Shown: positions 1-64,000 of the stretch, piece by piece
How positions within the stretch are numbered: position 1 is the stretch's first letter
Layout: the number at the start of each line of letters is the position of its first letter
From: a virus
Length of the DNA: 64,000 bases
IMG/VR virus record: IMGVR_UViG_3300034682_000176
Location: 124,001-188,000 of that record
Direction: 5' to 3' (one strand)
Position numbers and translations under genes: made by a program
The notes under the pieces: model-generated
The model's input: the letters and a program-made list of their open reading frames with translations, nothing else
What the model was told of the DNA's origin: nothing
Databases searched by the model: none

Positions 1-2
1 AC

Positions 3-1214
3 AGCAAGCTTCCCATGATCCTGGCTGACGAAGGCATGGAGAAGATGGATGCCGAGTACCTGATGAACTACGGCGTGCGCAAGGTTGACCGATTGCTGAC
101 AGTGATGGACCGTATCGGTTTCAAGGGTGTAGGCAAGCTCAACGACAACGACGGCCTGCCAATGCTGACGGAAAAGGTTCGTGCCTTTGCCACGATGCAC
201 GGTGGTGACACCCATCACCCTCTGGCCAAACTCAAAGCTGATGCCATGGAGCTGCAGCAGTTTGCGCTGAGTGTGGTGACTTCCAGCTTCGAGCACCTGG
301 TCAACGATCCGCGTGAACTGCCTGAAGAGGTCTACCAAGCCATCCACGATGCGTTCAACCACGCCCAGATGGGTGAAGGTTTTGCCATCCGAAGCCTGGA
401 GCCCCACAACTCTGGTCGTGACGGCTTGCCCAAGAACGCCAACATTTTCCTGGCACATTCGGCCACAGGCGCTGCCTTGGTGAGCGGTCACATCGGCACC
501 AACACCTACGTGCGTAACCTGATTGCACCTCCAGCTTCTTTCAAGTCGCTGCAAGGCATGCATGACTTCTACAAGAGCCGCATTGCCAAGACCAAGGTGC
601 AAGTGGCAGACCGTACATTGGACAAGACCAACGACTTGATCATGAAGTTGCTGGGTGTGTTGTCCAAGGACTTCAGCAAGATGGTCGACAACGTCTCCGC
701 AGCTGCCAAGAATAGCGCCAGTCGTGATCTGGCCGAGTTGATGGTCGCTGCCAGCAACCGCGGTATGACAGCAACTTCCATCATGAACACCGTCATGAAC
801 AAGTTCCAAGATGTGGACCTCAGCTCGATGGTGACTGACCCGGACTACGGTGATGTGTTCCAGCGCTTCATGCAAATGCCCATCCAAGACAACGACTACT
901 ACCGTCGTCAGGTGCGCCAAGCCTTTGAAGAAAAGCTGCGCACTCTGATGAACAACTACGGCGCGTCGTTGGACCAGTTCAACATCTGGCTCGAAGAAGA
1001 GCTCTCTGGCGGCGCTCCCAGCCAGTCTCCCCAAGAGTTGCAAGAAGCCAAAGAAGTCATCAAAGACCTCAGCCGCATTCTGACCAACTTGCTGACCAAC
1101 CTGCAATCCATCCTGCGCTTTGTGATGACTTCGGTCTACGGGGTCTATACCGAGCTGCGTTACGAATTCGTTCGTTACCTGTACCTGAGTGCCCAACGCT
1201 ACCGCGTCACTTAA
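3..1214 (+). CDS. Unknown protein, probable virion component (5' end outside window)
   Basis: The reading frame is open to the left edge of the window, so the true start lies upstream and at least 403 residues are visible. The protein is soluble, largely helical, with a C-terminal helical stretch rich in Leu, Asn and Thr (roughly the last 60 residues). I recognise no catalytic motif. It precedes a 577-residue structural-type gene in the same orientation and ends just before a hairpin. A virion or internal head protein role is inferred from neighbourhood only. Confidence 0.8.
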   Translation, partial: SKLPMILADEGMEKMDAEYLMNYGVRKVDRLLTVMDRIGFKGVGKLNDNDGLPMLTEKVRAFATMHGGDTHHPLAKLKADAMELQQFALSVVTSSFEHLVNDPRELPEEVYQAIHDAFNHAQMGEGFAIRSLEPHNSGRDGLPKNANIFLAHSATGAALVSGHIGTNTYVRNLIAPPASFKSLQGMHDFYKSRIAKTKVQVADRTLDKTNDLIMKLLGVLSKDFSKMVDNVSAAAKNSASRDLAELMVAASNRGMTATSIMNTVMNKFQDVDLSSMVTDPDYGDVFQRFMQMPIQDNDYYRRQVRQAFEEKLRTLMNNYGASLDQFNIWLEEELSGGAPSQSPQELQEAKEVIKDLSRILTNLLTNLQSILRFVMTSVYGVYTELRYEFVRYLYLSAQRYRVT

Positions 1215-1224
1215 AGCCTTGACC

Positions 1225-1268
1225 TACCTCTGAAGCTCACAAGGCTTCAGAGGTATGGTTTGATTCCC
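1225..1268 (+). terminator. Intergenic hairpin terminator
   Basis: A 12-base-pair stem (1225-1236 with 1244-1255) with a seven-base loop is followed by a T-rich stretch. It lies between the first two genes and would end or attenuate transcription from the left. Confidence 0.6.
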
Positions 1269-1290
1269 TTTTGGCTAAAGGACAACCAAC

Positions 1291-3024
1291 ATGCCTGTCG
1301 CATTCATCCCGCTGGAAGAGACCAACCGAACCATCTTGTCGGCTTCATATTACAAGATCATTCAGCAGGTCCTTCACCAAACCAACGTTCCCTACGGGAC
1401 TTTGATTGCCATGCACAAAGGCATGGAGATCAACCCCACCGATAATCAATCGAATATGACCAGCCAGCAGCTGTCCAACTTGCCCTCTACGGTGGCACAG
1501 CGCCGGGTCAAGGTGGACATTGCGGAAGAGTACAACGAAGATGCATTGGGTACCACAGCGGTGAGCTACAAAGATGCGCCACCGATCTTTGTGGACCCGC
1601 AAATCGACCTGTTGATTTACCCGGTGTTTGTTAGCACCGACGTCACACTGCAGATCAGCTACACCACGCCCAGCAAGACCGAAGCCAACAAGCTGCGTGA
1701 TGAGCTGCGTATCAAGTTGTCCCAGATGCGCAACATCCTTCACCACGAGGTGGAGTACGACATCTTGCTACCGCTGGAGGCACAAGAGATCATCGCAGAT
1801 TGCCACCAGTTGAAAAACCGGCTGTATCCGATGGAGCTGAGCGAGTACTTTCACACCTTCGCCACTCGTCAGACGTACATGCTCACCGACACCGCCAACC
1901 CTGACAACGCACAGATTGCGATCCGTGAGCGCCAGGTCCGTATCGTGGGTCGTTTTGACTTCAACCCCATGCCTGAAGCGGTGGAAGAAGACCGTGACAA
2001 CAACACCTACCGCTTGACAATTCCCTACAAGTTCACCATGGAAGTGGCACGCGGCATGTGTGTCAGCTACAACCCCACGGTGTGTAACAAACTGATGCCA
2101 TCCAGGTACCTCAAGTGGGTACAGGAAAACAAGATCAAGACCCGTGAAGAGTACTCCCGCAATCTGAGCTACACCCAAAGCGGCAGTGCGCTCAGTCACT
2201 TTGAAGCCCATCGCCAGTTGGACTATCGCATCCAAAACAAACTTCCACTGAACTTGCCATTGTTCGATGAGTTTCCCTTGCGACAAGGTCATCGCGGCTA
2301 CGTGATCACCACGACGTTCATGACTGCCGTCAACGAAGACGACCGCCGCACGCTCTTTAACCTGAAAGAGATTCCCGACTTCTACATGAATGAGCAGTTG
2401 CTGGAATTCATCCGTGCCGGTGAAGCTCCTTACGTGGTGCGTCCTTACCAGTCCTTGTTTTACTTTGGACTGCACTACCCCGACCGCTACTTTGACTTTG
2501 ACTGCCTGGAGATCTCCAGTGACTATGTGGTCAAGTCCAACGTCAAACTACCACTGGACAAACCCACCCGGGTGTCTTTCAGTGTGTTGGGCGATCCAGC
2601 TTTTGTCACCAAGGAAATGGTCGATCGTTGGTACAAGAACAAAGCCATGGTGCTGCTGTACCTGCGCGAGTTCATTGAAGTGCTCAACAACTACAAGCAC
2701 GAGTTGCGTGATGTGTTGGCAGACGATATGTCGTTCCAACTGTTGGTCTTGCGGTTCTTGCAAAAGGGCATCATCGACAAAGATGCTGAATTCTTGGACA
2801 AAGCCTTGAAGATCTGCAGCTTGGACAACCTGGTGTATGAACGCTTGATCAACTTGCTCAAGATCAAACACACTAGCACGTTCAACCAGCTTACCCAGTT
2901 GGTCGATATTGGCAACACCAATCTCCACAAGACCATCCCTCCGATTGGAGATGATGCTGGCGAGATCATGGCCATGCACACGGTGATGACAGCCTACACC
3001 GAAGCTCACCGCAAACCACAATGA
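1291..3024 (+). CDS. Unknown protein, probable phiKZ-like virion structural protein
   Basis: This 577-residue protein has no signal peptide or membrane segment and a mixed alpha/beta composition. The start is an ATG 22 bases after a short purine-rich AAAGGA site. Its size, position upstream of baseplate- and capsid-type genes and lack of enzyme motifs fit a structural protein, but this is contextual. It ends four bases before a strong terminator, closing the transcription unit. Confidence 0.75.
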   Translation: MPVAFIPLEETNRTILSASYYKIIQQVLHQTNVPYGTLIAMHKGMEINPTDNQSNMTSQQLSNLPSTVAQRRVKVDIAEEYNEDALGTTAVSYKDAPPIFVDPQIDLLIYPVFVSTDVTLQISYTTPSKTEANKLRDELRIKLSQMRNILHHEVEYDILLPLEAQEIIADCHQLKNRLYPMELSEYFHTFATRQTYMLTDTANPDNAQIAIRERQVRIVGRFDFNPMPEAVEEDRDNNTYRLTIPYKFTMEVARGMCVSYNPTVCNKLMPSRYLKWVQENKIKTREEYSRNLSYTQSGSALSHFEAHRQLDYRIQNKLPLNLPLFDEFPLRQGHRGYVITTTFMTAVNEDDRRTLFNLKEIPDFYMNEQLLEFIRAGEAPYVVRPYQSLFYFGLHYPDRYFDFDCLEISSDYVVKSNVKLPLDKPTRVSFSVLGDPAFVTKEMVDRWYKNKAMVLLYLREFIEVLNNYKHELRDVLADDMSFQLLVLRFLQKGIIDKDAEFLDKALKICSLDNLVYERLINLLKIKHTSTFNQLTQLVDIGNTNLHKTIPPIGDDAGEIMAMHTVMTAYTEAHRKPQ

Positions 3025-3028
3025 ACCA

Positions 3029-3066
3029 GACCATCACCGATTGAAAAATCGGTGGTGGTCTTTTCA
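3029..3066 (+). terminator. Rho-independent terminator
   Basis: A 14-base-pair stem with one wobble pair (3029-3042 with 3047-3060), a four-base loop and a run of T residues directly follow the stop codon of the 577-residue gene. Confidence 0.85.
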
Positions 3067-3106
3067 CGCTTTCAGTAATTTCAGTGACTTTGATGAAAAG
3101 TTAACT

Positions 3107-3123
3107 ACACATATACAAAGTGT
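3107..3123 (+). promoter_or_regulatory. Phage promoter element (ACAYATATANNNNRYGA family)
   Basis: The element reads ACACATATA, a four-base spacer, then GTGT. It sits just after a terminator and 50 bases upstream of the 3157 start codon, the same arrangement seen at eight other sites in the window. Promoter function is inferred from recurrence and placement. Confidence 0.75.
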
Positions 3124-3156
3124 AATCCCCTCTGTTTACCTAAGGAGTTTAAGACC

Positions 3157-3522
3157 ATGCGCTATATCGAAGCCCTGCACTACAATTGCACCGAAGAAGG
3201 TTTTTACCTGATGATGAATCCGGTTTACGACCGTGCTGAATCTGTTCGTGCATTTGGTCCTTTCAGCACGCTGCAAGAAGCTGCCAACTACCACAACAGC
3301 CAGCTGATCCGTGACGAGGATGGCAAACCAACTCGCAAGAGTGTCGACGGTGACCCTTACATCCGTTCGTTCATCCAAGGGCCTTTGGTCAACATGAACC
3401 CGCTGGAAGATCTTGAACTGATCGGTATTGTGGGTTCGTTCAACCACGGTATCGTTCAAGCGCGCCCGGTGCGTGCCCTTCACTGGTTCCCCGGTAACCA
3501 AGTTGTCCCACCACAGCTTTGA
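3157..3522 (+). CDS. Small protein of unknown function
   Basis: A 121-residue soluble protein and the first gene of a five-gene unit (3157-5317) under a conserved promoter element. It has an AAGGAGTTT ribosome-binding site ten bases upstream of the ATG. I recognise no domain. The downstream gene starts nine bases after its stop codon. Confidence 0.75.
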   Translation: MRYIEALHYNCTEEGFYLMMNPVYDRAESVRAFGPFSTLQEAANYHNSQLIRDEDGKPTRKSVDGDPYIRSFIQGPLVNMNPLEDLELIGIVGSFNHGIVQARPVRALHWFPGNQVVPPQL

Positions 3523-3531
3523 GGTGTTCTT

Positions 3532-4041
3532 ATGATTGCACAAAACCCCATCTTCTACGTTGACATTGTCACAGGACAGTACTACGTGTTGTCCACCAGT
3601 TTGTCCATGTTTGGACTCAAGTACTTGCACATCCCAACCAAGATCATGGAAAAGGTTCATGCTGGCTTGATCCGCCGCCGCAAGAACCTGTACGCCAACT
3701 TGCAGCAGATGGACAAGAACTTCTACGTGTGGGTGGAAACCAATCCCGGCGGTGGATTTCGCCGCATTACCCCAACCAACCCCACTTACAGCTTGGATGC
3801 TGTGCGTGAAATCCGCAAGCGCTTCTTGGATGAAATTGAGCGCAACATGGTGGATGCCGTGCAGCTGGAGTACCATTTGAACCCGACCGATCTTGAAGTC
3901 AGTGTGTTTTTGGGGTATCCCGATCTGAACGGGCTTTTCAAACAAACTCTGTTGAAACCGTTCACGGGTTCGTCAACGAACTTTAAAACCCTGGACCGCG
4001 GACAGTTCTTTATTGTCGGCGAAGAAGAGGTAGCAAAATGA
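3532..4041 (+). CDS. Protein of unknown function
   Basis: A 169-residue protein, start at ATG 3532 with a GAGGTG ribosome-binding site. Its stop codon overlaps the next start by four bases (ATGA), which implies translational coupling. No recognised motif; no membrane segment. It is part of the 3157-5317 unit, whose genes are all small and unrecognised. Confidence 0.75.
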   Translation: MIAQNPIFYVDIVTGQYYVLSTSLSMFGLKYLHIPTKIMEKVHAGLIRRRKNLYANLQQMDKNFYVWVETNPGGGFRRITPTNPTYSLDAVREIRKRFLDEIERNMVDAVQLEYHLNPTDLEVSVFLGYPDLNGLFKQTLLKPFTGSSTNFKTLDRGQFFIVGEEEVAK

Positions 4042-4514
4042 CAATCATCTATTCTCAATTGGCGAAAACACCAGGCGGTAACTACTTGGTGATGCCGAGG
4101 TACGGAGCACCCAACAACAGCCAGTACTCGGTTTTCCGATTCGCTCTGAACGACGAGCAATCCAAAGCCGTCGAAGCCACGTTGGAAGACTTGCGCAAAA
4201 CGTGTTGGGATGTGGCGATCCGTCTCGGTGCTTCTGAAAAGGTGAGTTATCAAGGTAACCCCAAATATGCCTACGCCAACCTGATGTGCGACTCTTTGGC
4301 ACTGATCCATTTGTCGGTGCAAATGTTGGTCACAGATGACCTGCATCACCACCGGGTCCATTTGGTGATTCCCACCTTGGATGGTTCCAAGACTTGGGAT
4401 CTGGGTAACATGGAATCCGTGATGACTGCGGTTGACGACCCAGTCAGTCTGGAATCCCCAGATGCAGACCACTACCCAGAAGCTCCCGAAGATCCTCTGC
4501 CATGGGAGTACTAA
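4038..4514 (+). CDS. Protein of unknown function
   Basis: A 158-residue protein whose ATG overlaps the upstream stop codon. The sequence is soluble with an acidic, proline-containing C-terminus. I recognise no family. It is translationally coupled with its upstream neighbour and closely spaced to the next gene. Confidence 0.72.
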   Translation: MTIIYSQLAKTPGGNYLVMPRYGAPNNSQYSVFRFALNDEQSKAVEATLEDLRKTCWDVAIRLGASEKVSYQGNPKYAYANLMCDSLALIHLSVQMLVTDDLHHHRVHLVIPTLDGSKTWDLGNMESVMTAVDDPVSLESPDADHYPEAPEDPLPWEY

Positions 4515-4517
4515 GAC

Positions 4518-4958
4518 GTGATCTTGTTTCCCATCGAAGTGATTCATATCAAAGAACCGGACCTGCTGATCTTTGCTGACCACCAGTACCGCGACTGTGC
4601 AACAGCCTATCGGTTGCGTGAGAATCATAGCGACCGCCAGGTGTTGCAGATCCTGCGCAACTGCACAGCGACTCGTGAGCACTTTGTGGATGCCTTCCAC
4701 GACCTGCAAGCGTACATCCGGTACATTGGTTCGGACCCTTTGCTCAGCGAAGAGGCTCGTGCCAATAAAAGGGGTGGTTACTCAGCTGTCTCCATGATGG
4801 TTCATGATTGCGTGGACCAAAAGCTGTTGCTGCAAGGAGGTGTTGAAGTGGACCCAGTCACATTGACGCCGACATACTGGTTGCTGGCACGCGGTTTTGT
4901 TCAAGACGCTCGCTACGAGCTGGTGCCTTTACACAAAGCGTGGGAGGCAGGACAATGA
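4518..4958 (+). CDS. Protein of unknown function, probable GTG start
   Basis: A 146-residue protein. The best start is a GTG four bases after the previous stop codon; no good ATG or clear Shine-Dalgarno is nearby, so the exact start is uncertain. Charged and soluble, no recognised domain. The stop overlaps the next ATG by four bases. Confidence 0.65.
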   Translation: MILFPIEVIHIKEPDLLIFADHQYRDCATAYRLRENHSDRQVLQILRNCTATREHFVDAFHDLQAYIRYIGSDPLLSEEARANKRGGYSAVSMMVHDCVDQKLLLQGGVEVDPVTLTPTYWLLARGFVQDARYELVPLHKAWEAGQ

Positions 4959-5317
4959 CCCAGTTCAACGCCCAGTTGCTACAGACCGACAAAGGCGCCT
5001 TTGTGAACTTTGAAAGTCTGACGGTTAGTTTGTGGATCAAACTGCCCGAAGCGATCGTTCAGGAAATCAGCGACATGGTCACTCAGGAACAACAAGTTCT
5101 TGAGCGACTGCGTGTTGAAAAACCTGAATTGCACCGCATGGTCTACTTCAAGAAGTTGGGGGCTACACCGCTGAAGGTGGTGTTGCGTTCGACCGAAGAA
5201 GTGACCATGCTCAGCTTTGTGCTGGAGTGTCAAACAGCGTGTGCCAACAAGAGTTGGGAGTTGGAGCCTATCAGCGGGTTCCAACGCTACCACATCCGTG
5301 CGCATACCTATGCTTAA
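4955..5317 (+). CDS. Small protein of unknown function
   Basis: A 120-residue protein whose ATG at 4955 overlaps the upstream stop codon and has a GGGAGG ribosome-binding site, which favours it over an upstream in-frame GTG. Last gene of the 3157-5317 unit, followed by a strong terminator. No recognised motif. Confidence 0.72.
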   Translation: MTQFNAQLLQTDKGAFVNFESLTVSLWIKLPEAIVQEISDMVTQEQQVLERLRVEKPELHRMVYFKKLGATPLKVVLRSTEEVTMLSFVLECQTACANKSWELEPISGFQRYHIRAHTYA

Positions 5318-5322
5318 TCGAG

Positions 5323-5370
5323 AGACCACCCCTACCTCCTGACGGAAGTAGGGGTGGTCTTTTCTTTTGC
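5323..5370 (+). terminator. Rho-independent terminator
   Basis: A perfect 13-base-pair stem (5323-5335 with 5348-5360) followed directly by TTTTCTTTT closes the preceding five-gene unit. Confidence 0.9.
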
Positions 5371-5383
5371 TTTTATTTCAGTT

Positions 5384-5400
5384 ACATATATACAAAGTGA
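5384..5400 (+). promoter_or_regulatory. Phage promoter element
   Basis: ACATATATA, spacer CAAA, GTGA: an exact match to the window-wide consensus. It follows a terminator by 14 bases and precedes the small genes at 5469 and 5718. Confidence 0.8.
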
Positions 5401-5468
5401 CATAAACCCCTTGTATTTATAGCCCACTGTTGTTTGTGGGTGGTACAAAGGTAGTTGTGGAGTTTGCT

Positions 5469-5675
5469 ATGTTGGCTTTTGAAATCATGGACCGTATTGA
5501 AACCGTCGTTGGCACAATGTCTTTTCGCATTGAAAAGAAGACAGGCCGCGAAGTGATCGAGGTTGGGGCAACCTTGACTGATGAACAATTGGACCAAGCG
5601 CTGGCATCTGTGGCTGGCAAGATTGGCTCGATTGAGCACAGCCCCTTTAAGACCAGCATTGAACTGCTGGCCTGA
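5469..5675 (+). CDS. Small protein of unknown function
   Basis: A 68-residue protein starting at ATG 5469 with a TGGAG ribosome-binding site; in-frame sequence upstream lacks a convincing site. Mixed alpha/beta, soluble. It is the first gene after the promoter element at 5384. Confidence 0.6.
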   Translation: MLAFEIMDRIETVVGTMSFRIEKKTGREVIEVGATLTDEQLDQALASVAGKIGSIEHSPFKTSIELLA

Positions 5676-5717
5676 AACGTTTCCCCTATTCACCCTTTCC
5701 TTATCTCGGAGGTTATC

Positions 5718-5939
5718 ATGACAACTGCTAAAGAAGTGGCTCTGCAAGCCCTGCTCAAACTCGAAGACCTGGGTGTCTTTGTAAGCTTTTCCAACCTGTT
5801 TGCTACTGAACGTCTGGCTACGATCACCTTGACCAGCAACGAACGCCACGTGCTGCCTAAGCTGTGCGCTGAGCGCGGTTACTACTTTCACGACGAGATC
5901 AAAGATGGTCAAGTCATGGTTGCGTTTCGTGCGGTTTAA
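5718..5939 (+). CDS. Small protein of unknown function
   Basis: A 73-residue protein with a strong CGGAGG ribosome-binding site seven bases before the ATG. It ends immediately before a terminator. No recognised domain. Confidence 0.68.
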   Translation: MTTAKEVALQALLKLEDLGVFVSFSNLFATERLATITLTSNERHVLPKLCAERGYYFHDEIKDGQVMVAFRAV

Positions 5940-5945
5940 GCACAG

Positions 5946-5990
5946 AAAAACACCACCGCCTAAAAGCGTGTGGTGTTTTTCTTTTTTGTT
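5946..5990 (+). terminator. Rho-independent terminator
   Basis: A stem of about 14 pairs (5946-5959 with 5966-5980, one bulge) ends in TTTTT and CTTTTTTG. Confidence 0.82.
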
Positions 5991-6038
5991 TAGAGAATGT
6001 TGGGGATTTTGTGATACCTTTATGGACTAAGGACTGCC

Positions 6039-7409
6039 ATGTCGATCTTCCAACTCCAACCAGATTCGCCCGCTGTTAGTAACATCGAGAGCGTACCTAC
6101 TGCGTTGCAAAAGCCCCGCGATTCGCTGTTCACGCCTTTGTTCCCTGAAGCCCAGGCGGACTCTTTGCTCAAGTACGTCGAAGGCTACCCTTGGACTTGC
6201 TACTTCTACGGTCAGTTGGTTGCCCAGTCCAACAGCCTGGAGCACTTTGACCCTGGCACACCCAACATGACTCAGCCGGTCTACGAGATCAAGAACATGA
6301 TCTTGCAGGTCACCTCTCCCTTAACCCCCAATTACGACCCGGCCAGCGGAAGCACCACTTCGACAGGTTCGGCGCTGGTACCATTGGGGGTTAAACCCAA
6401 CACAGGCGATTCATTCATTGCCCAGATCGACACCGGCGAAGATGCGATCTTTGTGATCAACAGCGTTGAGCGTACCACGTACCGCAAGAGTGCGATGTAC
6501 ATCATCAACTACAGCCTGTACACCTACGTCTCGGCACAGCCAGAGTTTGTGGAAGCTTTAAACAAACGCGTCCAGCAGACGTTCTACTTCAACAAGGACG
6601 CCAACTACTTCAACCGTGATCTACTGTTGTCGCCCAGCGTGCACCACGCCAATGAACGCCTGAAGGAATTCATGCGTGAATCGCAGCAGTACTACATGCA
6701 AACGTTCAGCGACAAGGTAGCTGGCACCATTGTGCTGCCCGGTGTCTCTCGCACGCTGTACGACCCGCTGCTGCTACAGTTCCTGGGTCGCTTTATCGAC
6801 CATGAAGTCAAGGCTTCACACCCATGGTTCCAGTACACCTGGGACAATCGTTATCTGCAACAAAAGTCGATCTTGGACTTGCTGATGACTCGCAACCCGT
6901 CCATGGTGAATGTCATCAACACCGACTACAGCTTTACCTCAACAGCCCAGCTCAAGGGTCCTGCTCGGTTTGGTAACATCTTCCACACCACGGTGGACTA
7001 CGTGCTGTACCCCAAGAATCCAACGACCATGTTGGACGTGGACACGCTGCATTTCCATGGCCCTGCGGAAACTTTCTCTCCCATCCACCAAAACTCCAAA
7101 GCGTACTTTGAGAGCGACCTGACAGTGCACTCCGGCAACACTGAAGTGGGTGTGGAAAAGAAACTGTTGCACTCGCTGTTCGAGCAAGACTGCTACATCG
7201 TCTCCCCAGCGTTCTACCCATTTTTCAAGTCCAACATTGAACCAGAAGCCGTCAGCTTTGTGGAAGTGTTGATTGCGCGCTTCATTCGCCGAGAGGCCAT
7301 TGCGCGGGAAGACTTGCTGAAGGTGGTGGAGAGTTTTTACAGCTGGAGCCCTATGCACCAGCTGTACCTTTTGCCTGTGATGTGGCTTATTATTCGTGCC
7401 ACTGTGTAA
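6039..7409 (+). CDS. Probable virion structural protein
   Basis: A 456-residue protein, ATG at 6039 with an AAGGA site. The N-terminal third is beta-rich with Ser/Thr/Gly-containing loops; the C-terminus ends in a hydrophobic helix. No enzymatic motif is visible. It opens a long run of co-directional genes leading to the major capsid protein with only short gaps, consistent with a structural operon. The specific role (tail or baseplate) is not determinable from sequence alone. Confidence 0.72.
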   Translation: MSIFQLQPDSPAVSNIESVPTALQKPRDSLFTPLFPEAQADSLLKYVEGYPWTCYFYGQLVAQSNSLEHFDPGTPNMTQPVYEIKNMILQVTSPLTPNYDPASGSTTSTGSALVPLGVKPNTGDSFIAQIDTGEDAIFVINSVERTTYRKSAMYIINYSLYTYVSAQPEFVEALNKRVQQTFYFNKDANYFNRDLLLSPSVHHANERLKEFMRESQQYYMQTFSDKVAGTIVLPGVSRTLYDPLLLQFLGRFIDHEVKASHPWFQYTWDNRYLQQKSILDLLMTRNPSMVNVINTDYSFTSTAQLKGPARFGNIFHTTVDYVLYPKNPTTMLDVDTLHFHGPAETFSPIHQNSKAYFESDLTVHSGNTEVGVEKKLLHSLFEQDCYIVSPAFYPFFKSNIEPEAVSFVEVLIARFIRREAIAREDLLKVVESFYSWSPMHQLYLLPVMWLIIRATV

Positions 7410-7450
7410 CCATTTGACAGACTCACTTTTAGAATTGAGAGATATTGACC

Positions 7451-7894
7451 ATGATCACTAATGCCCGTATCAAGCAGCTGCTGGAACTGAACCTGCGTGA
7501 TGAACGCATGACGGCATCGGCGCTGTTCATCCAGACCCTCATCGAGCGCAAGGTCCACGGCGGTGGCATTGAGCGCTACCGCATCAAAAACAAGACCACT
7601 GGTCAGTGGGTCACTTCGGTGGAACAATTCATCGCCGAGATCGATGAGACCCAGATCAAACTGGCGTATCCTTTCGAGGGTGAGAAACTGCAAGGTGACC
7701 GCGTCACTGGCTTCCTGGTGGACTTGTCCAACTTTGAAGTGCAGTGGCACTACGAAGCCAAATCGGACCGTCCATTCCTGACGTTCTTTGATGTGGGTAC
7801 ACAGCGCTACTTCCAGTTCTACCTGATCTACATGAGCGACGGGGATGAAATCATCCCACTGAAGATCAGCTACACCAAACTGGTGGGTGAGTAA
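7451..7894 (+). CDS. Unknown protein in structural operon
   Basis: A 147-residue protein. ATG 7451, preceded by a GAGAG site, is preferred over a TTG two codons earlier. Soluble, alpha/beta. It lies in the 6039-13665 run upstream of the capsid gene; the next gene begins 13 bases after its stop. Confidence 0.7.
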   Translation: MITNARIKQLLELNLRDERMTASALFIQTLIERKVHGGGIERYRIKNKTTGQWVTSVEQFIAEIDETQIKLAYPFEGEKLQGDRVTGFLVDLSNFEVQWHYEAKSDRPFLTFFDVGTQRYFQFYLIYMSDGDEIIPLKISYTKLVGE

Positions 7895-7907
7895 CCAGGA
7901 GTGAATC

Positions 7908-8450
7908 ATGGCCTTTTACAGTGAACACGCACCACGAATTTGGGATGATCTGTACACGGTGATGATTCCCGACCACGTCACCCTCGACCCCACCCACTTG
8001 CGTGTCTTTGGTACCTACTCTTCAGGGAACAAAGACGTTGACAAAATGATGGCGAACAACCTCACGACGGTGAAGATTCCCATCATCAAAATGGTTGAGT
8101 ACTACGACAACGGTATTGTGGTGGAAATCCCCAAGCGTGAAAGCATGTTGGCGATCCACCGCAGCATCGAGATGTACCTGTCTGAATGGCGGCACCACAT
8201 GGACACTGCCGTCAACTTGGACGTTCACAAGCACAAGGAGTTGGTGCTGAGTCTGGAGTCCTTGTCCAAACTCATCTACGGCAAAGCCTATCCGAATGAG
8301 GTTGTGATCAACCCCATGAAGGCAGTCAATATGGGTCTGCTCAACCCCATTGCCCAGATGCAGATCGACAAGCAACCGATTAGCAAGCCGGACTACGAAG
8401 GCATCGGTCGCCTGATCCGTCAGAAGACAAAAGTGGTTCAACGTTGGTAA
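7908..8450 (+). CDS. Unknown protein in structural operon
   Basis: A 180-residue soluble protein with a CAGGAGTG ribosome-binding site before the ATG. No recognised motif. A perfect 15-base-pair hairpin without a T-run separates it from the next gene, so processing or attenuation may set different levels of the two. Confidence 0.7.
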   Translation: MAFYSEHAPRIWDDLYTVMIPDHVTLDPTHLRVFGTYSSGNKDVDKMMANNLTTVKIPIIKMVEYYDNGIVVEIPKRESMLAIHRSIEMYLSEWRHHMDTAVNLDVHKHKELVLSLESLSKLIYGKAYPNEVVINPMKAVNMGLLNPIAQMQIDKQPISKPDYEGIGRLIRQKTKVVQRW

Positions 8451-8452
8451 AC

Positions 8453-8490
8453 CTACATGGAAAAAGGGGGAAACTCCTTTTTCCATGTAG
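8453..8490 (+). repeat. Perfect intercistronic inverted repeat
   Basis: Fifteen perfect pairs (8453-8467 with 8476-8490) enclose an eight-base loop. No T-run follows, so it is not a standard terminator; an mRNA-stability or processing hairpin is a plausible alternative. Confidence 0.7.
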
Positions 8491-8533
8491 ATCACCTTTC
8501 TTTGAGTAATTGTTTATTTCAAGAAAGCTGGCT

Positions 8534-9994
8534 ATGTCCGATACCGTTGACGTCATTGAACTGGCAACAAAAAAGTTCACCCCTGCTGAGATTGGTTGTG
8601 CAGTCTCCAACACCTTTCGTTTCACTTGCGAGGTACACTGCGCCAACAAGAACCTGACATTTGCAGACCAAGTGTTTCTGGTCGAACAAGCGGTCTTTCG
8701 TGACTACGAAGACAACTTTGCCGATGTGATCCAAGTCAGCCTGTCGATCCCCATGGGCACATTCATGTACGATGTCTATGACAGCTTGGAAAACTTGGAG
8801 ATCACCATCAAGAAAGCCACCCAGTTCTATAAAGACTCTGGGGCAAAGAGCGAGACCACACCACACACAAAGACCACCCGCTACAAAGCGGTGTTCCTGA
8901 AAGACAAGAATAGTTCCCTACCCAACACCCGCACTGCCAGCCGTTCGGACATGAACCAACAACTGCCTGTGGTGGTGATCTTTCAGCTGATCGAAAAATC
9001 GGCAGAAGCCATTCGCATCAAGACCACTGGCGGAAGCTTTTCCGACAAACAGTCTGGCATCACCATGGAGCAGTTTTTGCGCACCACGATGAGCCAAGAG
9101 CTCAGCAAGATCTTGGTGGACAACCAACCAGCCATCGACACATTCGACATCGCCAAGTTTGACAACAACGAGCGTGTCAAGCAGGTGTTGATTCCTTCGC
9201 ACAAACGCTTGGTGGAGTTGCCTGACTATCTGCAAGAAAAGCTGGGTGGGGTGTACAACGACGGCTTGTCCTGCTATGTGCAGACTGTCATGAAAAAGCC
9301 TGGGGAATACCAAAATACCTTGTCCATCTTTAATTTGTACAACCCTGACTCGCCGGGTACTGCAGACAGTTTGATTTACTGTGTCAACAACAGCGCCAAG
9401 ACCACCCAGTATGTGGGCGGTATCCACGACAAGAGCGGTCAAGGCGTTCACCTGTTGGCTCACCGTCTGGGTGGGATCGAAGATGACATGAACACCGCAG
9501 CGCTGAACCAGGGTACGGGTTTCCGTGCCACCGACGCCAGCAAGATCATGGAAGCCCCCATCGTCTACCGCCCTGGCGGAGGTGTGTTTGACCGCAGCAA
9601 GACCAACACTGAAGTCGTGGGGCAAGACCGCGAAGATGGTGGTAACTTTGCTGTCAACCGCGGAATTACCCACAACAACCTGGCGCTGACCACCGACGTC
9701 TTTAAACGTTCAGCCAAGTACGTCACAGTCCAAATCAGCAATCTGGATCACCACTTGCTGGCCGCTGGTAAGAAGTACGAGATCCATTACCTGTCGACAG
9801 AAACCCTGGCGGACGGTACTGTCAAGAAGAAAATGCTGCGCCGGTATGCGTATGTGCTCCAACTACTCACCACGTACTCCACCAACAATGCGGACTTGGT
9901 GATGAACAGCAACAACACCTATGTGGAACTCACCAGCCACACCACCTTGAAGATGGTGGTTGGTAAGATCCTCAATCTTGAAAGCGAGACCTGA
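8534..9994 (+). CDS. Probable baseplate or tail virion protein
   Basis: A 486-residue protein with the start at ATG 8534; an in-frame ATG eight codons upstream lies within the hairpin-proximal leader and has no site. The N-terminal half is rich in beta strands and has a composition like that of tail hub proteins, but I cannot identify a specific fold. It is followed two bases later by a coupled gene. Virion role is inferred from length, composition and the location three genes upstream of the capsid gene. Confidence 0.65.
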   Translation: MSDTVDVIELATKKFTPAEIGCAVSNTFRFTCEVHCANKNLTFADQVFLVEQAVFRDYEDNFADVIQVSLSIPMGTFMYDVYDSLENLEITIKKATQFYKDSGAKSETTPHTKTTRYKAVFLKDKNSSLPNTRTASRSDMNQQLPVVVIFQLIEKSAEAIRIKTTGGSFSDKQSGITMEQFLRTTMSQELSKILVDNQPAIDTFDIAKFDNNERVKQVLIPSHKRLVELPDYLQEKLGGVYNDGLSCYVQTVMKKPGEYQNTLSIFNLYNPDSPGTADSLIYCVNNSAKTTQYVGGIHDKSGQGVHLLAHRLGGIEDDMNTAALNQGTGFRATDASKIMEAPIVYRPGGGVFDRSKTNTEVVGQDREDGGNFAVNRGITHNNLALTTDVFKRSAKYVTVQISNLDHHLLAAGKKYEIHYLSTETLADGTVKKKMLRRYAYVLQLLTTYSTNNADLVMNSNNTYVELTSHTTLKMVVGKILNLESET

Positions 9995-9995
9995 T

Positions 9996-10460
9996 ATGTT
10001 TGCCATCTTGTTTAACCGTTTGCTGCGTCGCAATGCTCCCAAACCTGAACCCGTCAAGGAAGTTCAATACACCGGTGGGTACGAATTTATGTCGGTGGAT
10101 TTGGCAAGCATTCGCAAAAAGCTGGCCAAGAAACTGTGGGACTATACCTACAAGAAAGTGCCGCTACCGCACACCGACTTGCAAGCTTGTGCGCGGTTCT
10201 TGTTCGATGTCAAGGACATGCCGTCGACCCTTTGGCGATTGCGTTACAGTCCAGACAGCTTGCTGTACTTCAAACTGTCTCACTTGCAGCCAGTGTTCCA
10301 CAAGAAAACCCCCACCCAGTTGTACCTGGTCTTTATTGATGACTCCATGGGCAGTGCCATGCATCTGCAAATTGAGATCCGCGAGTTGTGGGACATGATG
10401 GAGCCCGTAGCGCCTTTGGACCTGGATTCGATCACCAACCCCAAGAAGACCCAGGTCTAG
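9996..10460 (+). CDS. Unknown protein in structural operon
   Basis: A 154-residue protein whose ATG lies one base after the previous stop codon, so it is probably translated by coupling. The N-terminal 15 residues are hydrophobic then basic; the rest is soluble. No recognised family. Confidence 0.68.
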   Translation: MFAILFNRLLRRNAPKPEPVKEVQYTGGYEFMSVDLASIRKKLAKKLWDYTYKKVPLPHTDLQACARFLFDVKDMPSTLWRLRYSPDSLLYFKLSHLQPVFHKKTPTQLYLVFIDDSMGSAMHLQIEIRELWDMMEPVAPLDLDSITNPKKTQV

Positions 10461-10492
10461 GTATCGTGTGATTTTTAATTGGGAGCCTTTGC

Positions 10493-10879
10493 ATGCAAAC
10501 TCTTAACGTGGGTTTCCACTACAACTTCTCGGTGCACGCCAACTCCATCTTGGGTGCCTCGTACAAAAACGTTCAGCTGGTTTCCATCCTGGACTACTAC
10601 ACCGCGCTGCGCCATGGGAACATTCCCTTACAGCACCGTCAGATCTATCCCAAGCTGCCCGAAGGCACACCTTCGGATGCGACCAAGTACATCTACTACC
10701 TGTTCCGCGCCACCAACGGTAAGGAAACGGTGATTGCCGATGTGTGGATCGTGGATTCGACGATTGAGCAAACCCAAGGGTTTGACCAAACCCTGGTGAT
10801 GCGTAACGTCACTTCGACCCAGGTGGCGATTGTGCGTGATCAGCTGCGCCTGCTGGGGATCAGTTTTGATTTTGTTTGA
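10493..10879 (+). CDS. Unknown protein in structural operon
   Basis: A 128-residue protein with a GGGAGCC ribosome-binding site. Predicted mixed alpha/beta, no membrane segment. Its place between the 8534 protein and the capsid gene suggests a tail or head component, without direct evidence. Confidence 0.7.
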   Translation: MQTLNVGFHYNFSVHANSILGASYKNVQLVSILDYYTALRHGNIPLQHRQIYPKLPEGTPSDATKYIYYLFRATNGKETVIADVWIVDSTIEQTQGFDQTLVMRNVTSTQVAIVRDQLRLLGISFDFV

Positions 10880-10904
10880 GGTCTGAGAGACCGAAGGGGT
10901 AACG

Positions 10905-11462
10905 ATGTACAACGAACTTGCGGCAAGTGAGCCGGTCCAGCAAATCGGCATCACTTTTGTGGATGCTGCCAACTTCAACAACTTGCAAAGCCAGCATTTC
11001 AAGATGGCGGAGTTTCCAGAGTTGATCTGGGGTGGTGCACGCCAAGACGCTCTGTCTGTGATGACACACGCTTACTTGGTGGAACTCAACAACTACCTGA
11101 GCGAGTTGGTGGTTGGTAACATCCAAATCTCTACCCATGTACCATTGTCCGAACGCGAAAAGGAATACACCCGTTTTGCAGTGCAGGACGACATGAAGGG
11201 AGAATGCTGCGTGCCGCTCGGCGACACCCAAAAACTATCTTATGACACCTTGCCTATTGATGGTCAAACCCTGATCGTCGTGGTGCAAAAAGGTTTCCTC
11301 AATCACCTAGCGGATAGTAAGGACAATTACCGTGCGTTTGTCCTAGCTTGTATTCGCTGCATGGATCGCTTTAACTGTGACTTGTCGCAGCTTAATCAAC
11401 TGTACCTCCGTTTGCAACTGACGTCCGCTCCCTACGAGCTGATGCGCTGTCGCATTCAGTGA
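10905..11462 (+). CDS. Unknown protein upstream of capsid gene
   Basis: A 185-residue protein, ATG with an AAGGGG site. Acidic and soluble, with two cysteines near residue 100 and more at the C-terminus that do not form an obvious metal motif. It lies immediately upstream of the major capsid gene and could be a head-assembly protein, but nothing in the sequence proves this. Confidence 0.68.
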   Translation: MYNELAASEPVQQIGITFVDAANFNNLQSQHFKMAEFPELIWGGARQDALSVMTHAYLVELNNYLSELVVGNIQISTHVPLSEREKEYTRFAVQDDMKGECCVPLGDTQKLSYDTLPIDGQTLIVVVQKGFLNHLADSKDNYRAFVLACIRCMDRFNCDLSQLNQLYLRLQLTSAPYELMRCRIQ

Positions 11463-11511
11463 GGTCAACCTCTTTCACCTTTGATCCCCAATTTTGTTTT
11501 AGGAGCATCCC

Positions 11512-13665
11512 ATGTCCGTTGAATTGCTGCTGGGTACCAAGTCTGTCCTGCCCGAAACCCCTGTGTCCACTCTGGCCAAGAAAGCCAGCGCCGTGGTGTC
11601 GGCCCGCACTCTGAGCGACAAAAACGTCACGGCTTTGGCCCTGTCGACCGAGTCCTACGGTGACGAAGCCGCCACGGCTCTGACCAACACCTACAACTCG
11701 TTCGAGGCTGCCCTGAAGACCATGGTCAAGGACCTGGGCATCTCCGCCGAATCCTGGCAGATGACTGCTGCGACCATCGGTGGCATGATGGCTGCTGACC
11801 CTGCCGGCGCCCTGTCCGCCAAGATTCGTCCTGTCACAGCCGACACCGTGCTGCTGAACCCCGGCGTGAACGGCGGTTCGATGGAACGTGCTGCCGCCAT
11901 CGAAGCCTACGACGAGCGTGACAACCGCAACTCGCAGATGCACACCGTGGTGTACAACCTGCTGGCTTCGCGCATGGACGACTTCGCCGAAACCCTGTTC
12001 CCCACCATCGTGGCTTCGCCCAACGAAATGGGTGTGACCGTGGCGCTGAAGTTCTTCTACGTGTACAACGACTTCAAGCGCGCTACCACCGGCTCCCTGG
12101 CCAACTACAACCGCAAGAACGTGATGCGTGCGGCCAAGGACATGTCGATCCTGAAGAACGAGCTGACACGCGCTATCCCTGTGCTGCGCACCGGCGGCGA
12201 CGACAAGAACGACGACAAGTTCGTGCCTATCGCCGTGGGTCCTGCCTGGAACGAAGACCTGGGCGTGGGCGTGTCCGTGCAAACCGGCTGGCTGAAGGTT
12301 GACACCAAGGTCGACCTGCTGGGCCTGTCGCAGACCAACGAACTGCTGGCTTCCGGCATCATGGGTCCCACCGACGCGCTGGACAGCTACATGAAGCTGA
12401 ACGCCGTGCTGGTGCGTGTGACCGACGGTACCAACACCGACGTGTTCCAGATCGACCTGTCGACCAACCCCGCAGCGACGCTGACCTACGCTCCTACTGG
12501 CAACTATCGCAAGATGCTGCTGGCCATGGACTCCGACAGCATCGTGCTGACCGACAAGACCACACAGCTGAACGGCCAACCTCTGGTCCTGCTGGACGAG
12601 CTGGCTACCCACAAGGCCCGCGTGCAGCTGAACATCAACGGCAACGTGCTGCTGGACAAGGGCGACACCATCGTCAACCGTGGTTCGCTGCAACTGACAA
12701 CGCTGCGCAACGCCTCTGGCAACCTGGTGACCGGTTCGGTGTTCGACACCCTGGCCGAGAAGATCGCTTCTGCCGAAGTGATCGGCTACAAGCTGGATAC
12801 ATGGCGTGCCAACAGCAACTTGCGTCAACGTGGCCAGCTGATGGACACGCAGATCGAGTACCGCGTGATTCCTGTGCCTTTCCGTTCGCCTATCGGCGTG
12901 CTGGCTCCCGCCGGCCGCGCTGCTGGTGAAGACACCCAGCCTCTGCAGACCCTGGTGAGCACCACCGGTCGCCGCATGACCAACGAAGCCATCCTGACCC
13001 TGCAAAAGTGGGAAAAGGACATGGAAGCCTACCAAGCTGTGGCTGACGCTTCCGGCACCCTGCCCGAAATGGCCGCCATCGGCAGCGCTTACGTGATCCC
13101 TGCGTTCATGCGCGAAGAAGCCAACCTGCCTCTGACCGTGGACAGCCTGAAGTCGCACGAGCGCTTCAAAGACATCCGTGGCGCTCTGATCGAGAAGATC
13201 CGCTTCCTGGCCAACGAACTGCAACGCCGTTCCGAGTACCAGGCTGTGGCCGCGTTCTTGATGAACAACCCCAACTTCAAGCCTACCGTGATCGTGGCAA
13301 CCGATCCCGTGATCCACAACTACCTGTCCATGGACGGTGACCTGCGTCTGCTGGGTGACTCGTTCGACGTGAAGGTGGTGTCCACGATCGCTCAACCGAT
13401 CGAGAACAAGATCTACGTGACCTTCGGTGTGTTCGACCAACAGCGCAACACCACGGTGAACCCCCTGAACTCGGGCAACACCCTGTACACGCCTGAACTG
13501 GTGCTGAACCTGCCGATCAGCCGCGATGGCCAGCACTCCAACGAACTGACGGTGACTCCTCGTTTCATCCAGTTCTTCAACCTGCCTGTGCTGGGCGTGA
13601 TCAACGTCCGCGGCCTGCCTGCTGTCACCAACAAGCAAGCTGTGCACACCAAGGAAATCGTCTAA
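11512..13665 (+). CDS. Major capsid protein, phiKZ-like
   Basis: A 717-residue protein, close to the 747-residue phiKZ major capsid protein (gp120), with a TAGGAGC ribosome-binding site. Codon use is strikingly GC-rich and uniform (CTG, AAC, GTG dominate), as expected for the most abundant phage protein. The N-terminal ~125 residues are Ala/Ser-rich and helical, as in the phiKZ propeptide that the head protease removes after a Glu. Candidate small-X-Glu sites are SME (residues 123-125) and AIE (129-131). The mature part has HK97-type mixed alpha/beta composition. It ends at a palindrome and a strong terminator. Family assignment is from length, processing-like N-terminus and context. Confidence 0.8.
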   Translation: MSVELLLGTKSVLPETPVSTLAKKASAVVSARTLSDKNVTALALSTESYGDEAATALTNTYNSFEAALKTMVKDLGISAESWQMTAATIGGMMAADPAGALSAKIRPVTADTVLLNPGVNGGSMERAAAIEAYDERDNRNSQMHTVVYNLLASRMDDFAETLFPTIVASPNEMGVTVALKFFYVYNDFKRATTGSLANYNRKNVMRAAKDMSILKNELTRAIPVLRTGGDDKNDDKFVPIAVGPAWNEDLGVGVSVQTGWLKVDTKVDLLGLSQTNELLASGIMGPTDALDSYMKLNAVLVRVTDGTNTDVFQIDLSTNPAATLTYAPTGNYRKMLLAMDSDSIVLTDKTTQLNGQPLVLLDELATHKARVQLNINGNVLLDKGDTIVNRGSLQLTTLRNASGNLVTGSVFDTLAEKIASAEVIGYKLDTWRANSNLRQRGQLMDTQIEYRVIPVPFRSPIGVLAPAGRAAGEDTQPLQTLVSTTGRRMTNEAILTLQKWEKDMEAYQAVADASGTLPEMAAIGSAYVIPAFMREEANLPLTVDSLKSHERFKDIRGALIEKIRFLANELQRRSEYQAVAAFLMNNPNFKPTVIVATDPVIHNYLSMDGDLRLLGDSFDVKVVSTIAQPIENKIYVTFGVFDQQRNTTVNPLNSGNTLYTPELVLNLPISRDGQHSNELTVTPRFIQFFNLPVLGVINVRGLPAVTNKQAVHTKEIV

Positions 13666-13677
13666 TTAGGCGATGCG

Positions 13678-13698
13678 CTAGGGAGTCTGACTCCCTAG
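13678..13698 (+). repeat. Near-perfect palindrome after capsid gene
   Basis: Two perfect ten-base arms (13678-13687 and 13689-13698) are separated by one base. It lies between the capsid stop codon and the terminator. It may be a protein-binding site or a transcript 3'-end stabiliser; no function is evident. Confidence 0.7.
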
Positions 13699-13706
13699 TT
13701 CTCCTA

Positions 13707-13757
13707 TACCCCACCCTGGCGGCCTTCGGGCTTGCCAGGGTGGGGTATGTATTTTTG
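13707..13757 (+). terminator. Strong rho-independent terminator after capsid gene
   Basis: A perfect 14-base-pair stem (13707-13720 with 13734-13747) that contains an inner GGCCTTCGGGCTT loop region is followed by a T-rich tail. Confidence 0.9.
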
Positions 13758-13783
13758 CAAGTGCTTTTGAAGTCGGCACAGGT

Positions 13784-13800
13784 ACATATATACCTAGTGA
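13784..13800 (+). promoter_or_regulatory. Phage promoter element
   Basis: ACATATATA, spacer CCTA, GTGA. It sits 27 bases after the capsid terminator and 49 bases before the ATG at 13833. Confidence 0.8.
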
Positions 13801-13832
13801 TTTGTATCTCTGCGTATCTCTAGGAGTTCCTT

Positions 13833-15326
13833 ATGCCCGTCAACTTTATTGCTCGTGCACCACGCATTATTGGAGCTTACCTGACCGACCATGCCAAAAT
13901 AGCCCCTGTGCAAAAAGAGCAGACCTTTTGGGCTGCCGATGGAGAAAAGTATCTGCCCGTGTTGAATCTGTTCAAACTCGACGATCGGGCCGAGTTGATG
14001 TTGTCCGATGTGGACAACCCTGCCAACGACATCGAAACGTTCAATGGCAAGGATGTGCGTTACAACCTCAGCAAAAGTGTCATCAACAAAAAGCGTTTGG
14101 ATGTCCACGCTGGTGACCTGTTGATCGGTGGTGTGCGCATGGTGCTCAACTTCATGGACCAGCCTGTGACCATGAAGACGCGTTCCGACATCCCCAAGCT
14201 GTTCATGCCGCTTGTCAACGAGCAATTGAAGGAGTGGCGTGGCAAGTTGCTGATCTTGAGCTTTCACTCGTTCAATGTTCCGCAGACCATCAAGGAGTTG
14301 ACTGGCATTGCCAATTACTTCGAGAACCTGCGGTTGGAGAAAATCCAAAAGGGTGAAGGTAAGACAACCCCTGCACGGATGCTGGAGTACTTGAGCCGTT
14401 GCTGGCAATCGTACAAACCTGAACAAGCCGTCAACGTCATCTCCAATTCCATCAAACTGGCTATGGTGCACGAGTACCAGCCCGCCGACTTCATGTCAGG
14501 CGGGCTGGAAGTGGAAGATGTGTTTTGCAACGAGAGCGGCATGAGCTTTCGACGTTCAGCCAACGTGCTGGAAGTGGCAACACATCCCAAGCACAATGAC
14601 ACATTGCTGGCCAACCGTCAGATCGTGCAATCCATGCGCGAGAATGGTATCTCTTGCTTTATCGTGGACAACGACAAGCGCTTGAGTGAGCGGTTTATCA
14701 ACTTCGTGGGTAGTGTACGTAAGATCCCACAAGTGGTAGACTTTGAGCGCCCTGAGGGTTTGTACATCACCACCGTTGACGGGCAAAAGAGCTTGGGCGC
14801 CGATGCCTTCATCCCACTGGCTGATATCGACAGCTGCCGCTATATCTACAAGTCCCACGAGGAGGCGTTAGAAGGCACAGATGTCCGTCAGCAAGCCCAG
14901 CAGCACCACGAGCTGAGCAAGCTGGAGATGAGTGTTGAAGCAGCCCAGCTACAGCAACAAGCCCTGAAAATGCGTCACGAGTTTGAACAACAGACCATGA
15001 TTATGAAACAAAGTTTCGATGAACAAATTCGCAACATCGAAATTGACTCTAAACGCCGTCAGATGGAGCAAGATGCGTACATCCGGGATATGGAAACCCG
15101 CCACCAAGAAGCACTGCGTAACTTCAAGATCCAAGAGGAAGCCAACAAGTTCCAAGCCAACAGTGAAAAATTCCGTTTTGACCTGATAGGTATGGAGAAC
15201 AAGCACAAATACGAAGTAGCCAAGTACGACCGGGACACAACGATTGAAACGTTGAAGACCGTGGGTTCTGTGGCAGGCCTTTTGGCTGGCGGCTATGTCC
15301 TGTACAAGCAGCTGACCAAGAATTAA
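13833..15326 (+). CDS. Coiled-coil protein with C-terminal hydrophobic anchor
   Basis: A 497-residue protein with a CTAGGAGTT ribosome-binding site. Residues 1-330 are globular; about 345-460 form a long Gln/Glu/Lys/Arg-rich coiled coil; residues ~470-492 are hydrophobic and Gly-rich (GLLAGGY), ending in a short basic tail. This layout suggests a membrane- or complex-tethered scaffold-like protein. It is the first gene of a two-gene unit with the candidate RNA polymerase subunit. Function unknown. Confidence 0.72.
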   Translation: MPVNFIARAPRIIGAYLTDHAKIAPVQKEQTFWAADGEKYLPVLNLFKLDDRAELMLSDVDNPANDIETFNGKDVRYNLSKSVINKKRLDVHAGDLLIGGVRMVLNFMDQPVTMKTRSDIPKLFMPLVNEQLKEWRGKLLILSFHSFNVPQTIKELTGIANYFENLRLEKIQKGEGKTTPARMLEYLSRCWQSYKPEQAVNVISNSIKLAMVHEYQPADFMSGGLEVEDVFCNESGMSFRRSANVLEVATHPKHNDTLLANRQIVQSMRENGISCFIVDNDKRLSERFINFVGSVRKIPQVVDFERPEGLYITTVDGQKSLGADAFIPLADIDSCRYIYKSHEEALEGTDVRQQAQQHHELSKLEMSVEAAQLQQQALKMRHEFEQQTMIMKQSFDEQIRNIEIDSKRRQMEQDAYIRDMETRHQEALRNFKIQEEANKFQANSEKFRFDLIGMENKHKYEVAKYDRDTTIETLKTVGSVAGLLAGGYVLYKQLTKN

Positions 15327-15375
15327 TTTTGAACTAAGTAAGCCATCTTGTGCTTACAATCCCAAGGAGTCTCAT

Positions 15376-17097
15376 ATGCGTACCTTCGCTGGTATGATCA
15401 AAGACCAAAGCCCTCAGTTCAATCGAGAGGTTGTTGAAGGTCTGACTTACCACCGCTTGAAGTTTGCACTGGAATATCTCGACCAGTTCATCCGTTACAG
15501 CTGCGAAAGCAAGACCCAGACCCATCTGCGGTATCTGGGTTACAAGCAACTCACTCCGCAAGAGGAGATGCGAACGATCTTCAACAAGACGTCCAAGGTC
15601 ACCTACGACATCGCCGAGAACGACATCTACCTGGTGGAGTACTACTTCCAGTATGGTGACAATCCCGAGGTGATGAAGCACCAGTTCTACATCCCGTTTG
15701 CCAACAAGGGCAATGTGATCCACTTCAGCGGCAATCGCTTTTTGGTCATGCCCACGTTGGCCGACAAGGTGATCAGCGTTGGTGACAATGGCATCTTCAT
15801 CAACATCATCACCGCCAAGTACAACTTTGCCCGTTTCCTGTACTCGGTGATGGTGGACGATCGCTACCAGTCGGTGACAGTGATTCATACCGAGCTGTAC
15901 AAGAACCCGTCCAAGAAGGTGCCTGACACCACCAAGGCCAACACCACGGTGATCCATTACCTGCTGGCCAACTATGGCTATGCAAAGACCATGGAGATGT
16001 TGTTGGGCTTTGTGCCGCAACCGGTGTACGACTACGACGGTGGTGACAAGGTCATCATTCGTTCTTCGGGTGTGGCACCTCGGGGCTACATCCAAGACAA
16101 GTCGCTGTACCAACCCAGCAACATCAAGTTCTTGGTGGATGCTGACCGCTACAACGAGAAGGTGCGTTATGTGCTCGGTAACGTCTTGTACGTGATCGAT
16201 CACTTCCCGCAAGCGATCTCGATTTCTGATCTGGACAACGTGCAGATTTGGAGACGCCTGTTGGCAGAGATCATTCACTCGGGCAATCACGGCTTGGCCT
16301 ACTTGCACGAGAAGATCTCGACCCACTACAACGACTTGAACAGCTCGTTTGACACCAACACCATCCGCAAACTGTCGGATGTGGGGGTGACATCCAAAAC
16401 GCTGATGGAGTTGTTGGTCGTGATCTTCGACAAGTACAACACCTGGATCATGCAAGCGGACACCCGCAGCTTGTACCATCGCAAGACCTTGGAGGTTGAG
16501 AGCTTTGTGCTCAAGGACCTGACCAGTGCGATCACCCGGATTGTGCTGGACATCAACAAGGAAGAGCTGCGCATCAATGGCAACAAGCTCGATGACAAGG
16601 CCGTGGAAAAGATCTTCAAGAGCTTTTTCAAGACCCGCATCATCTACATGCTCAAGAAAGAGTCGCACTACGTGACCAGTGTCGAGTACTCTGGGGATCA
16701 CCTGTATCCCAAGAACACCTCGATGATCAATGAGCAGGAAAGCAACCCCGTCAACATCCGTAACGCTGAGGCCACGGTCTCGGAGAAAAAGAAGTTGGTG
16801 GCAAGCATGGCCACGGTAGGTACTCCGTTGGGTATGAGTAAGACCAACCCTACGCCTTTGGCGCGGGTCAGTCTGTACATCATGCTTGACCCAGAAACGG
16901 GTACGGTGCTCCCACATCCGCTGTGGGACCCCATCGTCCAACACACTGATGCGCTGTTGGAAAACATCGCACCCAGTGACTCGGTGGTTCTGCCAACGTC
17001 GGACAACGACGACAGTGCCTTGGATGACGATGAAACCGATGACGACGACGAAATCGGGCAAGAAAACGAGGCTGACGCGACGATCGATTTGGATTGA
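15376..17097 (+). CDS. Candidate N-terminal part of RNA polymerase beta-like subunit
   Basis: A 573-residue protein with a CAAGGAGTCT site. Two stretches recall the N-terminal half of bacterial RpoB. Residues 103-142 (YIPF...GNVIHFSGNRFLVMPTLADKV) resemble the segment where RpoB has [21 protein letters not shown]. Residues 361-395 (ADTRSLYHRKTLEVESFVL...ITRIVLDI) resemble the RpoB stretch that has DxLxNRRVRSVGELLQN and then a helix with GLxRMER. The C-terminus is a highly acidic tail (residues ~535-573). phiKZ-like phages carry split beta subunits, and a beta-prime fragment is present at 49114-50736. The match is by eye and must be tested with profile search; otherwise it is an unknown protein. 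Confidence 0.5.
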   Translation: MRTFAGMIKDQSPQFNREVVEGLTYHRLKFALEYLDQFIRYSCESKTQTHLRYLGYKQLTPQEEMRTIFNKTSKVTYDIAENDIYLVEYYFQYGDNPEVMKHQFYIPFANKGNVIHFSGNRFLVMPTLADKVISVGDNGIFINIITAKYNFARFLYSVMVDDRYQSVTVIHTELYKNPSKKVPDTTKANTTVIHYLLANYGYAKTMEMLLGFVPQPVYDYDGGDKVIIRSSGVAPRGYIQDKSLYQPSNIKFLVDADRYNEKVRYVLGNVLYVIDHFPQAISISDLDNVQIWRRLLAEIIHSGNHGLAYLHEKISTHYNDLNSSFDTNTIRKLSDVGVTSKTLMELLVVIFDKYNTWIMQADTRSLYHRKTLEVESFVLKDLTSAITRIVLDINKEELRINGNKLDDKAVEKIFKSFFKTRIIYMLKKESHYVTSVEYSGDHLYPKNTSMINEQESNPVNIRNAEATVSEKKKLVASMATVGTPLGMSKTNPTPLARVSLYIMLDPETGTVLPHPLWDPIVQHTDALLENIAPSDSVVLPTSDNDDSALDDDETDDDDEIGQENEADATIDLD

Positions 17098-17114
17098 CCG
17101 AACAGTAAGAGGAA

Positions 17115-17156
17115 CCAAACTCCCGTAACCGTTGTACAGCGGGAGTTTGGATTGTG
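17115..17156 (+). terminator. Hairpin terminator
   Basis: A perfect 11-base-pair stem (17115-17125 with 17140-17150) with a 14-base loop; the T-tract is weak (ATTGTGTT). Confidence 0.7.
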
Positions 17157-17163
17157 TTCAAGC

Positions 17164-17180
17164 ACATATATAAGCAATGT
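17164..17180 (+). promoter_or_regulatory. Phage promoter element
   Basis: ACATATATA, spacer AGCA, ATGT. It lies directly after a terminator and only 35 bases before the ATG at 17199, the shortest spacing of this family. Confidence 0.75.
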
Positions 17181-17198
17181 ACGACAAGGAGTTTAATC

Positions 17199-18542
17199 AT
17201 GGTACAATACGCAAACCCGCATCCATCCCAACCCCGTAGCCAGTTTGGTAACTACGGGAATCAAGGTGGTCCGCAACCCATGCCGCAAATCGGAACGGTG
17301 ACCACTGGTACCGATGGTCGTCCTTGGGTGATGACTGCTCAAGGTTGGGCGCCTGCTGACCCTCGCATGTTTGCACCACAACCCGGCATGCCTCCGCAAG
17401 GAATGCCTGGCCAAGGCTTTCCTCAACCCGGTCCTGGTTACACAGCTGGTCCTGGTCAAGCTGTGTACCCTTACCCCGGTCAGCCTCCCCAAGGCTACCC
17501 CGTGTACCAACCACCTGGCTCGCAACAGCTGCCGGTGTACAGCGGCGTGCCACAGCCAATGCCGCAAGCAACGGTGTACCAAAACCCCCAAGGCACGCGT
17601 TCGCAAAACCGCTTTGGTGGTGGCAGTCAACCGCAGCCGCAAGCTGCACCACACATGCCTGTGTACACACCTGCACCACAACAACAACCCGCTCAACCAA
17701 CTGCTCAAGGAGAAAAAGACATGCAGCTCATCAGCACCGGCAAGACCACCATGCCCAAGACCATCTTGACCTCGCCCTCGTTCAAGATCGCAACACGCAC
17801 CAACATCTTCAACGATGTCAACGCGGTGGTCTACCCGACCCTGATGATCACAGACTGCCTGGACGAACTGCTGGAGCAGACGATCGAGAACACCGTCAAC
17901 CATGAACGTGCTCCTGCCGCGCTGATCGCCACCGGTGTGGTCGAGATGATCTACCACAAGGCTTCCCAGTCCAAGTACGTGGGCGATCTGTTCCAAGCAG
18001 ATGTCAAGTCGGTGTACAAGGCTTTCAAGACCCACCTGGCCGCGGTCAACAACCGCTACGACCTGGTGTACCTGTCGGCCATCAACGACTTCCTGACGGA
18101 AACGGCCAACGATGTGCTGTACCCGATTCTGGGCACCTACCCCATGATCGACAGCTTCACCGACGACTTCAACGAACTGCTGCGCAGCCTGCGTAACAAC
18201 TGCTCGGCCGAAGTCGAAGACCTGTTCGTCGAGCAGATCAACAACGTCCTGAAGAAGACGGCGGCGAATTTCTCGCTCAGCGAAGAGCTCAGCAAGGTCG
18301 ACACCGAAGAGTCGGCTCCCAAGGAAGCGCCTCAACGTGCACTGATTCCTGCACCCATGCAGATCATCTGCCTGAACTACATCAGCACTGAACTGGGCAC
18401 CCAAGACAACCTGGCCAACATGCTGGGCGGTCTGGCTGACATGATCGACGGCCATGTGGCCTACGTGTGCACGATCGACAAGACGGTCTACAAGGCCTTC
18501 TTTGACGGCGACAAGGTGGTTCTGGATCTGATCCGCAACTAA
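17199..18542 (+). CDS. Protein with Pro/Gln/Gly-rich N-terminus and helical C-terminal domain
   Basis: A 447-residue protein. ATG 17199 follows an AAGGAGTTT site and is preferred over an in-frame ATG 15 codons upstream that overlaps the promoter element. Residues 1-165 are low complexity (Pro, Gln, Gly, Tyr; repeated PQG and PGQ motifs) and probably disordered. Residues ~170-447 are helical and use GC-rich, expression-optimised codons like the capsid gene. It is a single-gene unit with its own promoter and terminator, suggesting high expression. Function unknown. Confidence 0.75.
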   Translation: MVQYANPHPSQPRSQFGNYGNQGGPQPMPQIGTVTTGTDGRPWVMTAQGWAPADPRMFAPQPGMPPQGMPGQGFPQPGPGYTAGPGQAVYPYPGQPPQGYPVYQPPGSQQLPVYSGVPQPMPQATVYQNPQGTRSQNRFGGGSQPQPQAAPHMPVYTPAPQQQPAQPTAQGEKDMQLISTGKTTMPKTILTSPSFKIATRTNIFNDVNAVVYPTLMITDCLDELLEQTIENTVNHERAPAALIATGVVEMIYHKASQSKYVGDLFQADVKSVYKAFKTHLAAVNNRYDLVYLSAINDFLTETANDVLYPILGTYPMIDSFTDDFNELLRSLRNNCSAEVEDLFVEQINNVLKKTAANFSLSEELSKVDTEESAPKEAPQRALIPAPMQIICLNYISTELGTQDNLANMLGGLADMIDGHVAYVCTIDKTVYKAFFDGDKVVLDLIRN

Positions 18543-18553
18543 GCATCACCCAG

Positions 18554-18602
18554 ACACACCACAGACCCTTTGCAGGAGTCTGTGGTGTGTTTTTTTTTTA
18601 GG
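18554..18602 (+). terminator. Strong rho-independent terminator
   Basis: A perfect 13-base-pair stem (18554-18566 with 18578-18590) is followed by a run of about nine T residues. Confidence 0.92.
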
Positions 18603-18609
18603 ATTTAGT

Positions 18610-19074
18610 ATGGACTTTAGCAAATCTACGTTTGTCGAAATTGGTCTGAGTGTTTCACGTTGGAGCACTGCAGGAATCGAGACGGTCAGAGCCGCCGACA
18701 TGATGAAAATCTTGGAGCTGGCAGATGGCAACCAATTGATCACCGCCAATACGATTCAGCTGCTGCAAAACCACATCAAGCGTCTGGAAGAACCGGTGCT
18801 GACGCTTGCCGATTGTGGTCCTGACCCAGTGAAACAGATGGAGCAATTGCTTGCTGAACCCGTGGTGGACAAAGACAAAGTCTCCGCCTTGTTCACCAAA
18901 CTCTACACAGCGTTCACAGATCAGGTGCGCCGCCAAGAAAACTTGCGCGCTGTGGTGCGTGGCATGGCGCCGAGTTTGCAGGAGATTCGCTACCAAACTT
19001 CGCAGCTGGCTGACAAGATTGACGCAGTCACGATGGATGACCGTCAAGCCACCCTCCCCATCGATCCAACTTAA
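18610..19074 (+). CDS. Helical protein of unknown function
   Basis: A 154-residue, predominantly helical protein. The ATG follows a TAGGATTT site just after the terminator's T-run. No separate promoter is visible, so it may depend on read-through. The next gene starts immediately after its TAA. Confidence 0.65.
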   Translation: MDFSKSTFVEIGLSVSRWSTAGIETVRAADMMKILELADGNQLITANTIQLLQNHIKRLEEPVLTLADCGPDPVKQMEQLLAEPVVDKDKVSALFTKLYTAFTDQVRRQENLRAVVRGMAPSLQEIRYQTSQLADKIDAVTMDDRQATLPIDPT

Positions 19075-19722
19075 ATGACCATGCGTTTGTTTCCTCCTCT
19101 TCCAAATGTCAGCTGGCTGTTGACCCAAATCGAGCCTCCTGTCTTTCACCCCACATCGTCGACCCATTCTCCCCGACCTGAAATGCAACCCGACAAACAA
19201 CCCACTGAAAATCTGGAATCTTTCAACACAAAGATTGTTCAGCTGTTGACCAACAAGACAGTCTTTCTCCAGCGTCCACAGTCGGACACAGAGTGTTTTC
19301 TACCCAAGGGTGAGGTGGAAGAACTGCTGTCGCAATTGCTGACCTATACGGCCCAATTGGAACGAGAAATTGCGTCGCACTCACAAGCACACGCCGGCTG
19401 GAAACAAAAGTACCTGGGTCTCAAAGCCCTGGTGAACCGGGCCGCGGGAGAAGTTCTCCAAAGTCTTGATGAAGCACCTGGAGCAACCGCAACAACACCA
19501 GAAAAAATCGCGCCGTTCAGTGAAGCAGCAAAGAAAATGTGTGCTACAAGCTCTTCCATGCAATCGGCATCCAGCAACCACTGTGTGAACTACGATTTTA
19601 TTCCCCAGCTTGGATATGTTGCGGATGTGTTCCTCAACGATCAAACAAATGGTGAAGATATGCACCTTGGGCGCGCAAGCCACGGTGCCCAAATTTCTGT
19701 TGTTGTCCGACCTGCCGGTTAA
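19075..19722 (+). CDS. Unknown protein, start directly abuts upstream stop
   Basis: A 215-residue protein whose ATG follows the upstream TAA with no gap and no Shine-Dalgarno, implying termination-reinitiation coupling. Another ATG two codons in is an alternative. The N-terminal 40 residues are Pro-rich; the middle (65-110) is helical. It ends at a convergent junction with the portal gene. Confidence 0.62.
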   Translation: MTMRLFPPLPNVSWLLTQIEPPVFHPTSSTHSPRPEMQPDKQPTENLESFNTKIVQLLTNKTVFLQRPQSDTECFLPKGEVEELLSQLLTYTAQLEREIASHSQAHAGWKQKYLGLKALVNRAAGEVLQSLDEAPGATATTPEKIAPFSEAAKKMCATSSSMQSASSNHCVNYDFIPQLGYVADVFLNDQTNGEDMHLGRASHGAQISVVVRPAG

Positions 19723-19730
19723 ATGAAGAA

Positions 19731-19775
19731 CACCCACCTCTACTCCTTGCGGGTAGAGGTGGGTTTCTTTTTTGC
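19731..19775. terminator. Hairpin between convergent genes
   Basis: An 11-base-pair stem (19732-19742 with 19754-19764) followed on the plus strand by TTCTTTTTT. It separates the plus-strand 19075 gene from the minus-strand portal gene and may serve both. Confidence 0.75.
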
Positions 19776-19776
19776 T

Positions 19777-22359
19777 TTACAGCTTGGTCAGGTCCAGACC
19801 GTCTCCACCCAGGTCAGCAAATGGGTCGCTGGGGTCAGAGTTAGGGTTGGTGTCGTCACCACCGCTGTCGCTGTTGCCAGGTGCGGTGAAGGAGTTTTCG
19901 CCAGCCTGGTCGCCCAAGATCTTCTTGAGGTCCACAGCCGTGGCTTCTTTGTACTTCTTCATCACAAACAGCAGCTTGGACGAAGCGCGCATGGTCGAGC
20001 TCATGTGCTTGGAGATCACGTCAATCAGAGTGTCCACATCTTCCACCGCGGCGCTGAACATCTCCATGACCTCGGGGTAGTAGTTGTTGTCAGCACACCA
20101 CTGACGCAACAAGTGATGGGTGTAGACGCTCTTGATCGAGTCGATATGGTTGGTGATGTCACCCGACATGTCTTCGGTAAAGATCTCGGTCGAGATGACC
20201 GAATCCACCACGGTAGTCAGGCCTTGTTTGTACAGCTCGAATTCAGCAGCCAAGCTGGCCAGGTTTGTGTTTTCAGGCTTTGGCAGCTCGGCTTGCACAG
20301 CCGTCGAAACTTGGTCGAGGTAATCGTCGATGAATTCCTCAGGCTTGGTGTTGAAGACGGCTGCTTTTTCTTGGGGTAAGGAAGCAGCAAATTCTTCCTT
20401 CATTTCAAGCAGGAGTTCCTTGAGCTTCTTGCGCAGGTCTTGGTCGTAGTAGATCACCTGACCGATGAACTTGGAGACCAACTTGGCCAGGGTCTTTTGG
20501 TAGATAGCCACGCGCTTGGCCAACAACACGTTGTTGTTGATCACGCTGGTAGCGAATTCAGGAGTGAAACCAGCATCGATGGTTTCAGGCGACAGCCCCA
20601 GCGCTTGGATGGTCTGCTTGCGCAGGTTGTCTTCCAAAGCACTGTCTGGAACCGTGTGTTGCATGTTGCCGTTCTCGAAATCAATCTTGATATCGGGCAG
20701 CAGTGGGTTGCCGGTGTAGTTGAACTTCAGGCCAGCGCGGCGAATCCAGTCGACCAGGTCGACCGGGTTGTTGATACCCAGCGGGAAGAAGTTCTGACGC
20801 AGCTTGAGGGTTGCATCTTGAATCTGAGCAATGGTCTTTTCTGGGTCTTGGTCGTTGGGGTCCAGCTGCACGTTGACGTTGGTGACGTCAATGGCCGACT
20901 TGGCTTGTGCCATCACGCTGGAGAACAGCAACATAGCCCGCAAGCTGGCAAGTGTGGACAGGTTGTCCAGCAGGGACGATCCAATGCCGTACTCGTTGTA
21001 GTTGAACGCAAAATACGTCATCTGTGTCTTGGGCACAAACAAGACGTTGGTCTTTTCGTCCGCCAGCGCGCGGCTGAACATCATGAAGAAGATGTCGTTC
21101 TTGGCTGCAACCTCAAAGCTGGAGCCGTAGAGGGTGCCCTTGATGGACGAGTAGATCTGACGCTCCAAGACATCGCGGTACATGTCGTACAGTTGGCTGA
21201 CGTCGATGTTGTTGCTGTTGTCGTTGATGAGGTTGCGGTACGCAATCTGGATGGGAGTCTGCGGCACGATACCGGCGTGGCCGTGCATCAGGTTGGAGTG
21301 GTTGCTGCGTGCTTCACTCAGCTCGATGTTGAAGGGTTTGCCGTCCCCGTCCAGCAACACCAGGTAAGCGATGTGTTCCTTCTCGTTGCCGGGCACACAC
21401 ATAGGGATGACCGAGCCTGAAGGGAAACGCACCGTCATGGGTTTGCCAATCGACTTACGGCGGGTTTCATCCCGGTCCTTGAGAATCCGCACGTTGGAGC
21501 CGGAGTTGGAGGTATTACCGCGGTCGCGGAACAAGTCCATGTAACTGAGCTTGTCCATGGATTCGGTAGCTACGGTGCCACCATGACGTTCAGCCCGGCG
21601 CATCAAGGTACTTGCAACCTCTTGCTTGAGGCTGTCAAAGTGCAAGATGCCGTGGTTGTCGGTCAAACCTTCCAAGGTGTTGTCCACCAAGTGTTGAACC
21701 AGTTCCATGGCCGTGGCATTTTCCGACAGCGGTTTCTTGTCCTGGTTTTTCTTTTTGGGCAGGTACTTGGGCTCTACCAACTGACGAATCATCCGGTCGG
21801 ACGCTGCGGCAAACTGCTCGGTCGAGTAGCTGGCCAAGATGTCGGCGTTGATCACTTCGTCCACCGCCGCTTCAGGGATCACAGCCAGGCAGTACGAACC
21901 GGAGTTGAACAAAGCCTCGCGCACGATCTCAGCCAGTCGGTCTTCCAACTCGTGCTCTTCTTCGATATAACCGCGGATCAATTCCAGGATGGCTGAGGTC
22001 AAACCAGGAGTCGCCTCAAAGTCCTTCTTGAACTTGTAATTCAGTTGGGTGTCGGTCATCTTCTTTGGCGAGAGGATGTATGACACCAGGATCTGAATGG
22101 CCAACTCAATGTCTGGGAACAGCTTGATGATGTTCTTGTTGTTTTGGCGGTTTGACTCTACCTTGTTGTGCAATTGCTCCAGCAAGTTACGGTTGACCGT
22201 GATCCGGTCTTCCTCAATGTTGTTGACGTTTTTGTCACGAATGAGCTTTGGCACCACAGAGAGGTGCGAATTGTTGGTGCCGACGATTTTGCTGACAGCC
22301 AACGAGCGATCACGATTTCGTCCGATCACCTGAATCAGCTGACTTGGGTCATAGGGCAT
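19777..22359 (-). CDS. Portal protein, phiKZ-like (probable)
   Basis: An 860-residue protein, in the size range of jumbo-phage portals such as phiKZ gp129. It has a long alpha/beta core, an extended central helix-rich region, and a C-terminal acidic, Gly/Asp/Pro-rich tail (last ~35 residues). The start has a good site (CTGGAG) ten bases upstream on the minus strand. It forms a single-gene minus-strand island in a plus-strand virion region. Portals form the dodecameric DNA-entry vertex. The assignment rests on size, composition and synteny-type context and should be confirmed by profile search. Confidence 0.62.
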   Translation of the reverse strand: MPYDPSQLIQVIGRNRDRSLAVSKIVGTNNSHLSVVPKLIRDKNVNNIEEDRITVNRNLLEQLHNKVESNRQNNKNIIKLFPDIELAIQILVSYILSPKKMTDTQLNYKFKKDFEATPGLTSAILELIRGYIEEEHELEDRLAEIVREALFNSGSYCLAVIPEAAVDEVINADILASYSTEQFAAASDRMIRQLVEPKYLPKKKNQDKKPLSENATAMELVQHLVDNTLEGLTDNHGILHFDSLKQEVASTLMRRAERHGGTVATESMDKLSYMDLFRDRGNTSNSGSNVRILKDRDETRRKSIGKPMTVRFPSGSVIPMCVPGNEKEHIAYLVLLDGDGKPFNIELSEARSNHSNLMHGHAGIVPQTPIQIAYRNLINDNSNNIDVSQLYDMYRDVLERQIYSSIKGTLYGSSFEVAAKNDIFFMMFSRALADEKTNVLFVPKTQMTYFAFNYNEYGIGSSLLDNLSTLASLRAMLLFSSVMAQAKSAIDVTNVNVQLDPNDQDPEKTIAQIQDATLKLRQNFFPLGINNPVDLVDWIRRAGLKFNYTGNPLLPDIKIDFENGNMQHTVPDSALEDNLRKQTIQALGLSPETIDAGFTPEFATSVINNNVLLAKRVAIYQKTLAKLVSKFIGQVIYYDQDLRKKLKELLLEMKEEFAASLPQEKAAVFNTKPEEFIDDYLDQVSTAVQAELPKPENTNLASLAAEFELYKQGLTTVVDSVISTEIFTEDMSGDITNHIDSIKSVYTHHLLRQWCADNNYYPEVMEMFSAAVEDVDTLIDVISKHMSSTMRASSKLLFVMKKYKEATAVDLKKILGDQAGENSFTAPGNSDSGGDDTNPNSDPSDPFADLGGDGLDLTKL

Positions 22360-22474
22360 ACAAAATCTCCAGAGACAGAAGTAAAGATTCTAATTTAAAT
22401 CAAGCTATTTTCCAAGTAGTGGAAATTGCGTTACTTTTATATTTTCGCTCAGGTCATCCTCTGACATTCTTTTC

Positions 22475-22486
22475 CCCTATATAGGG
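22475..22486 (+). promoter_or_regulatory. Palindromic TATATA element in divergent intergenic region
   Basis: A perfect 12-base palindrome (CCCTATATAGGG) lies 28 bases upstream of the 22514 start codon, between the divergent portal gene and the 789-residue gene. It shares the TATATA core with the window's promoter family but lacks the flanking ACA and RYGA parts. Promoter or operator role is tentative. Confidence 0.4.
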
Positions 22487-22513
22487 TTATCCGCTCGAAG
22501 AGGTACCCACGCC

Positions 22514-24883
22514 ATGGCAGTTAGCATCATCGAGAAAGTGCTCGGTAACAACAAGTTCTACACCGACGCTTACATCAAAGACACCATCACCCTGGTCAAA
22601 TCTATCACGGTCAAAAACGACAAAGAAGCCCGGTTGTACAACGACTATCTGAAGCAAATCCAACCCAACTTTGTAGAAGAAGATGACCGCGCTCAGTGGC
22701 AGTACTACCGACACCTGGTAGGACAACCTTACCCCACTGACCGACCCATTCTCGCCACTTCGGTGGACAATGGGGAAGAATTCACCTTCAACAAAGACAG
22801 CATGTTGGTGCACCGTCGCACCCATGAAGAGTTGCTCAAGTTCGGCCTGTACTACGAAGAGCTGGTGCGCCGTTACCCTGAGCTGGAGCTGTACATCAAG
22901 GGCGTGATCACCACCCCGCTGTTTACCAATGTGCAACAGATCATCGATGCCGAAGACTTCACGATCGTCTCTTACGCCAAACACCTGGTGGAAGAAAACG
23001 AGCACGACGTCATGTCCCAGCTGCAGTTGCGCATCGACAGCTACAAATCCACTTGGCTGATGGGTTTTTATGCCATGGTCGACAACTTGTTCTTGGCCAG
23101 CCAGTACCACATCTTGTACAACTTCCTGTGCACCAGTTTGTTGTCGATCCGTTTGGCCAATGCCAAGACCAACAACGCCCACAGCTACCACATCCGTCTG
23201 TACCTGGCCAGCCACCACTACCTGGACGATGTGTTGTTGTTCTTGACCAAATCCCAGCAATTGTTCCTGTACCGCAACATGCTGTACCTGAACAACCATG
23301 CGGGCTCCAACTTCACGTTTCAAACCCTGATCGACGTGCTCTTCAGTGAGCGCAACATCTCGGTGATCAACTACGTCTACCAGCAACGCAACACGGTCAA
23401 TAACCAAGGGCTGATGCAGTACCGCTACCGTCAAAAACTGCTCAACACCAAAAAGCTGGTGATCAACACCGCAGACATGAGCTTGGAGACGGTGGGTGCC
23501 AAAGAGCGGGATCTGGCCCCTGGCAATGGTGCGGTCTATGACTACAACCTGCCAGCCATTGATTTCCGTCACCGCAATGCGTTGTTCAGCGAACTGTTGA
23601 CCAAGGATCTGGAAACCATCTTGCTTGATGAAACCGATTCGGTCAAGTACAAACTGCTGCAAATCCTCACCGACAGCTGGGCACGCTTGTTGGTGGATGA
23701 CCGGGTTTCTTTCTTGGTTGAGATCCCAGATCCTACCAGCAGCATCAGCACTCGCATGGGTGTGCGGGACCTGTTTAAGCTGTACCTGGTGGTGCTGTAT
23801 GCGTCGCAAGGCATTTCCCTCAAGCAGTTCCCCACCTACCGCATCCAGCGCGTCTTCAAGCAAGTCTTACCTGATGTTGAAGACTTGCTCAAGGGTTGCT
23901 ACGACATGGACTCGTTGCAGCGTGACTACCTGCGTCAGTTGCTGGAGTTGGTGCCCACCTACCAGTACTACCTGACCAGTTACCAGTTTGAGCAGTACGT
24001 GACCATGGTCTACAAGCTCAACATCGGTTTGTGGACCGCGTTGTCCAACTACAGCGACATGGATACCGAAGGCCAGATGAGCTGGGCCATCAGCCAGGTT
24101 CATGAACACATGGACTTTGATGTAGACCCTGTCGAATCGGTGGACGACTTCTTGGACCGTACAGGTTTGTCCGACCCACGTGGCTACGATGCGATCCAGT
24201 TGCAGACATACCTGTTCGATATCCTGGACAATGCCTACGACAAGAAGCTGTCGTTCTTGAGCCGCTTCCAAAAGCTGCAAGACGCCTTGACCAAGGTGTT
24301 CTTCAAGTTCAACAGCTACACCGTGCAGTTGATCAACAACTACTACGCTGATGCACCATTGTTGGTGGGTGCCAAAGACACCCGCTACACCCACACGGAC
24401 TCGACGGTCTATGACTTGACGCTGGCCGCCGAAGGCAGCTTTGGACACGGCCTGATCACCGACCAGACTTCGTCCCTGTTGTCAATGCACCACCAACCTT
24501 CGGTCTCGGACATCCTCCACCATAGCAAGCTGGGCGCTGACATTGAGATTGACGGCGTGTTGGACTTTGATATCCAACACAGCTACCAAACTGACCAACT
24601 GCTGCCGCTCACCCAGCTGCTGTTGACCGAGGTGGTGTCCGCCAGCCGCAACCATGTCGATGCCACCATGCTGGATTCGGCAAAGTTCTTCCCTGCCAGC
24701 GATGTCTCGTCGCTGTCGTTCATCTCTGTTGGCGTCGCTTCCCACTTCCGAGAAGACTCGTTGTTGACCGAAAACACGTTGGCTTCTATGCCAATTAACA
24801 TTGGTTTTGCAGCACAAAACCTCTCGTCACCACCGACCCAATCTAGTGAATCCGATTTGCTGTTCTTGGCCATCAATCTTTAA
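22514..24883 (+). CDS. Large probable virion protein
   Basis: A 789-residue protein, ATG preceded by a GAAGAGG site. Predominantly helical with many Tyr/Leu residues; no membrane segment or catalytic motif seen. It is transcribed divergently from the portal gene and lies upstream of the 25948 gene, from which it is separated by a homing-endonuclease insertion. Virion role is inferred from size and neighbours. Confidence 0.65.
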   Translation: MAVSIIEKVLGNNKFYTDAYIKDTITLVKSITVKNDKEARLYNDYLKQIQPNFVEEDDRAQWQYYRHLVGQPYPTDRPILATSVDNGEEFTFNKDSMLVHRRTHEELLKFGLYYEELVRRYPELELYIKGVITTPLFTNVQQIIDAEDFTIVSYAKHLVEENEHDVMSQLQLRIDSYKSTWLMGFYAMVDNLFLASQYHILYNFLCTSLLSIRLANAKTNNAHSYHIRLYLASHHYLDDVLLFLTKSQQLFLYRNMLYLNNHAGSNFTFQTLIDVLFSERNISVINYVYQQRNTVNNQGLMQYRYRQKLLNTKKLVINTADMSLETVGAKERDLAPGNGAVYDYNLPAIDFRHRNALFSELLTKDLETILLDETDSVKYKLLQILTDSWARLLVDDRVSFLVEIPDPTSSISTRMGVRDLFKLYLVVLYASQGISLKQFPTYRIQRVFKQVLPDVEDLLKGCYDMDSLQRDYLRQLLELVPTYQYYLTSYQFEQYVTMVYKLNIGLWTALSNYSDMDTEGQMSWAISQVHEHMDFDVDPVESVDDFLDRTGLSDPRGYDAIQLQTYLFDILDNAYDKKLSFLSRFQKLQDALTKVFFKFNSYTVQLINNYYADAPLLVGAKDTRYTHTDSTVYDLTLAAEGSFGHGLITDQTSSLLSMHHQPSVSDILHHSKLGADIEIDGVLDFDIQHSYQTDQLLPLTQLLLTEVVSASRNHVDATMLDSAKFFPASDVSSLSFISVGVASHFREDSLLTENTLASMPINIGFAAQNLSSPPTQSSESDLLFLAINL

Positions 24884-24899
24884 GTAGGAGCCCTTTCAT

Positions 24900-24920
24900 A
24901 TGGAAACCGTGCATAGTTGA
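24900..24920 (+). pseudogene. Displaced 5' start of the 25948 gene (METV remnant)
   Basis: After a strong TAGGAG site, ATG at 24900 opens a six-codon frame reading MET-V-H-S then stop. The intact gene downstream starts with the same four residues, METV, at 25948. The simplest reading is that the original start and ribosome-binding site were cut off by the endonuclease insertion and the downstream copy was regenerated with the element. Confidence 0.55.
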
Positions 24921-24957
24921 CAATGTGTCAGACGGCTGCTGCCGCCAGTAGTTGCGG

Positions 24958-24988
24958 GTCAGTATGGTGTTTTAGACACCATACTGAC
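24958..24988 (+). repeat. Perfect 13-bp inverted repeat upstream of homing endonuclease
   Basis: Arms 24958-24970 and 24976-24988 pair perfectly around a five-base loop. It lies within the inserted segment, before the endonuclease start, and could terminate transcription or sequester upstream translation signals, as occurs before other phage homing endonuclease genes. Confidence 0.75.
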
Positions 24989-25042
24989 TTTCACTCTACT
25001 CAACTTAGACGGTTAAGGTTTTACTATTTAAGGGTGTTGCAA

Positions 25043-25906
25043 ATGGATAACAACTTAACACGAGACGACAAAGACAAAGTAGGCCTTTACATTGTCCGAA
25101 ACAAGACAACTAAAGAGTTCTACCTTGGGAGCGGTCGTCTGGTTCAGAGACTGAAATATCACGAACGCGAATTGACCAACAACCGTCACATAAACCACAA
25201 ACTACAGAAATCTTTCAACAAAAACCCTGATATGGAATTTGTTGCTACAATTATAGATCTAGAAGGTTTGACTGTGGAAGATAATCGAAAACTTGCGTTA
25301 GGGAGTGAGCAAGTTTTTATCGATAAATTTAAAGATAGTTCTCTATTGCTAAATTTAGCTATGAAAGTCGACAACCCTACGTTTGGGACCAATCTTTCAG
25401 CAGACCATAAAGAAAAAATTAGTAAGGGGGTTAAAGAAAGATGGAGCAATATGTCTGATGAAGAAAAGAAATCCCACAGTGAAAAAATAAGTAAGGCTCA
25501 GAACGAACACTGGTCTAAGATACCAAAAGAAGAAAAAGAAGCCAGAATAGAAACGCTTAGACATGCAAATATTGGGGTTCCTCTATCTGACAAACGTAAA
25601 AAAGAAGTAAGTGACTTCTTTAGAGGTAAAAACCTAACCTCCTCTCATAAAGAAAAGATAGGCAACGCGTTAAAAGGGAAACCTAAAAATCCCGATGCTG
25701 TTAAGAACGCAGTTAACGCTAGAAAAGAAAAGGGTTCTTACGGCCCTAATGAAAACCAGATGCGGTTATGCGGACAGCCGGTTACCGTCGATGGTGAATT
25801 TTTTGTTAGTGTGTCCGCATGTGCAAAGGCTAAGAATGTTTCTCGCCAAACAGTCATAAATAGAGTTCGTAACAACAACTTTCCTGGCTGGGCTCAAAAC
25901 TCTTAA
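25043..25906 (+). CDS. GIY-YIG homing endonuclease with NUMOD-type DNA-binding repeats
   Basis: A 287-residue protein starting at ATG 25043 (weak AAGGG site); upstream in-frame codons cross the hairpin and are unlikely coding. Residues 13-95 form the GIY-YIG domain: GLYIV (14-18), YLGSG (27-31) and the catalytic Glu in GSEQ (about 89). Four NUMOD3-like segments follow (SxxHKEKIS and similar, about 120-225), then a C-terminal NUMOD1-like helix-turn-helix (VSRQTVINRV). The gene is visibly A/T-richer with different codon use from all neighbours, marking recent acquisition. It presumably cuts an uninvaded allele near the start of the adjacent structural gene. Confidence 0.9.
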   Translation: MDNNLTRDDKDKVGLYIVRNKTTKEFYLGSGRLVQRLKYHERELTNNRHINHKLQKSFNKNPDMEFVATIIDLEGLTVEDNRKLALGSEQVFIDKFKDSSLLLNLAMKVDNPTFGTNLSADHKEKISKGVKERWSNMSDEEKKSHSEKISKAQNEHWSKIPKEEKEARIETLRHANIGVPLSDKRKKEVSDFFRGKNLTSSHKEKIGNALKGKPKNPDAVKNAVNARKEKGSYGPNENQMRLCGQPVTVDGEFFVSVSACAKAKNVSRQTVINRVRNNNFPGWAQNS

Positions 25907-25947
25907 CTTGCACACTTATTGATTAAAACTTGGAAAGAGGTCTTACT

Positions 25948-26781
25948 ATGGAAACAGTCACCAGATCGATTTATGCAGCCCACCTGCAGACGTGCAAACT
26001 CCTGAACAAACCCTTCACGGTTTTGGAGAACTCGACGCTGAACCAAAAGTTCAACGTCTACCCGGAAGAGCAACCGGCTGTCAACGCTTACCCGAATCTG
26101 TCCGGCATCACCATTGGCAACAAGGGCGCCACGTACGACATCGGTCAAGGCAACTACGTGTTGACCACCCCAATCCCTCACCTGGCACGCCACGCCAGCC
26201 TGTACAACCACATCCCGTTTGTGGTGCGCCACATCACCAACGATCTGACACCGGCCGAGCGTCTGATGTACCGCCTGCGTGTACCACTGCAAATCGGTGG
26301 TGAGAAGTACTTTGCGTACTACATGCGTGTGCTGGACCTGAACACGGTGGTACCAACGGTGGAGCTGCGCAACGTCAGCGACGGTGTGATCACCAACACC
26401 CCGTTCACTCCCGAGCAGTCCGACCTGGCGCCTGTCCACCCAGTCATCACCAACAACGGTCTGAACACGACCGACGGCGACTACCTGGTCTCCACGGCCA
26501 AGATGGTGTTCACGCTCAACCAGCAAGACATCGTCAACATCCGCGAAGCCTGCCAGATCCTGTACGGCGACCCACGCTACGCCGTGATCAACGAAATCGG
26601 TATCTGCACAGGTATTGACAAAATTGTTTCTGGCCAATTGGGTGGTTCGACCATCAACTACACTGAAAGTGTGGTGACCCAACTGGCAGCCTTCCTGTCC
26701 CAGTATCACGCGCTGACTGCCAGCACAGCTGAAGTCAAGATCGGCTTGAATGTCGGTAGCGTGGAAGCCCTGATCGTCTGA
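25948..26781 (+). CDS. Probable virion protein adjoining homing-endonuclease insertion
   Basis: A 277-residue protein beginning METVTRS at ATG 25948, with an AAAGAGG site; a TTG six codons upstream is also open. Beta-rich and soluble, no enzyme motif. Homing endonucleases favour conserved, essential genes, and the truncated METV copy at 24900 shows its original 5' end. GC content and codon use return to the phage norm at this gene. A structural role is inferred. Confidence 0.72.
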   Translation: METVTRSIYAAHLQTCKLLNKPFTVLENSTLNQKFNVYPEEQPAVNAYPNLSGITIGNKGATYDIGQGNYVLTTPIPHLARHASLYNHIPFVVRHITNDLTPAERLMYRLRVPLQIGGEKYFAYYMRVLDLNTVVPTVELRNVSDGVITNTPFTPEQSDLAPVHPVITNNGLNTTDGDYLVSTAKMVFTLNQQDIVNIREACQILYGDPRYAVINEIGICTGIDKIVSGQLGGSTINYTESVVTQLAAFLSQYHALTASTAEVKIGLNVGSVEALIV

Positions 26782-26804
26782 TCTTCTTGCCTGTAAAACA
26801 GGGT

Positions 26805-26842
26805 CTCCCAGTGGTCTACAAGGACCACTGGGAGATTCTTTG
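26805..26842 (+). terminator. Rho-independent terminator
   Basis: A perfect 12-base-pair stem (26805-26816 with 26823-26834) with a six-base loop and a T-rich tail follows the 277-residue gene. Confidence 0.85.
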
Positions 26843-26867
26843 ATTATCTTTTCTGGAAGGTTAGGTT

Positions 26868-27416
26868 ATGTTGCTGAGTATCGATCCTGGTGTGAACAAT
26901 TGCGGTTTGAGTGTGGCGGATACAAACCAGCAATTCAAAGTGCTTTTGACCCACAACGTCAAAAACGCCCGCAAGTTCACGGACGCTGAAAAAGTGTTGG
27001 AGGCTGAGTACAACACCCGGGTGGTGAAGGTCTTTGCCATCCATAACAAGATCTTGGAAGTCTTGGAGACCTACCCGGAGATCAATGACGTTGCCATCGA
27101 AGCACCGTTTTACAACCACCTCACTCCGCAAGCTTACGGCTCGCTGCTGGAAGTGATTTCGGTGATCAAGTACAACATCTTGATCCCACGCAAGTTGCCG
27201 TACCGGATGCTGGAGCCCATGCTGGTCAAGAAGCTGTTTGCCAACAAGGGCATGGCCAAGAAAGAGATCATGAAGCAGTTCCTGGTTGCCAAAGCGGCAT
27301 CCGGTGAGATCTTGCTTCCGGCTGACATTGAAACCATGACCGAGCACGAGATCGATGCAGTGGCCATTGGGTTTGTCCATCATCTGTCTACTATTCAAGA
27401 AGGAGTGAAGCCATGA
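26868..27416 (+). CDS. ruvC: RuvC-like Holliday junction resolvase
   Basis: A 182-residue protein with the RuvC/RNase H fold signature: SIDPG with Asp6 and the NCG that follows, VAIEAPF with Glu78, and EHEIDAVAIG with Asp163 as the C-terminal metal ligand. It would cleave branched DNA during replication or before packaging. Length matches bacterial RuvC. It has a GGAAGG site and its stop overlaps the i-spanin start (ATGA), making an operon of recombination and lysis genes. Confidence 0.88.
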   Translation: MLLSIDPGVNNCGLSVADTNQQFKVLLTHNVKNARKFTDAEKVLEAEYNTRVVKVFAIHNKILEVLETYPEINDVAIEAPFYNHLTPQAYGSLLEVISVIKYNILIPRKLPYRMLEPMLVKKLFANKGMAKKEIMKQFLVAKAASGEILLPADIETMTEHEIDAVAIGFVHHLSTIQEGVKP

Positions 27417-27919
27417 AAGCGTTTGCCAGTCTGTTTACCGCCGGCCGTGTGTTTGTCGGCATCCTGCTGCTGATCATGACCTATTTCCTGTGGAATGGGT
27501 CTGAGACTGTCATGACCAAGTTTGGTATGGAGACCAAGTCCAGTCTGCGTGCGGCTTTGGCCACACAGACCCAGGCTGCAGAAACCGCGGTGAAAACCAA
27601 CAAGACCAATTTGGACACCATCAAAGGTCTTCAGGAAGAAAACCGTCGTTTGGTGACCGAGCTGGGTGAACTCAAAAAGAAAGATGAGAAGGTTGCGCAA
27701 ATCACCGTGGAAGCCCAGACCAACTTGAAAAAGAAGGTCGATCCCATCAAGACCCAGATTGCCAAAAAGAAGATTGTCACCGACAAGGTGATCATGTTGC
27801 CGGCCGCTGAAGTCAACGCCAAGAGTGAAGCCAACATCTTGGCCTTGCACGATACCTACGACAAGTTCTTTGCCGGCGTGCCTGACGAACACACCGTCTC
27901 TATTACACCTGTTATCTGA
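27413..27919 (+). CDS. Inner-membrane spanin subunit (i-spanin, Rz-like)
   Basis: A 168-residue protein with an N-terminal membrane helix (residues ~12-29, VFVGILLLIMTYFLW) and then a long Lys/Glu/Ala/Thr periplasmic coiled coil (about 45-130). This type-II topology, followed 11 bases later by a small lipoprotein gene, is the standard two-component spanin arrangement that fuses inner and outer membranes at lysis of a Gram-negative host. It overlaps ruvC by four bases. Confidence 0.75.
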   Translation: MKAFASLFTAGRVFVGILLLIMTYFLWNGSETVMTKFGMETKSSLRAALATQTQAAETAVKTNKTNLDTIKGLQEENRRLVTELGELKKKDEKVAQITVEAQTNLKKKVDPIKTQIAKKKIVTDKVIMLPAAEVNAKSEANILALHDTYDKFFAGVPDEHTVSITPVI

Positions 27920-27930
27920 AAGGAATTGCC

Positions 27931-28287
27931 ATGTTGTTTTCTGCTTTGCTCCCTGTTTCTGACCACCACACCTCCAGCCGTGCTCTGAAGATCGTGATGC
28001 GGTGTGTGTTGGCGCTGGTCCTGCTGGCTTTGCTGGTGGGTTGCGGCACTACCAAACCTGTCCAACCCGTGGTGGTGGAACAAGAGAAGGTCGTGGTTAA
28101 AGTGCCTGCCAGCTTGACCACCCCCATCAAACCTGCCAAGGTCATCAGTCGGGAAGAATACCTGGCCTTGAGTCTGGAGGATCGTGAAGACTACCTGACC
28201 ATGTACTCCATGCATCTGCAAGGGGTGATCAATATGGCCAACAACCGCTTGGCCACCATCAAGAAGCTTTATGGGGATAAACCATGA
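27931..28287 (+). CDS. Outer-membrane lipoprotein spanin subunit (o-spanin, Rz1-like)
   Basis: A 118-residue protein with a hydrophobic signal segment and lipobox LVGC (Cys38), followed by a proline-containing linker and a C-terminal helix. The annotated ATG has an AAGGAA site; an internal ATG at residue 23 would give a more typical short signal peptide, so the start is uncertain. Paired with the upstream i-spanin it would complete the membrane-disruption complex. It overlaps the next gene by four bases. Confidence 0.72.
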   Translation: MLFSALLPVSDHHTSSRALKIVMRCVLALVLLALLVGCGTTKPVQPVVVEQEKVVVKVPASLTTPIKPAKVISREEYLALSLEDREDYLTMYSMHLQGVINMANNRLATIKKLYGDKP

Positions 28288-28652
28288 GGATGAATCCCAA
28301 GATCCGCGATACCTTGAAAGAAATCTCGACGCAAGCGATTGCCCATGCGAACACCCCTTCGCCGGACTACAAGCACTTGCGCCGACTGCTGCGGGTCTAT
28401 GACAAGCACTTGAGCGAAGAAGAGCGCATCTTCCTGTTCAAGACCATGTTGGAGTTTGTGCACTACCGCAACGTCATGGTGGACCCCGACAACCTGTTGG
28501 TGCTCAGCAACATCAAGCTGCGCACCTACGTGTTCATTTTTGTGCTGGTGACGTTTGGCATGCTGATTGCGGCGGCGCTGTTCAAGACCAACTCGGCTTT
28601 GAACGGACTGCTGGAAGTGGCTGGCCGCTTCATCAAGTTGTTCTCTCTTTGA
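28284..28652 (+). CDS. Single-pass membrane protein in lysis operon
   Basis: A 122-residue protein with a charged helical N-terminal region and one strong membrane helix (about 80-100, YVFIFVLVTFGMLIAAALF). The ATG overlaps the o-spanin stop; a second ATG two codons later is an alternative. Position next to spanins makes a holin or lysis regulator possible, but the single late helix is not diagnostic. Confidence 0.65.
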   Translation: MRMNPKIRDTLKEISTQAIAHANTPSPDYKHLRRLLRVYDKHLSEEERIFLFKTMLEFVHYRNVMVDPDNLLVLSNIKLRTYVFIFVLVTFGMLIAAALFKTNSALNGLLEVAGRFIKLFSL

Positions 28653-28665
28653 AGAAGGAAGTCTG

Positions 28666-29649
28666 ATGGCCACTCCTGTCACCTACCAGTTGGCCTCTGG
28701 AGCCAACTACCGATTCCACATTGCCAAGATTGGGCGCCACGAGTACGACCAGCTGGCCTACTACTTCAAAGAAAACTTCCCAGACGTGCGGATCACACGG
28801 CAAGGCGCCACGATGGATATCGATCGCCTGGAAGCCACGTTCCTGTGGACCGTCAACGGCTACGTCCAAAACACCGTGCGCGACGGCGAGCACCTCTACA
28901 TCCCTGGCGCTGTGGCCGGGATGCTGCGCTCTCGTTGCAACAAAGTCGGCACGCTCAACTTCTCTGGGTTGACTGACAAGCTCAAGAAGCTGCCAATCAC
29001 CGAACAGCAAGTGAGTGAGGATGTCAACATCTCTGCTTACGAAAAGGTCTTCATCACGTTCGATGAACCAGTGGTCTCTCCCATCTTGGTGATGGCGGGC
29101 TACCTGATCTTTGAAAACCCCGAGTTCTTTTACCGCATCTCGGACTCGACCTTTGTGCTGCACCTGCACCGGGTCAACTACATGGAAAAGCTCTACGAGC
29201 TGACCAAGTACCGTGACATCTTCAGCGACTTGGGTGTTCCAGTCTCTCCCAACAACCCCACCCAGGTGGACACCGCTGATGTGCGCTCGCTCGCTACCAT
29301 CAAGAAGTTCTTGTCCTTGGGCAACAGCTTTGTCGTGGACACCGGCAACCCCAACGGTTTGAAGACCGAGCCACTGTACCTGGAAAAGAGCAACATCCCA
29401 GGAAACTTCCGCACCCACAAGCTGCCGATCCTACCCATGTTTGTGGGTTTTGGCAAGCTGACGGAATACCACAAGGCTGAAATCAATGATCGGCGCTGGA
29501 CGGTGTACAGCCAAGATGCAGTGTACAACAACTACCTGTTCTCGGCCACCAACCACCACCTGATCAACACCTACAACGGTCACCGCATCCCGAACACGAC
29601 CTATCGCCAAGCCCAGGGTTTCTTCCTGGACATCCAAGCCAAGCCTTAA
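28666..29649 (+). CDS. Unknown protein, possible virion component
   Basis: A 327-residue soluble protein with a GAAGGAAG site. Alpha/beta composition, many Tyr/Phe/Asn residues; no recognised motif. It ends the 26868-29649 unit at a strong hairpin shared with a convergent minus-strand gene. A structural role is possible but not demonstrated. Confidence 0.68.
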   Translation: MATPVTYQLASGANYRFHIAKIGRHEYDQLAYYFKENFPDVRITRQGATMDIDRLEATFLWTVNGYVQNTVRDGEHLYIPGAVAGMLRSRCNKVGTLNFSGLTDKLKKLPITEQQVSEDVNISAYEKVFITFDEPVVSPILVMAGYLIFENPEFFYRISDSTFVLHLHRVNYMEKLYELTKYRDIFSDLGVPVSPNNPTQVDTADVRSLATIKKFLSLGNSFVVDTGNPNGLKTEPLYLEKSNIPGNFRTHKLPILPMFVGFGKLTEYHKAEINDRRWTVYSQDAVYNNYLFSATNHHLINTYNGHRIPNTTYRQAQGFFLDIQAKP

Positions 29650-29655
29650 ACACTG

Positions 29656-29698
29656 CACACCCTACAGGAGCACCGTGAGGGCTCCTGTAGGGTGTGTA
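29656..29698. terminator. Hairpin between convergent genes
   Basis: A perfect 16-base-pair stem (29656-29671 with 29681-29696). It lacks a long T-run on either side but sits exactly between convergent stop codons, so a bidirectional terminator is likely. Confidence 0.7.
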
Positions 29699-29702
29699 TG
29701 CT

Positions 29703-30200
29703 TCAGGCATGCATCAAGGCACTGACGATATTGTGCTTGACTGCAATACGGTTTTCCGTGTCGAACAGCTTGAGCTTGTAGCGCACTGTCAACGGAAGAC
29801 TGTTGAGCAAGGTGTTCAAAATCAGGTTGCGATGTCGCAAGAAGGTATCGGTATCGAGCAGGAGTTCGTGCAGGGGGCGTTGTACGCCGCGAATCTCGAT
29901 CTTCGTGGACAGAACCCGTTGGCTCCAAAACCACGTCACCGTCTGGTCCGGTAGAACCAGGATGTTTTCCGACAGATTGATCTTCAGCAGTTGCTCGATG
30001 CGAGTGAGCAAGGTTTGCTCGGACTGGATGTTGCGATCCCGCAGCTTCAGGATCATGGACACGATGGACAGGCTGACAAAGACGTTCGTCAGCTTGCGGG
30101 GCAAGCAAAAGAACACAGCCAGTGTGAGTGTCTTGAAGACTTTGAATTTGACAGTCTCAAAGAACGTCATTGTTCCCTGAGAGTTGGATAACATGGTCAT
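29703..30200 (-). CDS. Probable membrane-associated protein of unknown function
   Basis: A 165-residue protein. The start at 30200 follows a near-perfect AAGGAGGAG site on the minus strand and is preferred over an in-frame ATG 19 codons upstream. Residues ~12-48 are hydrophobic with an internal PRK break (possible membrane hairpin or amphipathic segment); the rest is helical and basic. Its promoter would lie in the divergent region to the right. Function unknown. Confidence 0.65.
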   Translation of the reverse strand: MTMLSNSQGTMTFFETVKFKVFKTLTLAVFFCLPRKLTNVFVSLSIVSMILKLRDRNIQSEQTLLTRIEQLLKINLSENILVLPDQTVTWFWSQRVLSTKIEIRGVQRPLHELLLDTDTFLRHRNLILNTLLNSLPLTVRYKLKLFDTENRIAVKHNIVSALMHA

Positions 30201-30257
30201 TTCAGCCTCCTCCTTGTTGAAAGTGTAGGCAAGATGGGTTGAACAAAATGTAGCCAC

Positions 30258-30274
30258 TCACCGTATATAAGGTA
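30258..30274 (-). promoter_or_regulatory. Variant phage promoter element (minus strand)
   Basis: Read on the minus strand it is CCTTATATACGGTGA, with the TATATA core and GTGA but a two-base spacer. It ends about 58 bases from the start codon at 30200, the usual distance for this family. A nearly identical variant occurs at 47841. Confidence 0.5.
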
Positions 30275-30363
30275 AAGGTGGCTGACGACGGTTAGGTATG
30301 ATTACCGGCCACCTAATGTCAATGTCCGATGTACAGTACCGTGCATTTGAAGATGGCGTGATT

Positions 30364-30380
30364 CCATATATAATACACGG
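30364..30380 (+). promoter_or_regulatory. Phage promoter element
   Basis: CCATATATA, spacer ATAC, ACGG: one mismatch at each end against the consensus. It would drive the gene at 30513, with an unusually long leader of about 130 bases. Confidence 0.6.
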
Positions 30381-30512
30381 TATCAGACGACGTTTCAGCA
30401 ATGAATGCAGTTGTTCGGTCCAGGAACTTTCGCTTTAAATTTTACAGAAGCGGAGGTATAGATTGGATTTACACCGAGTTTCATACTCAATTTTCACCCA
30501 AGGAGTTTCCAC

Positions 30513-31001
30513 ATGTCCGTGACTTTCAAGAACGAAGCCCTGGCCAAGCACCGCGCGCTGGCCGACCAGATCAAGACCTCCCTGCACATCGAGGGTCGCC
30601 AGATCGTCGAAAAGGAAGGCCATGCCGCCTACAACGCCAATCTGCCTGAAGGCATCACTCCCGACACCATCAAGCAGATCAGCAAGTACAACGGCCAGTT
30701 CCTGAAGGCCGCCACCATCGCCGTGGGCGAAATGGCTGCTGCCGAATTCAAGGCCAAGAAGGACGTCGACGAGCTGACCGCCACCGTGGGCTTCCAGGCA
30801 CCCGGCGACGCCTACACCTTCACGGTGGACCGCAAGCGCAGCTTCCCTGTGCCCCGCGCCAAGGACGAACCCGAAAACGCACCTCGTCGCACCGTCGACA
30901 AGATGCTGCACATCGAGCGCACCGTCCAAATCTCGGGCACCTCGATCAAGAGCGTGAGCAGCGTGATGAGCGAAGAATTCGCCGGCATGTTCAACGCCTA
31001 A
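30513..31001 (+). CDS. Probable abundant protein of unknown function
   Basis: A 162-residue soluble protein with an AAGGAGTTT site. Codon use is extremely GC-rich and uniform, like the capsid gene, implying very high expression. It is a single-gene unit with its own promoter and terminator. N-terminal half helical, C-terminal half with a basic, Pro-containing segment (FPVPRAKDEPENAPRR). No family recognised; a virion or abundant infection protein is plausible. Confidence 0.78.
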   Translation: MSVTFKNEALAKHRALADQIKTSLHIEGRQIVEKEGHAAYNANLPEGITPDTIKQISKYNGQFLKAATIAVGEMAAAEFKAKKDVDELTATVGFQAPGDAYTFTVDRKRSFPVPRAKDEPENAPRRTVDKMLHIERTVQISGTSIKSVSSVMSEEFAGMFNA

Positions 31002-31018
31002 GCATCCACCCGTGGAGC

Positions 31019-31062
31019 CCCACGCTAGGCCTTTGAGACCTAGCGTGGGTTTCTCTTTTCCT
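31019..31062 (+). terminator. Rho-independent terminator
   Basis: A perfect 11-base-pair stem (31019-31029 with 31039-31049) with a TTTCTCTTTTC tail. Confidence 0.88.
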
Positions 31063-31097
31063 CCGTTCTGAAGCGGAACCGTCAAAAGGAGTCTCAC

Positions 31098-31745
31098 ATG
31101 AAAGAATCCACGAGTTTTTCGCAGCTGAAGAACCGAGGGTCGGTCTTGTTTATCTATAGCGACAAGATGCACATCTACGTGATCTACCACGATCTTGAAG
31201 GAGACCGCATCTACAAGTTTGTCTGCGACAAACAACTGATCATCGAATCGGCACACGAACTCAAAGTCCCTGAGCACTTCATGGACTACACCGACTTGCA
31301 CTGGCACAAGCCTACGTTGCGCGGCGGTGACTTCCACTACAGCGGCGCTGTGGTGATCAACGGTAAAACCCACACGTTCCAAATCAACGATGTGGATGAG
31401 CTGATCGTCAGCACCGAGGTGTGCTCGCCCAATGTGTTCTCTTTGCTGCCCATGGACAGCCTGGCAGACATTGAGGTGGAGTTTCACATCCAAAAGTCGA
31501 ACAAGCTGTACGCGATCGGTTACCACAAGCAAACCACCCAGCAGGTGTTTGTTTTGGTGGACATTGCGCAAGACAAGATTTTGCGTGAGTACACGCTCAG
31601 CAGCGGCCTGGGCGAGATCATCGCCAACACGATCAACATCGATCAGACCGACTCGCGTGTATACGTTGGGGGACGTATTCGTTCTCCCGAAACCAAAGAG
31701 ACGATCCAGCCGTACTTTGAATCATTTCTGATGCTTGGCGCCTAA
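31098..31745 (+). CDS. Protein of unknown function
   Basis: A 215-residue beta-rich soluble protein with an AAAGGAGTCT site. No recognised motif. It lies after a terminator without a visible consensus promoter, so it is either transcribed by read-through or from a promoter class I cannot see. Confidence 0.7.
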   Translation: MKESTSFSQLKNRGSVLFIYSDKMHIYVIYHDLEGDRIYKFVCDKQLIIESAHELKVPEHFMDYTDLHWHKPTLRGGDFHYSGAVVINGKTHTFQINDVDELIVSTEVCSPNVFSLLPMDSLADIEVEFHIQKSNKLYAIGYHKQTTQQVFVLVDIAQDKILREYTLSSGLGEIIANTINIDQTDSRVYVGGRIRSPETKETIQPYFESFLMLGA

Positions 31746-31803
31746 CTAGCGCCTTTGTATCATCCGTCCCAACTCCACTGCCACCTATTTCTAAGGAACT
31801 CCC

Positions 31804-32592
31804 ATGCCTCTCATTCGTGATCAAGTTCGTCTCGCTTTGCGTGTGGATGGCCAAGACCACTTGAACCTGTCGGTTCACAGCAAGAACATCATCGGTCAAC
31901 TCGCCTCCCCTGAATCGCGCAAGCGTTTCTTTATCCCTCACCTGGGTGAATTTGGTTCCCCCCGCTGCTTTGCCAACTGGATGGTCAGCGGTGGTGACGA
32001 AGCTTTGCGTTTCAGCCGCAACCGCTACGACATCTCGGGGACGACGCTGAACGTGTTTCGTCTGTACATGCTGTACGCCAAGTACTTCCAGCTGGTGTCG
32101 GTGCGCGGCACCTTCGTCTCCAAAAAGGACCTGCTGGACCTGCCTTGGGTCATGTACTACCAACACCTGACAGGCATCCGCGAATACGATCGCTGGGAGC
32201 AGTACGCCGAAGCAGTTAAGACCATGGTGCAACACGTGGTCGAACACGAAGCCAGCGTCAAGTTCGACTTCAACACGATCAACCCTCGCATCTCTGAAGT
32301 GGTGTCCAAGCGCATCCGCGAAATCGCTGAAGCCAACGGCACTTCGACCGAAGAAGTGGTGGACATCACCAAGGCCGACGATGTGATCCGTCAACGCAAG
32401 GCCGCACAGCGCGTCAATCGCCGCCGTGAAGCGCCCGCCCTGGCGCCAGCCAACCCTGCTGACGAAGCGGCACCCGCGTCGGCTGCCGCTGTAGGTGAGG
32501 CTTCGACCGAGTTGGCAGAGCAACCTGGTGAGCAAGCACCGCTGGAAGTCGATCCTGCTGCACCTGCTGCTGAAACAACAGCCATCTCCTAA
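31804..32592 (+). CDS. Unknown protein with Ala/Pro/Glu-rich tail
   Basis: A 262-residue protein, AAGGAACT site. Residues 1-170 are globular alpha/beta; residues ~195-205 are basic (RQRKAAQRVNRRRE); the last 55 residues are Ala/Pro/Glu-rich and probably disordered. The basic patch suggests nucleic-acid or acidic-partner binding, which is only a guess. Followed by a terminator. Confidence 0.72.
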   Translation: MPLIRDQVRLALRVDGQDHLNLSVHSKNIIGQLASPESRKRFFIPHLGEFGSPRCFANWMVSGGDEALRFSRNRYDISGTTLNVFRLYMLYAKYFQLVSVRGTFVSKKDLLDLPWVMYYQHLTGIREYDRWEQYAEAVKTMVQHVVEHEASVKFDFNTINPRISEVVSKRIREIAEANGTSTEEVVDITKADDVIRQRKAAQRVNRRREAPALAPANPADEAAPASAAAVGEASTELAEQPGEQAPLEVDPAAPAAETTAIS

Positions 32593-32607
32593 CAAGTCGG
32601 CTGTCGA

Positions 32608-32648
32608 GGGTGACGAGTTGAACTCGTCACCCTTCCTCTTTCCCTTCC
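32608..32648 (+). terminator. Rho-independent terminator
   Basis: A perfect 10-base-pair stem (32608-32617 with 32623-32632) with a five-base loop and a pyrimidine-rich TTCCTCTTTCC tail. Confidence 0.8.
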
Positions 32649-32679
32649 TTTCTTTTTCTCAACCCTGGAGCATTTATCC

Positions 32680-33729
32680 ATGAATCCCCAACTGGTCCTG
32701 GCAACGAAGCAATTTGACCAACTGAACCAACTCGTCAGCCGCGAAGTCGAAACCCTGGAATTTGAACTGGTCGAACGCAAGTCCGACACCGGCCTGCCTG
32801 ACGGCGGCTGGATGGAACTGCTGCCCTACGCATCCATCAGCGCCTACGACCCCGCTACCGGCGACATGAAGTTTGCCGCACGCCAGACGTTCGACCAAGC
32901 CCAACCTGAACCCCAGCTGGTCAGCTCCAGCATCGGCTTTGCTGCTCCCATCGACAGCATCGACCACATCACCTGCACCCGCATGGACGTGCGTGACGAC
33001 GGCTCCAAGGTCTACCACATGTCCATGCCCGACTTGCTGACCACAGCCGTGGAGGCCACCAAGGCCAACCTGGAAGCCGTCATCGGTTTCGACCCACTGG
33101 AGAAGTTCAACATCGACGTGGCCACGTCCATGCGTTTCACCTTCTTCAACAACATCGACCAAGAAGGCTCGACAGACAAGGACCGCTTCGGTGTGTCGAT
33201 TCCGCTGACCCTGCCGCTGGAGCTGGTCGCGCAGGTCTACCAAAGCGCCAACGGAAAGCAGCCTTCTGCCGAACTGCACGAATTCGTGATCAACGCTGGC
33301 AACATCCTGATGAGCTTCGACGTGAGTGAGACGGCCACCAAGGCCATCCAGGGCATGTCGGCTGACCACAAGTTCGACCCCTGGTCGGTGATGGTGATCA
33401 GCCAGCAGCTGCTGCAGTACTTCGAGATGATCCGCTCGCATGTGTCCTACACCGACATCATCCAGGCCGTCAAGAAGAACGTGGACGCCATGCGTGCCCA
33501 CGAAGAAGCCCACCAAGTGGCTATGCAGCAAGCCCAAGAAGCCATGGCCAAGGCCGAACAGCAGGACGCCGCCAACGCAGCCGGCACCGATCTGGACATC
33601 AGTGTGAACAGCGAACTGTTGCATGAAGGCTTTGCTGGCCTGGATCTGATGCGTGACGCCAAGGTGGGTGATCAACCTGTGGCGCAAGCTTCGGGCGACA
33701 CCACCACAACCACCACCGAAACCAACTAA
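32680..33729 (+). CDS. Probable abundant protein of unknown function
   Basis: A 349-residue protein with capsid-like, GC-rich codon use, implying high expression. The visible Shine-Dalgarno is weak (CTGGAG). Residues 270-300 form an Ala/Gln/Glu helix, and the C-terminus is a run of Thr (TTTTTTE), probably flexible. No catalytic motif seen. It stands alone between two terminators. I do not recognise the family. Confidence 0.75.
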   Translation: MNPQLVLATKQFDQLNQLVSREVETLEFELVERKSDTGLPDGGWMELLPYASISAYDPATGDMKFAARQTFDQAQPEPQLVSSSIGFAAPIDSIDHITCTRMDVRDDGSKVYHMSMPDLLTTAVEATKANLEAVIGFDPLEKFNIDVATSMRFTFFNNIDQEGSTDKDRFGVSIPLTLPLELVAQVYQSANGKQPSAELHEFVINAGNILMSFDVSETATKAIQGMSADHKFDPWSVMVISQQLLQYFEMIRSHVSYTDIIQAVKKNVDAMRAHEEAHQVAMQQAQEAMAKAEQQDAANAAGTDLDISVNSELLHEGFAGLDLMRDAKVGDQPVAQASGDTTTTTTETN

Positions 33730-33747
33730 GCTTGGTTAGTACTTGAC

Positions 33748-33792
33748 TCCCTACCCTGCTGTGCGAAAGCCAGCAGGGTAGGGATGTCTTGT
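33748..33792 (+). terminator. Rho-independent terminator
   Basis: A perfect 14-base-pair stem (33748-33761 with 33771-33784) with a nine-base loop; the tail is TGTCTTGTG. Confidence 0.85.
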
Positions 33793-33813
33793 GCATTTGT
33801 TGTTTTTTGAACT

Positions 33814-33830
33814 ACACATATACACAGTGA
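33814..33830 (+). promoter_or_regulatory. Phage promoter element
   Basis: ACACATATA, spacer CACA, GTGA, 22 bases after a terminator and 50 bases before the ATG at 33864. Confidence 0.8.
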
Positions 33831-33863
33831 TAACAACTGTGTACTGTAAAAAGGAGTTTCACA

Positions 33864-34751
33864 ATGTCCCAATCTTCTAACCTCACCATTCATCCTTCTA
33901 AGGTGGTGGACATTTTGATTAAGCCGGACAACAAAATCCGCGCACGCAATCTGGTACGTATCCAAAAAGGTCAAACCGACAACTTTGTCGAGCTGGCAAT
34001 CTTGGTCGAGTCAGACCACACACGCGATAATTCGTTTATGGGTCCCTACCCACCATTGGAACATCTGCGCTACTCAGCCTTCACAGTCGTGACTGCCAGT
34101 GTGGTGGAATTCATTTTGACTGGTCAACAGCTGACTGTTGGGATACCAGCGACACCCTGGACGTTTCAACCGACTGCAGCACTACTCAACAACCGTGAGT
34201 TTGATGAATACTTGACTAAGGTCGAATGTGGGGTGATCTACTATGAATTTCCAGAACACCTCTGGGAACTCATCTTGGGTCAAGAAACCATCAAGAGCTA
34301 CGGCTATTCCCTGGATGCAATGCAAGTTAGCGGTATGTCGTTGTATTGCGACACTGTCGGTCACTCAGGTCAATACCCTACATTTGCTACGTACTTTGTG
34401 CGCAGCAAAAACAGCTTTTTGGCTAAACGCTGCTCCAGCTTCGGTTTGTTCGATTTGAGTGAACTGTCTCTGGACGATCCGAAGGACATTCTGGCTAATG
34501 TGGTCGATTCGATTCGTAAGGAACGTAGCAAAAACAGCTTCAGTTGGAACGATTTTGATGAACCACCCATGGACAATCCAAAGAACACTCTGGCTAGTGT
34601 AGTCGATTCGATTTGCAAGGAACGCACTCACCATGAAAAGAGTGCTGTATATGAATTTCTGAGTCATCTGGTTGCCCAAAAGCAGGAAGAAGACATCACC
34701 ATCGATGGTCGCAATCTGCTACAACTCCACCCCACACACTTCCGTCTGTGA
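33864..34751 (+). CDS. Unknown protein with internal tandem duplication
   Basis: A 295-residue protein with an AAAAGGAGTTT site. Residues ~181-263 contain two diverged copies of a unit of about 40 residues: SKNSF, a variable segment, then DxPKxxLAxVVDSIxKER. The nucleotide copies also align (AGCAAAAACAGCTT at both starts), so the duplication is fairly recent. No known domain. It heads the 33864-36815 unit that includes dihydrofolate reductase. Confidence 0.72.
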   Translation: MSQSSNLTIHPSKVVDILIKPDNKIRARNLVRIQKGQTDNFVELAILVESDHTRDNSFMGPYPPLEHLRYSAFTVVTASVVEFILTGQQLTVGIPATPWTFQPTAALLNNREFDEYLTKVECGVIYYEFPEHLWELILGQETIKSYGYSLDAMQVSGMSLYCDTVGHSGQYPTFATYFVRSKNSFLAKRCSSFGLFDLSELSLDDPKDILANVVDSIRKERSKNSFSWNDFDEPPMDNPKNTLASVVDSICKERTHHEKSAVYEFLSHLVAQKQEEDITIDGRNLLQLHPTHFRL

Positions 34752-34777
34752 TGGATAACATCTTTCTCTAAAGACTT

Positions 34778-35275
34778 ATGACTATCTCTATGATTTTGGC
34801 CACCACAGCAGATGGTGGTATGGGGCTGGACAACGCCTTGCCATGGAAACACATCCCTGGCGATATGGTCTGGTTTCGCAAACACACCCTGAACAAGATG
34901 GTGGTGATGGGTCGCAAAACCTGGGCATCCTTGCCCAAGCGTCCTTTGCCCAACCGTGTCAATGTGGTGCTGTCGCTCAGTGACGTACCTGACGCAGACT
35001 TCACCGTGGCGCCTGTGCTGGACAACCCAGCTGCTGTTGTGGAAAGTCTGAAGGCTTTGGCTGGTGACATGGAAATCGTGATCATCGGCGGCGCTGTGGT
35101 CTACAGCTATCTGTGGCCATTTGTGAACAAAGTCTACCACACCTGTGTCAAGCAAGACTACCCTGCTGACACGTTCTTCAAGATCACTGACGATCACCTC
35201 CAGGGTTGGCACAAAGAAACCGTCCAAGAGTGCGATCTCTGTGCTTTCCGTATCTACACCCGTCCCACCTCCTAA
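34778..35275 (+). CDS. Dihydrofolate reductase
   Basis: A 165-residue DHFR, close to the 159 of the E. coli enzyme. It reduces dihydrofolate to tetrahydrofolate for thymidylate synthesis. Visible motifs: DGGMGLDNALPW at the N-terminus (NADPH and substrate loop), catalytic acid Asp29 in GDMVWF, MGRKTWASLP with the NADPH-binding Arg-Lys-Thr, and IIGGAVVYSYLWP late in the chain. The ribosome-binding site is weak, so expression may depend on upstream translation. No thymidylate synthase is in the window. Confidence 0.93.
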   Translation: MTISMILATTADGGMGLDNALPWKHIPGDMVWFRKHTLNKMVVMGRKTWASLPKRPLPNRVNVVLSLSDVPDADFTVAPVLDNPAAVVESLKALAGDMEIVIIGGAVVYSYLWPFVNKVYHTCVKQDYPADTFFKITDDHLQGWHKETVQECDLCAFRIYTRPTS

Positions 35276-35283
35276 GTATCACC

Positions 35284-35898
35284 ATGTCCAACGCAATTGC
35301 TGACAACGACATCCGCATCGACTTCACCAAGGCGGCAGAAGATCCAAGCCTGATGGGGATGATCTTCATGAACCAAACATTCAAGTTTCCACACACCGTG
35401 GGTTTGATACACCCACAAAGCACGACGGTTGACACCAACATCATCTATGTGCCTCGTGAAGACTCGCACACATCGCCACACTTTTGGTTCAACCAACAGT
35501 CGGCGAAAAATTTGCAGCCGGTCGGGATCATTTTGACGTTTCAGGAAAATGGTCATTTCACTTCGCGCTCAGTGACTTTGAACTGCATCGAAGCGGCAGA
35601 GTTCATGAAGAGTCGCTCCAGCTGTTCATTCACGATGGGCAGCTACTTGGAAGAGAAGAACCACTACGACCAAATCGACGACTTTGTCGGTCGCTTGAAT
35701 TTGGCCGCTGTGCGTTGGATGAGTAAGCAACGAGGCATCGAGCCTACAGACGTTGTTCGCAAATACAGCGTCAAGGTCAATCACCTGGATGTCAAAACCT
35801 ATCAACTGGCTCGCCTGGATGTCCACCACCAAGGATCTAAAAAGGATATCCAAGTGGGCCACCGTGTCTTCAACGTTCGGTTGACCACCGTCTCCTAA
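35284..35898 (+). CDS. Unknown protein, paralogue of the next gene (copy A)
   Basis: A 204-residue protein starting at ATG 35284, eight bases after the DHFR stop; upstream in-frame codons overlap DHFR. It shares its C-terminal third with the following gene: GIEP, then YxVxVN, a Tyr-Gln pair, and a final HRxFNVxLTxxS. The pair arose by tandem duplication and has diverged strongly in the N-terminal half. Function unknown. Confidence 0.72.
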   Translation: MSNAIADNDIRIDFTKAAEDPSLMGMIFMNQTFKFPHTVGLIHPQSTTVDTNIIYVPREDSHTSPHFWFNQQSAKNLQPVGIILTFQENGHFTSRSVTLNCIEAAEFMKSRSSCSFTMGSYLEEKNHYDQIDDFVGRLNLAAVRWMSKQRGIEPTDVVRKYSVKVNHLDVKTYQLARLDVHHQGSKKDIQVGHRVFNVRLTTVS

Positions 35899-35910
35899 AG
35901 GGAAGTTCTT

Positions 35911-36519
35911 ATGCAACTCAACCTCAACATCCTCAACACCAAGGAACCCATCGACTACTTTAAGTTGATCGACGATCCAAACTTTTACGCACTGTCGTTT
36001 GTGCGACAAAGTGTGGATTTCCAAAACCACCGCCATAACGGCACCGACTTTGACGTTGAAACCGTTTTTATTCGACACCGACTGACAGAATCGGTTATGA
36101 CGCGTTTGTGCTACGCCCAAGCCGATCAAAACCTGATTCCCATGGCGATCAGCTTGACGGTGCGAGAAAACGACAACATCCCGCCACAGACCAACACTTT
36201 CTCGTTCATCGACATCTCCAAAGCTATCGTCAGCCACCGCTCGATGAAGGTGTCGTTGGGTGCCTTTATCAAACAGCGCACGACTTGGGGTTCTGTGCTG
36301 CAGTTTCTGGACAAGTTGCGCTCGGCAGCCGCTGTGCTGCACGCTGCCAAGTTGGGTATCGAACCTGACGAAATCTTCAAGCACTACAACGTGACCGTGA
36401 ACATTGAAGATGTTGACGGTTATCAAACACGCACGCTGGAAGTCCATGATCCCTTTAGCGAATATGGCTACGCTGTGCCACATCGCATTTTCAACGTTCA
36501 ACTGACCGCCATCTCCTAA
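35911..36519 (+). CDS. Unknown protein, paralogue of the previous gene (copy B)
   Basis: A 202-residue protein with an AGGGAAG site, 12 bases after its paralogue. Shared features are the helical middle and the C-terminal GIEPDEI...YNVTVN...HRIFNVQLTAIS block. No recognised domain. Confidence 0.72.
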   Translation: MQLNLNILNTKEPIDYFKLIDDPNFYALSFVRQSVDFQNHRHNGTDFDVETVFIRHRLTESVMTRLCYAQADQNLIPMAISLTVRENDNIPPQTNTFSFIDISKAIVSHRSMKVSLGAFIKQRTTWGSVLQFLDKLRSAAAVLHAAKLGIEPDEIFKHYNVTVNIEDVDGYQTRTLEVHDPFSEYGYAVPHRIFNVQLTAIS

Positions 36520-36533
36520 AAGGAAAAACTCCT

Positions 36534-36815
36534 ATGTCCATCAACGAAACCTCCAACACCGTGCAAACTTCCAACGATTGCCCTACCATGCCCACCAAGG
36601 TCGTGATCGAACTGTTCGACGGCTGCGTCAGCAAGGTCACTGCCGACAACCCTCTGGAAGTGGTGGTGCTCGATCGCAACATCGGTGAAGGTGCCGACGT
36701 GATCAAGGTCGACGGTGAAGATGTGGCGTTCCATCGCTTTGGTGCCGAAGTCGACGATGATGTCTGCCAAGCCGTCTTCAAGGAAATCGACGACTACGAA
36801 AACCAGCCCGACTAA
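36534..36815 (+). CDS. Small acidic protein of unknown function
   Basis: A 93-residue protein, very acidic at the C-terminus, with an AAAAGGAAAA site. Codons are GC-rich and look well expressed. It ends the 33864-36815 unit. No recognised family. Confidence 0.68.
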   Translation: MSINETSNTVQTSNDCPTMPTKVVIELFDGCVSKVTADNPLEVVVLDRNIGEGADVIKVDGEDVAFHRFGAEVDDDVCQAVFKEIDDYENQPD

Positions 36816-36818
36816 CCA

Positions 36819-36860
36819 GTATTCTGAGTGTGGTGATTTAACCACACTTCGAGTATTTAG
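36819..36860 (+). terminator. Weak hairpin terminator
   Basis: An eight-base-pair stem (36827-36834 with 36841-36848) with a six-base loop, then an interrupted A/T-rich tail (GAGTATTTAG). Confidence 0.45.
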
Positions 36861-37062
36861 TGAGATCGCTTACCCACCCCAACCGGCATGCACTATACTC
36901 TTGCCAATCTTCAGGCCGCAGCGTTGCGCCGGAGCCAAGTCAAAAGAAAGGAATTGGTGTGCTGAGGAGTATCTAGCCGTTAGGAGCGGCCATCCAGACC
37001 TTGTTACCACCTGATAGGCCCGCAGACACACTTGCATAGTGCCTTGGTACAAGTCAAGCTTC

Positions 37063-37079
37063 TATATAAGCATGGTTGT
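37063..37079 (+). promoter_or_regulatory. Candidate promoter element (TATATAAGCATGG)
   Basis: It resembles the element at 17164 (TATATAAGCAATG) but lacks the leading ACA. It is about 235 bases from the next gene and upstream of a terminator, so it may drive a short non-coding transcript. Confidence 0.35.
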
Positions 37080-37188
37080 TGTGTACGACCTTTGTTATCG
37101 CGTGAAGCACGGACGTAGCTGTCCATTAAAACTGCTCTGTGTACCCGACTACAGGTTAGCGGGGGCTTGGGAACGTATCCACGGAAGA

Positions 37189-37237
37189 CAGCCTACATCT
37201 CCACTGCGGGATGTAGGCTGGGCTTTTTCTTTTTTGC
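37189..37237 (+). terminator. Strong rho-independent terminator
   Basis: A perfect 11-base-pair stem (37189-37199 with 37210-37220) with a CTTTTTCTTTTTT tail. No protein gene ends just before it. Confidence 0.88.
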
Positions 37238-37297
37238 TGTTTCGATCCTGTGAGGTCAGAGAGGAATTGTCCCTATCGAAAAAGCAGGAGTCTGTGT

Positions 37298-37960
37298 ATG
37301 TCTGTGTTGACGGTAAACAAAACGAATTTGCACGTGTTACAGCGTGTTTTGGACACGGGTGAGGGAAAGATACCAGCCAGCTACAAAGAGCTCTCTACGG
37401 CTCTTAGATCGCGTTCTGAGCTGGTTGTGGTGGTGCGTCCTTGGATCACTGGACCGATTGATTTGGATGGGATGGTGCAAGCCATCGATTTCAAGACCAG
37501 CGACATCTTCAAACCCCGCACTGATGCTTTGCCGGCTGATGAAGTATTCGGCTATGGCTACGTGCACGATCATACCCTGGCATATAGCGGGCGTATCGGT
37601 CTGAACCTGGACATCCCTAAAGAACCACAGATCAACTGCTGGACCTTGCAACAAACCTTGGGCAATGCCTGTAAAGCAAACACCCAGATGTTGACTGGTG
37701 TGGACATCTACCGCGAAATGGACACTTCTGTGTTGATGCAACCTAAAGTGTTGTTCACTCCCGAAAAGTTCAACAAGCGTGTGGTCAAGATCGAGTTGGC
37801 AGTGTGGTGGTGTATGTCACAATCCCAACTCAGTGGCTACATGTCCGCTTTGGCCAAGGCGTTTAGCAAACACAGCCCGCATCTACAACCCAAGCTGGAG
37901 ACCGCCAACTTGGAGTCCTTTGGTTTCCAACACGCACACAGCTGCAAAGACTGTCTGTAA
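37298..37960 (+). CDS. Protein of unknown function
   Basis: A 220-residue protein. ATG 37298 follows a CAGGAGTCT site; in-frame codons upstream reach back towards the terminator and are unlikely. The C-terminus has HAHSCKDC, too short to call a metal site. Single-gene unit ending in a terminator. Confidence 0.7.
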   Translation: MSVLTVNKTNLHVLQRVLDTGEGKIPASYKELSTALRSRSELVVVVRPWITGPIDLDGMVQAIDFKTSDIFKPRTDALPADEVFGYGYVHDHTLAYSGRIGLNLDIPKEPQINCWTLQQTLGNACKANTQMLTGVDIYREMDTSVLMQPKVLFTPEKFNKRVVKIELAVWWCMSQSQLSGYMSALAKAFSKHSPHLQPKLETANLESFGFQHAHSCKDCL

Positions 37961-37962
37961 AT

Positions 37963-38015
37963 ATCATAGACCCTGCAGTCCTCATCGGCTGCAGGGTCTA
38001 TGATGTACTTTTTGC
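37963..38015 (+). terminator. Rho-independent terminator
   Basis: A perfect 16-base-pair stem (37963-37978 with 37989-38004) followed by GTACTTTTTG. Confidence 0.88.
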
Positions 38016-38072
38016 CTAAGAACCACAATCTCTTAGTGTGATGTCTGGGTCGTTTTTGACCCGACGATGATT

Positions 38073-38089
38073 ACACATATAAAAACCGA
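38073..38089 (+). promoter_or_regulatory. Phage promoter element
   Basis: ACACATATA, spacer AAAA, CCGA; one mismatch in the downstream part. It is 47 bases before the ATG at 38120 and follows a terminator. Confidence 0.72.
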
Positions 38090-38119
38090 TGTAACTACAA
38101 TTCCAATAACGGAGTGTCT

Positions 38120-38791
38120 ATGCAAAACCAAGCTGATAAAAACAACCTGAGTGTCAATGCCCGCCTCGAAGATGTCGAAGCCCTGCTGTTCGCCGGCCGC
38201 AAGAAGTTTGTGGCCAAGGCCTTGCCCTACACCGACGACAAATCCACAAACCTTCACACCGACTACTTGCCGTTGACCGCTACTGTGTTTGTCCGTGACA
38301 CAGAAGTTGACACCGATGGGGATTTGCGGTTCTTGGTGTTGGAAGTTCTGGACAACAACTGTTTTGCCGCCAAGCTGCAATACAACCCTGTTGGTCTGAT
38401 GGTGCCGGACGTCAAAGTGTCGGACATGATCCAAGGTCTGAACAAAGACCGTCACATCAACCCTGACGATACGTTGCGTGTCGACACGCTGCAGCTGATC
38501 CGTGGGGTCATCCAAGCAACCAACGCGATTGCGACCGAGCTCGTTGGTGTGGCGATTTTGAACCACGCCATGGACTTTGGCGCTAACTTCAACTTGATGA
38601 ACGAACCATCCATTTCGCTTCTCAAGGAAGGTATGATCAACCTCAACTTGATCGTGCGCTTGCAGCCCGCAGAACTCGATGCGTTGGTCAACACTTTGAA
38701 CACCGCACCGCATTTGAACCCCAACGTGCGCTTTTCGGTGAAAACCCTCAACAAGCTGAACTATTCGGCAAATGCACCCACCCTCAACTAA
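38120..38791 (+). CDS. Protein of unknown function
   Basis: A 223-residue soluble protein starting at ATG 38120 with an ACGGAGTG site; a GTG two codons earlier is less likely. Its region around residues 120-195 has a hydrophobicity pattern reminiscent of the next gene (helix ending LNHA, then NLxLIVRLQP), so the two may be distant paralogues; this is weak. First gene of the 38120-40023 unit. Confidence 0.7.
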   Translation: MQNQADKNNLSVNARLEDVEALLFAGRKKFVAKALPYTDDKSTNLHTDYLPLTATVFVRDTEVDTDGDLRFLVLEVLDNNCFAAKLQYNPVGLMVPDVKVSDMIQGLNKDRHINPDDTLRVDTLQLIRGVIQATNAIATELVGVAILNHAMDFGANFNLMNEPSISLLKEGMINLNLIVRLQPAELDALVNTLNTAPHLNPNVRFSVKTLNKLNYSANAPTLN

Positions 38792-38801
38792 GGAGTCTCC
38801 C

Positions 38802-39344
38802 ATGTCTGACCTCAAAACCATCTTCGTGGATCTGCAACAACTGCAAACCCCAAACCGTGAAGTGACCAAGCTGCGCTTTGCACCCAAGGGCAGCCCTGCG
38901 GTGGAAGGTGAAGTCGAAGTGACGATCATGTACGAAATGTGCAGTGAAGTCCGCCAGCTTGGTATGCACAACGAACGTGGCATTGACCCCATGTTGCTGT
39001 CGGCGCACACCGAAATCAGCGACGAGTGCTTTGACTGTCTGGAGAACCCTCCTGAAGTCCAAGAAGACGGCTACCGCTACTTGACCAACGCCCACCTGCT
39101 GTTCCTGTGCGGTGTGTTGGCCAACAAGACGCTGCAGCGTTTTAACCTGCTCGCTGAACTCAACCACATTGCACGCAACGTCGGCGCGATCTCCATTTCC
39201 ATGGACACCGACCCGATCCCTGGTGTGAACATCTGCCCCATCTACGTGAACTATCTGGTGCCAGATGCCGACATCGAAAAAGCCATCCAGTACGCACCCA
39301 CCATCCTGGTAGGTCTGCCTATCCCAGCTCCCAAGGTCGGCTAA
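38802..39344 (+). CDS. Protein of unknown function
   Basis: A 180-residue acidic protein starting at ATG 38802 with a CTAAGGAGTCT site ten bases after the previous stop. Possible distant relative of the preceding protein in its central helix and following strand (AELNHIARNVG). No recognised family. Confidence 0.7.
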   Translation: MSDLKTIFVDLQQLQTPNREVTKLRFAPKGSPAVEGEVEVTIMYEMCSEVRQLGMHNERGIDPMLLSAHTEISDECFDCLENPPEVQEDGYRYLTNAHLLFLCGVLANKTLQRFNLLAELNHIARNVGAISISMDTDPIPGVNICPIYVNYLVPDADIEKAIQYAPTILVGLPIPAPKVG

Positions 39345-39381
39345 CTGCCTTCCACTTCCCTAACTTTCCACCCATTCCAAT

Positions 39382-40023
39382 ATGTCTGACGTCCAACATG
39401 AAAACGGTGTGTTCTTTGCGCGGCGCGTCAAGCTGACTAAGAACATCGACCGTAATAGCCAATTCACCCAGCTCAATACCGAACTCGATCAAATCGAGTT
39501 TGCGTGGATGAATATTTACAACCCACCTCAAGGTTTCGCCCCTAACCCGGTTGACTTCCAGCACTTTATCCAAGGCGCCTTTATGCAAGGCTTTGTGCCA
39601 TTTGGGGTACATTGCAGCATCACCAGCCCAAACGCGAAAACCGTCCACGTCGCAACCAATCCGTCCGATGTGTTCAAACCACAATCGGTGCACGAGATGC
39701 TTCTGATGTGTGTCGAAGTAACTCACGCCGGTGTCTGGCAAATGAATGCCAAACACCCAACCCAGCTAATCAAAAATCTGATCGATGATGCGGTGGAGCA
39801 AAGTCCCATCTACAAAGCACTGAAAGATGCCGGTCTTGAACCGCAGAAAACATCAGTGCCGCTCGATTACCAACGTTCGGAAGAAGGCAACATTATAATG
39901 TTGCACGATCTGGTGTTGGTGATTGACGAAGCGCAGTACATGAACCGGTTTGGTGCTTTTGCCAAAATTGCCAAACAGTTCAACCTGCAAATCTTCGACC
40001 TCAACAAAAAGGCCGCAGCGTAA
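39382..40023 (+). CDS. Protein of unknown function
   Basis: A 213-residue soluble protein, ATG 39382 with no clear Shine-Dalgarno (pyrimidine-rich leader), unusual in this window. Alpha/beta composition. Last gene of the 38120-40023 unit, ended by a strong terminator. Confidence 0.65.
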   Translation: MSDVQHENGVFFARRVKLTKNIDRNSQFTQLNTELDQIEFAWMNIYNPPQGFAPNPVDFQHFIQGAFMQGFVPFGVHCSITSPNAKTVHVATNPSDVFKPQSVHEMLLMCVEVTHAGVWQMNAKHPTQLIKNLIDDAVEQSPIYKALKDAGLEPQKTSVPLDYQRSEEGNIIMLHDLVLVIDEAQYMNRFGAFAKIAKQFNLQIFDLNKKAAA

Positions 40024-40026
40024 GCT

Positions 40027-40076
40027 ACAGATCCACACTACCGTAACTGGTAGTGTGGATCTGTATTTATTTTGGT
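40027..40076 (+). terminator. Rho-independent terminator
   Basis: A perfect 14-base-pair stem (40027-40040 with 40051-40064) with tail ATTTATTTT. Confidence 0.88.
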
Positions 40077-40077
40077 T

Positions 40078-40094
40078 ACATATATACCACACGA
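40078..40094 (+). promoter_or_regulatory. Phage promoter element
   Basis: ACATATATA, spacer CCAC, ACGA, an exact consensus match starting almost at the end of the preceding terminator, 83 bases before the ATG at 40161. Confidence 0.8.
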
Positions 40095-40160
40095 CAAGAC
40101 TGTGTGTTGTTTAGGTCTTTGATGTCAAAGACCCATACCGTCTTACAAAGGAGTTTCACC

Positions 40161-40736
40161 ATGAATTTCAATACACCCAAGCTGCTGATGATCAACGTGT
40201 TTGCGTTTGATCCCAATGTGTTTACCGTGGTGCATCCAGAAGAAGCCGCGATGTTTCGTAACCACGGCTGGGCAACCATGTTGCTCAAGGATGTCGTTTA
40301 CCAGCAAGAAGGGGACAAGCTGCGCATTGCGGTCACCAAGTTCCGCGAGCCTGGTAAAGTCTCGACCTACGCCAAACCCAGCGAAGAAGGTCTCAAGGAA
40401 CTGGCACTGTCCAAGACCTTCTTGGAGTTTGAGCAAGCTTGCAAGAACTATTTCAGCACCGACAAGGCTGACGAAGACATTGTCCAAGTCTGGAAGAATC
40501 GCGAGCTCAGCGAGACACGCGCACGGGTGTTGGCAACTTTCCGCAAGGACAATGACTACCAACTGCCGGAAAACCACGAGTGGTTGGAAGTTGACCTGGG
40601 TGTCTTCGATCTGCGCGAGCAGTTGGAAGAATACTTGGATTTGGGGGAATACCCACTCACCGTAGATCTGGACAAAGCCTTCCAAGTCGATCGTGATTTG
40701 ATTGCCAACTTCATCCTGATCAAGCTGGCTAAGTAA
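40161..40736 (+). CDS. Protein of unknown function
   Basis: A 191-residue acidic protein. ATG 40161 has an AAAGGAGTTT site; the frame is open further upstream but through the promoter and leader. Single-gene unit bounded by promoter and terminator. No recognised domain. Confidence 0.72.
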   Translation: MNFNTPKLLMINVFAFDPNVFTVVHPEEAAMFRNHGWATMLLKDVVYQQEGDKLRIAVTKFREPGKVSTYAKPSEEGLKELALSKTFLEFEQACKNYFSTDKADEDIVQVWKNRELSETRARVLATFRKDNDYQLPENHEWLEVDLGVFDLREQLEEYLDLGEYPLTVDLDKAFQVDRDLIANFILIKLAK

Positions 40737-40748
40737 TCAGCACCTGTG

Positions 40749-40798
40749 AAAAAACACCACCTCCGGCTTATGGCCAGGGTGGTGTTTTTTTTTTTCTT
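40749..40798. terminator. Bidirectional terminator between convergent genes
   Basis: A perfect 13-base-pair stem (40749-40761 with 40778-40790) with A-run on the left and a long T-run on the right, giving U-tracts on both strands. It lies between the 40161 gene and the minus-strand 40797 gene. Confidence 0.9.
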
Positions 40799-42953
40799 AC
40801 AGACGGGACAAGGACGACAATACCGAGGCTGAGTCACCCAGGATGTTTTTCACCACCCCACCAAAGGGTACAGTGTTGACCGTCATGGCGGCAAAAGCAG
40901 CAGGGTCGGGGTTGACAATGGACTTGAGGTTCATCATCCGTTCAGCCAGCTTCAGGCGCAGCATGGGAATGCGGTACACCTGGGTATAAACGTCCACCGC
41001 TGCTACCGAGTTCAAGTAGGTTGTCAGTGGGCTGTCCGAGAAGTTGGGAGAGAGGTTGGCCATAGCCTTGGTGAGTACGCCATTGCTAGAGACATCCATC
41101 GACACAATCTCATCGAGGTTAGTCACCGACAGGTCCACGTCAATAGCGTTGGGGTGGCCGGCACGGGTGAATGCCAGGTTGGCTGTACCACGAGTCAGTT
41201 GTAGGGAAGAGATCATCCCCAGATGGATGTTGGAGCGGCCGCGGTCGAAACACTGGCAAAAGAACGGGGCTGCGTAAGACGACGCACCTGTGGAGCGAGG
41301 TAATGCGCCGGCCAAGAGCATCGACATGGGTAAGTAGATGTTGAACAGCTGGCTGTAGGCATTGCCGTACGGCGAGATCAGCTTGATTTTGTAGTTGGCT
41401 TGAGGGAGGGTGGCAGAAGACGACTCCCACACCTTTGGCATGGTCACGTTCACACCGTAGGCCAGCGCCAACAGTGGGTTGGCCAAACCAAACGAAGCGT
41501 TCGACAACAGCGTAGCGCCAGCATCAGCTGCCAACTTCATGGCGTCACCGATGATTGGCACTTCGGTAGCCGAAGACAACAGCGAGGTGATGTTACGGGC
41601 TTTGGCCGACAGCGAGTTGAAGGTGGACTCGATGGGGTTGGCACCGAAGGACGAAGAAAAGGACTCTCCGATAGAGCCGCTGTTCTCCACGTTGAAGACT
41701 GCAAAGGCTGCACCTTCCGATAGTTCTGCCAGTGCATACTCGGCATACTTTTTCAGGGAGTCGGCTTTCTTGTTGGCGTTGGACATCAGTTTGTTGTCCA
41801 GCGAGTCTTGCGGGTTGTTGGGGTCCAGCGAGACGTCGATGGGGTTGCCTTCATCGTCGGTGAACATAGGGTCGTAACCGATGATAGAGCTTTGGCTGAT
41901 GGTGTTTTCATCCAAGCTCTCCAGTTGGCTGTCCTTGCCACCCATCATGGTTTCATGGGCTTTCTTGAACAGCTTGTCGATGAAGGTCTTGCCACCCGAG
42001 GTGAGATTAGACTGGGTCAGGTTGGCAGTGATCTGATAGTCTTCCATGTCGGCTGTAGCGCCTTGAATGGACTCGGTGCTACCTTGGTCCAGCTCTTGGC
42101 GTTTGAGGCTGTTCAAGGCCGCCTGAGCACGCAGAGCAATGGCAAACACACTGATGCGACCTGTCTCAGGATCGACGATGTCTGGAATGTACGAGCTCAG
42201 CGATGCCACAAAGCTCTCACTGATACCTTGGGTGTTACCAACCGGCTGACCCAGCTTGTACGTATAGTCTTGCAAGATGTACGGCAGCATGGTGCGCCGT
42301 GACACCAACTGGTTCAAGGTGTTCTCCACCGTGGCCCAGTAGGTGTACATGGTCTCACGGATCGAATAGAACCGGGTGTTGGAGACCACCACACTCAAAG
42401 CAAACATCCCCACTGCCAACAGTGGAGCCGCTGCCACGGCAAAAATCTTGGCAACCAACCCAACTGCTTCCAAGAACGTGCTGGTGATGACGCCGCGTCC
42501 ATGCAAGATGGCTTTGTCAATATCAAAGCTCTTGTTGATCCACAGCGGCAGTGGGATGTACTGCGGCACACCAAAGCGGAAGAAGACACGCTGTTGGTTG
42601 TCATCGATGGCTTGGGAGTAGTACCCACCCATCCCCAATCCAACCGGATGGCTGGTGGTGCCAGGTGTGATGTCGGGGCGCTCATGGATGCGACCCTTGG
42701 AGCGAACATCACAGTAGCGAGTGAACTGTGGTTTAGGGTTGACCGCCATGCTCATGCCAGGCGATGTCGAGGAGAACTTGTTGTCGGCGGATGTCTTGTA
42801 GCGGTTCTTGCGAATCCAGGTTGCGTACTGTTGCATCTCACCGTTGTCTTGGATTTCCGACTCGGTGATGATGAAGGTGCTCTTGACCCAATCGCGGTCG
42901 AAGAACTCCCCTGGCTTGTCATTGATAGAGTTGCGAAACAGAAGTTCAGTCAT
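40797..42953 (-). CDS. Large virion-type protein with hydrophobic segments
   Basis: A 718-residue protein. Residues ~158-190 form a long hydrophobic Ala/Val/Leu stretch (VGLVAKIFAVAAAPLLAVGMFALSV) that could span a membrane, and residues 470-510 are a second Ala/Gly/Leu-rich region. The remainder is beta-rich with Ser/Thr/Asn. This pattern fits a tail or ejection protein that meets the host envelope, but no family is recognised. Single-gene minus-strand island; its leader runs into the long gene-free region. Confidence 0.65.
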   Translation of the reverse strand: MTELLFRNSINDKPGEFFDRDWVKSTFIITESEIQDNGEMQQYATWIRKNRYKTSADNKFSSTSPGMSMAVNPKPQFTRYCDVRSKGRIHERPDITPGTTSHPVGLGMGGYYSQAIDDNQQRVFFRFGVPQYIPLPLWINKSFDIDKAILHGRGVITSTFLEAVGLVAKIFAVAAAPLLAVGMFALSVVVSNTRFYSIRETMYTYWATVENTLNQLVSRRTMLPYILQDYTYKLGQPVGNTQGISESFVASLSSYIPDIVDPETGRISVFAIALRAQAALNSLKRQELDQGSTESIQGATADMEDYQITANLTQSNLTSGGKTFIDKLFKKAHETMMGGKDSQLESLDENTISQSSIIGYDPMFTDDEGNPIDVSLDPNNPQDSLDNKLMSNANKKADSLKKYAEYALAELSEGAAFAVFNVENSGSIGESFSSSFGANPIESTFNSLSAKARNITSLLSSATEVPIIGDAMKLAADAGATLLSNASFGLANPLLALAYGVNVTMPKVWESSSATLPQANYKIKLISPYGNAYSQLFNIYLPMSMLLAGALPRSTGASSYAAPFFCQCFDRGRSNIHLGMISSLQLTRGTANLAFTRAGHPNAIDVDLSVTNLDEIVSMDVSSNGVLTKAMANLSPNFSDSPLTTYLNSVAAVDVYTQVYRIPMLRLKLAERMMNLKSIVNPDPAAFAAMTVNTVPFGGVVKNILGDSASVLSSLSRL

Positions 42954-43209
42954 GTCGTCACCATCTCCAGGTGTATGTAATCAAAAAATCCGGCTTAGGT
43001 CCAGTCTCCTAGGATTACGTTTGGTCGTGTTCTACCTCTCTATCATTTATCTTCGAGTAAGATCTTACGAATTTCACTGATGGTATGGTAAGTACACTAC
43101 GGCCCTCCTAGGTGTAGATCAGAAGAAAACAAGAAAAAGAAAAAGAAAAAGAAAGAACAGCGTAAGAGCCCTCCCGCCAATCGAGAGAGCCCACCCGTAA
43201 CGTAAACGC

Positions 43210-43245
43210 CTCTAAGGGGCTAAAGCCCCTTAGAGCTATATTTTC
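43210..43245 (+). repeat. Perfect 11-bp hairpin, terminator-like
   Basis: Arms 43210-43220 and 43225-43235 flank a TAAA loop and are followed by CTATATTTTCC on the plus strand. It resembles a terminator but no gene on the plus strand ends before it. Confidence 0.7.
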
Positions 43246-43358
43246 CAATAAGAACGCAAATACTTTTATCGATTCAAAAAAGCGTAAAAGTGACGACAAA
43301 AGTGACAGTTTCTGCGACATAGCGTTAGACAGTGAATAAGACCGTTTGAGAGCCATCT

Positions 43359-43392
43359 CCACTCCAGTACACGCTTTTGTGTACTGGAGTGG
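43359..43392. repeat. Perfect 14-bp inverted repeat
   Basis: Arms 43359-43372 and 43379-43392 pair perfectly with a GCTTTT loop; no T-run follows on either strand. Confidence 0.75.
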
Positions 43393-43487
43393 ATGAGCTT
43401 CTTTACACAGACAAACAACCATCAAAGAAAAGAAACAAAGAAAGCTAGGACGATAGTCCAAAGCGGTATTAACAGCGTGTTATGGGC

Positions 43488-43501
43488 GCGCCGCGCGGCG
43501 C
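43488..43501. repeat. GC-only 14-bp palindrome
   Basis: GCGCCGCGCGGCGC is perfectly self-complementary and contains only G and C, in an otherwise A/T-rich intergenic region. Confidence 0.75.
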
Positions 43502-43705
43502 TCGCGGTTGTCTCCTATGGTGCCAAATGGCATTTTGTTAGCAAGTGACATCCTGTGTTTATCTTCACAGACAGTTGCAAAAAAGACCTTCCAGGACTTG
43601 CTGCAAGATGCCTGTGACAGCTGGTAGACACATCGCTTTTTGTTTCGTTGTGGTTTGCTTTTGGGTGATGCCAAGTGTGGACCATCTTTACCTTGTTAGA
43701 ACAGA

Positions 43706-46138
43706 ATGACAACCTTGAACCCCCAACCCATCAGCCAAGATGTCTTGGCAGAGAAGTACCTGGCCGCAGGTGAAACCACTGCCGAAGATCTGTTCCGTCG
43801 TGTGAGTCGCGCACTGGCTGCTCAAGAAAATCCAGCAATCCAAGCTGAGTGGGAAGAGCGCTTTTTCAAGAACATGCAAACTGGTGCTATCGGTGCTGGT
43901 CGCATCATGGCCGCTGCTGGGTTGGACACCAAAGCCACGCTGATCAACTGCTTTGTGCAGCCTGTGGCTGATGCCACCAACGGCTACGACGAAGATGGCA
44001 ACCCTGGCATCTACGTGGCCCTGGCACAAGCAGCCGAGACCATGCGCCGCGGTGGTGGTGTGGGGTACGACTTCTCCAACCTGCGTCCCAAGAACTCCAT
44101 GGTCAAGGGCACCAACTCGTTCGCCTCGGGTCCCTGCTCGTTCATCAACGTGTTCGACGCTTCGTGCACAACGGTGGAATCGGCCGGCGCGCGCCGTGGT
44201 GCCCAAATGGGTGTACTGCGCATCGACCATCCAGACATCTTGGATTTCATCACCGCCAAGCGTGAAAAGGGTCGCTGGAATAACTTCAACGTCTCGGTGG
44301 GTGTGACCACGGCTTTCATGCAGGCTGTGGAAAACAACCAGTCCTGGGATCTGGTGCATCCGGCTGAGCCTTCGCAAGGCCAAAAGGACGGCGGCGCTTA
44401 CCAACGTGAAGACGGCGTGTGGGTGTACCGCACTGTGCAAGCGCAGGATCTGTGGAAGACCATCATGAAGTCGGCCTACGATTTCGCTGAGCCCGGCATC
44501 CTGTTCCTGGACAACATCAACGACGACAACAACCTGCACTACGCCGAGAAGATTGCTGCCACGAATCCTTGCGGTGAGCAACCCCTGCCTGCGTACGGCT
44601 GCTGTGACCTGGGTCCGATCATTCTGACCAAGTTCGTTCGCCATCCCTTCACCCCTGAAGCTTACTTTGACTCCAAGGCCTTCGTCGAGGCTGTTGGTAT
44701 CCAAGTGCGCATGCTGGACAACGTGCTCGATGCCACCGTCTGGCCACTGCCAGAGCAGCACCGCGAATCGCAAAGCAAGCGTCGCATTGGTGTGGGCTTT
44801 ACCGGTCTGGGTGACACCCTGATCATGCTGGGTCTGAAGTACAACAGCCCGGAAGGTGTGAGCATGGGTGAGTTGATCGCGTGTCAAATGCGCGATGCGG
44901 CTTACACAGCTTCGGTACAACTGGCCGTCGAAAAGGGTCCCTTCCCGCTGTTCAATGCTGACCAGTATCTGGAAAGCGGTTTCACCAAGCGCCTGCCAGA
45001 AGAAATCCGTGATTCGATCCGTAAGTACGGTATCCGCAACAGCCACCTGTTGTCGATCGCTCCTACTGGCACGGTGTCGCTGGCTTTTGCTGACAACGCC
45101 TCCAACGGCATTGAACCACCCTTCTCGTGGACCTACAACCGCAAGAAGCGTACCGTCGACGGCGGCAGTGCCCACTACACCGTGGAAGACCACGCCTACC
45201 GTGTTTTCAAGTCCATGTTTGGTGAGGATGCGCCTCTGCCCGAGAGCTTCGTCAGCGCCATGGACATGACTGCCACCGAACACGTCGCCATGATGCGTGC
45301 CGTGCAGCCGTACATCGATACGGCCATCTCCAAGACCGTGAATGTGCCTGCGGACTACCCGTTCGAGGACTTCATGAACCTGTACATGGAAAGCTGGAAG
45401 GCCGGCCTCAAGGGTTGTGCGACGTACCGTCCCAACGACACGCTGGGTGCTGTGCTGTCCGTGCAAGAACCTGCCAAGCCTGCTGAAACGCCAGCGGCTC
45501 CTGCTCCTGCTCCAACACCCGTGGCTGCTACCCCAACCCCCGTGGCTGCTGCTGTGGGTTCGTTGATGGTGGAACGTCGCCCTGAAGGTCCTCTGGACGC
45601 GGTGGTGGACAAGATCGAGTACTACGCCCATGACGGCGCACGTCGCTTGTACCTGGTGGTGAGCTTCATGAACGTCAACGGTGTGGAACGTCCGATCGAG
45701 TTCTTCATGCCTGTCGGCCAGACTGGTGAAAGCCAGCAATGGATCACCGCGGCCATGCGTTCGCTGTCGTTGGCTGCCCGTGGTGGTTTCCTGGAGAAAG
45801 CTCTGGAAGACCTGCGCAAGGTGGCTTGGGACCGCGGCGCCATCCGTTACGGTTGGCACACCAAGGACGACGGCTCGCGCGTGCCTCTGTGGCATGAAAG
45901 CGAAGTTGCTCTGATGGCCTATGCCATCCAATCCATCATCAAGTCCCGTGCCGAGCAATCGGTCGAGCACATCTACCAAACCGGAAAGGGCGTCACTGCC
46001 TATGCCGATAGTGTCCTCAAGGACGTACAACAAAAGGCCACTGGCAAGAAGTGTCCAGACTGCGGTGCGCCATCCCTGATCAAGAAAGATGGCTGCACGT
46101 TCTGCGAATCCTGCGGCTACCTGGGTAGCTGCGGCTAA
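43706..46138 (+). CDS. nrdJ: Class II (adenosylcobalamin-dependent) ribonucleotide reductase
   Basis: An 810-residue enzyme that would supply deoxynucleotides. The thiyl-radical finger loop shows Asn287, Cys289 and Glu291 in NPCGEQ; Cys82 (LINCF) matches the first redox cysteine and KGCATYRPN (about residue 570) the second region. No ATP-cone is seen at the N-terminus. A Pro/Ala linker (about 590-620) leads to a C-terminal domain with CPDCG and CESCG and a final Cys, the zinc/redox tail typical of class II enzymes. No NrdB-type radical subunit is adjacent, consistent with class II. The overall sequence looks bacterial, recalling betaproteobacterial NrdJ, so acquisition from a host is likely. 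The Shine-Dalgarno is weak. Confidence 0.92.
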   Translation: MTTLNPQPISQDVLAEKYLAAGETTAEDLFRRVSRALAAQENPAIQAEWEERFFKNMQTGAIGAGRIMAAAGLDTKATLINCFVQPVADATNGYDEDGNPGIYVALAQAAETMRRGGGVGYDFSNLRPKNSMVKGTNSFASGPCSFINVFDASCTTVESAGARRGAQMGVLRIDHPDILDFITAKREKGRWNNFNVSVGVTTAFMQAVENNQSWDLVHPAEPSQGQKDGGAYQREDGVWVYRTVQAQDLWKTIMKSAYDFAEPGILFLDNINDDNNLHYAEKIAATNPCGEQPLPAYGCCDLGPIILTKFVRHPFTPEAYFDSKAFVEAVGIQVRMLDNVLDATVWPLPEQHRESQSKRRIGVGFTGLGDTLIMLGLKYNSPEGVSMGELIACQMRDAAYTASVQLAVEKGPFPLFNADQYLESGFTKRLPEEIRDSIRKYGIRNSHLLSIAPTGTVSLAFADNASNGIEPPFSWTYNRKKRTVDGGSAHYTVEDHAYRVFKSMFGEDAPLPESFVSAMDMTATEHVAMMRAVQPYIDTAISKTVNVPADYPFEDFMNLYMESWKAGLKGCATYRPNDTLGAVLSVQEPAKPAETPAAPAPAPTPVAATPTPVAAAVGSLMVERRPEGPLDAVVDKIEYYAHDGARRLYLVVSFMNVNGVERPIEFFMPVGQTGESQQWITAAMRSLSLAARGGFLEKALEDLRKVAWDRGAIRYGWHTKDDGSRVPLWHESEVALMAYAIQSIIKSRAEQSVEHIYQTGKGVTAYADSVLKDVQQKATGKKCPDCGAPSLIKKDGCTFCESCGYLGSCG

Positions 46139-46443
46139 GCCCATAACCTAGAATGACACAGACCACCTGGATTACCTCCGGTGGTCTGTGTCTTCTTTCT
46201 GTTGTGATTAAAAATATTTCTTTGAGATTATAGAGTGGTCGCGCTGTTACATCTACACAGAACTTCAACCAGCGAATAGACCGTTTTTGACTGCAGAGTC
46301 ACGCTGGTATAGAAAGAGAATAAAAAGCGCGTGGAGGTGTGTTAAAACACCTGCAAGCATGATTCTTTACTCTCCTCTAAGAACTGGTTACGATGCTGCG
46401 CATGTCTTGAGCTATCAACTGCCAAACGCAAGGAGAGTAAGAA
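46139..46443 (+). other. Gene-free interval after ribonucleotide reductase
   Basis: This 305-base stretch contains the nrdJ terminator (46155-46200), A/T-rich sequence and a small hairpin near 46330-46350 (AGGTGT paired with ACACCT). No consensus promoter element and no credible gene are seen. Confidence 0.6.
46155..46202 (+). terminator. Rho-independent terminator
   Basis: A perfect 13-base-pair stem (46155-46167 with 46180-46192) with tail TTCTTTCTGTT. Confidence 0.88.
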
Positions 46444-46818
46444 ATGGAGAGCGTGATCAGTGCGAAAGTGAAAAAGGCGATAGAACTGTTCGATGGGTTT
46501 GACCTTCACAACCGTGACGACCAAATCGATCTGATGGCAGCGGTGACGTTCTTGCGATTGAAAGATCCAGAACGTGTGAAACCGCTGATGATGGTGGGTG
46601 CTCGGCTGTACGCTGCTTATTTCAATGCCCGGTTGGAAAAGCTTTCGGTCAAACCCGAAGACAATAGCGATTACGCCAATTGTCTGCGCAAGTCGTTTGC
46701 CGAGCAAGACATCGGTCAAGCCAACCAAGTCTTGACAGATATGTTGAGACCACCCAAACCGACTTGGGGTCAGCTGATAGCTAAACCAACAATGTTTAGC
46801 GTGTGGCTGAATAGCTAA
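46444..46818 (+). CDS. Small protein of unknown function
   Basis: A 124-residue helical protein with an AAGGAGAG site. Its size and composition resemble the following gene, with which it forms a two-gene unit (10-base gap). No recognised domain. Confidence 0.68.
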   Translation: MESVISAKVKKAIELFDGFDLHNRDDQIDLMAAVTFLRLKDPERVKPLMMVGARLYAAYFNARLEKLSVKPEDNSDYANCLRKSFAEQDIGQANQVLTDMLRPPKPTWGQLIAKPTMFSVWLNS

Positions 46819-46828
46819 GGAGTCTGTT

Positions 46829-47179
46829 ATGCACACCCCTGCCTACCAATGTGCGATGGCTCAGCTGAACCAGCTGGACCCTTCCAACATCGAAGACCTG
46901 TACCAGATGGTAGCGGCGTGTGTAGCAATCGGTCTGACTCACCCTCAGAAATCGATGATCTTAACCGGCATTACCGGTGTGTATATCGAGATAATGCGTC
47001 AACGCCGTGTCTACCGCTGGCACGGTGGGTCGTTTGGTGTCCACATCAACTACATCAAACTGCTTGAGCGCATCCACGACCGCATCGACCAAGATGCCGT
47101 GATTCGTCGTGTCCCGATGATGCGCCGGGCTATGGAACGCATCCAGTTCTTTAAGTCCCTTGATGACGATTTCACGTGA
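46829..47179 (+). CDS. Small protein of unknown function
   Basis: A 116-residue helical protein with a CTAAGGAGTCT site. Basic C-terminal half (RRVPMMRRAMER). Terminator directly downstream. No recognised family. Confidence 0.68.
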   Translation: MHTPAYQCAMAQLNQLDPSNIEDLYQMVAACVAIGLTHPQKSMILTGITGVYIEIMRQRRVYRWHGGSFGVHINYIKLLERIHDRIDQDAVIRRVPMMRRAMERIQFFKSLDDDFT

Positions 47180-47184
47180 AACAT

Positions 47185-47232
47185 CTCTCTACAGATGGCT
47201 TTGGCTGTCTGTAGAGAGGTATATTTTTTACA
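47185..47232 (+). terminator. Rho-independent terminator
   Basis: A perfect 11-base-pair stem (47185-47195 with 47208-47218) with a GTATATTTTTT tail. Confidence 0.85.
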
Positions 47233-47269
47233 AAACTGTGAGGACACCGCATCCTTTAAGTTTAGATGT

Positions 47270-47286
47270 GGGTATACCACACCTGT
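47270..47286 (+). promoter_or_regulatory. Possible promoter element (GGTATACCACAC)
   Basis: It shares TATACCACAC with the strong element at 40078 and lies about 45 bases before the ATG at 47318, just after a terminator, but lacks the upstream ACATA half. It may be a degenerate member. Confidence 0.35.
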
Positions 47287-47317
47287 GTTTGTAACCGTTC
47301 GTAAAAGGAAAGTCATA

Positions 47318-47740
47318 ATGACTAAGTTCCGTGTTTGGCTGTACTCGTTGTTTGAGCCTGTCCTGCTCAACTTTCTGATGCTGACCTTTCCTGGTGTCCG
47401 CCAGGATACGGTCCACTCTCTGATCACAGGGGCATCGGAAGAGCCTGAGCAAAAACCACGTGGTGGTGATTTGCAATCGATCTACAACAACGCTCGCAAT
47501 CCGCAAGCGTCGTTTCGGATCTTTCACCTGCGGGTCAAGTACTTTGGATGGGATATCAACCACGCGTTGAAAACACCGGATCGCAAAGATGAGATCCGTG
47601 TGGCTGGGTACGTCTACAATCTGCGGGAAATTTTCAACAACGCTCCCATGAAGAAGATCAGCTACCACACGTTCCACCGACGTGTGACTCAACAAGGCTG
47701 GGACCCTCGTAAGGCGTTGGAAACTCCTCCAAACAAGTAA
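47318..47740 (+). CDS. Two-module helix-turn-helix-like repeat protein
   Basis: A 140-residue protein; ATG 47318 has an AAAAGGAAA site, and upstream in-frame codons run into the terminator. Residues 1-26 are hydrophobic. Two copies of a repeated module follow: 51-87 and 100-137, each shaped as a helix with YN or FN, a short turn, then xxFxxRVxxxGWDxxxALxTP. The same module recurs in four genes at 51379-54012. The module resembles helix-turn-helix segments of phage homing nucleases, so DNA binding is a reasonable hypothesis. The amino-terminal hydrophobic stretch is unique to this member. Confidence 0.75.
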   Translation: MTKFRVWLYSLFEPVLLNFLMLTFPGVRQDTVHSLITGASEEPEQKPRGGDLQSIYNNARNPQASFRIFHLRVKYFGWDINHALKTPDRKDEIRVAGYVYNLREIFNNAPMKKISYHTFHRRVTQQGWDPRKALETPPNK

Positions 47741-47787
47741 ACCACGTTTGTGGCTGTATAGACCATGAAAACCTTGAGTGTCCAGCC

Positions 47788-47835
47788 ATCACCACCGCCT
47801 CCCGATATGGGTAGGCGGTGGTGATATTTGTTTCA
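47788..47835 (+). terminator. Rho-independent terminator
   Basis: A perfect 13-base-pair stem (47788-47800 with 47813-47825) with tail ATTTGTTTC. Confidence 0.87.
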
Positions 47836-47840
47836 TAGGT

Positions 47841-47855
47841 CTTTATATGCGGTGA
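47841..47855 (+). promoter_or_regulatory. Variant phage promoter element
   Basis: CTTTATATGCGGTGA differs at only two positions from the minus-strand variant at 30258-30274. It lies 47 bases upstream of the ATG at 47902 and just after a terminator. Confidence 0.5.
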
Positions 47856-47901
47856 CTGTCTAACGCTGTACAGACCCCTTTTCCACTTTTGAAAGATTGT
47901 T

Positions 47902-48651
47902 ATGCTAGACTTTTTCTCCTTCTCCAAGTTCTTGACGATCTTGAACCTGTGTGCAGCTTTGCTGATTGGTGTTGCCATCGGTGTTTACATTGGTTACCAC
48001 AATGGTCGGCGGTCTCGCAACCATTACGTCGAGAAAGCTTACCGTTACGCCACTGCGGTTGAAGAGTTCAGTCAGTGGTGTGCGCATATGCACCCAGCAT
48101 ACCGTTTGATTGCACGCCAGCTGCGTGCGGTCGGTGAAGGCGAAGCACTCAACGCTGGTTCTCCAGCTGGCTCTGAACCCTGCACTGTGAGTGGTTTGCG
48201 AACACAATTGGAACGCTTGGCCAATCTGTCCAAGAACCCTGAATACATGATCAATGAAGCTTTGCAGAAACTACGCTTCAAGATCGAAGGCATGCAAGAC
48301 CAACGCAAAAACAAGCGTGGTGGTGGAATCGATGCCGGCAGCGCCGTGATCACCAAAACCGACGTGCAAGACGCCATCACATCTGTGGCGCAAGAGCTGT
48401 TCATCAACCGCATGATCGACCAACACACTGCAGCTGAATTGGCTATCCCACAAGACCAGCTGCACCGCTTTGACGCTTTGACCCTACTCAAGCGCAAGGT
48501 CGAACGTCGCACTGGTCAAAACTTCAACTTCATGGGTAAGCGAACTACTTATATTGCTAAGGACCAAGTGTTGGAGCTGATTGATGATGCGCTGGACCAC
48601 GCCAGCTTCAAGCAACCGCAAAATCAGCAAGGTGTGACCCACTCTTCGTAA
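47902..48651 (+). CDS. Membrane-anchored helical protein of unknown function
   Basis: A 249-residue protein with one N-terminal membrane helix (about 10-31, ILNLCAALLIGVAIGVYIGY) followed by a basic Arg-rich stop-transfer (NGRRSRN) and a cytoplasmic helical domain. The Shine-Dalgarno is GAAAG. Residues 135-150 contain QRKNKRGG. It interrupts the repeat-protein cluster. No family recognised. Confidence 0.7.
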   Translation: MLDFFSFSKFLTILNLCAALLIGVAIGVYIGYHNGRRSRNHYVEKAYRYATAVEEFSQWCAHMHPAYRLIARQLRAVGEGEALNAGSPAGSEPCTVSGLRTQLERLANLSKNPEYMINEALQKLRFKIEGMQDQRKNKRGGGIDAGSAVITKTDVQDAITSVAQELFINRMIDQHTAAELAIPQDQLHRFDALTLLKRKVERRTGQNFNFMGKRTTYIAKDQVLELIDDALDHASFKQPQNQQGVTHSS

Positions 48652-48719
48652 AAATTAAATACATTTGCATATTCTGCGAAGAGCAAAACTGCTCCAACCA
48701 TCCACAAGAAGAACACTTC

Positions 48720-48989
48720 ATGAACGAACTGTTTTACCTCATTACCATCGCCTTGATTGTTCGGCTCACGCCAAGCAACGGTGTTGTGGGACTCATCTGC
48801 GACAACCGTGCAGAGTCGTTCAGCTTGCTGCCACAAACTCCCTTTGTGGAGTACGGCATGCAGCAGACTTTCTGCACTTTGTACAACCTTACCCGCTCCC
48901 GTTTTTCGCTTGTCAAAAAGCTTCTTCCTACCAATCTGGGTGATACCGACGCCTCGAAGTCACGAAAGTGTCTTGTGTACGTTTGTTAG
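48720..48989 (+). CDS. Small, possibly membrane-associated protein
   Basis: An 89-residue frame starting at ATG 48720 with an AGAAGAA site. The first 30 residues are hydrophobic; the rest is polar with four cysteines. Codon use is less typical than its neighbours, so it may not be real. Confidence 0.45.
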   Translation: MNELFYLITIALIVRLTPSNGVVGLICDNRAESFSLLPQTPFVEYGMQQTFCTLYNLTRSRFSLVKKLLPTNLGDTDASKSRKCLVYVC

Positions 48990-49060
48990 TTATCTTACAC
49001 CACCACCGTCCAATGTACCCCGTCCATTTCGTGTAAATTGCGAGGACGCACAGTGCTGCA

Positions 49061-49091
49061 CCACCATCCGCTCCTGGAGGGCGGATGGTGG
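49061..49091. terminator. Hairpin between convergent genes
   Basis: A perfect 11-base-pair stem (49061-49071 with 49081-49091) lies between the end of the plus-strand genes and the 3' end of the minus-strand RNA polymerase gene. T-runs are weak. Confidence 0.65.
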
Positions 49092-49113
49092 GCAGACTGG
49101 TTTATGCTTTACT

Positions 49114-50736
49114 TTATGCCGTCATGAAAGCCAAAGTGGCATCCAAGATGTCGGTGCTGTTGCTGAAACGGATCTTGCGTTCGTTGTCCAGGTAGTAGGC
49201 TTTGTTTTTCAAAAGCTTGCGCACCTCTTCGATGGCTTCGTCCGACAGCACAGCTTGCAGCGACATGGTGTCACCGTCAAAGTCAGCACCTAGCAAAGCC
49301 ATGTGAGACTGGTGAACGATCAAGCCGTTCACAAATGTGCTGTCCTTGTCGGGGAAGCTATGAAGCACTTCATCCGTGGGGTTCCACTGTTCATCCAGCT
49401 CCCGCACTTGCTTGTACTTGACTGTGGTGAACAGCTTCATGAACGCCGGGTAGATACCACCATAACCCTGGATGGGGTAGCGGGTCACAAACCCTGGCAA
49501 CTTGCCGGACAAGCGCGCCACACTCAGGTACAGCAGTTCCGTCATGGTGATCGGGGCTACGTGCTTTTTGTCCAAGTGTGCTGGCAGGTCACGGATGTCC
49601 TGGAAGAACTTCACGTACTTGCCGTCGTTGTACAGCAGTCCCATGCAGTGCTTGGAGCGGTTGGTAAACACGGGCAGGTGACGAGTGTCTTGCCGTGCGA
49701 AGTTGGCAATCACGGTCTCCAAGCCGTCGGTGGTCATCCAGCGATCGTAGTCCTTTTGGACGTGGCTGTTGAGGACTTCTTCCTTTTGCCAGGTCTTGAG
49801 GTTGGTCATGTAGGCAAAGGTGTTGTTCTCGCTGAACACCTGTTGCACATAACGGGTACGGATCTCGAACAACGTCTTAGGAGACGCGGCACGCAAGAAC
49901 TGGTGCAGACCGACACCGATGTCGTTCATACAGACCCGGTTGGGGTCAGAGATGTGGGTGGGCTCGTTGACCGAAGCCGTGATCACGTTTCGGGTCGAGT
50001 TGAACGTCTTGCGACTGAGCCACTTCCCCAGGATCAGTTTGTGCTTGCCTTCCAGCAGGCTTTGGATGTAGTCGTACAGCTCCAGAATACTCTTTTGCAG
50101 GTTGCTGTAGACATTGTCGTAGGAGTAAGGTGTGCGTCGTGCGATGTCGGCATCCACCAGCTGAGACTGCGCAAGGATGCGGCGGTAGAAGGTGTTGACT
50201 TCATCTTCTTCCGGCTTACCGTTCGGGCTGATGGTGTAGTCCCGCAAACCGGCCGGCATGACCAACATGTAGCGCAGCAAGTGCTTGTCCTCACCGACGG
50301 CCTTGTTGAAGAACTTGATGTTCTCGGTACGCTTGTCTGAAGCATTGGACTCAAAGCTCAAATCCGCCACGTGCTTCAAAAAGAACGTGTAGCCAGTTTG
50401 TGCGGTGGGTTCGTTGCTCTTTTCAAACTGACGCAGTTTGGGATTCCAGATGGCGGAGATCGAGCCATCCATGATGCCTTTGTAAAAAGACTTCAAGGTG
50501 ATGATGGTCTTGTACACCAAGGGGTGCAAGATGGGGTAGCGCAGATCGATGTAGCCAAACATGCGGGTGCGATGCTCGCTGCCAATCGGACCAAAGATCT
50601 GGGTCGAGAACAAACCATCTTGGTGGAAGTTGCTACCCTGACCAAAGATCTGCAGCTCCTTGATCTGACCCAAGCGCGATAGGTCAGAATCCTTGACACG
50701 CAACAGCGCGATGTTAACCGGTGGGAGTGAAGACAT
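49114..50736 (-). CDS. RNA polymerase beta-prime-like subunit, N-terminal part
   Basis: A 540-residue protein. The catalytic metal-binding motif is visible as GADFDGDTM (Asp485, Asp487, Asp489), matching NADFDGDQM of cellular RpoC. Upstream, ILGKWLSRKTFNSTRNVIT corresponds to the RpoC LxGKRVDxSGRSVI segment, and the RYPI block (RYPIQGYGG) to the region before the active site. The protein stops about 50 residues after the motif, as in the split beta-prime N-terminal subunits of phiKZ-like phages, so a separate C-terminal subunit should exist outside this window. Whether it belongs to the virion or the non-virion polymerase is not decidable here; proximity to virion genes slightly favours virion. 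It has a TGAGAG site. Confidence 0.9.
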   Translation of the reverse strand: MSSLPPVNIALLRVKDSDLSRLGQIKELQIFGQGSNFHQDGLFSTQIFGPIGSEHRTRMFGYIDLRYPILHPLVYKTIITLKSFYKGIMDGSISAIWNPKLRQFEKSNEPTAQTGYTFFLKHVADLSFESNASDKRTENIKFFNKAVGEDKHLLRYMLVMPAGLRDYTISPNGKPEEDEVNTFYRRILAQSQLVDADIARRTPYSYDNVYSNLQKSILELYDYIQSLLEGKHKLILGKWLSRKTFNSTRNVITASVNEPTHISDPNRVCMNDIGVGLHQFLRAASPKTLFEIRTRYVQQVFSENNTFAYMTNLKTWQKEEVLNSHVQKDYDRWMTTDGLETVIANFARQDTRHLPVFTNRSKHCMGLLYNDGKYVKFFQDIRDLPAHLDKKHVAPITMTELLYLSVARLSGKLPGFVTRYPIQGYGGIYPAFMKLFTTVKYKQVRELDEQWNPTDEVLHSFPDKDSTFVNGLIVHQSHMALLGADFDGDTMSLQAVLSDEAIEEVRKLLKNKAYYLDNERKIRFSNSTDILDATLAFMTA

Positions 50737-50881
50737 GTCGAAGCTCTCAAGATAGGATTAAAGGGTTCACAAAATCTAACCGACAGTGTGGTAAGACAAG
50801 TCAGGACTTGTCGAAGTGCTATTGTTTTTTCAAAATTATTGTACCTCTATGATGGGAGACTCGTTTGACCTGTATTTGGTT

Positions 50882-50898
50882 ACATATATAGATCACGA
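50882..50898 (+). promoter_or_regulatory. Phage promoter element
   Basis: ACATATATA, spacer GATC, ACGA; 59 bases before the ATG at 50941, in the region divergent from the RNA polymerase gene. Confidence 0.8.
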
Positions 50899-50940
50899 TG
50901 CGTACTGTCAACCACAACCTTTCACGGAAGGAACCTCTCT

Positions 50941-51120
50941 ATGTCTTCTACCACCACCGTCCCAGCCGCTTCCGGCTCTCAAGCGCTCAGCGCCTACGAA
51001 ACCCTCTACCAACTCCATGTAGAGAAACCGCAACCTTCAGCGGAACCCAAAAACGTTGCGGCGACCCAACAGCCGCGCGCCGTCCTGCGTCGTCGCTATC
51101 GTCGTACGGTGACCCGCTAA
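50941..51120 (+). CDS. 59-residue protein with Arg-rich C-terminus
   Basis: A short frame, ATG 50941 with a GGAAGGAAC site, directly downstream of a consensus promoter element. The N-terminus is Ser/Thr/Ala-rich; the last 15 residues are strongly basic (VLRRRYRRTVTR). The dedicated promoter and good site support it despite its size. The basic tail suggests nucleic-acid or membrane binding; function unknown. Confidence 0.65.
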   Translation: MSSTTTVPAASGSQALSAYETLYQLHVEKPQPSAEPKNVAATQQPRAVLRRRYRRTVTR

Positions 51121-51378
51121 TTCCTGGGGATGTAATTCCTATAGCAACATAACCTATCAGTAAGCCTCAGGACTCTTGTCCGGGCTGTGATATCACGCTG
51201 CGTTTAACACGCAGACCACATTGACAGTACGCGCACCGGGGTGCTTGACTCTTACGCAGGTCTGCACCCCACCCATCACAATCGAGCATCCGTATAGCGA
51301 CTATGTCGGTCGTCGGAGTCTAGGTTGTTTCACTGTTTAGAGGGCAGTGAGCCGTTAGTAACAAAAAGGAGTATCAAC
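51121..51378 (+). other. Gene-free leader with hairpins
   Basis: This 258-base stretch lies between the Arg-rich peptide gene and the repeat-protein genes. It has a CTGCG...CGCAG hairpin with a seven-base loop (51198-51214) and a GGGGTGC/GCACCCC hairpin (51238-51270). No promoter consensus. Possibly a structured leader or small RNA downstream of the 50882 promoter. Confidence 0.5.
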
Positions 51379-52137
51379 GTGAGAGCACCGGTTAATCAAG
51401 AGCTGATTAAAAGCTATCATCAATTCAACACCAAGAACGTGCCGCTGAGCGTGTTCTTGATGCGTGTCAACAATCTGCGCTGGGACGTCAAAAGAGCTGG
51501 CGAAACCCCTTACGTACCACGAACGGGCGGGCTTGTTGCACAATACAAAGAACTCTACGATCGCATCGAATCTCCAACTGTGGGGTTCGATGTGTTCTGC
51601 CGCCGAATGCGCAACGGCCGTGATGTCGAAGAAGCAGCCAAAGCTCCGAAGATTGAACCTTCTGAGCTGTACAGCTACTACCACCAATACCAAGACAAAC
51701 CAGCGGTAGGGTACACCACCTTCTTTAACCGCGTGGTGTCTTTGAATTGGGAGCGCATCAAAGCCATCACCACACCACCGACGCGCAAAATGAAACCGCG
51801 CAAAGAGGTACGTTCCAACACGTACCTGGCCATGTGGTTCAACAAAAACATTGAACGCGCCAAAGTCGATTGGAGCTGTTTTTCCCAACGTGTCTTCAAA
51901 GGCGGGTGGGACAAAGAAAGAGCTCTGACGACACCTTCCATGGCCGAGAATGAATCTCAGCTGCGCGCCTTCTACAACCAACACCCTGACTGTCCAGTCA
52001 ACTACATGACGTTCCACCGTCGTGTGTATGCCCTGGGGTGGGATATGCAGCGTGCAATCTCTACCCCAGTTCGTGACAACACCCGTTCGCAGCGTGAGCG
52101 CGTCGTTGTGAGTTCCCGACCATCCAAGTACAACTAA
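51379..52137 (+). CDS. Five-module helix-turn-helix-like repeat protein
   Basis: A 252-residue protein with a GTG start at 51379 after a strong AAAAAGGAGT site. Nearly the whole chain is five modules of about 45 residues, each with a helix, a short turn, xxFxxRVxxxxWDxxxAxxTP and a variable linker. The fourth and fifth are the clearest (FSQRVFKGGWDKERALTTP; FHRRVYALGWDMQRAISTP). The second is degenerate (RMRNGRDVEEAAKAP). The C-terminal 25 residues are basic. It forms a tight cluster with the next three genes (gaps 16-23 bases). Sequence-specific DNA binding is a hypothesis. Confidence 0.75.
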   Translation: MRAPVNQELIKSYHQFNTKNVPLSVFLMRVNNLRWDVKRAGETPYVPRTGGLVAQYKELYDRIESPTVGFDVFCRRMRNGRDVEEAAKAPKIEPSELYSYYHQYQDKPAVGYTTFFNRVVSLNWERIKAITTPPTRKMKPRKEVRSNTYLAMWFNKNIERAKVDWSCFSQRVFKGGWDKERALTTPSMAENESQLRAFYNQHPDCPVNYMTFHRRVYALGWDMQRAISTPVRDNTRSQRERVVVSSRPSKYN

Positions 52138-52160
52138 TCCACCCCGTAAAGCGTATAGTC

Positions 52161-52628
52161 ATGACCACTACTTTGCGTATTTTGAAGACCGCTCCTTACA
52201 TCACACCCATCGAACAACTGTTGCGTGAGTATCAAGAATTTGCCAACCTGAGTCTTCCCAAAGACGTCTACATCAGCCGTGGTGGTGTTCAAGCCAAAAC
52301 ACCTCAGTTGAGTGCTGCCAGCTACATCCCTGACAGTCTGGAAGACCGTTCGCTACTCAAGCAGTTTGAACAGATCGAAGGACGTGTCGTAGATTTTGGC
52401 ACCTTCCGCCGCCGTGTGCGCGGCGGTATGGAAACCATGCCAGCAGCCAAGACTCCGCTGCGCAAACGCAATCGTTCGTCCTACCAGAGCCACAACAAAA
52501 GTGGCATTCGTCTGGCGTACGAGCATGCTCCATCGACTCCGGCCGTTCCATTCAGCACGTACTACGTGCGTGTGAAAGTGCTGAGCTGGCCTATCCAAAA
52601 AGCTCTGTACACCCCTTTGCATCATTGA
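52161..52628 (+). CDS. Helix-turn-helix-like repeat protein (two clear modules, one degenerate)
   Basis: A 155-residue protein. Clear modules end with FRRRVRGGMETMPAAKTP and YYVRVKVLSWPIQKALYTP; the first 50 residues look like a decayed module. GW is replaced by GM and SW, so this member is more diverged. The Shine-Dalgarno is weak, so translation may be coupled to the upstream repeat gene. Confidence 0.7.
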   Translation: MTTTLRILKTAPYITPIEQLLREYQEFANLSLPKDVYISRGGVQAKTPQLSAASYIPDSLEDRSLLKQFEQIEGRVVDFGTFRRRVRGGMETMPAAKTPLRKRNRSSYQSHNKSGIRLAYEHAPSTPAVPFSTYYVRVKVLSWPIQKALYTPLHH

Positions 52629-52644
52629 CCCCTTTGTTTTTGAA

Positions 52645-52992
52645 ATGAGTATGTTGGACCAACCCACACCACAAATCGACAAGACCACTTTTAAGTCTCC
52701 GAAAGACATTCGGGAACAACTGGAGCAAATCTATCGTGACCATCCCAATCCACCGATTCCATACTCGGTGTTTTACTCGCGTGTGCAGTACCTGGGTTGG
52801 GACGTCATCAGTGCGTTGACCACGGCCATTGCCAAGGAGTTCAGCCATCGCCCACGTGGCGAGATCCGTCAGTTCTACGACGACAATGTAGCGCGCGCTC
52901 AAGTCAACCTGAACGTATACAACGGTCGGGTGCGTATGGGTGGTTGGGACAAAGAAAAAGCGTTGACGACACCTGTTGGCGCTCGTGCTTGA
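52645..52992 (+). CDS. Two-module helix-turn-helix-like repeat protein
   Basis: A 115-residue protein with modules FYSRVQYLGWDVISALTTA and YNGRVRMGGWDKEKALTTP, each preceded by a helix with hydrophobic and Tyr/Phe positions. A second ATG at codon 3 is an alternative start; no strong site is seen. It lies 16 bases after the previous repeat gene. Confidence 0.72.
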   Translation: MSMLDQPTPQIDKTTFKSPKDIREQLEQIYRDHPNPPIPYSVFYSRVQYLGWDVISALTTAIAKEFSHRPRGEIRQFYDDNVARAQVNLNVYNGRVRMGGWDKEKALTTPVGARA

Positions 52993-53010
52993 TATAAAAA
53001 GGAGTTTCAG

Positions 53011-54012
53011 ATGAGTCAGAAAAAACCATCTCAGTACAACCGTGATGAGTTGATCAACTACTACAACAAAGTAGACAACCCAGCGGTACCGCTGGGTCGC
53101 TTCTTGCAACGGGTCAGCCAAAGCGGCTGGACCTTGGAGCGTGCAGCCACTGCTACGGCTTACCGCAGCGGTGGTACTGCCCACCGCTGTACCGAGTACT
53201 ACAACGCAGTTCCTCCAGAGGAGCGCGGTGTGACGTTCGATACGTTCTACAGCCGTGTGATGCGGGGGTGGGACATGCACCGCGCTGCCCGTGAAAAGCC
53301 ACGGGAAAAAGCAGCACCCTACCGTGAGTTCTACGACAAACACCCCAACCCCCAAGTGGACTTCGCCATTTTTTATGTGCGGGTCCACTCCAACAATTGG
53401 GAACTAGAGCGCGCCATTACCACACCGGTCGTACCTATGGCCGATGGTCGTGACTGGTGCCAGGAACGGGTGTTCTACGAAGCCAACCGCCATCGCGCCA
53501 AGGTTGATCTGGCCTTGTTCCACAACCGCGTGAAAATGCGCAAGTGGGACATGGAAACTGCATTGGTCACACCGAAGCGTGACAGCGCAACGCGAAACGA
53601 AAGCCTGCGCAGCTACTTTGACAACCACCCCAATCCACAAGTCAGCTACAAGACTTTTGTCAGCCGTGCGGGTCGTGGTGGTTGGACCAAAGAGTCAGCC
53701 ATCACAGCCCAGCCACGTCCAGTGACAGCCCGTCGTAACGGCGCCAAGTCGGACATGCCTTTGACACCTCGTCAGCAACGCTTTGCCGATGCGCGGGAGT
53801 TCTTCAAAGAGCACAAGGACTTGGCGGTTGTGGATGTGCAAACGTTCTTGCGTCGTGTGTGTTCAGACAACTGGGACCCAATGCAGGCCATCACTACCGA
53901 ACTGGCGGACACCAAACCCACACGGGCTGAAACTGGTGCAATGACCAATTCGTTGCAATCGGCATTCATGAACTTCTGTCGTCCGGCTGTGTCGTCATCA
54001 GCTCACTCATAA
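53011..54012 (+). CDS. Six-module helix-turn-helix-like repeat protein
   Basis: A 333-residue protein with an AAAAGGAGTTT site. Six modules are visible: LQRVSQSGWTLERAATAT, FYSRVMRGWDMHRAAREKP, FYVRVHSNNWELERAITTP, FHNRVKMRKWDMETALVTP, FVSRAGRGGWTKESAITAQ and FLRRVCSDNWDPMQAITTE. Three carry an upstream (Y/F)xxHPNPQVxF-type segment. Linkers vary in length. The largest member of the family and the end of the repeat-gene cluster; followed by a terminator. Confidence 0.75.
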   Translation: MSQKKPSQYNRDELINYYNKVDNPAVPLGRFLQRVSQSGWTLERAATATAYRSGGTAHRCTEYYNAVPPEERGVTFDTFYSRVMRGWDMHRAAREKPREKAAPYREFYDKHPNPQVDFAIFYVRVHSNNWELERAITTPVVPMADGRDWCQERVFYEANRHRAKVDLALFHNRVKMRKWDMETALVTPKRDSATRNESLRSYFDNHPNPQVSYKTFVSRAGRGGWTKESAITAQPRPVTARRNGAKSDMPLTPRQQRFADAREFFKEHKDLAVVDVQTFLRRVCSDNWDPMQAITTELADTKPTRAETGAMTNSLQSAFMNFCRPAVSSSAHS

Positions 54013-54023
54013 TTGACTGTCAG

Positions 54024-54062
54024 CCATCTAAGCGTCCTCACGGATGCTTAGATGGTTTGATG
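54024..54062 (+). terminator. Hairpin terminator
   Basis: A 14-base-pair stem with one wobble (54024-54037 with 54042-54055) and tail TTTGATG. It closes the repeat-protein cluster. Confidence 0.7.
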
Positions 54063-54088
54063 TCACATTTGACTAAGGGGTATTTTTT

Positions 54089-57000
54089 ATGGCCGGAAAG
54101 AAAACTAAAAAGGACGGGGTCGACGAGTTGGATTTTGGTGATCTTGACGATCTGGATATGGATGAGGTCAATTTTGACGATTCCAGTCTTGATGATCCCG
54201 ACCGCGCTCCGTCTCGTTCTGAAGTTGCCAAGGACATGGCCAAACAAGCCAGCACAGGCTTTGTGGAATCCATGGCCAAGAAGACAGCAGAAAAGGCACT
54301 GCCGCCGGAGTACGCCAGCAACTATAGCGATGTCATGGACCTGGCAGGATTTGCCACTGACGTCGTGGATCGCAATAAGCAGCAGCTGGACAAATCCATG
54401 TTCAAGCTGGGCAAAGAAGTCAAGAAGCTGTTGCCCATGCAAATTGGGTTGCTGGACAAATACCTCGCCAAAAAGGAAGAGGAGTTTGCCGAGTTCAAAC
54501 AGCAGTCCGAAGAAGAGATGCGCAATGCCTCGATTTCTTCGGAGCTCAGCTCGATCTTTGACCAACAGCTCGATATCCAAAAGGCACTGGAAGCTAAGCG
54601 TTCTGCAGAGGGTCGCGTTGAGACCAAAGAGCGCCTGATCGCTACCAAGCTCAATTTGGATGTACTGCGTAGCATCGATGCCAATGTGGCAACCAGTGCT
54701 GCGTTTGAGACGCAAATCTCCAAGCAGTTCTTCCGCAAGTCGTTGGAGTTGCAGTACAAGTCGTTCTTCGTGCAAGCAGACATGCTGCGCACGATGCGGG
54801 ACAGCTACAAGGGCTTTACGCTGTTGTTGACCAACATCGAAAAGAACTCGGCGCTGCCTGACTACGTCAAACTCAAGAACACTGAGCGACTGGCTGACAT
54901 TGCTCGCACCAACGCGACACAAGCGGTATATTCCCAATTGTTCAGCCGCAACAAGTACATCCAAACAGTCAAGGACCGTTTAGGGCGTGCTGTCAACGAC
55001 AAGGTCACATCGATCACCGACTCCATGGGAGACATCACTGATGCCCTGTCGATGATGAACGATGGTGGCAAAGGTGCGGGTTTGCGTGCACTGGGTGGTA
55101 TTGCTGCTGGTATTGGTGGTGACACTTTGGGTGAGATGGCAGGTACTCGCTTGGGAGGTAAACTGCAAGAGCGCTTGAAGGACAACAAGTATCTCAACAC
55201 CGGCGCCAACTACCTCAAAGCCTTTGCAGCTTCTCCAGCCACGCTGATGCGGTCTTTGCGCGACAAGGCGGCCGAGCGTGAACAAGAAGCGGAAGGCCGT
55301 GGCAGCTGGAGCTCTAAGCTGTACGGCATGGCCCGTGCAGGTTTGGATTTGACAGCCGAAGATCGTCCTAACATCGGTGTCAAACGGGACAATTACCTGG
55401 ACCACAACCAGCCAGCCATCTTTGACAACAAGGCGCACCGTTCGATCACGGAAGCCATTCCCATGCTGCTGTCGCGTATCTTGCAAAAGAACAGCGACAT
55501 GAACCAGATGTACTACCAGGCTAACCAACACATCGTTAGCCCACCCAACTCACCGTTGCTGATGTACGACTACCAAGGTCGTAAGCTGGACAGCGGCGAA
55601 AGCATCAAAGCCAAACTGCAAGACAGTGTGTTCTCCCAGCGTTCGACCAAGAACCGCACGACGGCCATTGCCTCGAACACGCTGACCAAGTCCAAGGCCA
55701 ACATCTCCCGCAATACGGCGATGACCAAGGACCAAAAGAAACAGCTCAACGCCACCTTGAACGCCAAAGGCGCGCAAGACGCATTGGCTGAGTACTACGC
55801 CCGAGCATCGTCGATCAAGGGGATCAACCTCGATCACGACACACTCATCGTCAATGCCGGTAAGAACAAAGACTTGGCGGCCTTGATCAACGCTAACCCT
55901 CAACTTGCAAAGGTCATTGATGTACTTCGCCAAAATTCAGACAAAGACAATTCATACATCGACCAAAGCCTTGCTGACGTCCAGAACCCTTATCCTATCG
56001 AGGCGATTAAAAACCTCTTTACAGATTCCTCGAAACTCACCAGTGCCAAGCAACCTAACCTTGTCACGGACAAAAACGCAAACGCCATCTCCAAAGCGCT
56101 GAGTCGTTTCATCCTCAACCGTGGTGAAGACATCACGGCCAACAACATCTTGTCGCGGCTGGCATTCAGCTACTTCCGACCTGATGAGTTCAATGAGCAA
56201 GTCAAGCAAAACATCGCGGTGTTGATCGACGATGTCAAACGCATCACCTCGCACGGCGATATCGTTTTGCAAAGCTCACTGATGGCCTTGTTGGCACTGG
56301 TCAACCAGTCGCTCAAAGCCAACTTCGAGATTGACCCTGCGGTCTTTAGCAATATCCGCGAACTGTACCCCGACTTTGTCAAGCAGTCCCGACTGACCAT
56401 TGAAAATCTGGCCGAAGGCAAGATAGATGCTGGTGTCGACGAGTACATGAACTTCATGGACATCAAGGACGCTACCAAGGTGTCTAACCGCGAAGTCGGT
56501 TTGATTCGTGAGCAGGTGTTTGCGACTTCTGGGGTTGATCGCATTCTCTCTCGCGCCAAGAGCAAGGGTGAAGAGTTCAAGAAAGGACTCACAGCGGCCA
56601 GCAGTTCTCCGACAGCCATGGCTGAGTTCCTGCTGCAACAAGCCAAGAGCTTCAAGTCAACGGTCGCCGCCTCGCTGACCAAGACGTCCAATGAAATCCA
56701 GCAAGGATTTACCAAGCTGGGTAACCACGTCGATACCTTGGTCAAGGAAGGTTCTGCCAAAGCCCTGGGGTTGATGGTCCAAGAACTCTCTGCCCTGGAT
56801 CAAAAACTGGAAAACTACATCGTGCTGACACAGAACGATTTGGCCCAGCGTACTGAAGAGCTGCAAAACGCCAAAGACAGCGTGGTTGAAGTCACTACCC
56901 AAACCAAGCTGCAGCGTGCCGCCACCCGTGAACTTGAACTGTTTGTGCGCATGGGGGAGAAGAACCTCAACGCACTGGTCAAGCTGCGCGAGACCGTCCA

Positions 57001-57172
57001 ACGCAACACCCAGTCCATCCGCCAGATGGCACAAAACCCAACCACTCCTCCAACCGAAGCTTTGCGCAAAATGGGCACGGCCATCCGTGACGTGTTGGAC
57101 CAAGCCAAGAAACAGTTGGCAGAGCTGGAAGCCGCAGGGGCTTCTGAGCGCGCGGCCGCAGTAGCGGCGTGA
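54089..57172 (+). CDS. Large coiled-coil virion protein, possible tape-measure-like
   Basis: A 1027-residue protein with an N-terminal acidic segment (residues ~11-45, Asp/Leu-rich), extended helical regions (100-280 and 780-1000) and a central Gly/Ala stretch (about 330-360). No catalytic motif. Size, helical content and the immediate downstream peptidoglycan-hydrolase virion gene suggest a tail-tube or internal virion protein. The leader is A/T-rich with an AAGGGG site. Role inferred. Confidence 0.68.
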   Translation: MAGKKTKKDGVDELDFGDLDDLDMDEVNFDDSSLDDPDRAPSRSEVAKDMAKQASTGFVESMAKKTAEKALPPEYASNYSDVMDLAGFATDVVDRNKQQLDKSMFKLGKEVKKLLPMQIGLLDKYLAKKEEEFAEFKQQSEEEMRNASISSELSSIFDQQLDIQKALEAKRSAEGRVETKERLIATKLNLDVLRSIDANVATSAAFETQISKQFFRKSLELQYKSFFVQADMLRTMRDSYKGFTLLLTNIEKNSALPDYVKLKNTERLADIARTNATQAVYSQLFSRNKYIQTVKDRLGRAVNDKVTSITDSMGDITDALSMMNDGGKGAGLRALGGIAAGIGGDTLGEMAGTRLGGKLQERLKDNKYLNTGANYLKAFAASPATLMRSLRDKAAEREQEAEGRGSWSSKLYGMARAGLDLTAEDRPNIGVKRDNYLDHNQPAIFDNKAHRSITEAIPMLLSRILQKNSDMNQMYYQANQHIVSPPNSPLLMYDYQGRKLDSGESIKAKLQDSVFSQRSTKNRTTAIASNTLTKSKANISRNTAMTKDQKKQLNATLNAKGAQDALAEYYARASSIKGINLDHDTLIVNAGKNKDLAALINANPQLAKVIDVLRQNSDKDNSYIDQSLADVQNPYPIEAIKNLFTDSSKLTSAKQPNLVTDKNANAISKALSRFILNRGEDITANNILSRLAFSYFRPDEFNEQVKQNIAVLIDDVKRITSHGDIVLQSSLMALLALVNQSLKANFEIDPAVFSNIRELYPDFVKQSRLTIENLAEGKIDAGVDEYMNFMDIKDATKVSNREVGLIREQVFATSGVDRILSRAKSKGEEFKKGLTAASSSPTAMAEFLLQQAKSFKSTVAASLTKTSNEIQQGFTKLGNHVDTLVKEGSAKALGLMVQELSALDQKLENYIVLTQNDLAQRTEELQNAKDSVVEVTTQTKLQRAATRELELFVRMGEKNLNALVKLRETVQRNTQSIRQMAQNPTTPPTEALRKMGTAIRDVLDQAKKQLAELEAAGASERAAAVAA

Positions 57173-57188
57173 TTGTCCTACCCTGACC

Positions 57189-57242
57189 CACCCACCGGTC
57201 CCGTAAAGACTGGTGGGTGTGGTGGTCTTTTTTCTTTTTAGG
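57189..57242 (+). terminator. Hairpin terminator or attenuator
   Basis: A 12-base-pair stem with one wobble (57189-57200 with 57208-57219) followed by GGTGGTCTTTTTTCTTTTT, overlapping the leader of the next gene. Its Shine-Dalgarno is just beyond the T-run, so the two virion genes may be differentially expressed. Confidence 0.75.
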
Positions 57243-57249
57243 AGAAGGT

Positions 57250-60200
57250 ATGAATCCCGCAGAACTTATCCAGCAATTTCAGAACATCACGACAGGTGCC
57301 CTCAAGCAAAATGAGAATACCGGAGTGGTCAAGTTTCTGCGCGCAACGGTCAAGACTCTGGAGGGTGTGACCAAGAAGATCGATGGGTTCTTGAAGAGTA
57401 AGAACATCGATGTCTCGGAACGCTTGAAACAGTTGTCGGAATCGACCACTGGGGCGGCCGATAAAGCGCGCGGTGTCTTGGGCAGTTACAAGGACGAGAT
57501 CAAAAACAAGGGCTTTCGTGGTTTCCTCAAGTCCAAAGCAAATGACGTGCAGTCCATGTTGACTGAGAAGTTTGCTTCGGACACAGAAACCAGTGGAGCA
57601 CCCCCTGACGATCAAAACCCCTCCATCATTGCCAAACTCCAGGATTCGATCAACACCCTCACTGACTCGATCGAAAACCTTGCCAAGAAGTCCTTGCCTG
57701 CCGGTTTTGCTGGTGGTGCAGAAGACGTTGGTGTCACCACTTCCCGCAGCTCCAACTCCAGCGATTACGCCGATGCTTTGCGCAAAGCCAAAGAACGTGC
57801 CGAAACCCGCAAGAAAGAGATCGAGCAAGAGAAAGAAGCCGTCCGCAACAAGAACAAACCAGGAGGTGCCAAACAACCCAGTTGGCTCTCTAAGATCTTG
57901 GGTGCTGTGGGGCGTATTGGTCCTTTCATTGTCGGTGGTCTGGGTCGCGTAATTACCGCCGCTATTCCTGCCTTGGTAGGATTGACCGGAAAGATGATGG
58001 GTGGTATCCTGACCCGACTGACCCCTAAGTTGGCAGGATTGATCGCACGAGGTACCAGCAAACTGGTGACTGGTGGTGCCAAGATGGCCGGACGTGGTCT
58101 GTGGGGTGCTGCCAAGTTCGCTGCGACCCGTGCTGCACCCGCTTTGCTGGCTGGAGCCAAAGCCTTGGGTGGTGCCTTGGTGACTACTGTTGGTACAGCG
58201 GGTCTGGCCATCGGTGGTGCTGTGGTCGGTGCAGGTCTGCTCATCTACGGTGGCTACAAGCTCTACAAGTACCTCAACCGCAACAACGTTGCCAACGATA
58301 TCTTCGGACAGCTGACCCGTCTGCGTCTGTTGATGTACGGTTTCAATGACACCAAGAAAGAGCACTACTACCGGCTGATGGAGCTGGAGATGATGATGAA
58401 AGACTACGTCCAGGTCAAAGACGGACGGGTCTCGATGGTCAAGCTCGACACCAAACTCAAAGACAAGGTCAAGGACTTGTTCGAGGTCAAAGCGGACGAA
58501 AAGGAAAAGTACGCCATCTTGAACACGTGGTTTGCACGCCGATTTATGCCCGCTTTCAAGGCGTTCATGGATGCGTTCATGCCGCTGGGTCCGAACCTGT
58601 ACCTGGACAAGATCGACAAGCTGACAAACGACCAAGTGTTGACGTTGGCTTCCAAGTTGATCGCTCCCACTACCATCTACGACATCAAGCAAGTGCCGAC
58701 GTTTGACGATCCGAAAACCACGGTGGTCAAGCAAGAAGTCGACGACATGCTGGCGGCTATCCGCAACAAGGCCAAAACTGGCTCGACCCAACTCAACGGC
58801 CAAGATCCACAAAAGGTCAAGGAAAACGTAGACAAACAAACTGGCGCTGCTTCGACGATTGCAACTGCCAAGGCCAACCAAATCACCCAAGCAGGTATTC
58901 CTAAGGGTGGTGCGGGTGAATCTACCCCCCAAGCTTCGATGAACCGTTTTGCCCCAGGCGGTGCTAAATCCCTGGCCAAGATGGAAACCCCGAACCAAGA
59001 AGGTGAAGTCCCTGTGCGAGACACACCGGGTCGCCCACCAGTGCCTATCCCTTCTGGAGCACCTTCAGAAGCCACCAAACTCAACGTTGCGCCGGGTAAA
59101 CTGCAACCGGGCGACAAGTCGTTGCAAGGCATCACCATTGGTCCTAAGGGGGACAGCAGCCGACTGATGGGTCTGCACCCGAAAGTCTTCTCGCTGTTTA
59201 CCGGCATGGCCAAGGAGTTCAACACCCTCACAGGCAAGAACATCACGGTCAACGAATCGTTCCGCACGTACGACGACCAGATGGCTTTGCGCCAGAAGTA
59301 CCCTGGCAAGGCTGCCAAACCCGGCAACTCGATCCACGAATTTGGCATGGCGCTGGACGTCAACAGTCCTGAGGCCAACCTGCTTGATGAAATGGGTCTG
59401 CTGCGTAAGTACGGTTTCACTCGCCCTGTGGGTGGGGAAACATGGCACTTGGAGCCAGCTGGTGTGGCTGTCAACCCTCAAGCCGCTAAGTCCAACCCCC
59501 AAGCCCGTGAGCAAGCCCTGGATTCTTCGCCAGGTCGCGGTGGTGGTGGGTATGGTGCTTCCAAGTCCACACCTCTGGGTAAACGTAACCTGGAACTGCA
59601 AGCCAAGTTGTTTAGCGAAGGCTCGGCCTCTACGGTCGATACGGCTGCTATCAGCGATGGCGTCAAAGACACTCCATCCTTCTCCGGTCCTGGTAATATC
59701 CCAGCTGCCTCGACCTCCAACACCTTTGCTGCCACCAACTCGGGTGGGCAGACATCGCCATCCTCCGGCGGTGGTTATGCGGGGTCGGTCGCTAAGACTT
59801 CGACCCAAAACTCCTTGAGTCGCTCGGGTGTCAGTGTCACAGCTGCCAACAGTCTGGATACCCCTTCGGCAAAATCTTCCAATGCAAACTTGGACCCCGG
59901 TGCTATTGGTACCAAAGATCTGTCTCCTGCCCAAGCCGTGCGTAAGGCGGCCAGCGTGGTGGGAATGGACCCTGAAGCCATGGTGACCTTTGCCAAGCTG
60001 GAATCCAGCCTGGACCCTAAAGCCGGTGCTTCGACCAGCTCCGCCAAGGGCTTGTTCCAAATCACCAAACCCACTTGGAACGGACTGCTTCCCAAGGAAG
60101 GTCCTAAGTACAACGTTCCTGAAAATGCGGACATCTTCGATCCGTACTACAACTCGGTCATTGGTATCTCGTACGCCAAGCAAAATGCCGAGTCGGTGCT

Positions 60201-60954
60201 GCCGTTGGGTCGCCAAGCTGGCTTGCCCGATGAAGTCTCTTTGTACCTGGCTCACCACTTTGGACCTTCGGGTTCTAAGCGCTTGATCCAAGCATACATG
60301 AGCAACCCCAACCAACCAACCCAAGACGCTGTCTCTAGCTCGACGTTTAGTGCCAACCAAGCAGCTTTGGCTGGCAAGACCGTGGGTCAGTACATCCAAG
60401 GCTTGATGACCAAGATGGGCAACGCTGCCAATACGCCTGAAACAGCCTACAAGGGCATGAAAGGCTATAACCAAGGTCAGAGTACCAATAGCGAGTCGAA
60501 CGCCGCTACAGACGCTTCTGCGGACGTTCAAACGTCCAGCGTGTACACCCCTTCGGCCAAGCCTGTTTCTTTGCCACCACCCGGTGCGCGGATGCAGCGC
60601 TCCGAGTTGCCGACGCCGGCACCAACGACGTCTTACCCAGTCCAACAACCTACTGCACGACCAACGATGCTGCCTCCACAGCCATCGATGACGCAGTCCA
60701 TGGACCCCACCAACGAGATCTTGACCAACCAACTGAGTGTGCTGACTGACATCAAGCGCATCTTGGAAGGCTTTGCGGGTCAGGTACCTCGCTCAGCAGC
60801 GACGCCGACGACCCCTGTTGTACCCAATGCGACACAGGGCACTCCGGCCGCTACTCCCACTGCACCTGCACAACCCCAATCGCCCATTGCGGCTCCTATG
60901 AACCGAACTCCTAGCAGTTCTTCGGTGAGCATGTCTCGCCGGCAAATGACGTAA
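57250..60954 (+). CDS. Virion protein with M15 peptidase and lytic transglycosylase domains
   Basis: A 1234-residue protein; ATG 57250 with a TAGGAG site is chosen over an in-frame start inside the terminator. Order: helical N-terminus (1-200), Gly/Ala hydrophobic region (about 217-344) with possible membrane helices, Ser/Pro linker, then a VanY-like M15 carboxypeptidase domain with SxHxxGxAxD (His696, Asp703) and WHLE (His733, Glu735). A Ser/Thr/Gly linker leads to an SLT-type lytic transglycosylase with catalytic Glu918 (AKLESSLDP) and GLFQI. The C-terminus is Pro/Thr/Ser-rich. It would open peptidoglycan during DNA entry. phiKZ gp181 is a tail-associated transglycosylase, so this is a functional analogue with an added M15 domain. 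Confidence 0.88.
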   Translation: MNPAELIQQFQNITTGALKQNENTGVVKFLRATVKTLEGVTKKIDGFLKSKNIDVSERLKQLSESTTGAADKARGVLGSYKDEIKNKGFRGFLKSKANDVQSMLTEKFASDTETSGAPPDDQNPSIIAKLQDSINTLTDSIENLAKKSLPAGFAGGAEDVGVTTSRSSNSSDYADALRKAKERAETRKKEIEQEKEAVRNKNKPGGAKQPSWLSKILGAVGRIGPFIVGGLGRVITAAIPALVGLTGKMMGGILTRLTPKLAGLIARGTSKLVTGGAKMAGRGLWGAAKFAATRAAPALLAGAKALGGALVTTVGTAGLAIGGAVVGAGLLIYGGYKLYKYLNRNNVANDIFGQLTRLRLLMYGFNDTKKEHYYRLMELEMMMKDYVQVKDGRVSMVKLDTKLKDKVKDLFEVKADEKEKYAILNTWFARRFMPAFKAFMDAFMPLGPNLYLDKIDKLTNDQVLTLASKLIAPTTIYDIKQVPTFDDPKTTVVKQEVDDMLAAIRNKAKTGSTQLNGQDPQKVKENVDKQTGAASTIATAKANQITQAGIPKGGAGESTPQASMNRFAPGGAKSLAKMETPNQEGEVPVRDTPGRPPVPIPSGAPSEATKLNVAPGKLQPGDKSLQGITIGPKGDSSRLMGLHPKVFSLFTGMAKEFNTLTGKNITVNESFRTYDDQMALRQKYPGKAAKPGNSIHEFGMALDVNSPEANLLDEMGLLRKYGFTRPVGGETWHLEPAGVAVNPQAAKSNPQAREQALDSSPGRGGGGYGASKSTPLGKRNLELQAKLFSEGSASTVDTAAISDGVKDTPSFSGPGNIPAASTSNTFAATNSGGQTSPSSGGGYAGSVAKTSTQNSLSRSGVSVTAANSLDTPSAKSSNANLDPGAIGTKDLSPAQAVRKAASVVGMDPEAMVTFAKLESSLDPKAGASTSSAKGLFQITKPTWNGLLPKEGPKYNVPENADIFDPYYNSVIGISYAKQNAESVLPLGRQAGLPDEVSLYLAHHFGPSGSKRLIQAYMSNPNQPTQDAVSSSTFSANQAALAGKTVGQYIQGLMTKMGNAANTPETAYKGMKGYNQGQSTNSESNAATDASADVQTSSVYTPSAKPVSLPPPGARMQRSELPTPAPTTSYPVQQPTARPTMLPPQPSMTQSMDPTNEILTNQLSVLTDIKRILEGFAGQVPRSAATPTTPVVPNATQGTPAATPTAPAQPQSPIAAPMNRTPSSSSVSMSRRQMT

Positions 60955-60959
60955 GTCAC

Positions 60960-61002
60960 GCACCCACCTGCCGCCAGCAATGGACGGCAGGTGGGTGTGC
61001 TT
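60960..61002. terminator. Terminator between convergent genes
   Basis: A stem of 14-16 pairs (60960-60973 with 60985-61000) lies between convergent stop codons of the virion hydrolase and the minus-strand 61002 gene. Confidence 0.78.
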
Positions 61003-62222
61003 TAGCTGGTGAAAGCTGTCAAGACCACGTACAGGTACAAGCCGTTGCGCACGCTTTTGAGTGTGCGATCCGACAGGGAGTCTTTGTGGTGTTTGTAGAC
61101 CGCCTTGATCAATTGCTCACCTTCGTTCTTGACACGGTGAACACTGACTTCGGTGCCTCGGGCATACAAGACGTTACCCACAATGGAGTTCATGATGTCC
61201 AGCACATTGGTCTTGCTGTGCAGGTAGACTTCATTGCGCTGCAAGTACTCCATGGCGTTGACCAAGATGTCCTTGAAATGCGCGTGAACGCGGTCGTGGG
61301 CCTTGCGGCTGGAGAACGCAAACTCAAACAGGTGGTCTAGGCATTCATGCATGTCCCGGTACGACAGGTTCGAGAGGATGTCGACCACTACGGTGATGTG
61401 GTCTTTCTTGATCATCACGGTCTTGTCCGACAGCATGGTGTCCACACGGCCGGTATAGCGCTGCACCGAATCGATGCGGTCTGCCAACTGCATGTTGCCT
61501 TCACCGTCCTTGACCGTGGCTTGCCGAGACTTGATCACTTCATCGCTTTCCAGCATTTCAGTGAACTCGCCGTAGATGTTCTTGATGGTGTCCTTGGTAC
61601 GGCCAAACAAGTCGGTGATTGCATTGGGCAGCTCATCGTCACTGTCCATCTTGCGCAACAGCGTCAAGAACTTGCTGTCCAGGTATTCGTCGCTGCGGTA
61701 CTGGCAGTATTCGTTCCAGTTCTTGAGCTTCTTGATGATGTACTTGTTGGACAAGCGCTCGGACATCGAGGTGGCTTTGTCTTCACTGATGGGGTAGATG
61801 AAGTACGTGCTACTGAGCAACACCAAGGTGCGGTAGTTGAAGTAGTTGAGCGCTTCGCGGGCATACGCCATCTGTTGCTTTTCATCCAAATCAGGATTGC
61901 TCAAAAAGCGGTGGGCGATGTAAAAGCACATCAGGTTGACGTCGTCACGGGCAATCTTGAAGTGCTTGGGGATCGAAGAGATCTTTTCGATCTCATCGCT
62001 GATGTCGTCAAACTCCAACCCAAACAGGTTGTTGTAGAAGATGTTCTTGTCGTACTGGGTGTACTTGATGAAGTAGCAACCGATGTTGCGTCCGCTGAAC
62101 AGTTGCGCGCGTTCTTCGTTACCGCTGATGTATTCAATGTTGTTTTGCGTCAAACGACGAAACAGCTTGTCGTCAAACTTCACATTGGCAAAGTACGCAT
62201 CCAACGCTTGTTTTACCTGCAT
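61002..62222 (-). CDS. Unknown protein, possible virion component
   Basis: A 406-residue helical, soluble protein. The start at 62222 has a AAGGAAC site on the minus strand. No recognised motif. It is followed on the same strand, upstream in transcription, by the 154-residue gene with a 15-base gap, forming a two-gene minus-strand unit. Confidence 0.68.
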   Translation of the reverse strand: MQVKQALDAYFANVKFDDKLFRRLTQNNIEYISGNEERAQLFSGRNIGCYFIKYTQYDKNIFYNNLFGLEFDDISDEIEKISSIPKHFKIARDDVNLMCFYIAHRFLSNPDLDEKQQMAYAREALNYFNYRTLVLLSSTYFIYPISEDKATSMSERLSNKYIIKKLKNWNEYCQYRSDEYLDSKFLTLLRKMDSDDELPNAITDLFGRTKDTIKNIYGEFTEMLESDEVIKSRQATVKDGEGNMQLADRIDSVQRYTGRVDTMLSDKTVMIKKDHITVVVDILSNLSYRDMHECLDHLFEFAFSSRKAHDRVHAHFKDILVNAMEYLQRNEVYLHSKTNVLDIMNSIVGNVLYARGTEVSVHRVKNEGEQLIKAVYKHHKDSLSDRTLKSVRNGLYLYVVLTAFTS

Positions 62223-62237
62223 GGTCGTTCCTTACGC

Positions 62238-62702
62238 TTATGCCAAGGTCTTTTGGACATACTTGACAAAACTGCCAACGGTGTAAAACGTCTTGATCCC
62301 TCGGTTTTGCAAGGTGGTCAAGAACCATTCTTCCTGCGCTGTCTTGAAACCATCGTTCAAGATCAACACGCACTTGGAGCTGCCCAAGCTGGCCAAGGCG
62401 TCCACTGGGCAGCGGTTGATCTCTTCGGTCGAGACCACCTTGGTAGCGCCATCTTGCTGGCCTTCTTTTTTCGCCTGCTCTTCGTCCAACACCCGTTCGG
62501 TGATGTCGATGTTGGGCATGGCTTTGTACAGGGCCTGGGCCACAATCTTGGAGATCGAGTCCGAGGCACTGATTTCGATCATCTGTGCCTTTTCTTCCGT
62601 CTTCTCAGCTTGTTGGGTAGCCGCTTGGTTGGTGTGGTCACCAGAAACTTGACCTTTGTCTTGGTCAGTGGGTTCGTACTTCTTCAATACAAAAGTCGGC
62701 AT
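62238..62702 (-). CDS. Unknown protein with Gln/Glu/Lys-rich linker
   Basis: A 154-residue protein. ATG at 62702 follows a GGAGAGC site on the minus strand and is preferred over an ATG 15 codons upstream. Residues 8-40 are polar and likely flexible; the C-terminal two-thirds are alpha/beta. First gene of the minus-strand unit with 61002-62222. Confidence 0.68.
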   Translation of the reverse strand: MPTFVLKKYEPTDQDKGQVSGDHTNQAATQQAEKTEEKAQMIEISASDSISKIVAQALYKAMPNIDITERVLDEEQAKKEGQQDGATKVVSTEEINRCPVDALASLGSSKCVLILNDGFKTAQEEWFLTTLQNRGIKTFYTVGSFVKYVQKTLA

Positions 62703-62796
62703 ATTCGCTCTCCGCAGTCTTGGTTGATCACACGATCTTTTTCCCACTCAAATATCCTTACTATGAAGAACTAATTTCTAAGAAGAGGAACACTGT

Positions 62797-63348
62797 ATGC
62801 CGCTGTACTATACCGGGGTGGGAAGCCGTGAGACACCACCTGAGATCTTGACCGTGATGACGCGGCTGGGTGTCTACCTGGCGCAGCGTGGACTGGTGTT
62901 GCGCTCGGGTGGTGCCGATGGTGCTGATGCGGCATTTGAGGAAGGTTGCGACAAAGTCAACCGCAAACTCAAGCAGATCTTCTTGCCCTGGAACAACTTC
63001 AACAAACGCACTGACCGTGAGTCTGGGGTGATTGTCAAAGTTGACCCCCATGTGGAAAAGCAGGCAGCCAAGATTGCTGAAGAGATTCACCCTGCTTGGA
63101 ACACTGCCTTGACCCAAGGCGCCAAGAAGTTGCACACCCGCAATGTCTTCCAAGTCTTGGGTCCGACCATCAACGAGCCTTCCAACTTTTTGGTCGGTTA
63201 TGCGACTTTGGACAAGAACGGCCAGCCCAAAGGCGGCACCCGTACCGCCATCAAACTGGCAGAGAAGTTCAACGTCCGCAACTACAACCTGTTCAAGCAA
63301 GAAGACTTGGACCGCGTGTTGAAGCTGCTGGAGGATTCCGGCATTTGA
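62797..63348 (+). CDS. SLOG superfamily (DprA-like) Rossmann-fold protein
   Basis: A 183-residue protein with the SLOG nucleotide-binding pattern: VGSRETP (residues 8-14) and RSGGADGADAAFEEG (36-50), equivalent to the GSR and GGAxGxD segments of DprA/LOG proteins. Unlike DprA it has no extra SAM or winged-helix domain. Such stand-alone proteins occur in many large phages, where the ligand is unknown. The Shine-Dalgarno is GAAGAGGAA. It precedes phuZ but a promoter lies between them. Confidence 0.78.
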   Translation: MPLYYTGVGSRETPPEILTVMTRLGVYLAQRGLVLRSGGADGADAAFEEGCDKVNRKLKQIFLPWNNFNKRTDRESGVIVKVDPHVEKQAAKIAEEIHPAWNTALTQGAKKLHTRNVFQVLGPTINEPSNFLVGYATLDKNGQPKGGTRTAIKLAEKFNVRNYNLFKQEDLDRVLKLLEDSGI

Positions 63349-63361
63349 ATTCCTGTGGAGC

Positions 63362-63378
63362 ACATATATACTCCACGA
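63362..63378 (+). promoter_or_regulatory. Phage promoter element upstream of phuZ
   Basis: ACATATATA, spacer CTCC, ACGA: exact consensus match 60 bases before the phuZ start codon and 14 bases after the previous stop codon. Confidence 0.8.
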
Positions 63379-63421
63379 CAACAACCGTTTGTTTTTCTGT
63401 AACCCTAAAGGAGTCTCATCC

Positions 63422-64000
63422 ATGGCCATGACTATTTACGCTTGCGGCGGCGCTGGTATCAACGTCGTCAAGCAAATCAAAGACCTGGACATCAACATCA
63501 ACTACATCGACACCTCGGCCAGCAACCTGAAGGCGGTCAAGAGCGAGAACATCTACCTGGTCGAAGACATGGACGGCGCCGGCAAGAACCGCGTGGTGGC
63601 GTACGAAAACTTCAAGGGCAATGCTGCCGATGTGTTGGTGCGCTTCAAGCCCTCGGAACAGCTGAACATCGTGATCAGCTCGCTGACCGGCGGCTCTGGT
63701 GCCATCCTGGCATCCCTGATCACCAAGGAACTGGTGGACCAAGGCCACAACACCATCGTCATCGGACTGGACTCGGACGGCTCTTTGATCGAGCTGTCCA
63801 ATTCGGTCAAGACCCTGAAGACCTACCGCGCCATCAGCAAGCAGATCAGCAAGCCGATTCCGCTGTACTACGTTAACCAAGCCACACGCTCCGACGCCGA
63901 CCGCCAAGCCCTGGGTTTCATCACCCTGATGGCGCTGGTGATCGACAAGAAGCGCACGGCTGAGTTCGACAACTCCGATCTGAACTCGTTCCTGTACTTC
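63422..64000 (+). CDS. phuZ: Phage tubulin PhuZ (3' end outside window)
   Basis: The frame is open to the right edge; 193 residues are visible. ATG 63422 follows an AAAGGAGTCT site; an internal ATG two codons later is an alternative. Tubulin/FtsZ features: CGGAGINV (8-15) as the first nucleotide loop, IDTSASN (29-35) and DGAGKNR (51-57) as in Pseudomonas phage PhuZ, and SSLTGGSGA (86-94) as the GGGTGSG-type signature loop. In nucleus-forming phages, PhuZ filaments centre the phage nucleus and move capsids. The nuclear shell gene is not in this window. GC-rich codons suggest strong expression. Confidence 0.88.
   Translation, partial: MAMTIYACGGAGINVVKQIKDLDININYIDTSASNLKAVKSENIYLVEDMDGAGKNRVVAYENFKGNAADVLVRFKPSEQLNIVISSLTGGSGAILASLITKELVDQGHNTIVIGLDSDGSLIELSNSVKTLKTYRAISKQISKPIPLYYVNQATRSDADRQALGFITLMALVIDKKRTAEFDNSDLNSFLYF

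Follow-up and report, generated by a model that had tools for sequence, protein, structure and literature searches.

A GIY-YIG endonuclease gene probably inserted within the 5′ end of a conserved gene of a phiKZ-related phage, with a probable replacement start

A free-standing GIY-YIG homing endonuclease gene appears to have been inserted into the 5′ end of a conserved gene of a giant phiKZ-related phage, and the gene would survive through a replacement start. We assign this reading, insertion and replacement start taken as a whole, a probability of about 0.8. The locus lies in a window of 64,000 nucleotides, the whole stretch of DNA that was analysed, taken from a virus record of 224,810 bases. 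Comparison with relatives indicates that the left-hand start is the native one, that the relatives are uninterrupted at this site and that the insert consists of a single endonuclease gene. Homing endonucleases are thought to spare their host by residing in introns, in inteins or at intergenic sites; the endonuclease studied here would instead sit inside the coding start of a conserved gene. If general, such a layout would offer these elements a further route into phage coding sequence, would provide genes with new N-termini and leaders, and would mislead gene callers on starts and operons. The features of the locus are listed in Table 1.

Table 1. Features of the locus (window coordinates)
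Feature	Position	Strand	Description
Upstream gene	22514..24883	+	789 aa, PHROG 3222 family, function unassigned; phrog_3222 E 1.8e-114; intact to stop
Probable native leader of displaced gene	24884..24899	+	SD AGGAG 24886-24890; resembles TAGGAG leaders of L005/L006
Putative stranded native 5′ end	24900..24920	+	ATG GAA ACC GTG CAT AG, then TGA; METVHS-stop, stop 24918-24920
Putative inserted segment	24917..25947	+	Missing from 80/80 related loci; one copy in the 224,810-base record
Perfect hairpin, 13 bp, terminator-like	24958-24970/24976-24988	+	Of a kind with other hairpins of the window
Predicted GIY-YIG homing endonuclease	25043..25906	+	287 aa, MDNNLT...; N-terminal GIY-YIG, possible NUMOD3-like repeats, possible C-terminal I-TevI-like DNA-binding region
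Putative new leader before replacement start	25907..25947	+	SD GAGGT 25937-25941; resemblance to relatives' leaders not above shuffles
Putative replacement start codons	25948..25959	+	ATG GAA ACA GTC (METV), synonymous with stranded ATG GAA ACC GTG
Displaced gene	25948..26781	+	277 aa, PHIKZ139 homolog; DUF7208 (PF23838), Pfam E 1.9e-86; phrog_3315
Perfect hairpin, 13 bp, 3′ of displaced gene	26804..26835	+	Probable native end of two-gene unit

The phage was placed among the phiKZ-related phages because of the matches of its PHIKZ139/DUF7208 gene and because the upstream gene lies directly 5′ of that gene, as it does in the relatives L005 and L006, in Burkholderia phage FLC9 and in many others. 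The displaced-gene protein matched 272 phage records, e.g., phiKZ, PhiPA3, 201phi2-1 and FLC9, at less than 60% identity, and members of the family are annotated as virion structural proteins in several relatives. Chimallin gave no match at E 0.001 in the 224,810-base record when the phiKZ protein was used as the query without a proper control, a result that proves nothing about a phage nucleus. Directly 3′ of the displaced gene, a RuvC-like Holliday junction resolvase is encoded on the + strand (26868-27416; phrog_159, E 6.4e-20), and a similar ORF follows the homologous gene in L005 and L006.

The displaced-gene protein and its relatives were used to obtain 78 loci from IMG/VR, and 80 related loci were examined altogether. 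None of the 80 had an endonuclease of the window type in the 3.5 kb that precede the DUF7208 gene; the upstream neighbourhood matched P0002 in 39 of them. The closest relatives found were L005 and L006, with 63% and 61% protein identity, respectively. In both, the upstream gene runs straight into the DUF7208 gene through TAGGAG, 6-7 nt and ATGGA, with the stop TAG inside TAGGAG. The junction reads ...TTATAGGAGTTTTTT-ATG in L005 (protein MESLTRTIF) and ...CTTTAGGAGCCATTAA-ATG in L006 (protein MDSVQRTIY), and the upstream gene ends with ...SSEPDLLFLASNL in L005, ...SSDDQLEFLALNL in L006 and ...SSESDLLFLAINL in the window. The left junction of the window runs ...LLFLAINL-stop, then GTAGGAGCCCTTTCAT, then ATGGAAACCGTGCATAG, and it is this left side, not the right side, to which the junction of the two relatives corresponds. 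In a comparison of the leaders only, with the coding sequence of the upstream gene excluded, the left leader resembled those of the relatives above shuffles, at the modest values of p 0.0045 (L005) and 0.02 (L006), and the right leader did not (p 0.15 and 0.29, respectively). The resemblance between the left and right leaders was weak (p 0.063). A search of genome contigs and an exact search with the junction DNA found no insert-free allele of the same phage and no closer relatives. Since only two close relatives were available, at 61-63% protein identity, the exact ancestral junction cannot be read from them. The alignment with endonuclease-free relatives, which the first-pass annotation had named as its own check, thus gave an uninterrupted gene in L005 and L006, with a leader of the left type running straight into it.

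The METVHS-stop frame behind a strong ribosome-binding site at 24900 and the intact downstream gene beginning METVTRS at 25948, on which the first-pass annotation was built, were both found as described. On the left, AGGAG is followed by ATGGAAACCGTG..., and the full stretch, ATGGAAACCGTGCATAGTTGA, encodes METVHS-stop; the stop of the upstream gene ends at 24883, 16 nt before the ATG. Leaders of the AGGAG type are frequent at gene starts within the window. The fragment occupies the position at which the gene starts in L005 and L006, and it ends at the codon for the Arg at position 6 (CAT AG|T), which is invariant in two small alignments. Past codon 4 no likeness to the displaced gene was found (p 0.57-0.89), and the idea of a longer decayed gene copy 3′ of the left METV was dismissed on the same values. 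METVHS is the N-terminus of the PHIKZ139/DUF7208 family (M-[ED]-[ST]-[VL]-x-R), not an independent conserved peptide, the alternative that had been named as a possible refutation. The junction of the relatives, the leader match and a resemblance of the fragment that ends at about codon 4 together indicate that the left start is native and that the insertion occurred at about codons 4-6, in agreement with the earlier proposal that the element landed just inside the gene. The left edge of the insert falls at about 24911-24917, and the right edge can be placed no finer than the opening codons of the gene that follows.

The GIY-YIG assignment of the encoded endonuclease was borne out by matches to phrog_314 (homing endonuclease; E 1.9e-19), to TIGR01453 (group I intron endonuclease; residues 12-280, 49.5 bits, E 5.3e-13, just below the cut-off of 56.05) and to the I-TevI catalytic domain 1mk0 (E 4.6e-4). 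The GIY (GLY), YIG (YLG), Arg and His positions are retained, and visual inspection adds the Glu (LGSEQVF) and Asn (LLNLA) of I-TevI. The Pfam GIY-YIG match was weak and below the cut-off, and the DNA-binding modules gave weak matches only (NUMOD3, E 0.098; I-TevI_DNA-bd, E 0.073). The AlphaFold model had a pLDDT of 43 and was left unused. With start and stop codons of its own, no fusion to the host-gene frame and no Rfam intron match under settings that detected a positive control, the endonuclease gene is free-standing, outside any self-splicing intron or intein. AGA accounts for 7 of its 17 Arg codons, versus 1 of 10 for the displaced gene and 0 of 33 for the upstream one. The segment had been described as A/T-rich with a 13-bp hairpin; the hairpin is present and about 24995-25930 has 37% G+C versus 50-58% around it, but the stretch that holds the hairpin (24911-24994) is not A/T-rich. 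An RNA structure hiding the ribosome-binding site of the endonuclease was considered and dropped, as the fold was no better than shuffles (z −0.23).

The right-hand start, ATGGAAACAGTC, opens the intact gene, the longer stretch ATGGAAACAGTCACCAGATCG encoding METVTRS. The two METV copies differ synonymously, at ACC/ACA and GTG/GTC. Several readings of this start were tried and rejected. A foreign origin of the right leader by its SD type was dropped, since the upstream gene also uses GAGGT. A foreign origin of the second start by codon usage was likewise dropped: the first ten codons of the displaced gene have a low GC3 and a single AGA, neither of which exceeds what other gene starts show, and the AGA at codon 6 also occurs in L005 and L006. 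Only about 12 coding nucleotides are comparable between the two starts, and codon evidence on a foreign donor is ambiguous. The phiKZ late promoter is TATG, with G as the transcription start (PMC4666361); as a cause of the repeated TATGGA it was discarded, because the A and T of the start codon would fall outside the RNA, and L006 has no TATG at that site.

It has to be considered whether the segment is instead a group I intron with an endonuclease, removed from the mRNA by splicing, with an incidental second ATG. The name of TIGR01453 fits such a reading, as does the best-covered match in a phiKZ-like phage, JA29_026 of Dickeya phage JA29, which is carried by a group I intron with a thymidylate synthase fragment on either side. 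The stretch of 160 nt ahead of the endonuclease ORF also folds well (24884-25043, z −4.3), but this fold is mostly the hairpin. The Rfam model Intron_gpI gave no match up to E 5 over 24500-26500 and none in either flank up to E 10, whereas by the identical method both halves of the JA29 td intron were detected (E 4.7e-5 and 1.6e-3). The conserved group I catalytic core P3-P8 was accordingly not found in the window by Rfam with JA29 as the control. At the gathering thresholds Rfam misses even the JA29 intron, so our first negative for the window meant little, and E-value thresholds were used. Moreover, the gap between the endonuclease stop and the second ATG is only 41 nt, too short for P7/P8/P9, and by inspection METV-x-R cannot be recovered in frame from any U-ending 5′ exon combined with a G-ending intron. 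We therefore consider splicing very improbable, and this way of refuting the first-pass annotation fails. The JA29 thymidylate synthase intron itself (L086, 2834-3922) is split by its endonuclease ORF and is found by Rfam only with E-value thresholds; group I introns of this kind are likely under-annotated.

An ordinary intergenic insertion upstream of an intact native start, with METVHS as a chance ORF, would resemble most free-standing endonucleases of T4, which are intergenic (PMC2988022). Start repeats of this size do arise elsewhere by chance: when repeated start codons were sought blindly near 30 other phage endonuclease matches, three of these reached 10 of 12 nt, and the repeat alone is consequently modest evidence. 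None of those three encoded four identical residues, as the window pair does. The repeat goes beyond chance because the left copy also sits at the start site of the relatives and has a leader like theirs, which the right one has not, and this makes an intergenic insertion improbable. In the window, TATGGAAACNGT occurs at the two METV starts only, with 0 expected by chance, a figure to be read as that of a pattern picked after the fact. Among 30 other phrog_314 matches in phiKZ-like records there was no clear case of a comparable layout, in a search that has a chance background. The agreement of the two copies in TATGGAAACNGT and the weak likeness of the leaders could also mean that the same insertion made a short target duplication, the left copy of which decayed later. 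This is a sub-variant of insertion with a replacement start, compatible with its first part, and a duplicated and a carried-in start would give identical anatomy. A duplicated leader should match, however, and the right leader matches neither the left one nor those of the relatives above chance. We regard the duplication as rather unlikely; the synonymous differences and the leaders, which do not match beyond chance, favour a start borne by the element.

Under insertion with a replacement start, a free-standing endonuclease gene of the I-TevI/Seg type would have entered the phiKZ-family gene within its 5′ end, about codon 4-6, leaving the native leader and opening codons stranded to the left of the insert as a dead METVHS-stop fragment. 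To the right, a synonymous METV start behind a new ribosome-binding site would still allow the full-length protein without splicing. We infer from the sequence that the enzyme cuts endonuclease-free alleles near the gene start and that the segment is then copied in during repair. The likeliest course, though conjectural, is that the element came with the homologous 5′ end of a related phage, the left side being joined near the break and the right side recombining inside the gene. The sequence offers no positive support for a donor origin of the second start, as GC3 and the AGA at codon 6 do not distinguish it. That the cassette carries a recoded 5′ end of its target gene (ribosome-binding site and first codons), and so enters coding sequence with neither an intron nor gene breakage, is a tentative proposal to which we give slightly less than an even chance.

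Among known systems, the closest in layout are fungal mitochondrial mobile endonuclease ORFs (atp6, atp9, cox2, nad3), whose replacement C-termini depart from the stranded native ones mostly at synonymous sites (PMC3630166). In Allomyces atp6 and Glomus atp6, atp9, cox2 and nad3, as here, a non-intronic endonuclease interrupts a gene, a second gene end is present and the native end is stranded (PMC3630166). The corresponding gene end that occurs twice in the phage is the METV start, the left one being native by comparison with the relatives. The fungal endonucleases are LAGLIDADG enzymes, or GIY-YIG in atp9, and in the fungal cases it is the C-terminus that is replaced, the new copy being fused to the 5′ part (PMC3630166); in the phage the 5′ end with its ribosome-binding site would be replaced, and only about four codons are repeated. 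The layout has been described before mainly in fungal mitochondria, there at gene tails, and the phage case may be viewed as its 5′ mirror image. The Seg endonucleases of T4 (segA-segG) share with the window enzyme the GIY-YIG domain, the free-standing state and the orientation of their neighbours, and possibly the NUMOD/I-TevI-like DNA-binding parts (PMC2988022). Those listed in the review sit between genes (PMC2988022), whereas the phage element would lie in coding sequence with the start replaced. Endonucleases in or at coding sequence are also known from mobE in nrdA of Aeromonas phage Aeh1, mobA in T4 gene 60 and seg43 at gene 43, but these split the protein into two working pieces (PMC2988022), and here one full-length protein is retained. 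PhiPA3 gp210 likewise lies inside a conserved gene of a phiKZ-related jumbo phage, but it is an HNH enzyme in a putative group I intron of an RNA polymerase gene (PMC11620839). JA29_026, one of three annotated phage records that matched the window endonuclease (26% identity over 94%), is also a GIY-YIG protein, intron-borne where ours is free-standing. In the searchable literature, outside which most subscription journals fall, we found no case of a replaced gene start in a phage.

The hairpin near 24958 had been described as a content of the inserted segment, but it is not specific to the element. The window contains about nine sites with perfect hairpins (9-17 bp, loops of 3-8 nt, mostly without a long T run), and several lie just 3′ of stop codons (1225-1255, 8453-8490, 13678-13698, 26804-26835, 32607-32633, 40026-40065), for which reason the one near 24958 is no evidence for the element; others are at 43210-43235 and 43358-43393. 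In L005 and L006, hairpins likewise follow the homologue of the displaced gene. They look like ordinary terminators or RNA-processing elements of the phage, of a type shared with L005 and L006. Transcription of the upstream gene may stop at the hairpin near 24958, ahead of the endonuclease; as a terminator, this hairpin would leave the endonuclease and the displaced gene in need of a promoter inside the insert. Endonucleases that carry promoters of downstream genes are known from T4 (PMC2988022).

Elsewhere in the window, two genes on the + strand (47195-47740 and 51460-52137) matched phrog 1065, the former additionally matching the HNH endonuclease family phrog_3377; both are possibly further selfish endonuclease genes. 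An ORF on the − strand (3786-4628) without a PHROG match uses AGA, a codon rare in this genome, for 6 of its 22 Arg codons and is possibly a recent acquisition or a non-gene.

What the first reader, a model, noticed from the sequence alone, without database searches (positions are those of the whole stretch)
47318..54012. Family of proteins made of tandem helix-turn-helix-like modules
Five genes (47318, 51379, 52161, 52645, 53011) encode proteins built mainly from one repeated unit of about 40-50 residues, roughly 17-18 copies in total (2, 5, 2-3, 2 and 6). The unit is a helix, a short turn and then xxFxxRVxxxGWDxxxAxTTP, joined by variable linkers. A very similar motif (VSRQTVINRV...GW) ends the homing endonuclease at 25043, where it is a NUMOD1-type DNA-binding helix-turn-helix. 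The arrays have no attached nuclease or other domain. A plausible idea is modular DNA binding, either sequence-specific or for genome compaction; another is a protein scaffold. I do not know a described phage family with this architecture.
Basis: partly seen in the sequence, partly recalled or inferred. Interest (0 to 1): 0.88.

Follow-up and report, generated by a model that had tools for sequence, protein, structure and literature searches.

The report
Nuclease-free arrays of homing-endonuclease modules
A giant phage carries five genes that encode strings of two to six small helical modules, the same modules that phage homing endonucleases use to find their DNA target but without the cutting part, so they are probably modular DNA-binding proteins recruited from selfish genes.

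Summary
Five intact genes (47318-47740, 51379-52137, 52161-52628, 52645-52992, 53011-54012, all +) hold 2+5+2+2+6 = 17 copies of one ~43-residue module. Profiles that never saw the protein being tested find every module (50-199 bits; best shuffle under 9). The module is not new: it is the C-terminal module of phage HNH homing endonucleases (profile-profile probability 98.1%) and the unit of PHROG 1065, an uncharacterised phage family of nuclease-free three-module proteins. A profile built only from outside modules picks out exactly these five genes in the window (E 5e-30 to 2e-6). AlphaFold2 gives three helices per module (pLDDT 93), joined as beads on a string. Helix 2 has an invariant Arg and an almost acid-free outward face; all five proteins have pI 9.3-10.1. 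No nuclease domain is present. What is unusual is the scale (up to six modules per protein; at most four in any other protein found here) and the setting: a phiKZ-like 225-kb phage whose sampled kin lack the module, with array genes on both sides of a virion RNA polymerase gene. Most likely these are domesticated DNA-binding or repressor proteins derived from homing endonucleases. DNA binding is inferred, not shown.

The parts
47318..47740 (+). array gene 1, 140 aa, 2 modules (residues ~50-89 and ~102-139); N-terminal ~45 residues do not match the module
   Evidence: PHROG 1065 E 2.7e-8
51379..52137 (+). array gene 2, 252 aa, 5 modules; GTG start behind a strong Shine-Dalgarno (aaaaaggag)
   Evidence: PHROG 1065 E 3.9e-30
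52161..52628 (+). array gene 3, 155 aa, 2 modules plus a probable degenerate N-terminal third
   Evidence: PHROG 1065 E 3.2e-4
52645..52992 (+). array gene 4, 115 aa, 2 modules (second closest to module 4 of genes 2 and 5)
   Evidence: PHROG 1065 E 7.3e-9
53011..54012 (+). array gene 5, 333 aa, 6 modules; strong Shine-Dalgarno (aaaaaggag)
   Evidence: PHROG 1065 E 2.5e-32
49114..50736 (-). context: virion RNA polymerase beta'-type subunit (phiKZ gp180-like) lying between array gene 1 and array genes 2-5
   Evidence: 37% identity over the whole length to phiKZ-like phages; Rpb1 domains weakly in Pfam
54089..57172 (+). context: first part of the gp181-like virion protein, normally adjacent to the polymerase gene
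   Evidence: PHROG 3201 E 4.8e-53; relatives
25043..25906 (+). related: GIY-YIG homing endonuclease whose C-terminal helix-turn-helix is a distant relative of the module
   Evidence: PHROG 314 E 2.2e-19; I-TevI_DNA-bd E 0.097; foreign composition

Best explanation
The five genes encode nuclease-free arrays of the helix-turn-helix-type DNA-binding module of phage homing endonucleases. Each module is an independently folded three-helix bead. Helix 2 is the recognition helix and the short third helix (GWDxxxALTTP) caps the fold. Several beads on flexible linkers bind a long stretch of DNA, giving affinity and specificity by addition. The genes were probably derived from homing-endonuclease DNA-binding regions, duplicated, and kept by the phage as sequence-specific DNA-binding proteins, most likely transcriptional repressors or site-occupying proteins. 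Shown here: the repeats, homology to endonuclease modules, absence of a nuclease, the predicted fold, and native codon usage. Inferred: DNA binding, additive recognition, and a regulatory role.
For: Module homology: hhalign probability 98.1%, E 6.9e-14 against C-terminal modules of HNH enzymes and 96.9% against modules of other arrays; an outside-only profile finds exactly the five genes; PHROG 3377 (HNH endonuclease) is matched only at positions 104-193 of 196, the module part. A four-module relative hits helix-turn-helix and homing-endonuclease DNA-binding profiles: I-TevI_DNA-bd E 5.9e-7 and HTH_28 E 4.3e-6, both above cutoff, and I-HmuI_NUMOD-like E 0.005, below cutoff. Fold: three helices per module, pLDDT 93.4; six beads with flexible linkers, pTM 0.27. 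Recognition face: Arg invariant in 41 of 41 modules; outward helix-2 positions hold 2 acidic of 85 residues against 80 of 517 at other non-core positions, Fisher p 0.0003. All five pI 9.3-10.1 against median 6.2 for 42 other window proteins. Native codon usage, and strong Shine-Dalgarno sites in two genes, unlike the foreign GIY-YIG gene. Precedents: CapR, a homing-endonuclease-type DNA-binding domain without nuclease that acts as a repressor (PMC10448857); I-TevI binds an operator as autorepressor through its DNA-binding domain (PMC2988022).
Against: No significant match to any solved structure by sequence or fold, so the helix-turn-helix assignment rests on intermediates and on a prediction with a 14-row alignment. 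Basic residues at the outward helix-2 face are not enriched in the window modules (p 0.27); only the lack of acids is significant. Outside modules show the basic enrichment (p 7e-5). No binding site, promoter or regulatory target was identified; no informative DNA repeats outside the coding modules. The Pfam hits above cutoff come from one relative, not from the window proteins.
Confidence: 0.62

Rival explanations
1. Homing shield: the arrays occupy the sites of homing endonucleases of competing phages near the virion RNA polymerase gene and block cutting (a nuclease-free immunity protein).
For: Array genes lie on both sides of the polymerase gene; a phiPA3 HNH homing endonuclease cuts a virion RNA polymerase gene of phiKZ (PMC11620839), so this kind of locus is a known battleground. 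The modules come from the same enzyme class.
Against: The known target is another polymerase subunit (gp178). No rival enzyme or shared site was found. Free-standing arrays elsewhere do not sit at such polymerase genes.
Confidence: 0.15
2. Targeting subunits of a split endonuclease: the arrays recruit a nuclease encoded elsewhere to its target.
For: The same modules are fused to HNH nucleases in other phages.
Against: No HNH enzyme of this family elsewhere in the genome: PHROG 3377 matches only array modules; neighbouring ORFs show no nuclease domain. The GIY-YIG enzyme has its own DNA-binding tail and foreign composition.
Confidence: 0.08
3. Low-specificity nucleoid or genome-packaging proteins.
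For: All five proteins are basic, with many beads on flexible linkers.
Against: Outward helix-2 positions are highly variable between modules, which suits differing specificity better than uniform backbone binding; sampled phiKZ-like relatives appear to do without the genes.
Confidence: 0.08
4. Protein-protein scaffold or interaction repeats, for example like the helical repeat domain of the Ltp superinfection-exclusion protein.
For: Ltp (4eqq) appears among the PDB fold matches (ranks 2 and 4), at insignificant E 4.5-7.5.
Against: No Ltp-family Pfam match at E up to 5; sequence homology to endonuclease modules is strong.
Confidence: 0.05
5. Decaying remnants of homing endonucleases that lost their nuclease domains, without a function.
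For: Some modules are eroded (module 2 of gene 2 and module 1 of gene 3 lack the Trp; N-terminus of gene 3).
Against: Five intact reading frames, conserved core with Arg and Ala in 17 of 17 modules, native codon usage, strong ribosome-binding sites in two genes.
Confidence: 0.08

Closest known systems
PHROG 1065 (phage family, unknown function; core members = three tandem modules)
   Same: same module, free-standing, no nuclease; all five window proteins match, E 3.2e-4 to 2.5e-32
   Different: core members examined have three modules each; here 2-6 modules per protein and five paralogous genes; the 'G' before the helix-2 'I/V' that is common in outside modules is absent here
PHROG 3377 / phage HNH endonucleases with C-terminal modules (Bacillus phages phiAGATE, Moonbeam, 035JT004)
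   Same: one or two of the same modules at the C-terminus
   Different: window proteins have no HNH domain
I-TevI DNA-binding domain (PF20987) and I-HmuI NUMOD-like domain (PF22083)
   Same: a four-module relative matches I-TevI_DNA-bd above its cutoff (E 5.9e-7) and I-HmuI_NUMOD-like below its cutoff (E 0.0049); beads-on-a-string DNA reading is described for this enzyme class (PMC2988022)
   Different: no direct Pfam match from the window arrays; a third helix with GWDxxxALTTP follows here
CapR repressor of Vibrio phage satellites (PMC10448857)
   Same: homing-endonuclease-type DNA-binding domain working without a nuclease; related nuclease genes have repeated DNA-binding domains described as beads on a string
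   Different: zinc-finger domain, a different fold; carried by a satellite, not by the phage
PVL ORF-50-like family (PF07768)
   Same: weak fold matches and weak profile matches of relatives
   Different: window proteins do not match it in Pfam

Membership tests
PHROG 1065 | sequence match to the family profile | tested here: met
   all five proteins, E 2.7e-8, 3.9e-30, 3.2e-4, 7.3e-9, 2.5e-32
PHROG 1065 | free-standing tandem modules, no catalytic domain | tested here: met
   no nuclease in Pfam, PHROGs (module part only) or NCBIfam; core members likewise
PHROG 1065 | three modules, full-length match to the 192-position profile | tested here: not met
   2, 5, 2, 2, 6 modules; matches are partial and repeated
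HNH homing endonuclease (PHROG 3377) | C-terminal module | tested here: met
   matches at profile positions 104-193 for three of five proteins; hhalign 98.1%
HNH homing endonuclease (PHROG 3377) | HNH catalytic domain | tested here: not met
   no match to the HNH part of the profile anywhere in the genome
NUMOD1 / I-TevI-type DNA-binding helix-turn-helix | direct match of the window proteins to the Pfam models | tested here: not met
   no hit up to E 5
NUMOD1 / I-TevI-type DNA-binding helix-turn-helix | homology through an intermediate | tested here: met
   L074 four-module array matches I-TevI_DNA-bd E 5.9e-7 and HTH_28 E 4.3e-6 and PHROGs 314, 3377, 1065
helix-turn-helix DNA-binding fold | consecutive helices with an exposed, basic or acid-free recognition helix | tested here: met
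   AF2 helices 2-10, 19-27, 33-38, pLDDT 93; acid-free outward face p 0.0003, but no basic enrichment in the window modules, p 0.27
helix-turn-helix DNA-binding fold | structural match to a solved helix-turn-helix protein | tested here: inconclusive
   no PDB match below E 4 for the two-module model, whose hinge between modules may defeat the search
helix-turn-helix DNA-binding fold | binds DNA | not testable with these tools
   needs an experiment
Ltp-type superinfection exclusion repeats | match to the Ltp Pfam family | tested here: not met
   no Ltp-family hit up to E 5

The most novel reading that the evidence does not exclude
A jumbo phage has expanded homing-endonuclease reading modules into a set of long, nuclease-free, additive DNA readers (up to six beads) that act together as a site-specific regulatory or anti-homing system around its virion RNA polymerase gene: a naturally modular DNA-binding scaffold distinct from TALE, zinc-finger and PUF arrays.
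Probability: 0.15. Interest if true: 0.8.

Novelty: new variant of a known kind. Interest (0 to 1): 0.45.

Why it matters
Nuclease-free arrays of homing-endonuclease modules form a functionally blank phage family (PHROG 1065, some members named 'HNH endonuclease' although they have no HNH domain). The window holds the largest expansion seen here. If the arrays bind DNA additively, they are a clear example of selfish-gene parts turned into phage regulators, and the 17 variant modules in one genome form a natural set for working out how such modules read DNA. It would also give this family a first testable function.

Tried and rejected
Close relatives of the arrays in IMG/VR by protein pattern (P0005, P0002): none. 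Module search in 29 records from the polymerase scan (nothing rang in the controls either, so weak) and by profile in their loci: none. Sequence searches of the PDB with three module profiles: nothing significant; the VPS28 match (E 0.016) was treated as chance. Foldseek on the two-module model: PDB nothing significant; viral predicted structures best E 0.0066 with probability 0.98, likely the same family rather than independent support. A chimallin candidate from phage KTN4 (the ORF before the non-virion polymerase subunit) in the own genome: no match, which shows nothing at this divergence, so nucleus formation is not claimed. DNA repeats as possible operators: essentially module-coding repeats. 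Sigma-70 promoter scan: below expectation. Considered and rejected: a known non-DNA-binding repeat family (no Pfam or NCBIfam match); chance repeat; frame artefact (intact frames, native codon usage).
Full report
What is there. The window is bases 124001-188000 of a 224,810-base virus record. The virus is phiKZ-like: the gene at 49114-50736 (-) is a virion RNA polymerase beta'-type subunit, 37% identical over its full length to Pseudomonas phages of the phiKZ group, and 54089-60954 matches the large phiKZ-type tail/peptidoglycan-hydrolase family PHROG 3201. In and around this junction lie five + strand genes that consist mainly of one repeat of about 43 residues.

Is the repeat real? I cut 17 modules by hand (2, 5, 2, 2, 6) and aligned them. 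To avoid circularity I built profiles without the protein under test: all 17 modules are recovered, with 50-199 bits per protein against at most 8.7 bits in 1000 shuffles each. No further copy is found elsewhere in the genome. The consensus is [helix 1, LxxxYYxxHP]-[xV-(D/N/S/P)-(Y/F/L)-x-T-F-x-x-R-V-xxx-G-W-D]-[xxxA-(L/I)-T-T-P]; Arg and Ala are invariant.

What is the module? None of the five proteins has a meaningful Pfam match. PHROGs gives two answers: PHROG 1065, unknown function, with E down to 2.5e-32, and PHROG 3377, HNH endonuclease, matched only over its last 90 positions. Reading members of both explains this. HNH endonucleases of Bacillus phages phiAGATE, Moonbeam and 035JT004 consist of an HNH domain followed by two copies of the module; many IMG/VR HNH enzymes carry one copy at the C-terminus. 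PHROG 1065 proteins such as Acetoanaerobium phage XAO14002, Paenibacillus phage Wanderer gp65, Geobacillus and Pectobacterium phage proteins and IMG/VR virus proteins are three modules and little else, although some are annotated as HNH endonuclease. Profile-profile comparison of the 17 window modules with 14 endonuclease modules gives probability 98.1%, E 6.9e-14. A profile built from 24 outside modules only finds exactly the five window genes among 447 ORFs (E 4.6e-30, 1.0e-24, 4.5e-18, 1.0e-12, 1.7e-6); the next ORF is the GIY-YIG homing endonuclease at 25043, at an insignificant E 0.19, matched at its C-terminal helix-turn-helix.

Is it a helix-turn-helix? A four-module relative (L074) matches the I-TevI DNA-binding domain (E 5.9e-7, above the curated cutoff), HTH_28 (E 4.3e-6, above cutoff) and I-HmuI NUMOD-like (E 0.005, below cutoff); other relatives weakly match HTH_10 and HTH_23 at the same residues. 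AlphaFold2 on two neighbouring modules with 14 aligned module pairs gives pLDDT 93.4 and helices 2-10, 19-27, 33-38 in the first module and the same pattern in the second. The full six-module protein is six such units with loose relative placement (pLDDT 73.7, pTM 0.27). Positions of helix 2 that face away from the core hold 2 acidic residues of 85, against 80 of 517 at other non-core positions (p 0.0003); their net charge is +0.18 per residue, against -0.08 and -0.05 on helices 1 and 3 (which positions face outward was assigned from the conservation pattern, not from coordinates). Basic residues as such are not enriched there in the window modules (p 0.27) but are in outside modules (p 7e-5). 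The five proteins have pI 9.3-10.1; among 42 other window proteins the median is 6.2 and four reach 9.3. No solved structure matches by sequence or fold, so this is a strong inference, not proof. Matches to predicted viral structures are mostly unnamed phage proteins, with HNH endonucleases and PVL ORF-50-like proteins lower in the list; they are not independent evidence.

How unusual is it? In the loci I gathered, modules occur as HNH plus one or two copies, as free-standing sets of two, three or four, and fused to other domains. Five and six per protein occur only here, and so does a set of five genes. This survey is limited: it rests on pattern and tblastn scans, so longer arrays may exist unseen. 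In 391 bacterial genomes of one class only six held the PHROG 1065 match at 1e-6. In the records brought in by the polymerase search no module was found, though the second search had no positive control.

Setting. In phage KTN4 and in five IMG/VR relatives the gp180-like polymerase gene and the gp181-like gene are divergent neighbours with at most about 110 bases between them. Here 3,352 bases separate them and hold array genes 2-5 and a possible 59-codon ORF. The polymerase gene has also lost its usual neighbour: the homologue of KTN4_219 lies about 43 kb away at 217.7-221.7 kb. Array gene 1 lies on the other side of the polymerase gene. Homing-endonuclease genes are reported to bracket essential phage genes and to sit at boundaries of genetic exchange (PMC10448857), and a phiPA3 intron endonuclease sits in a virion RNA polymerase gene and cuts its phiKZ homologue (PMC11620839). 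The arrangement therefore fits descent from such elements, by inference. The array genes now have codon usage close to the rest of the phage (0.07 to 0.18 log units per codon against 0.16 to 0.48 for reference genes), whereas the GIY-YIG gene is plainly foreign (-0.43; GC 39%). So the arrays look like old residents with intact frames and, in two cases, strong ribosome-binding sites; I read this as retention rather than recent invasion. Modules 2.4, 4.2 and 5.4 resemble each other more than most (2.4-4.2 42%, 4.2-5.4 41% identity), which suggests that genes 2, 4 and 5 share a multi-module ancestor.

Mechanism. Best reading: additive DNA recognition by beads on a string, as described for the DNA-binding regions of T4 intron endonucleases (PMC2988022), without the cutting domain. 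Two precedents show that such parts can regulate: I-TevI represses its own gene by binding an operator (PMC2988022), and CapR, an unrelated zinc-finger domain shared with homing endonucleases, represses phage capsid expression from a satellite (PMC10448857). My estimates: identity as an endonuclease-type module about 0.9; DNA binding about 0.75; regulatory or site-occupying role about 0.5. The shield, split-enzyme, compaction, scaffold and decay readings are given as rivals.

Verdict. The module and the nuclease-free architecture are already present, though uncharacterised, in databases. The expansion to 17 modules in five genes beside a virion RNA polymerase gene is a new variant.

Noticed in passing
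25043-25906 (+): GIY-YIG homing endonuclease with GC 39% and GC3 0.36 in a genome of about 52% GC, codon score -0.43: a recent foreign insertion.
   Followed up: partly
54089-57172 and 57217-60954 (+): The gp181-like virion protein is one long ORF (about 1,900-2,400 residues) in phiKZ-like relatives but two ORFs here, matching the N-terminal and the later parts of PHROG 3201.
   Followed up: partly
49114-50736 (-) and genome 217.7-221.7 kb: Two virion RNA polymerase genes that are adjacent in KTN4 and most sampled relatives are about 43 kb apart in this genome.
   Followed up: partly
50941-51120 (+): Possible small gene of 59 codons with a Shine-Dalgarno-like site and an Arg-rich C-terminus, upstream of array gene 2.
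   Followed up: no
47183-47220 (+): Terminator-like hairpin with a 17-pair stem followed by T-rich DNA, just upstream of array gene 1.
   Followed up: no
L107:3492-4007, L061:1456-1950: Phage proteins of three modules without any HNH domain are annotated in public records as HNH endonuclease: probable misannotation.
   Followed up: yes
L064:12293-12820: One module directly followed by a clear HTH_23 domain (E 1.2e-9) in the same reading frame.
   Followed up: no
62797-63348 (+): DprA-like recombination mediator protein, PHROG 768 E 8.7e-64.
   Followed up: no
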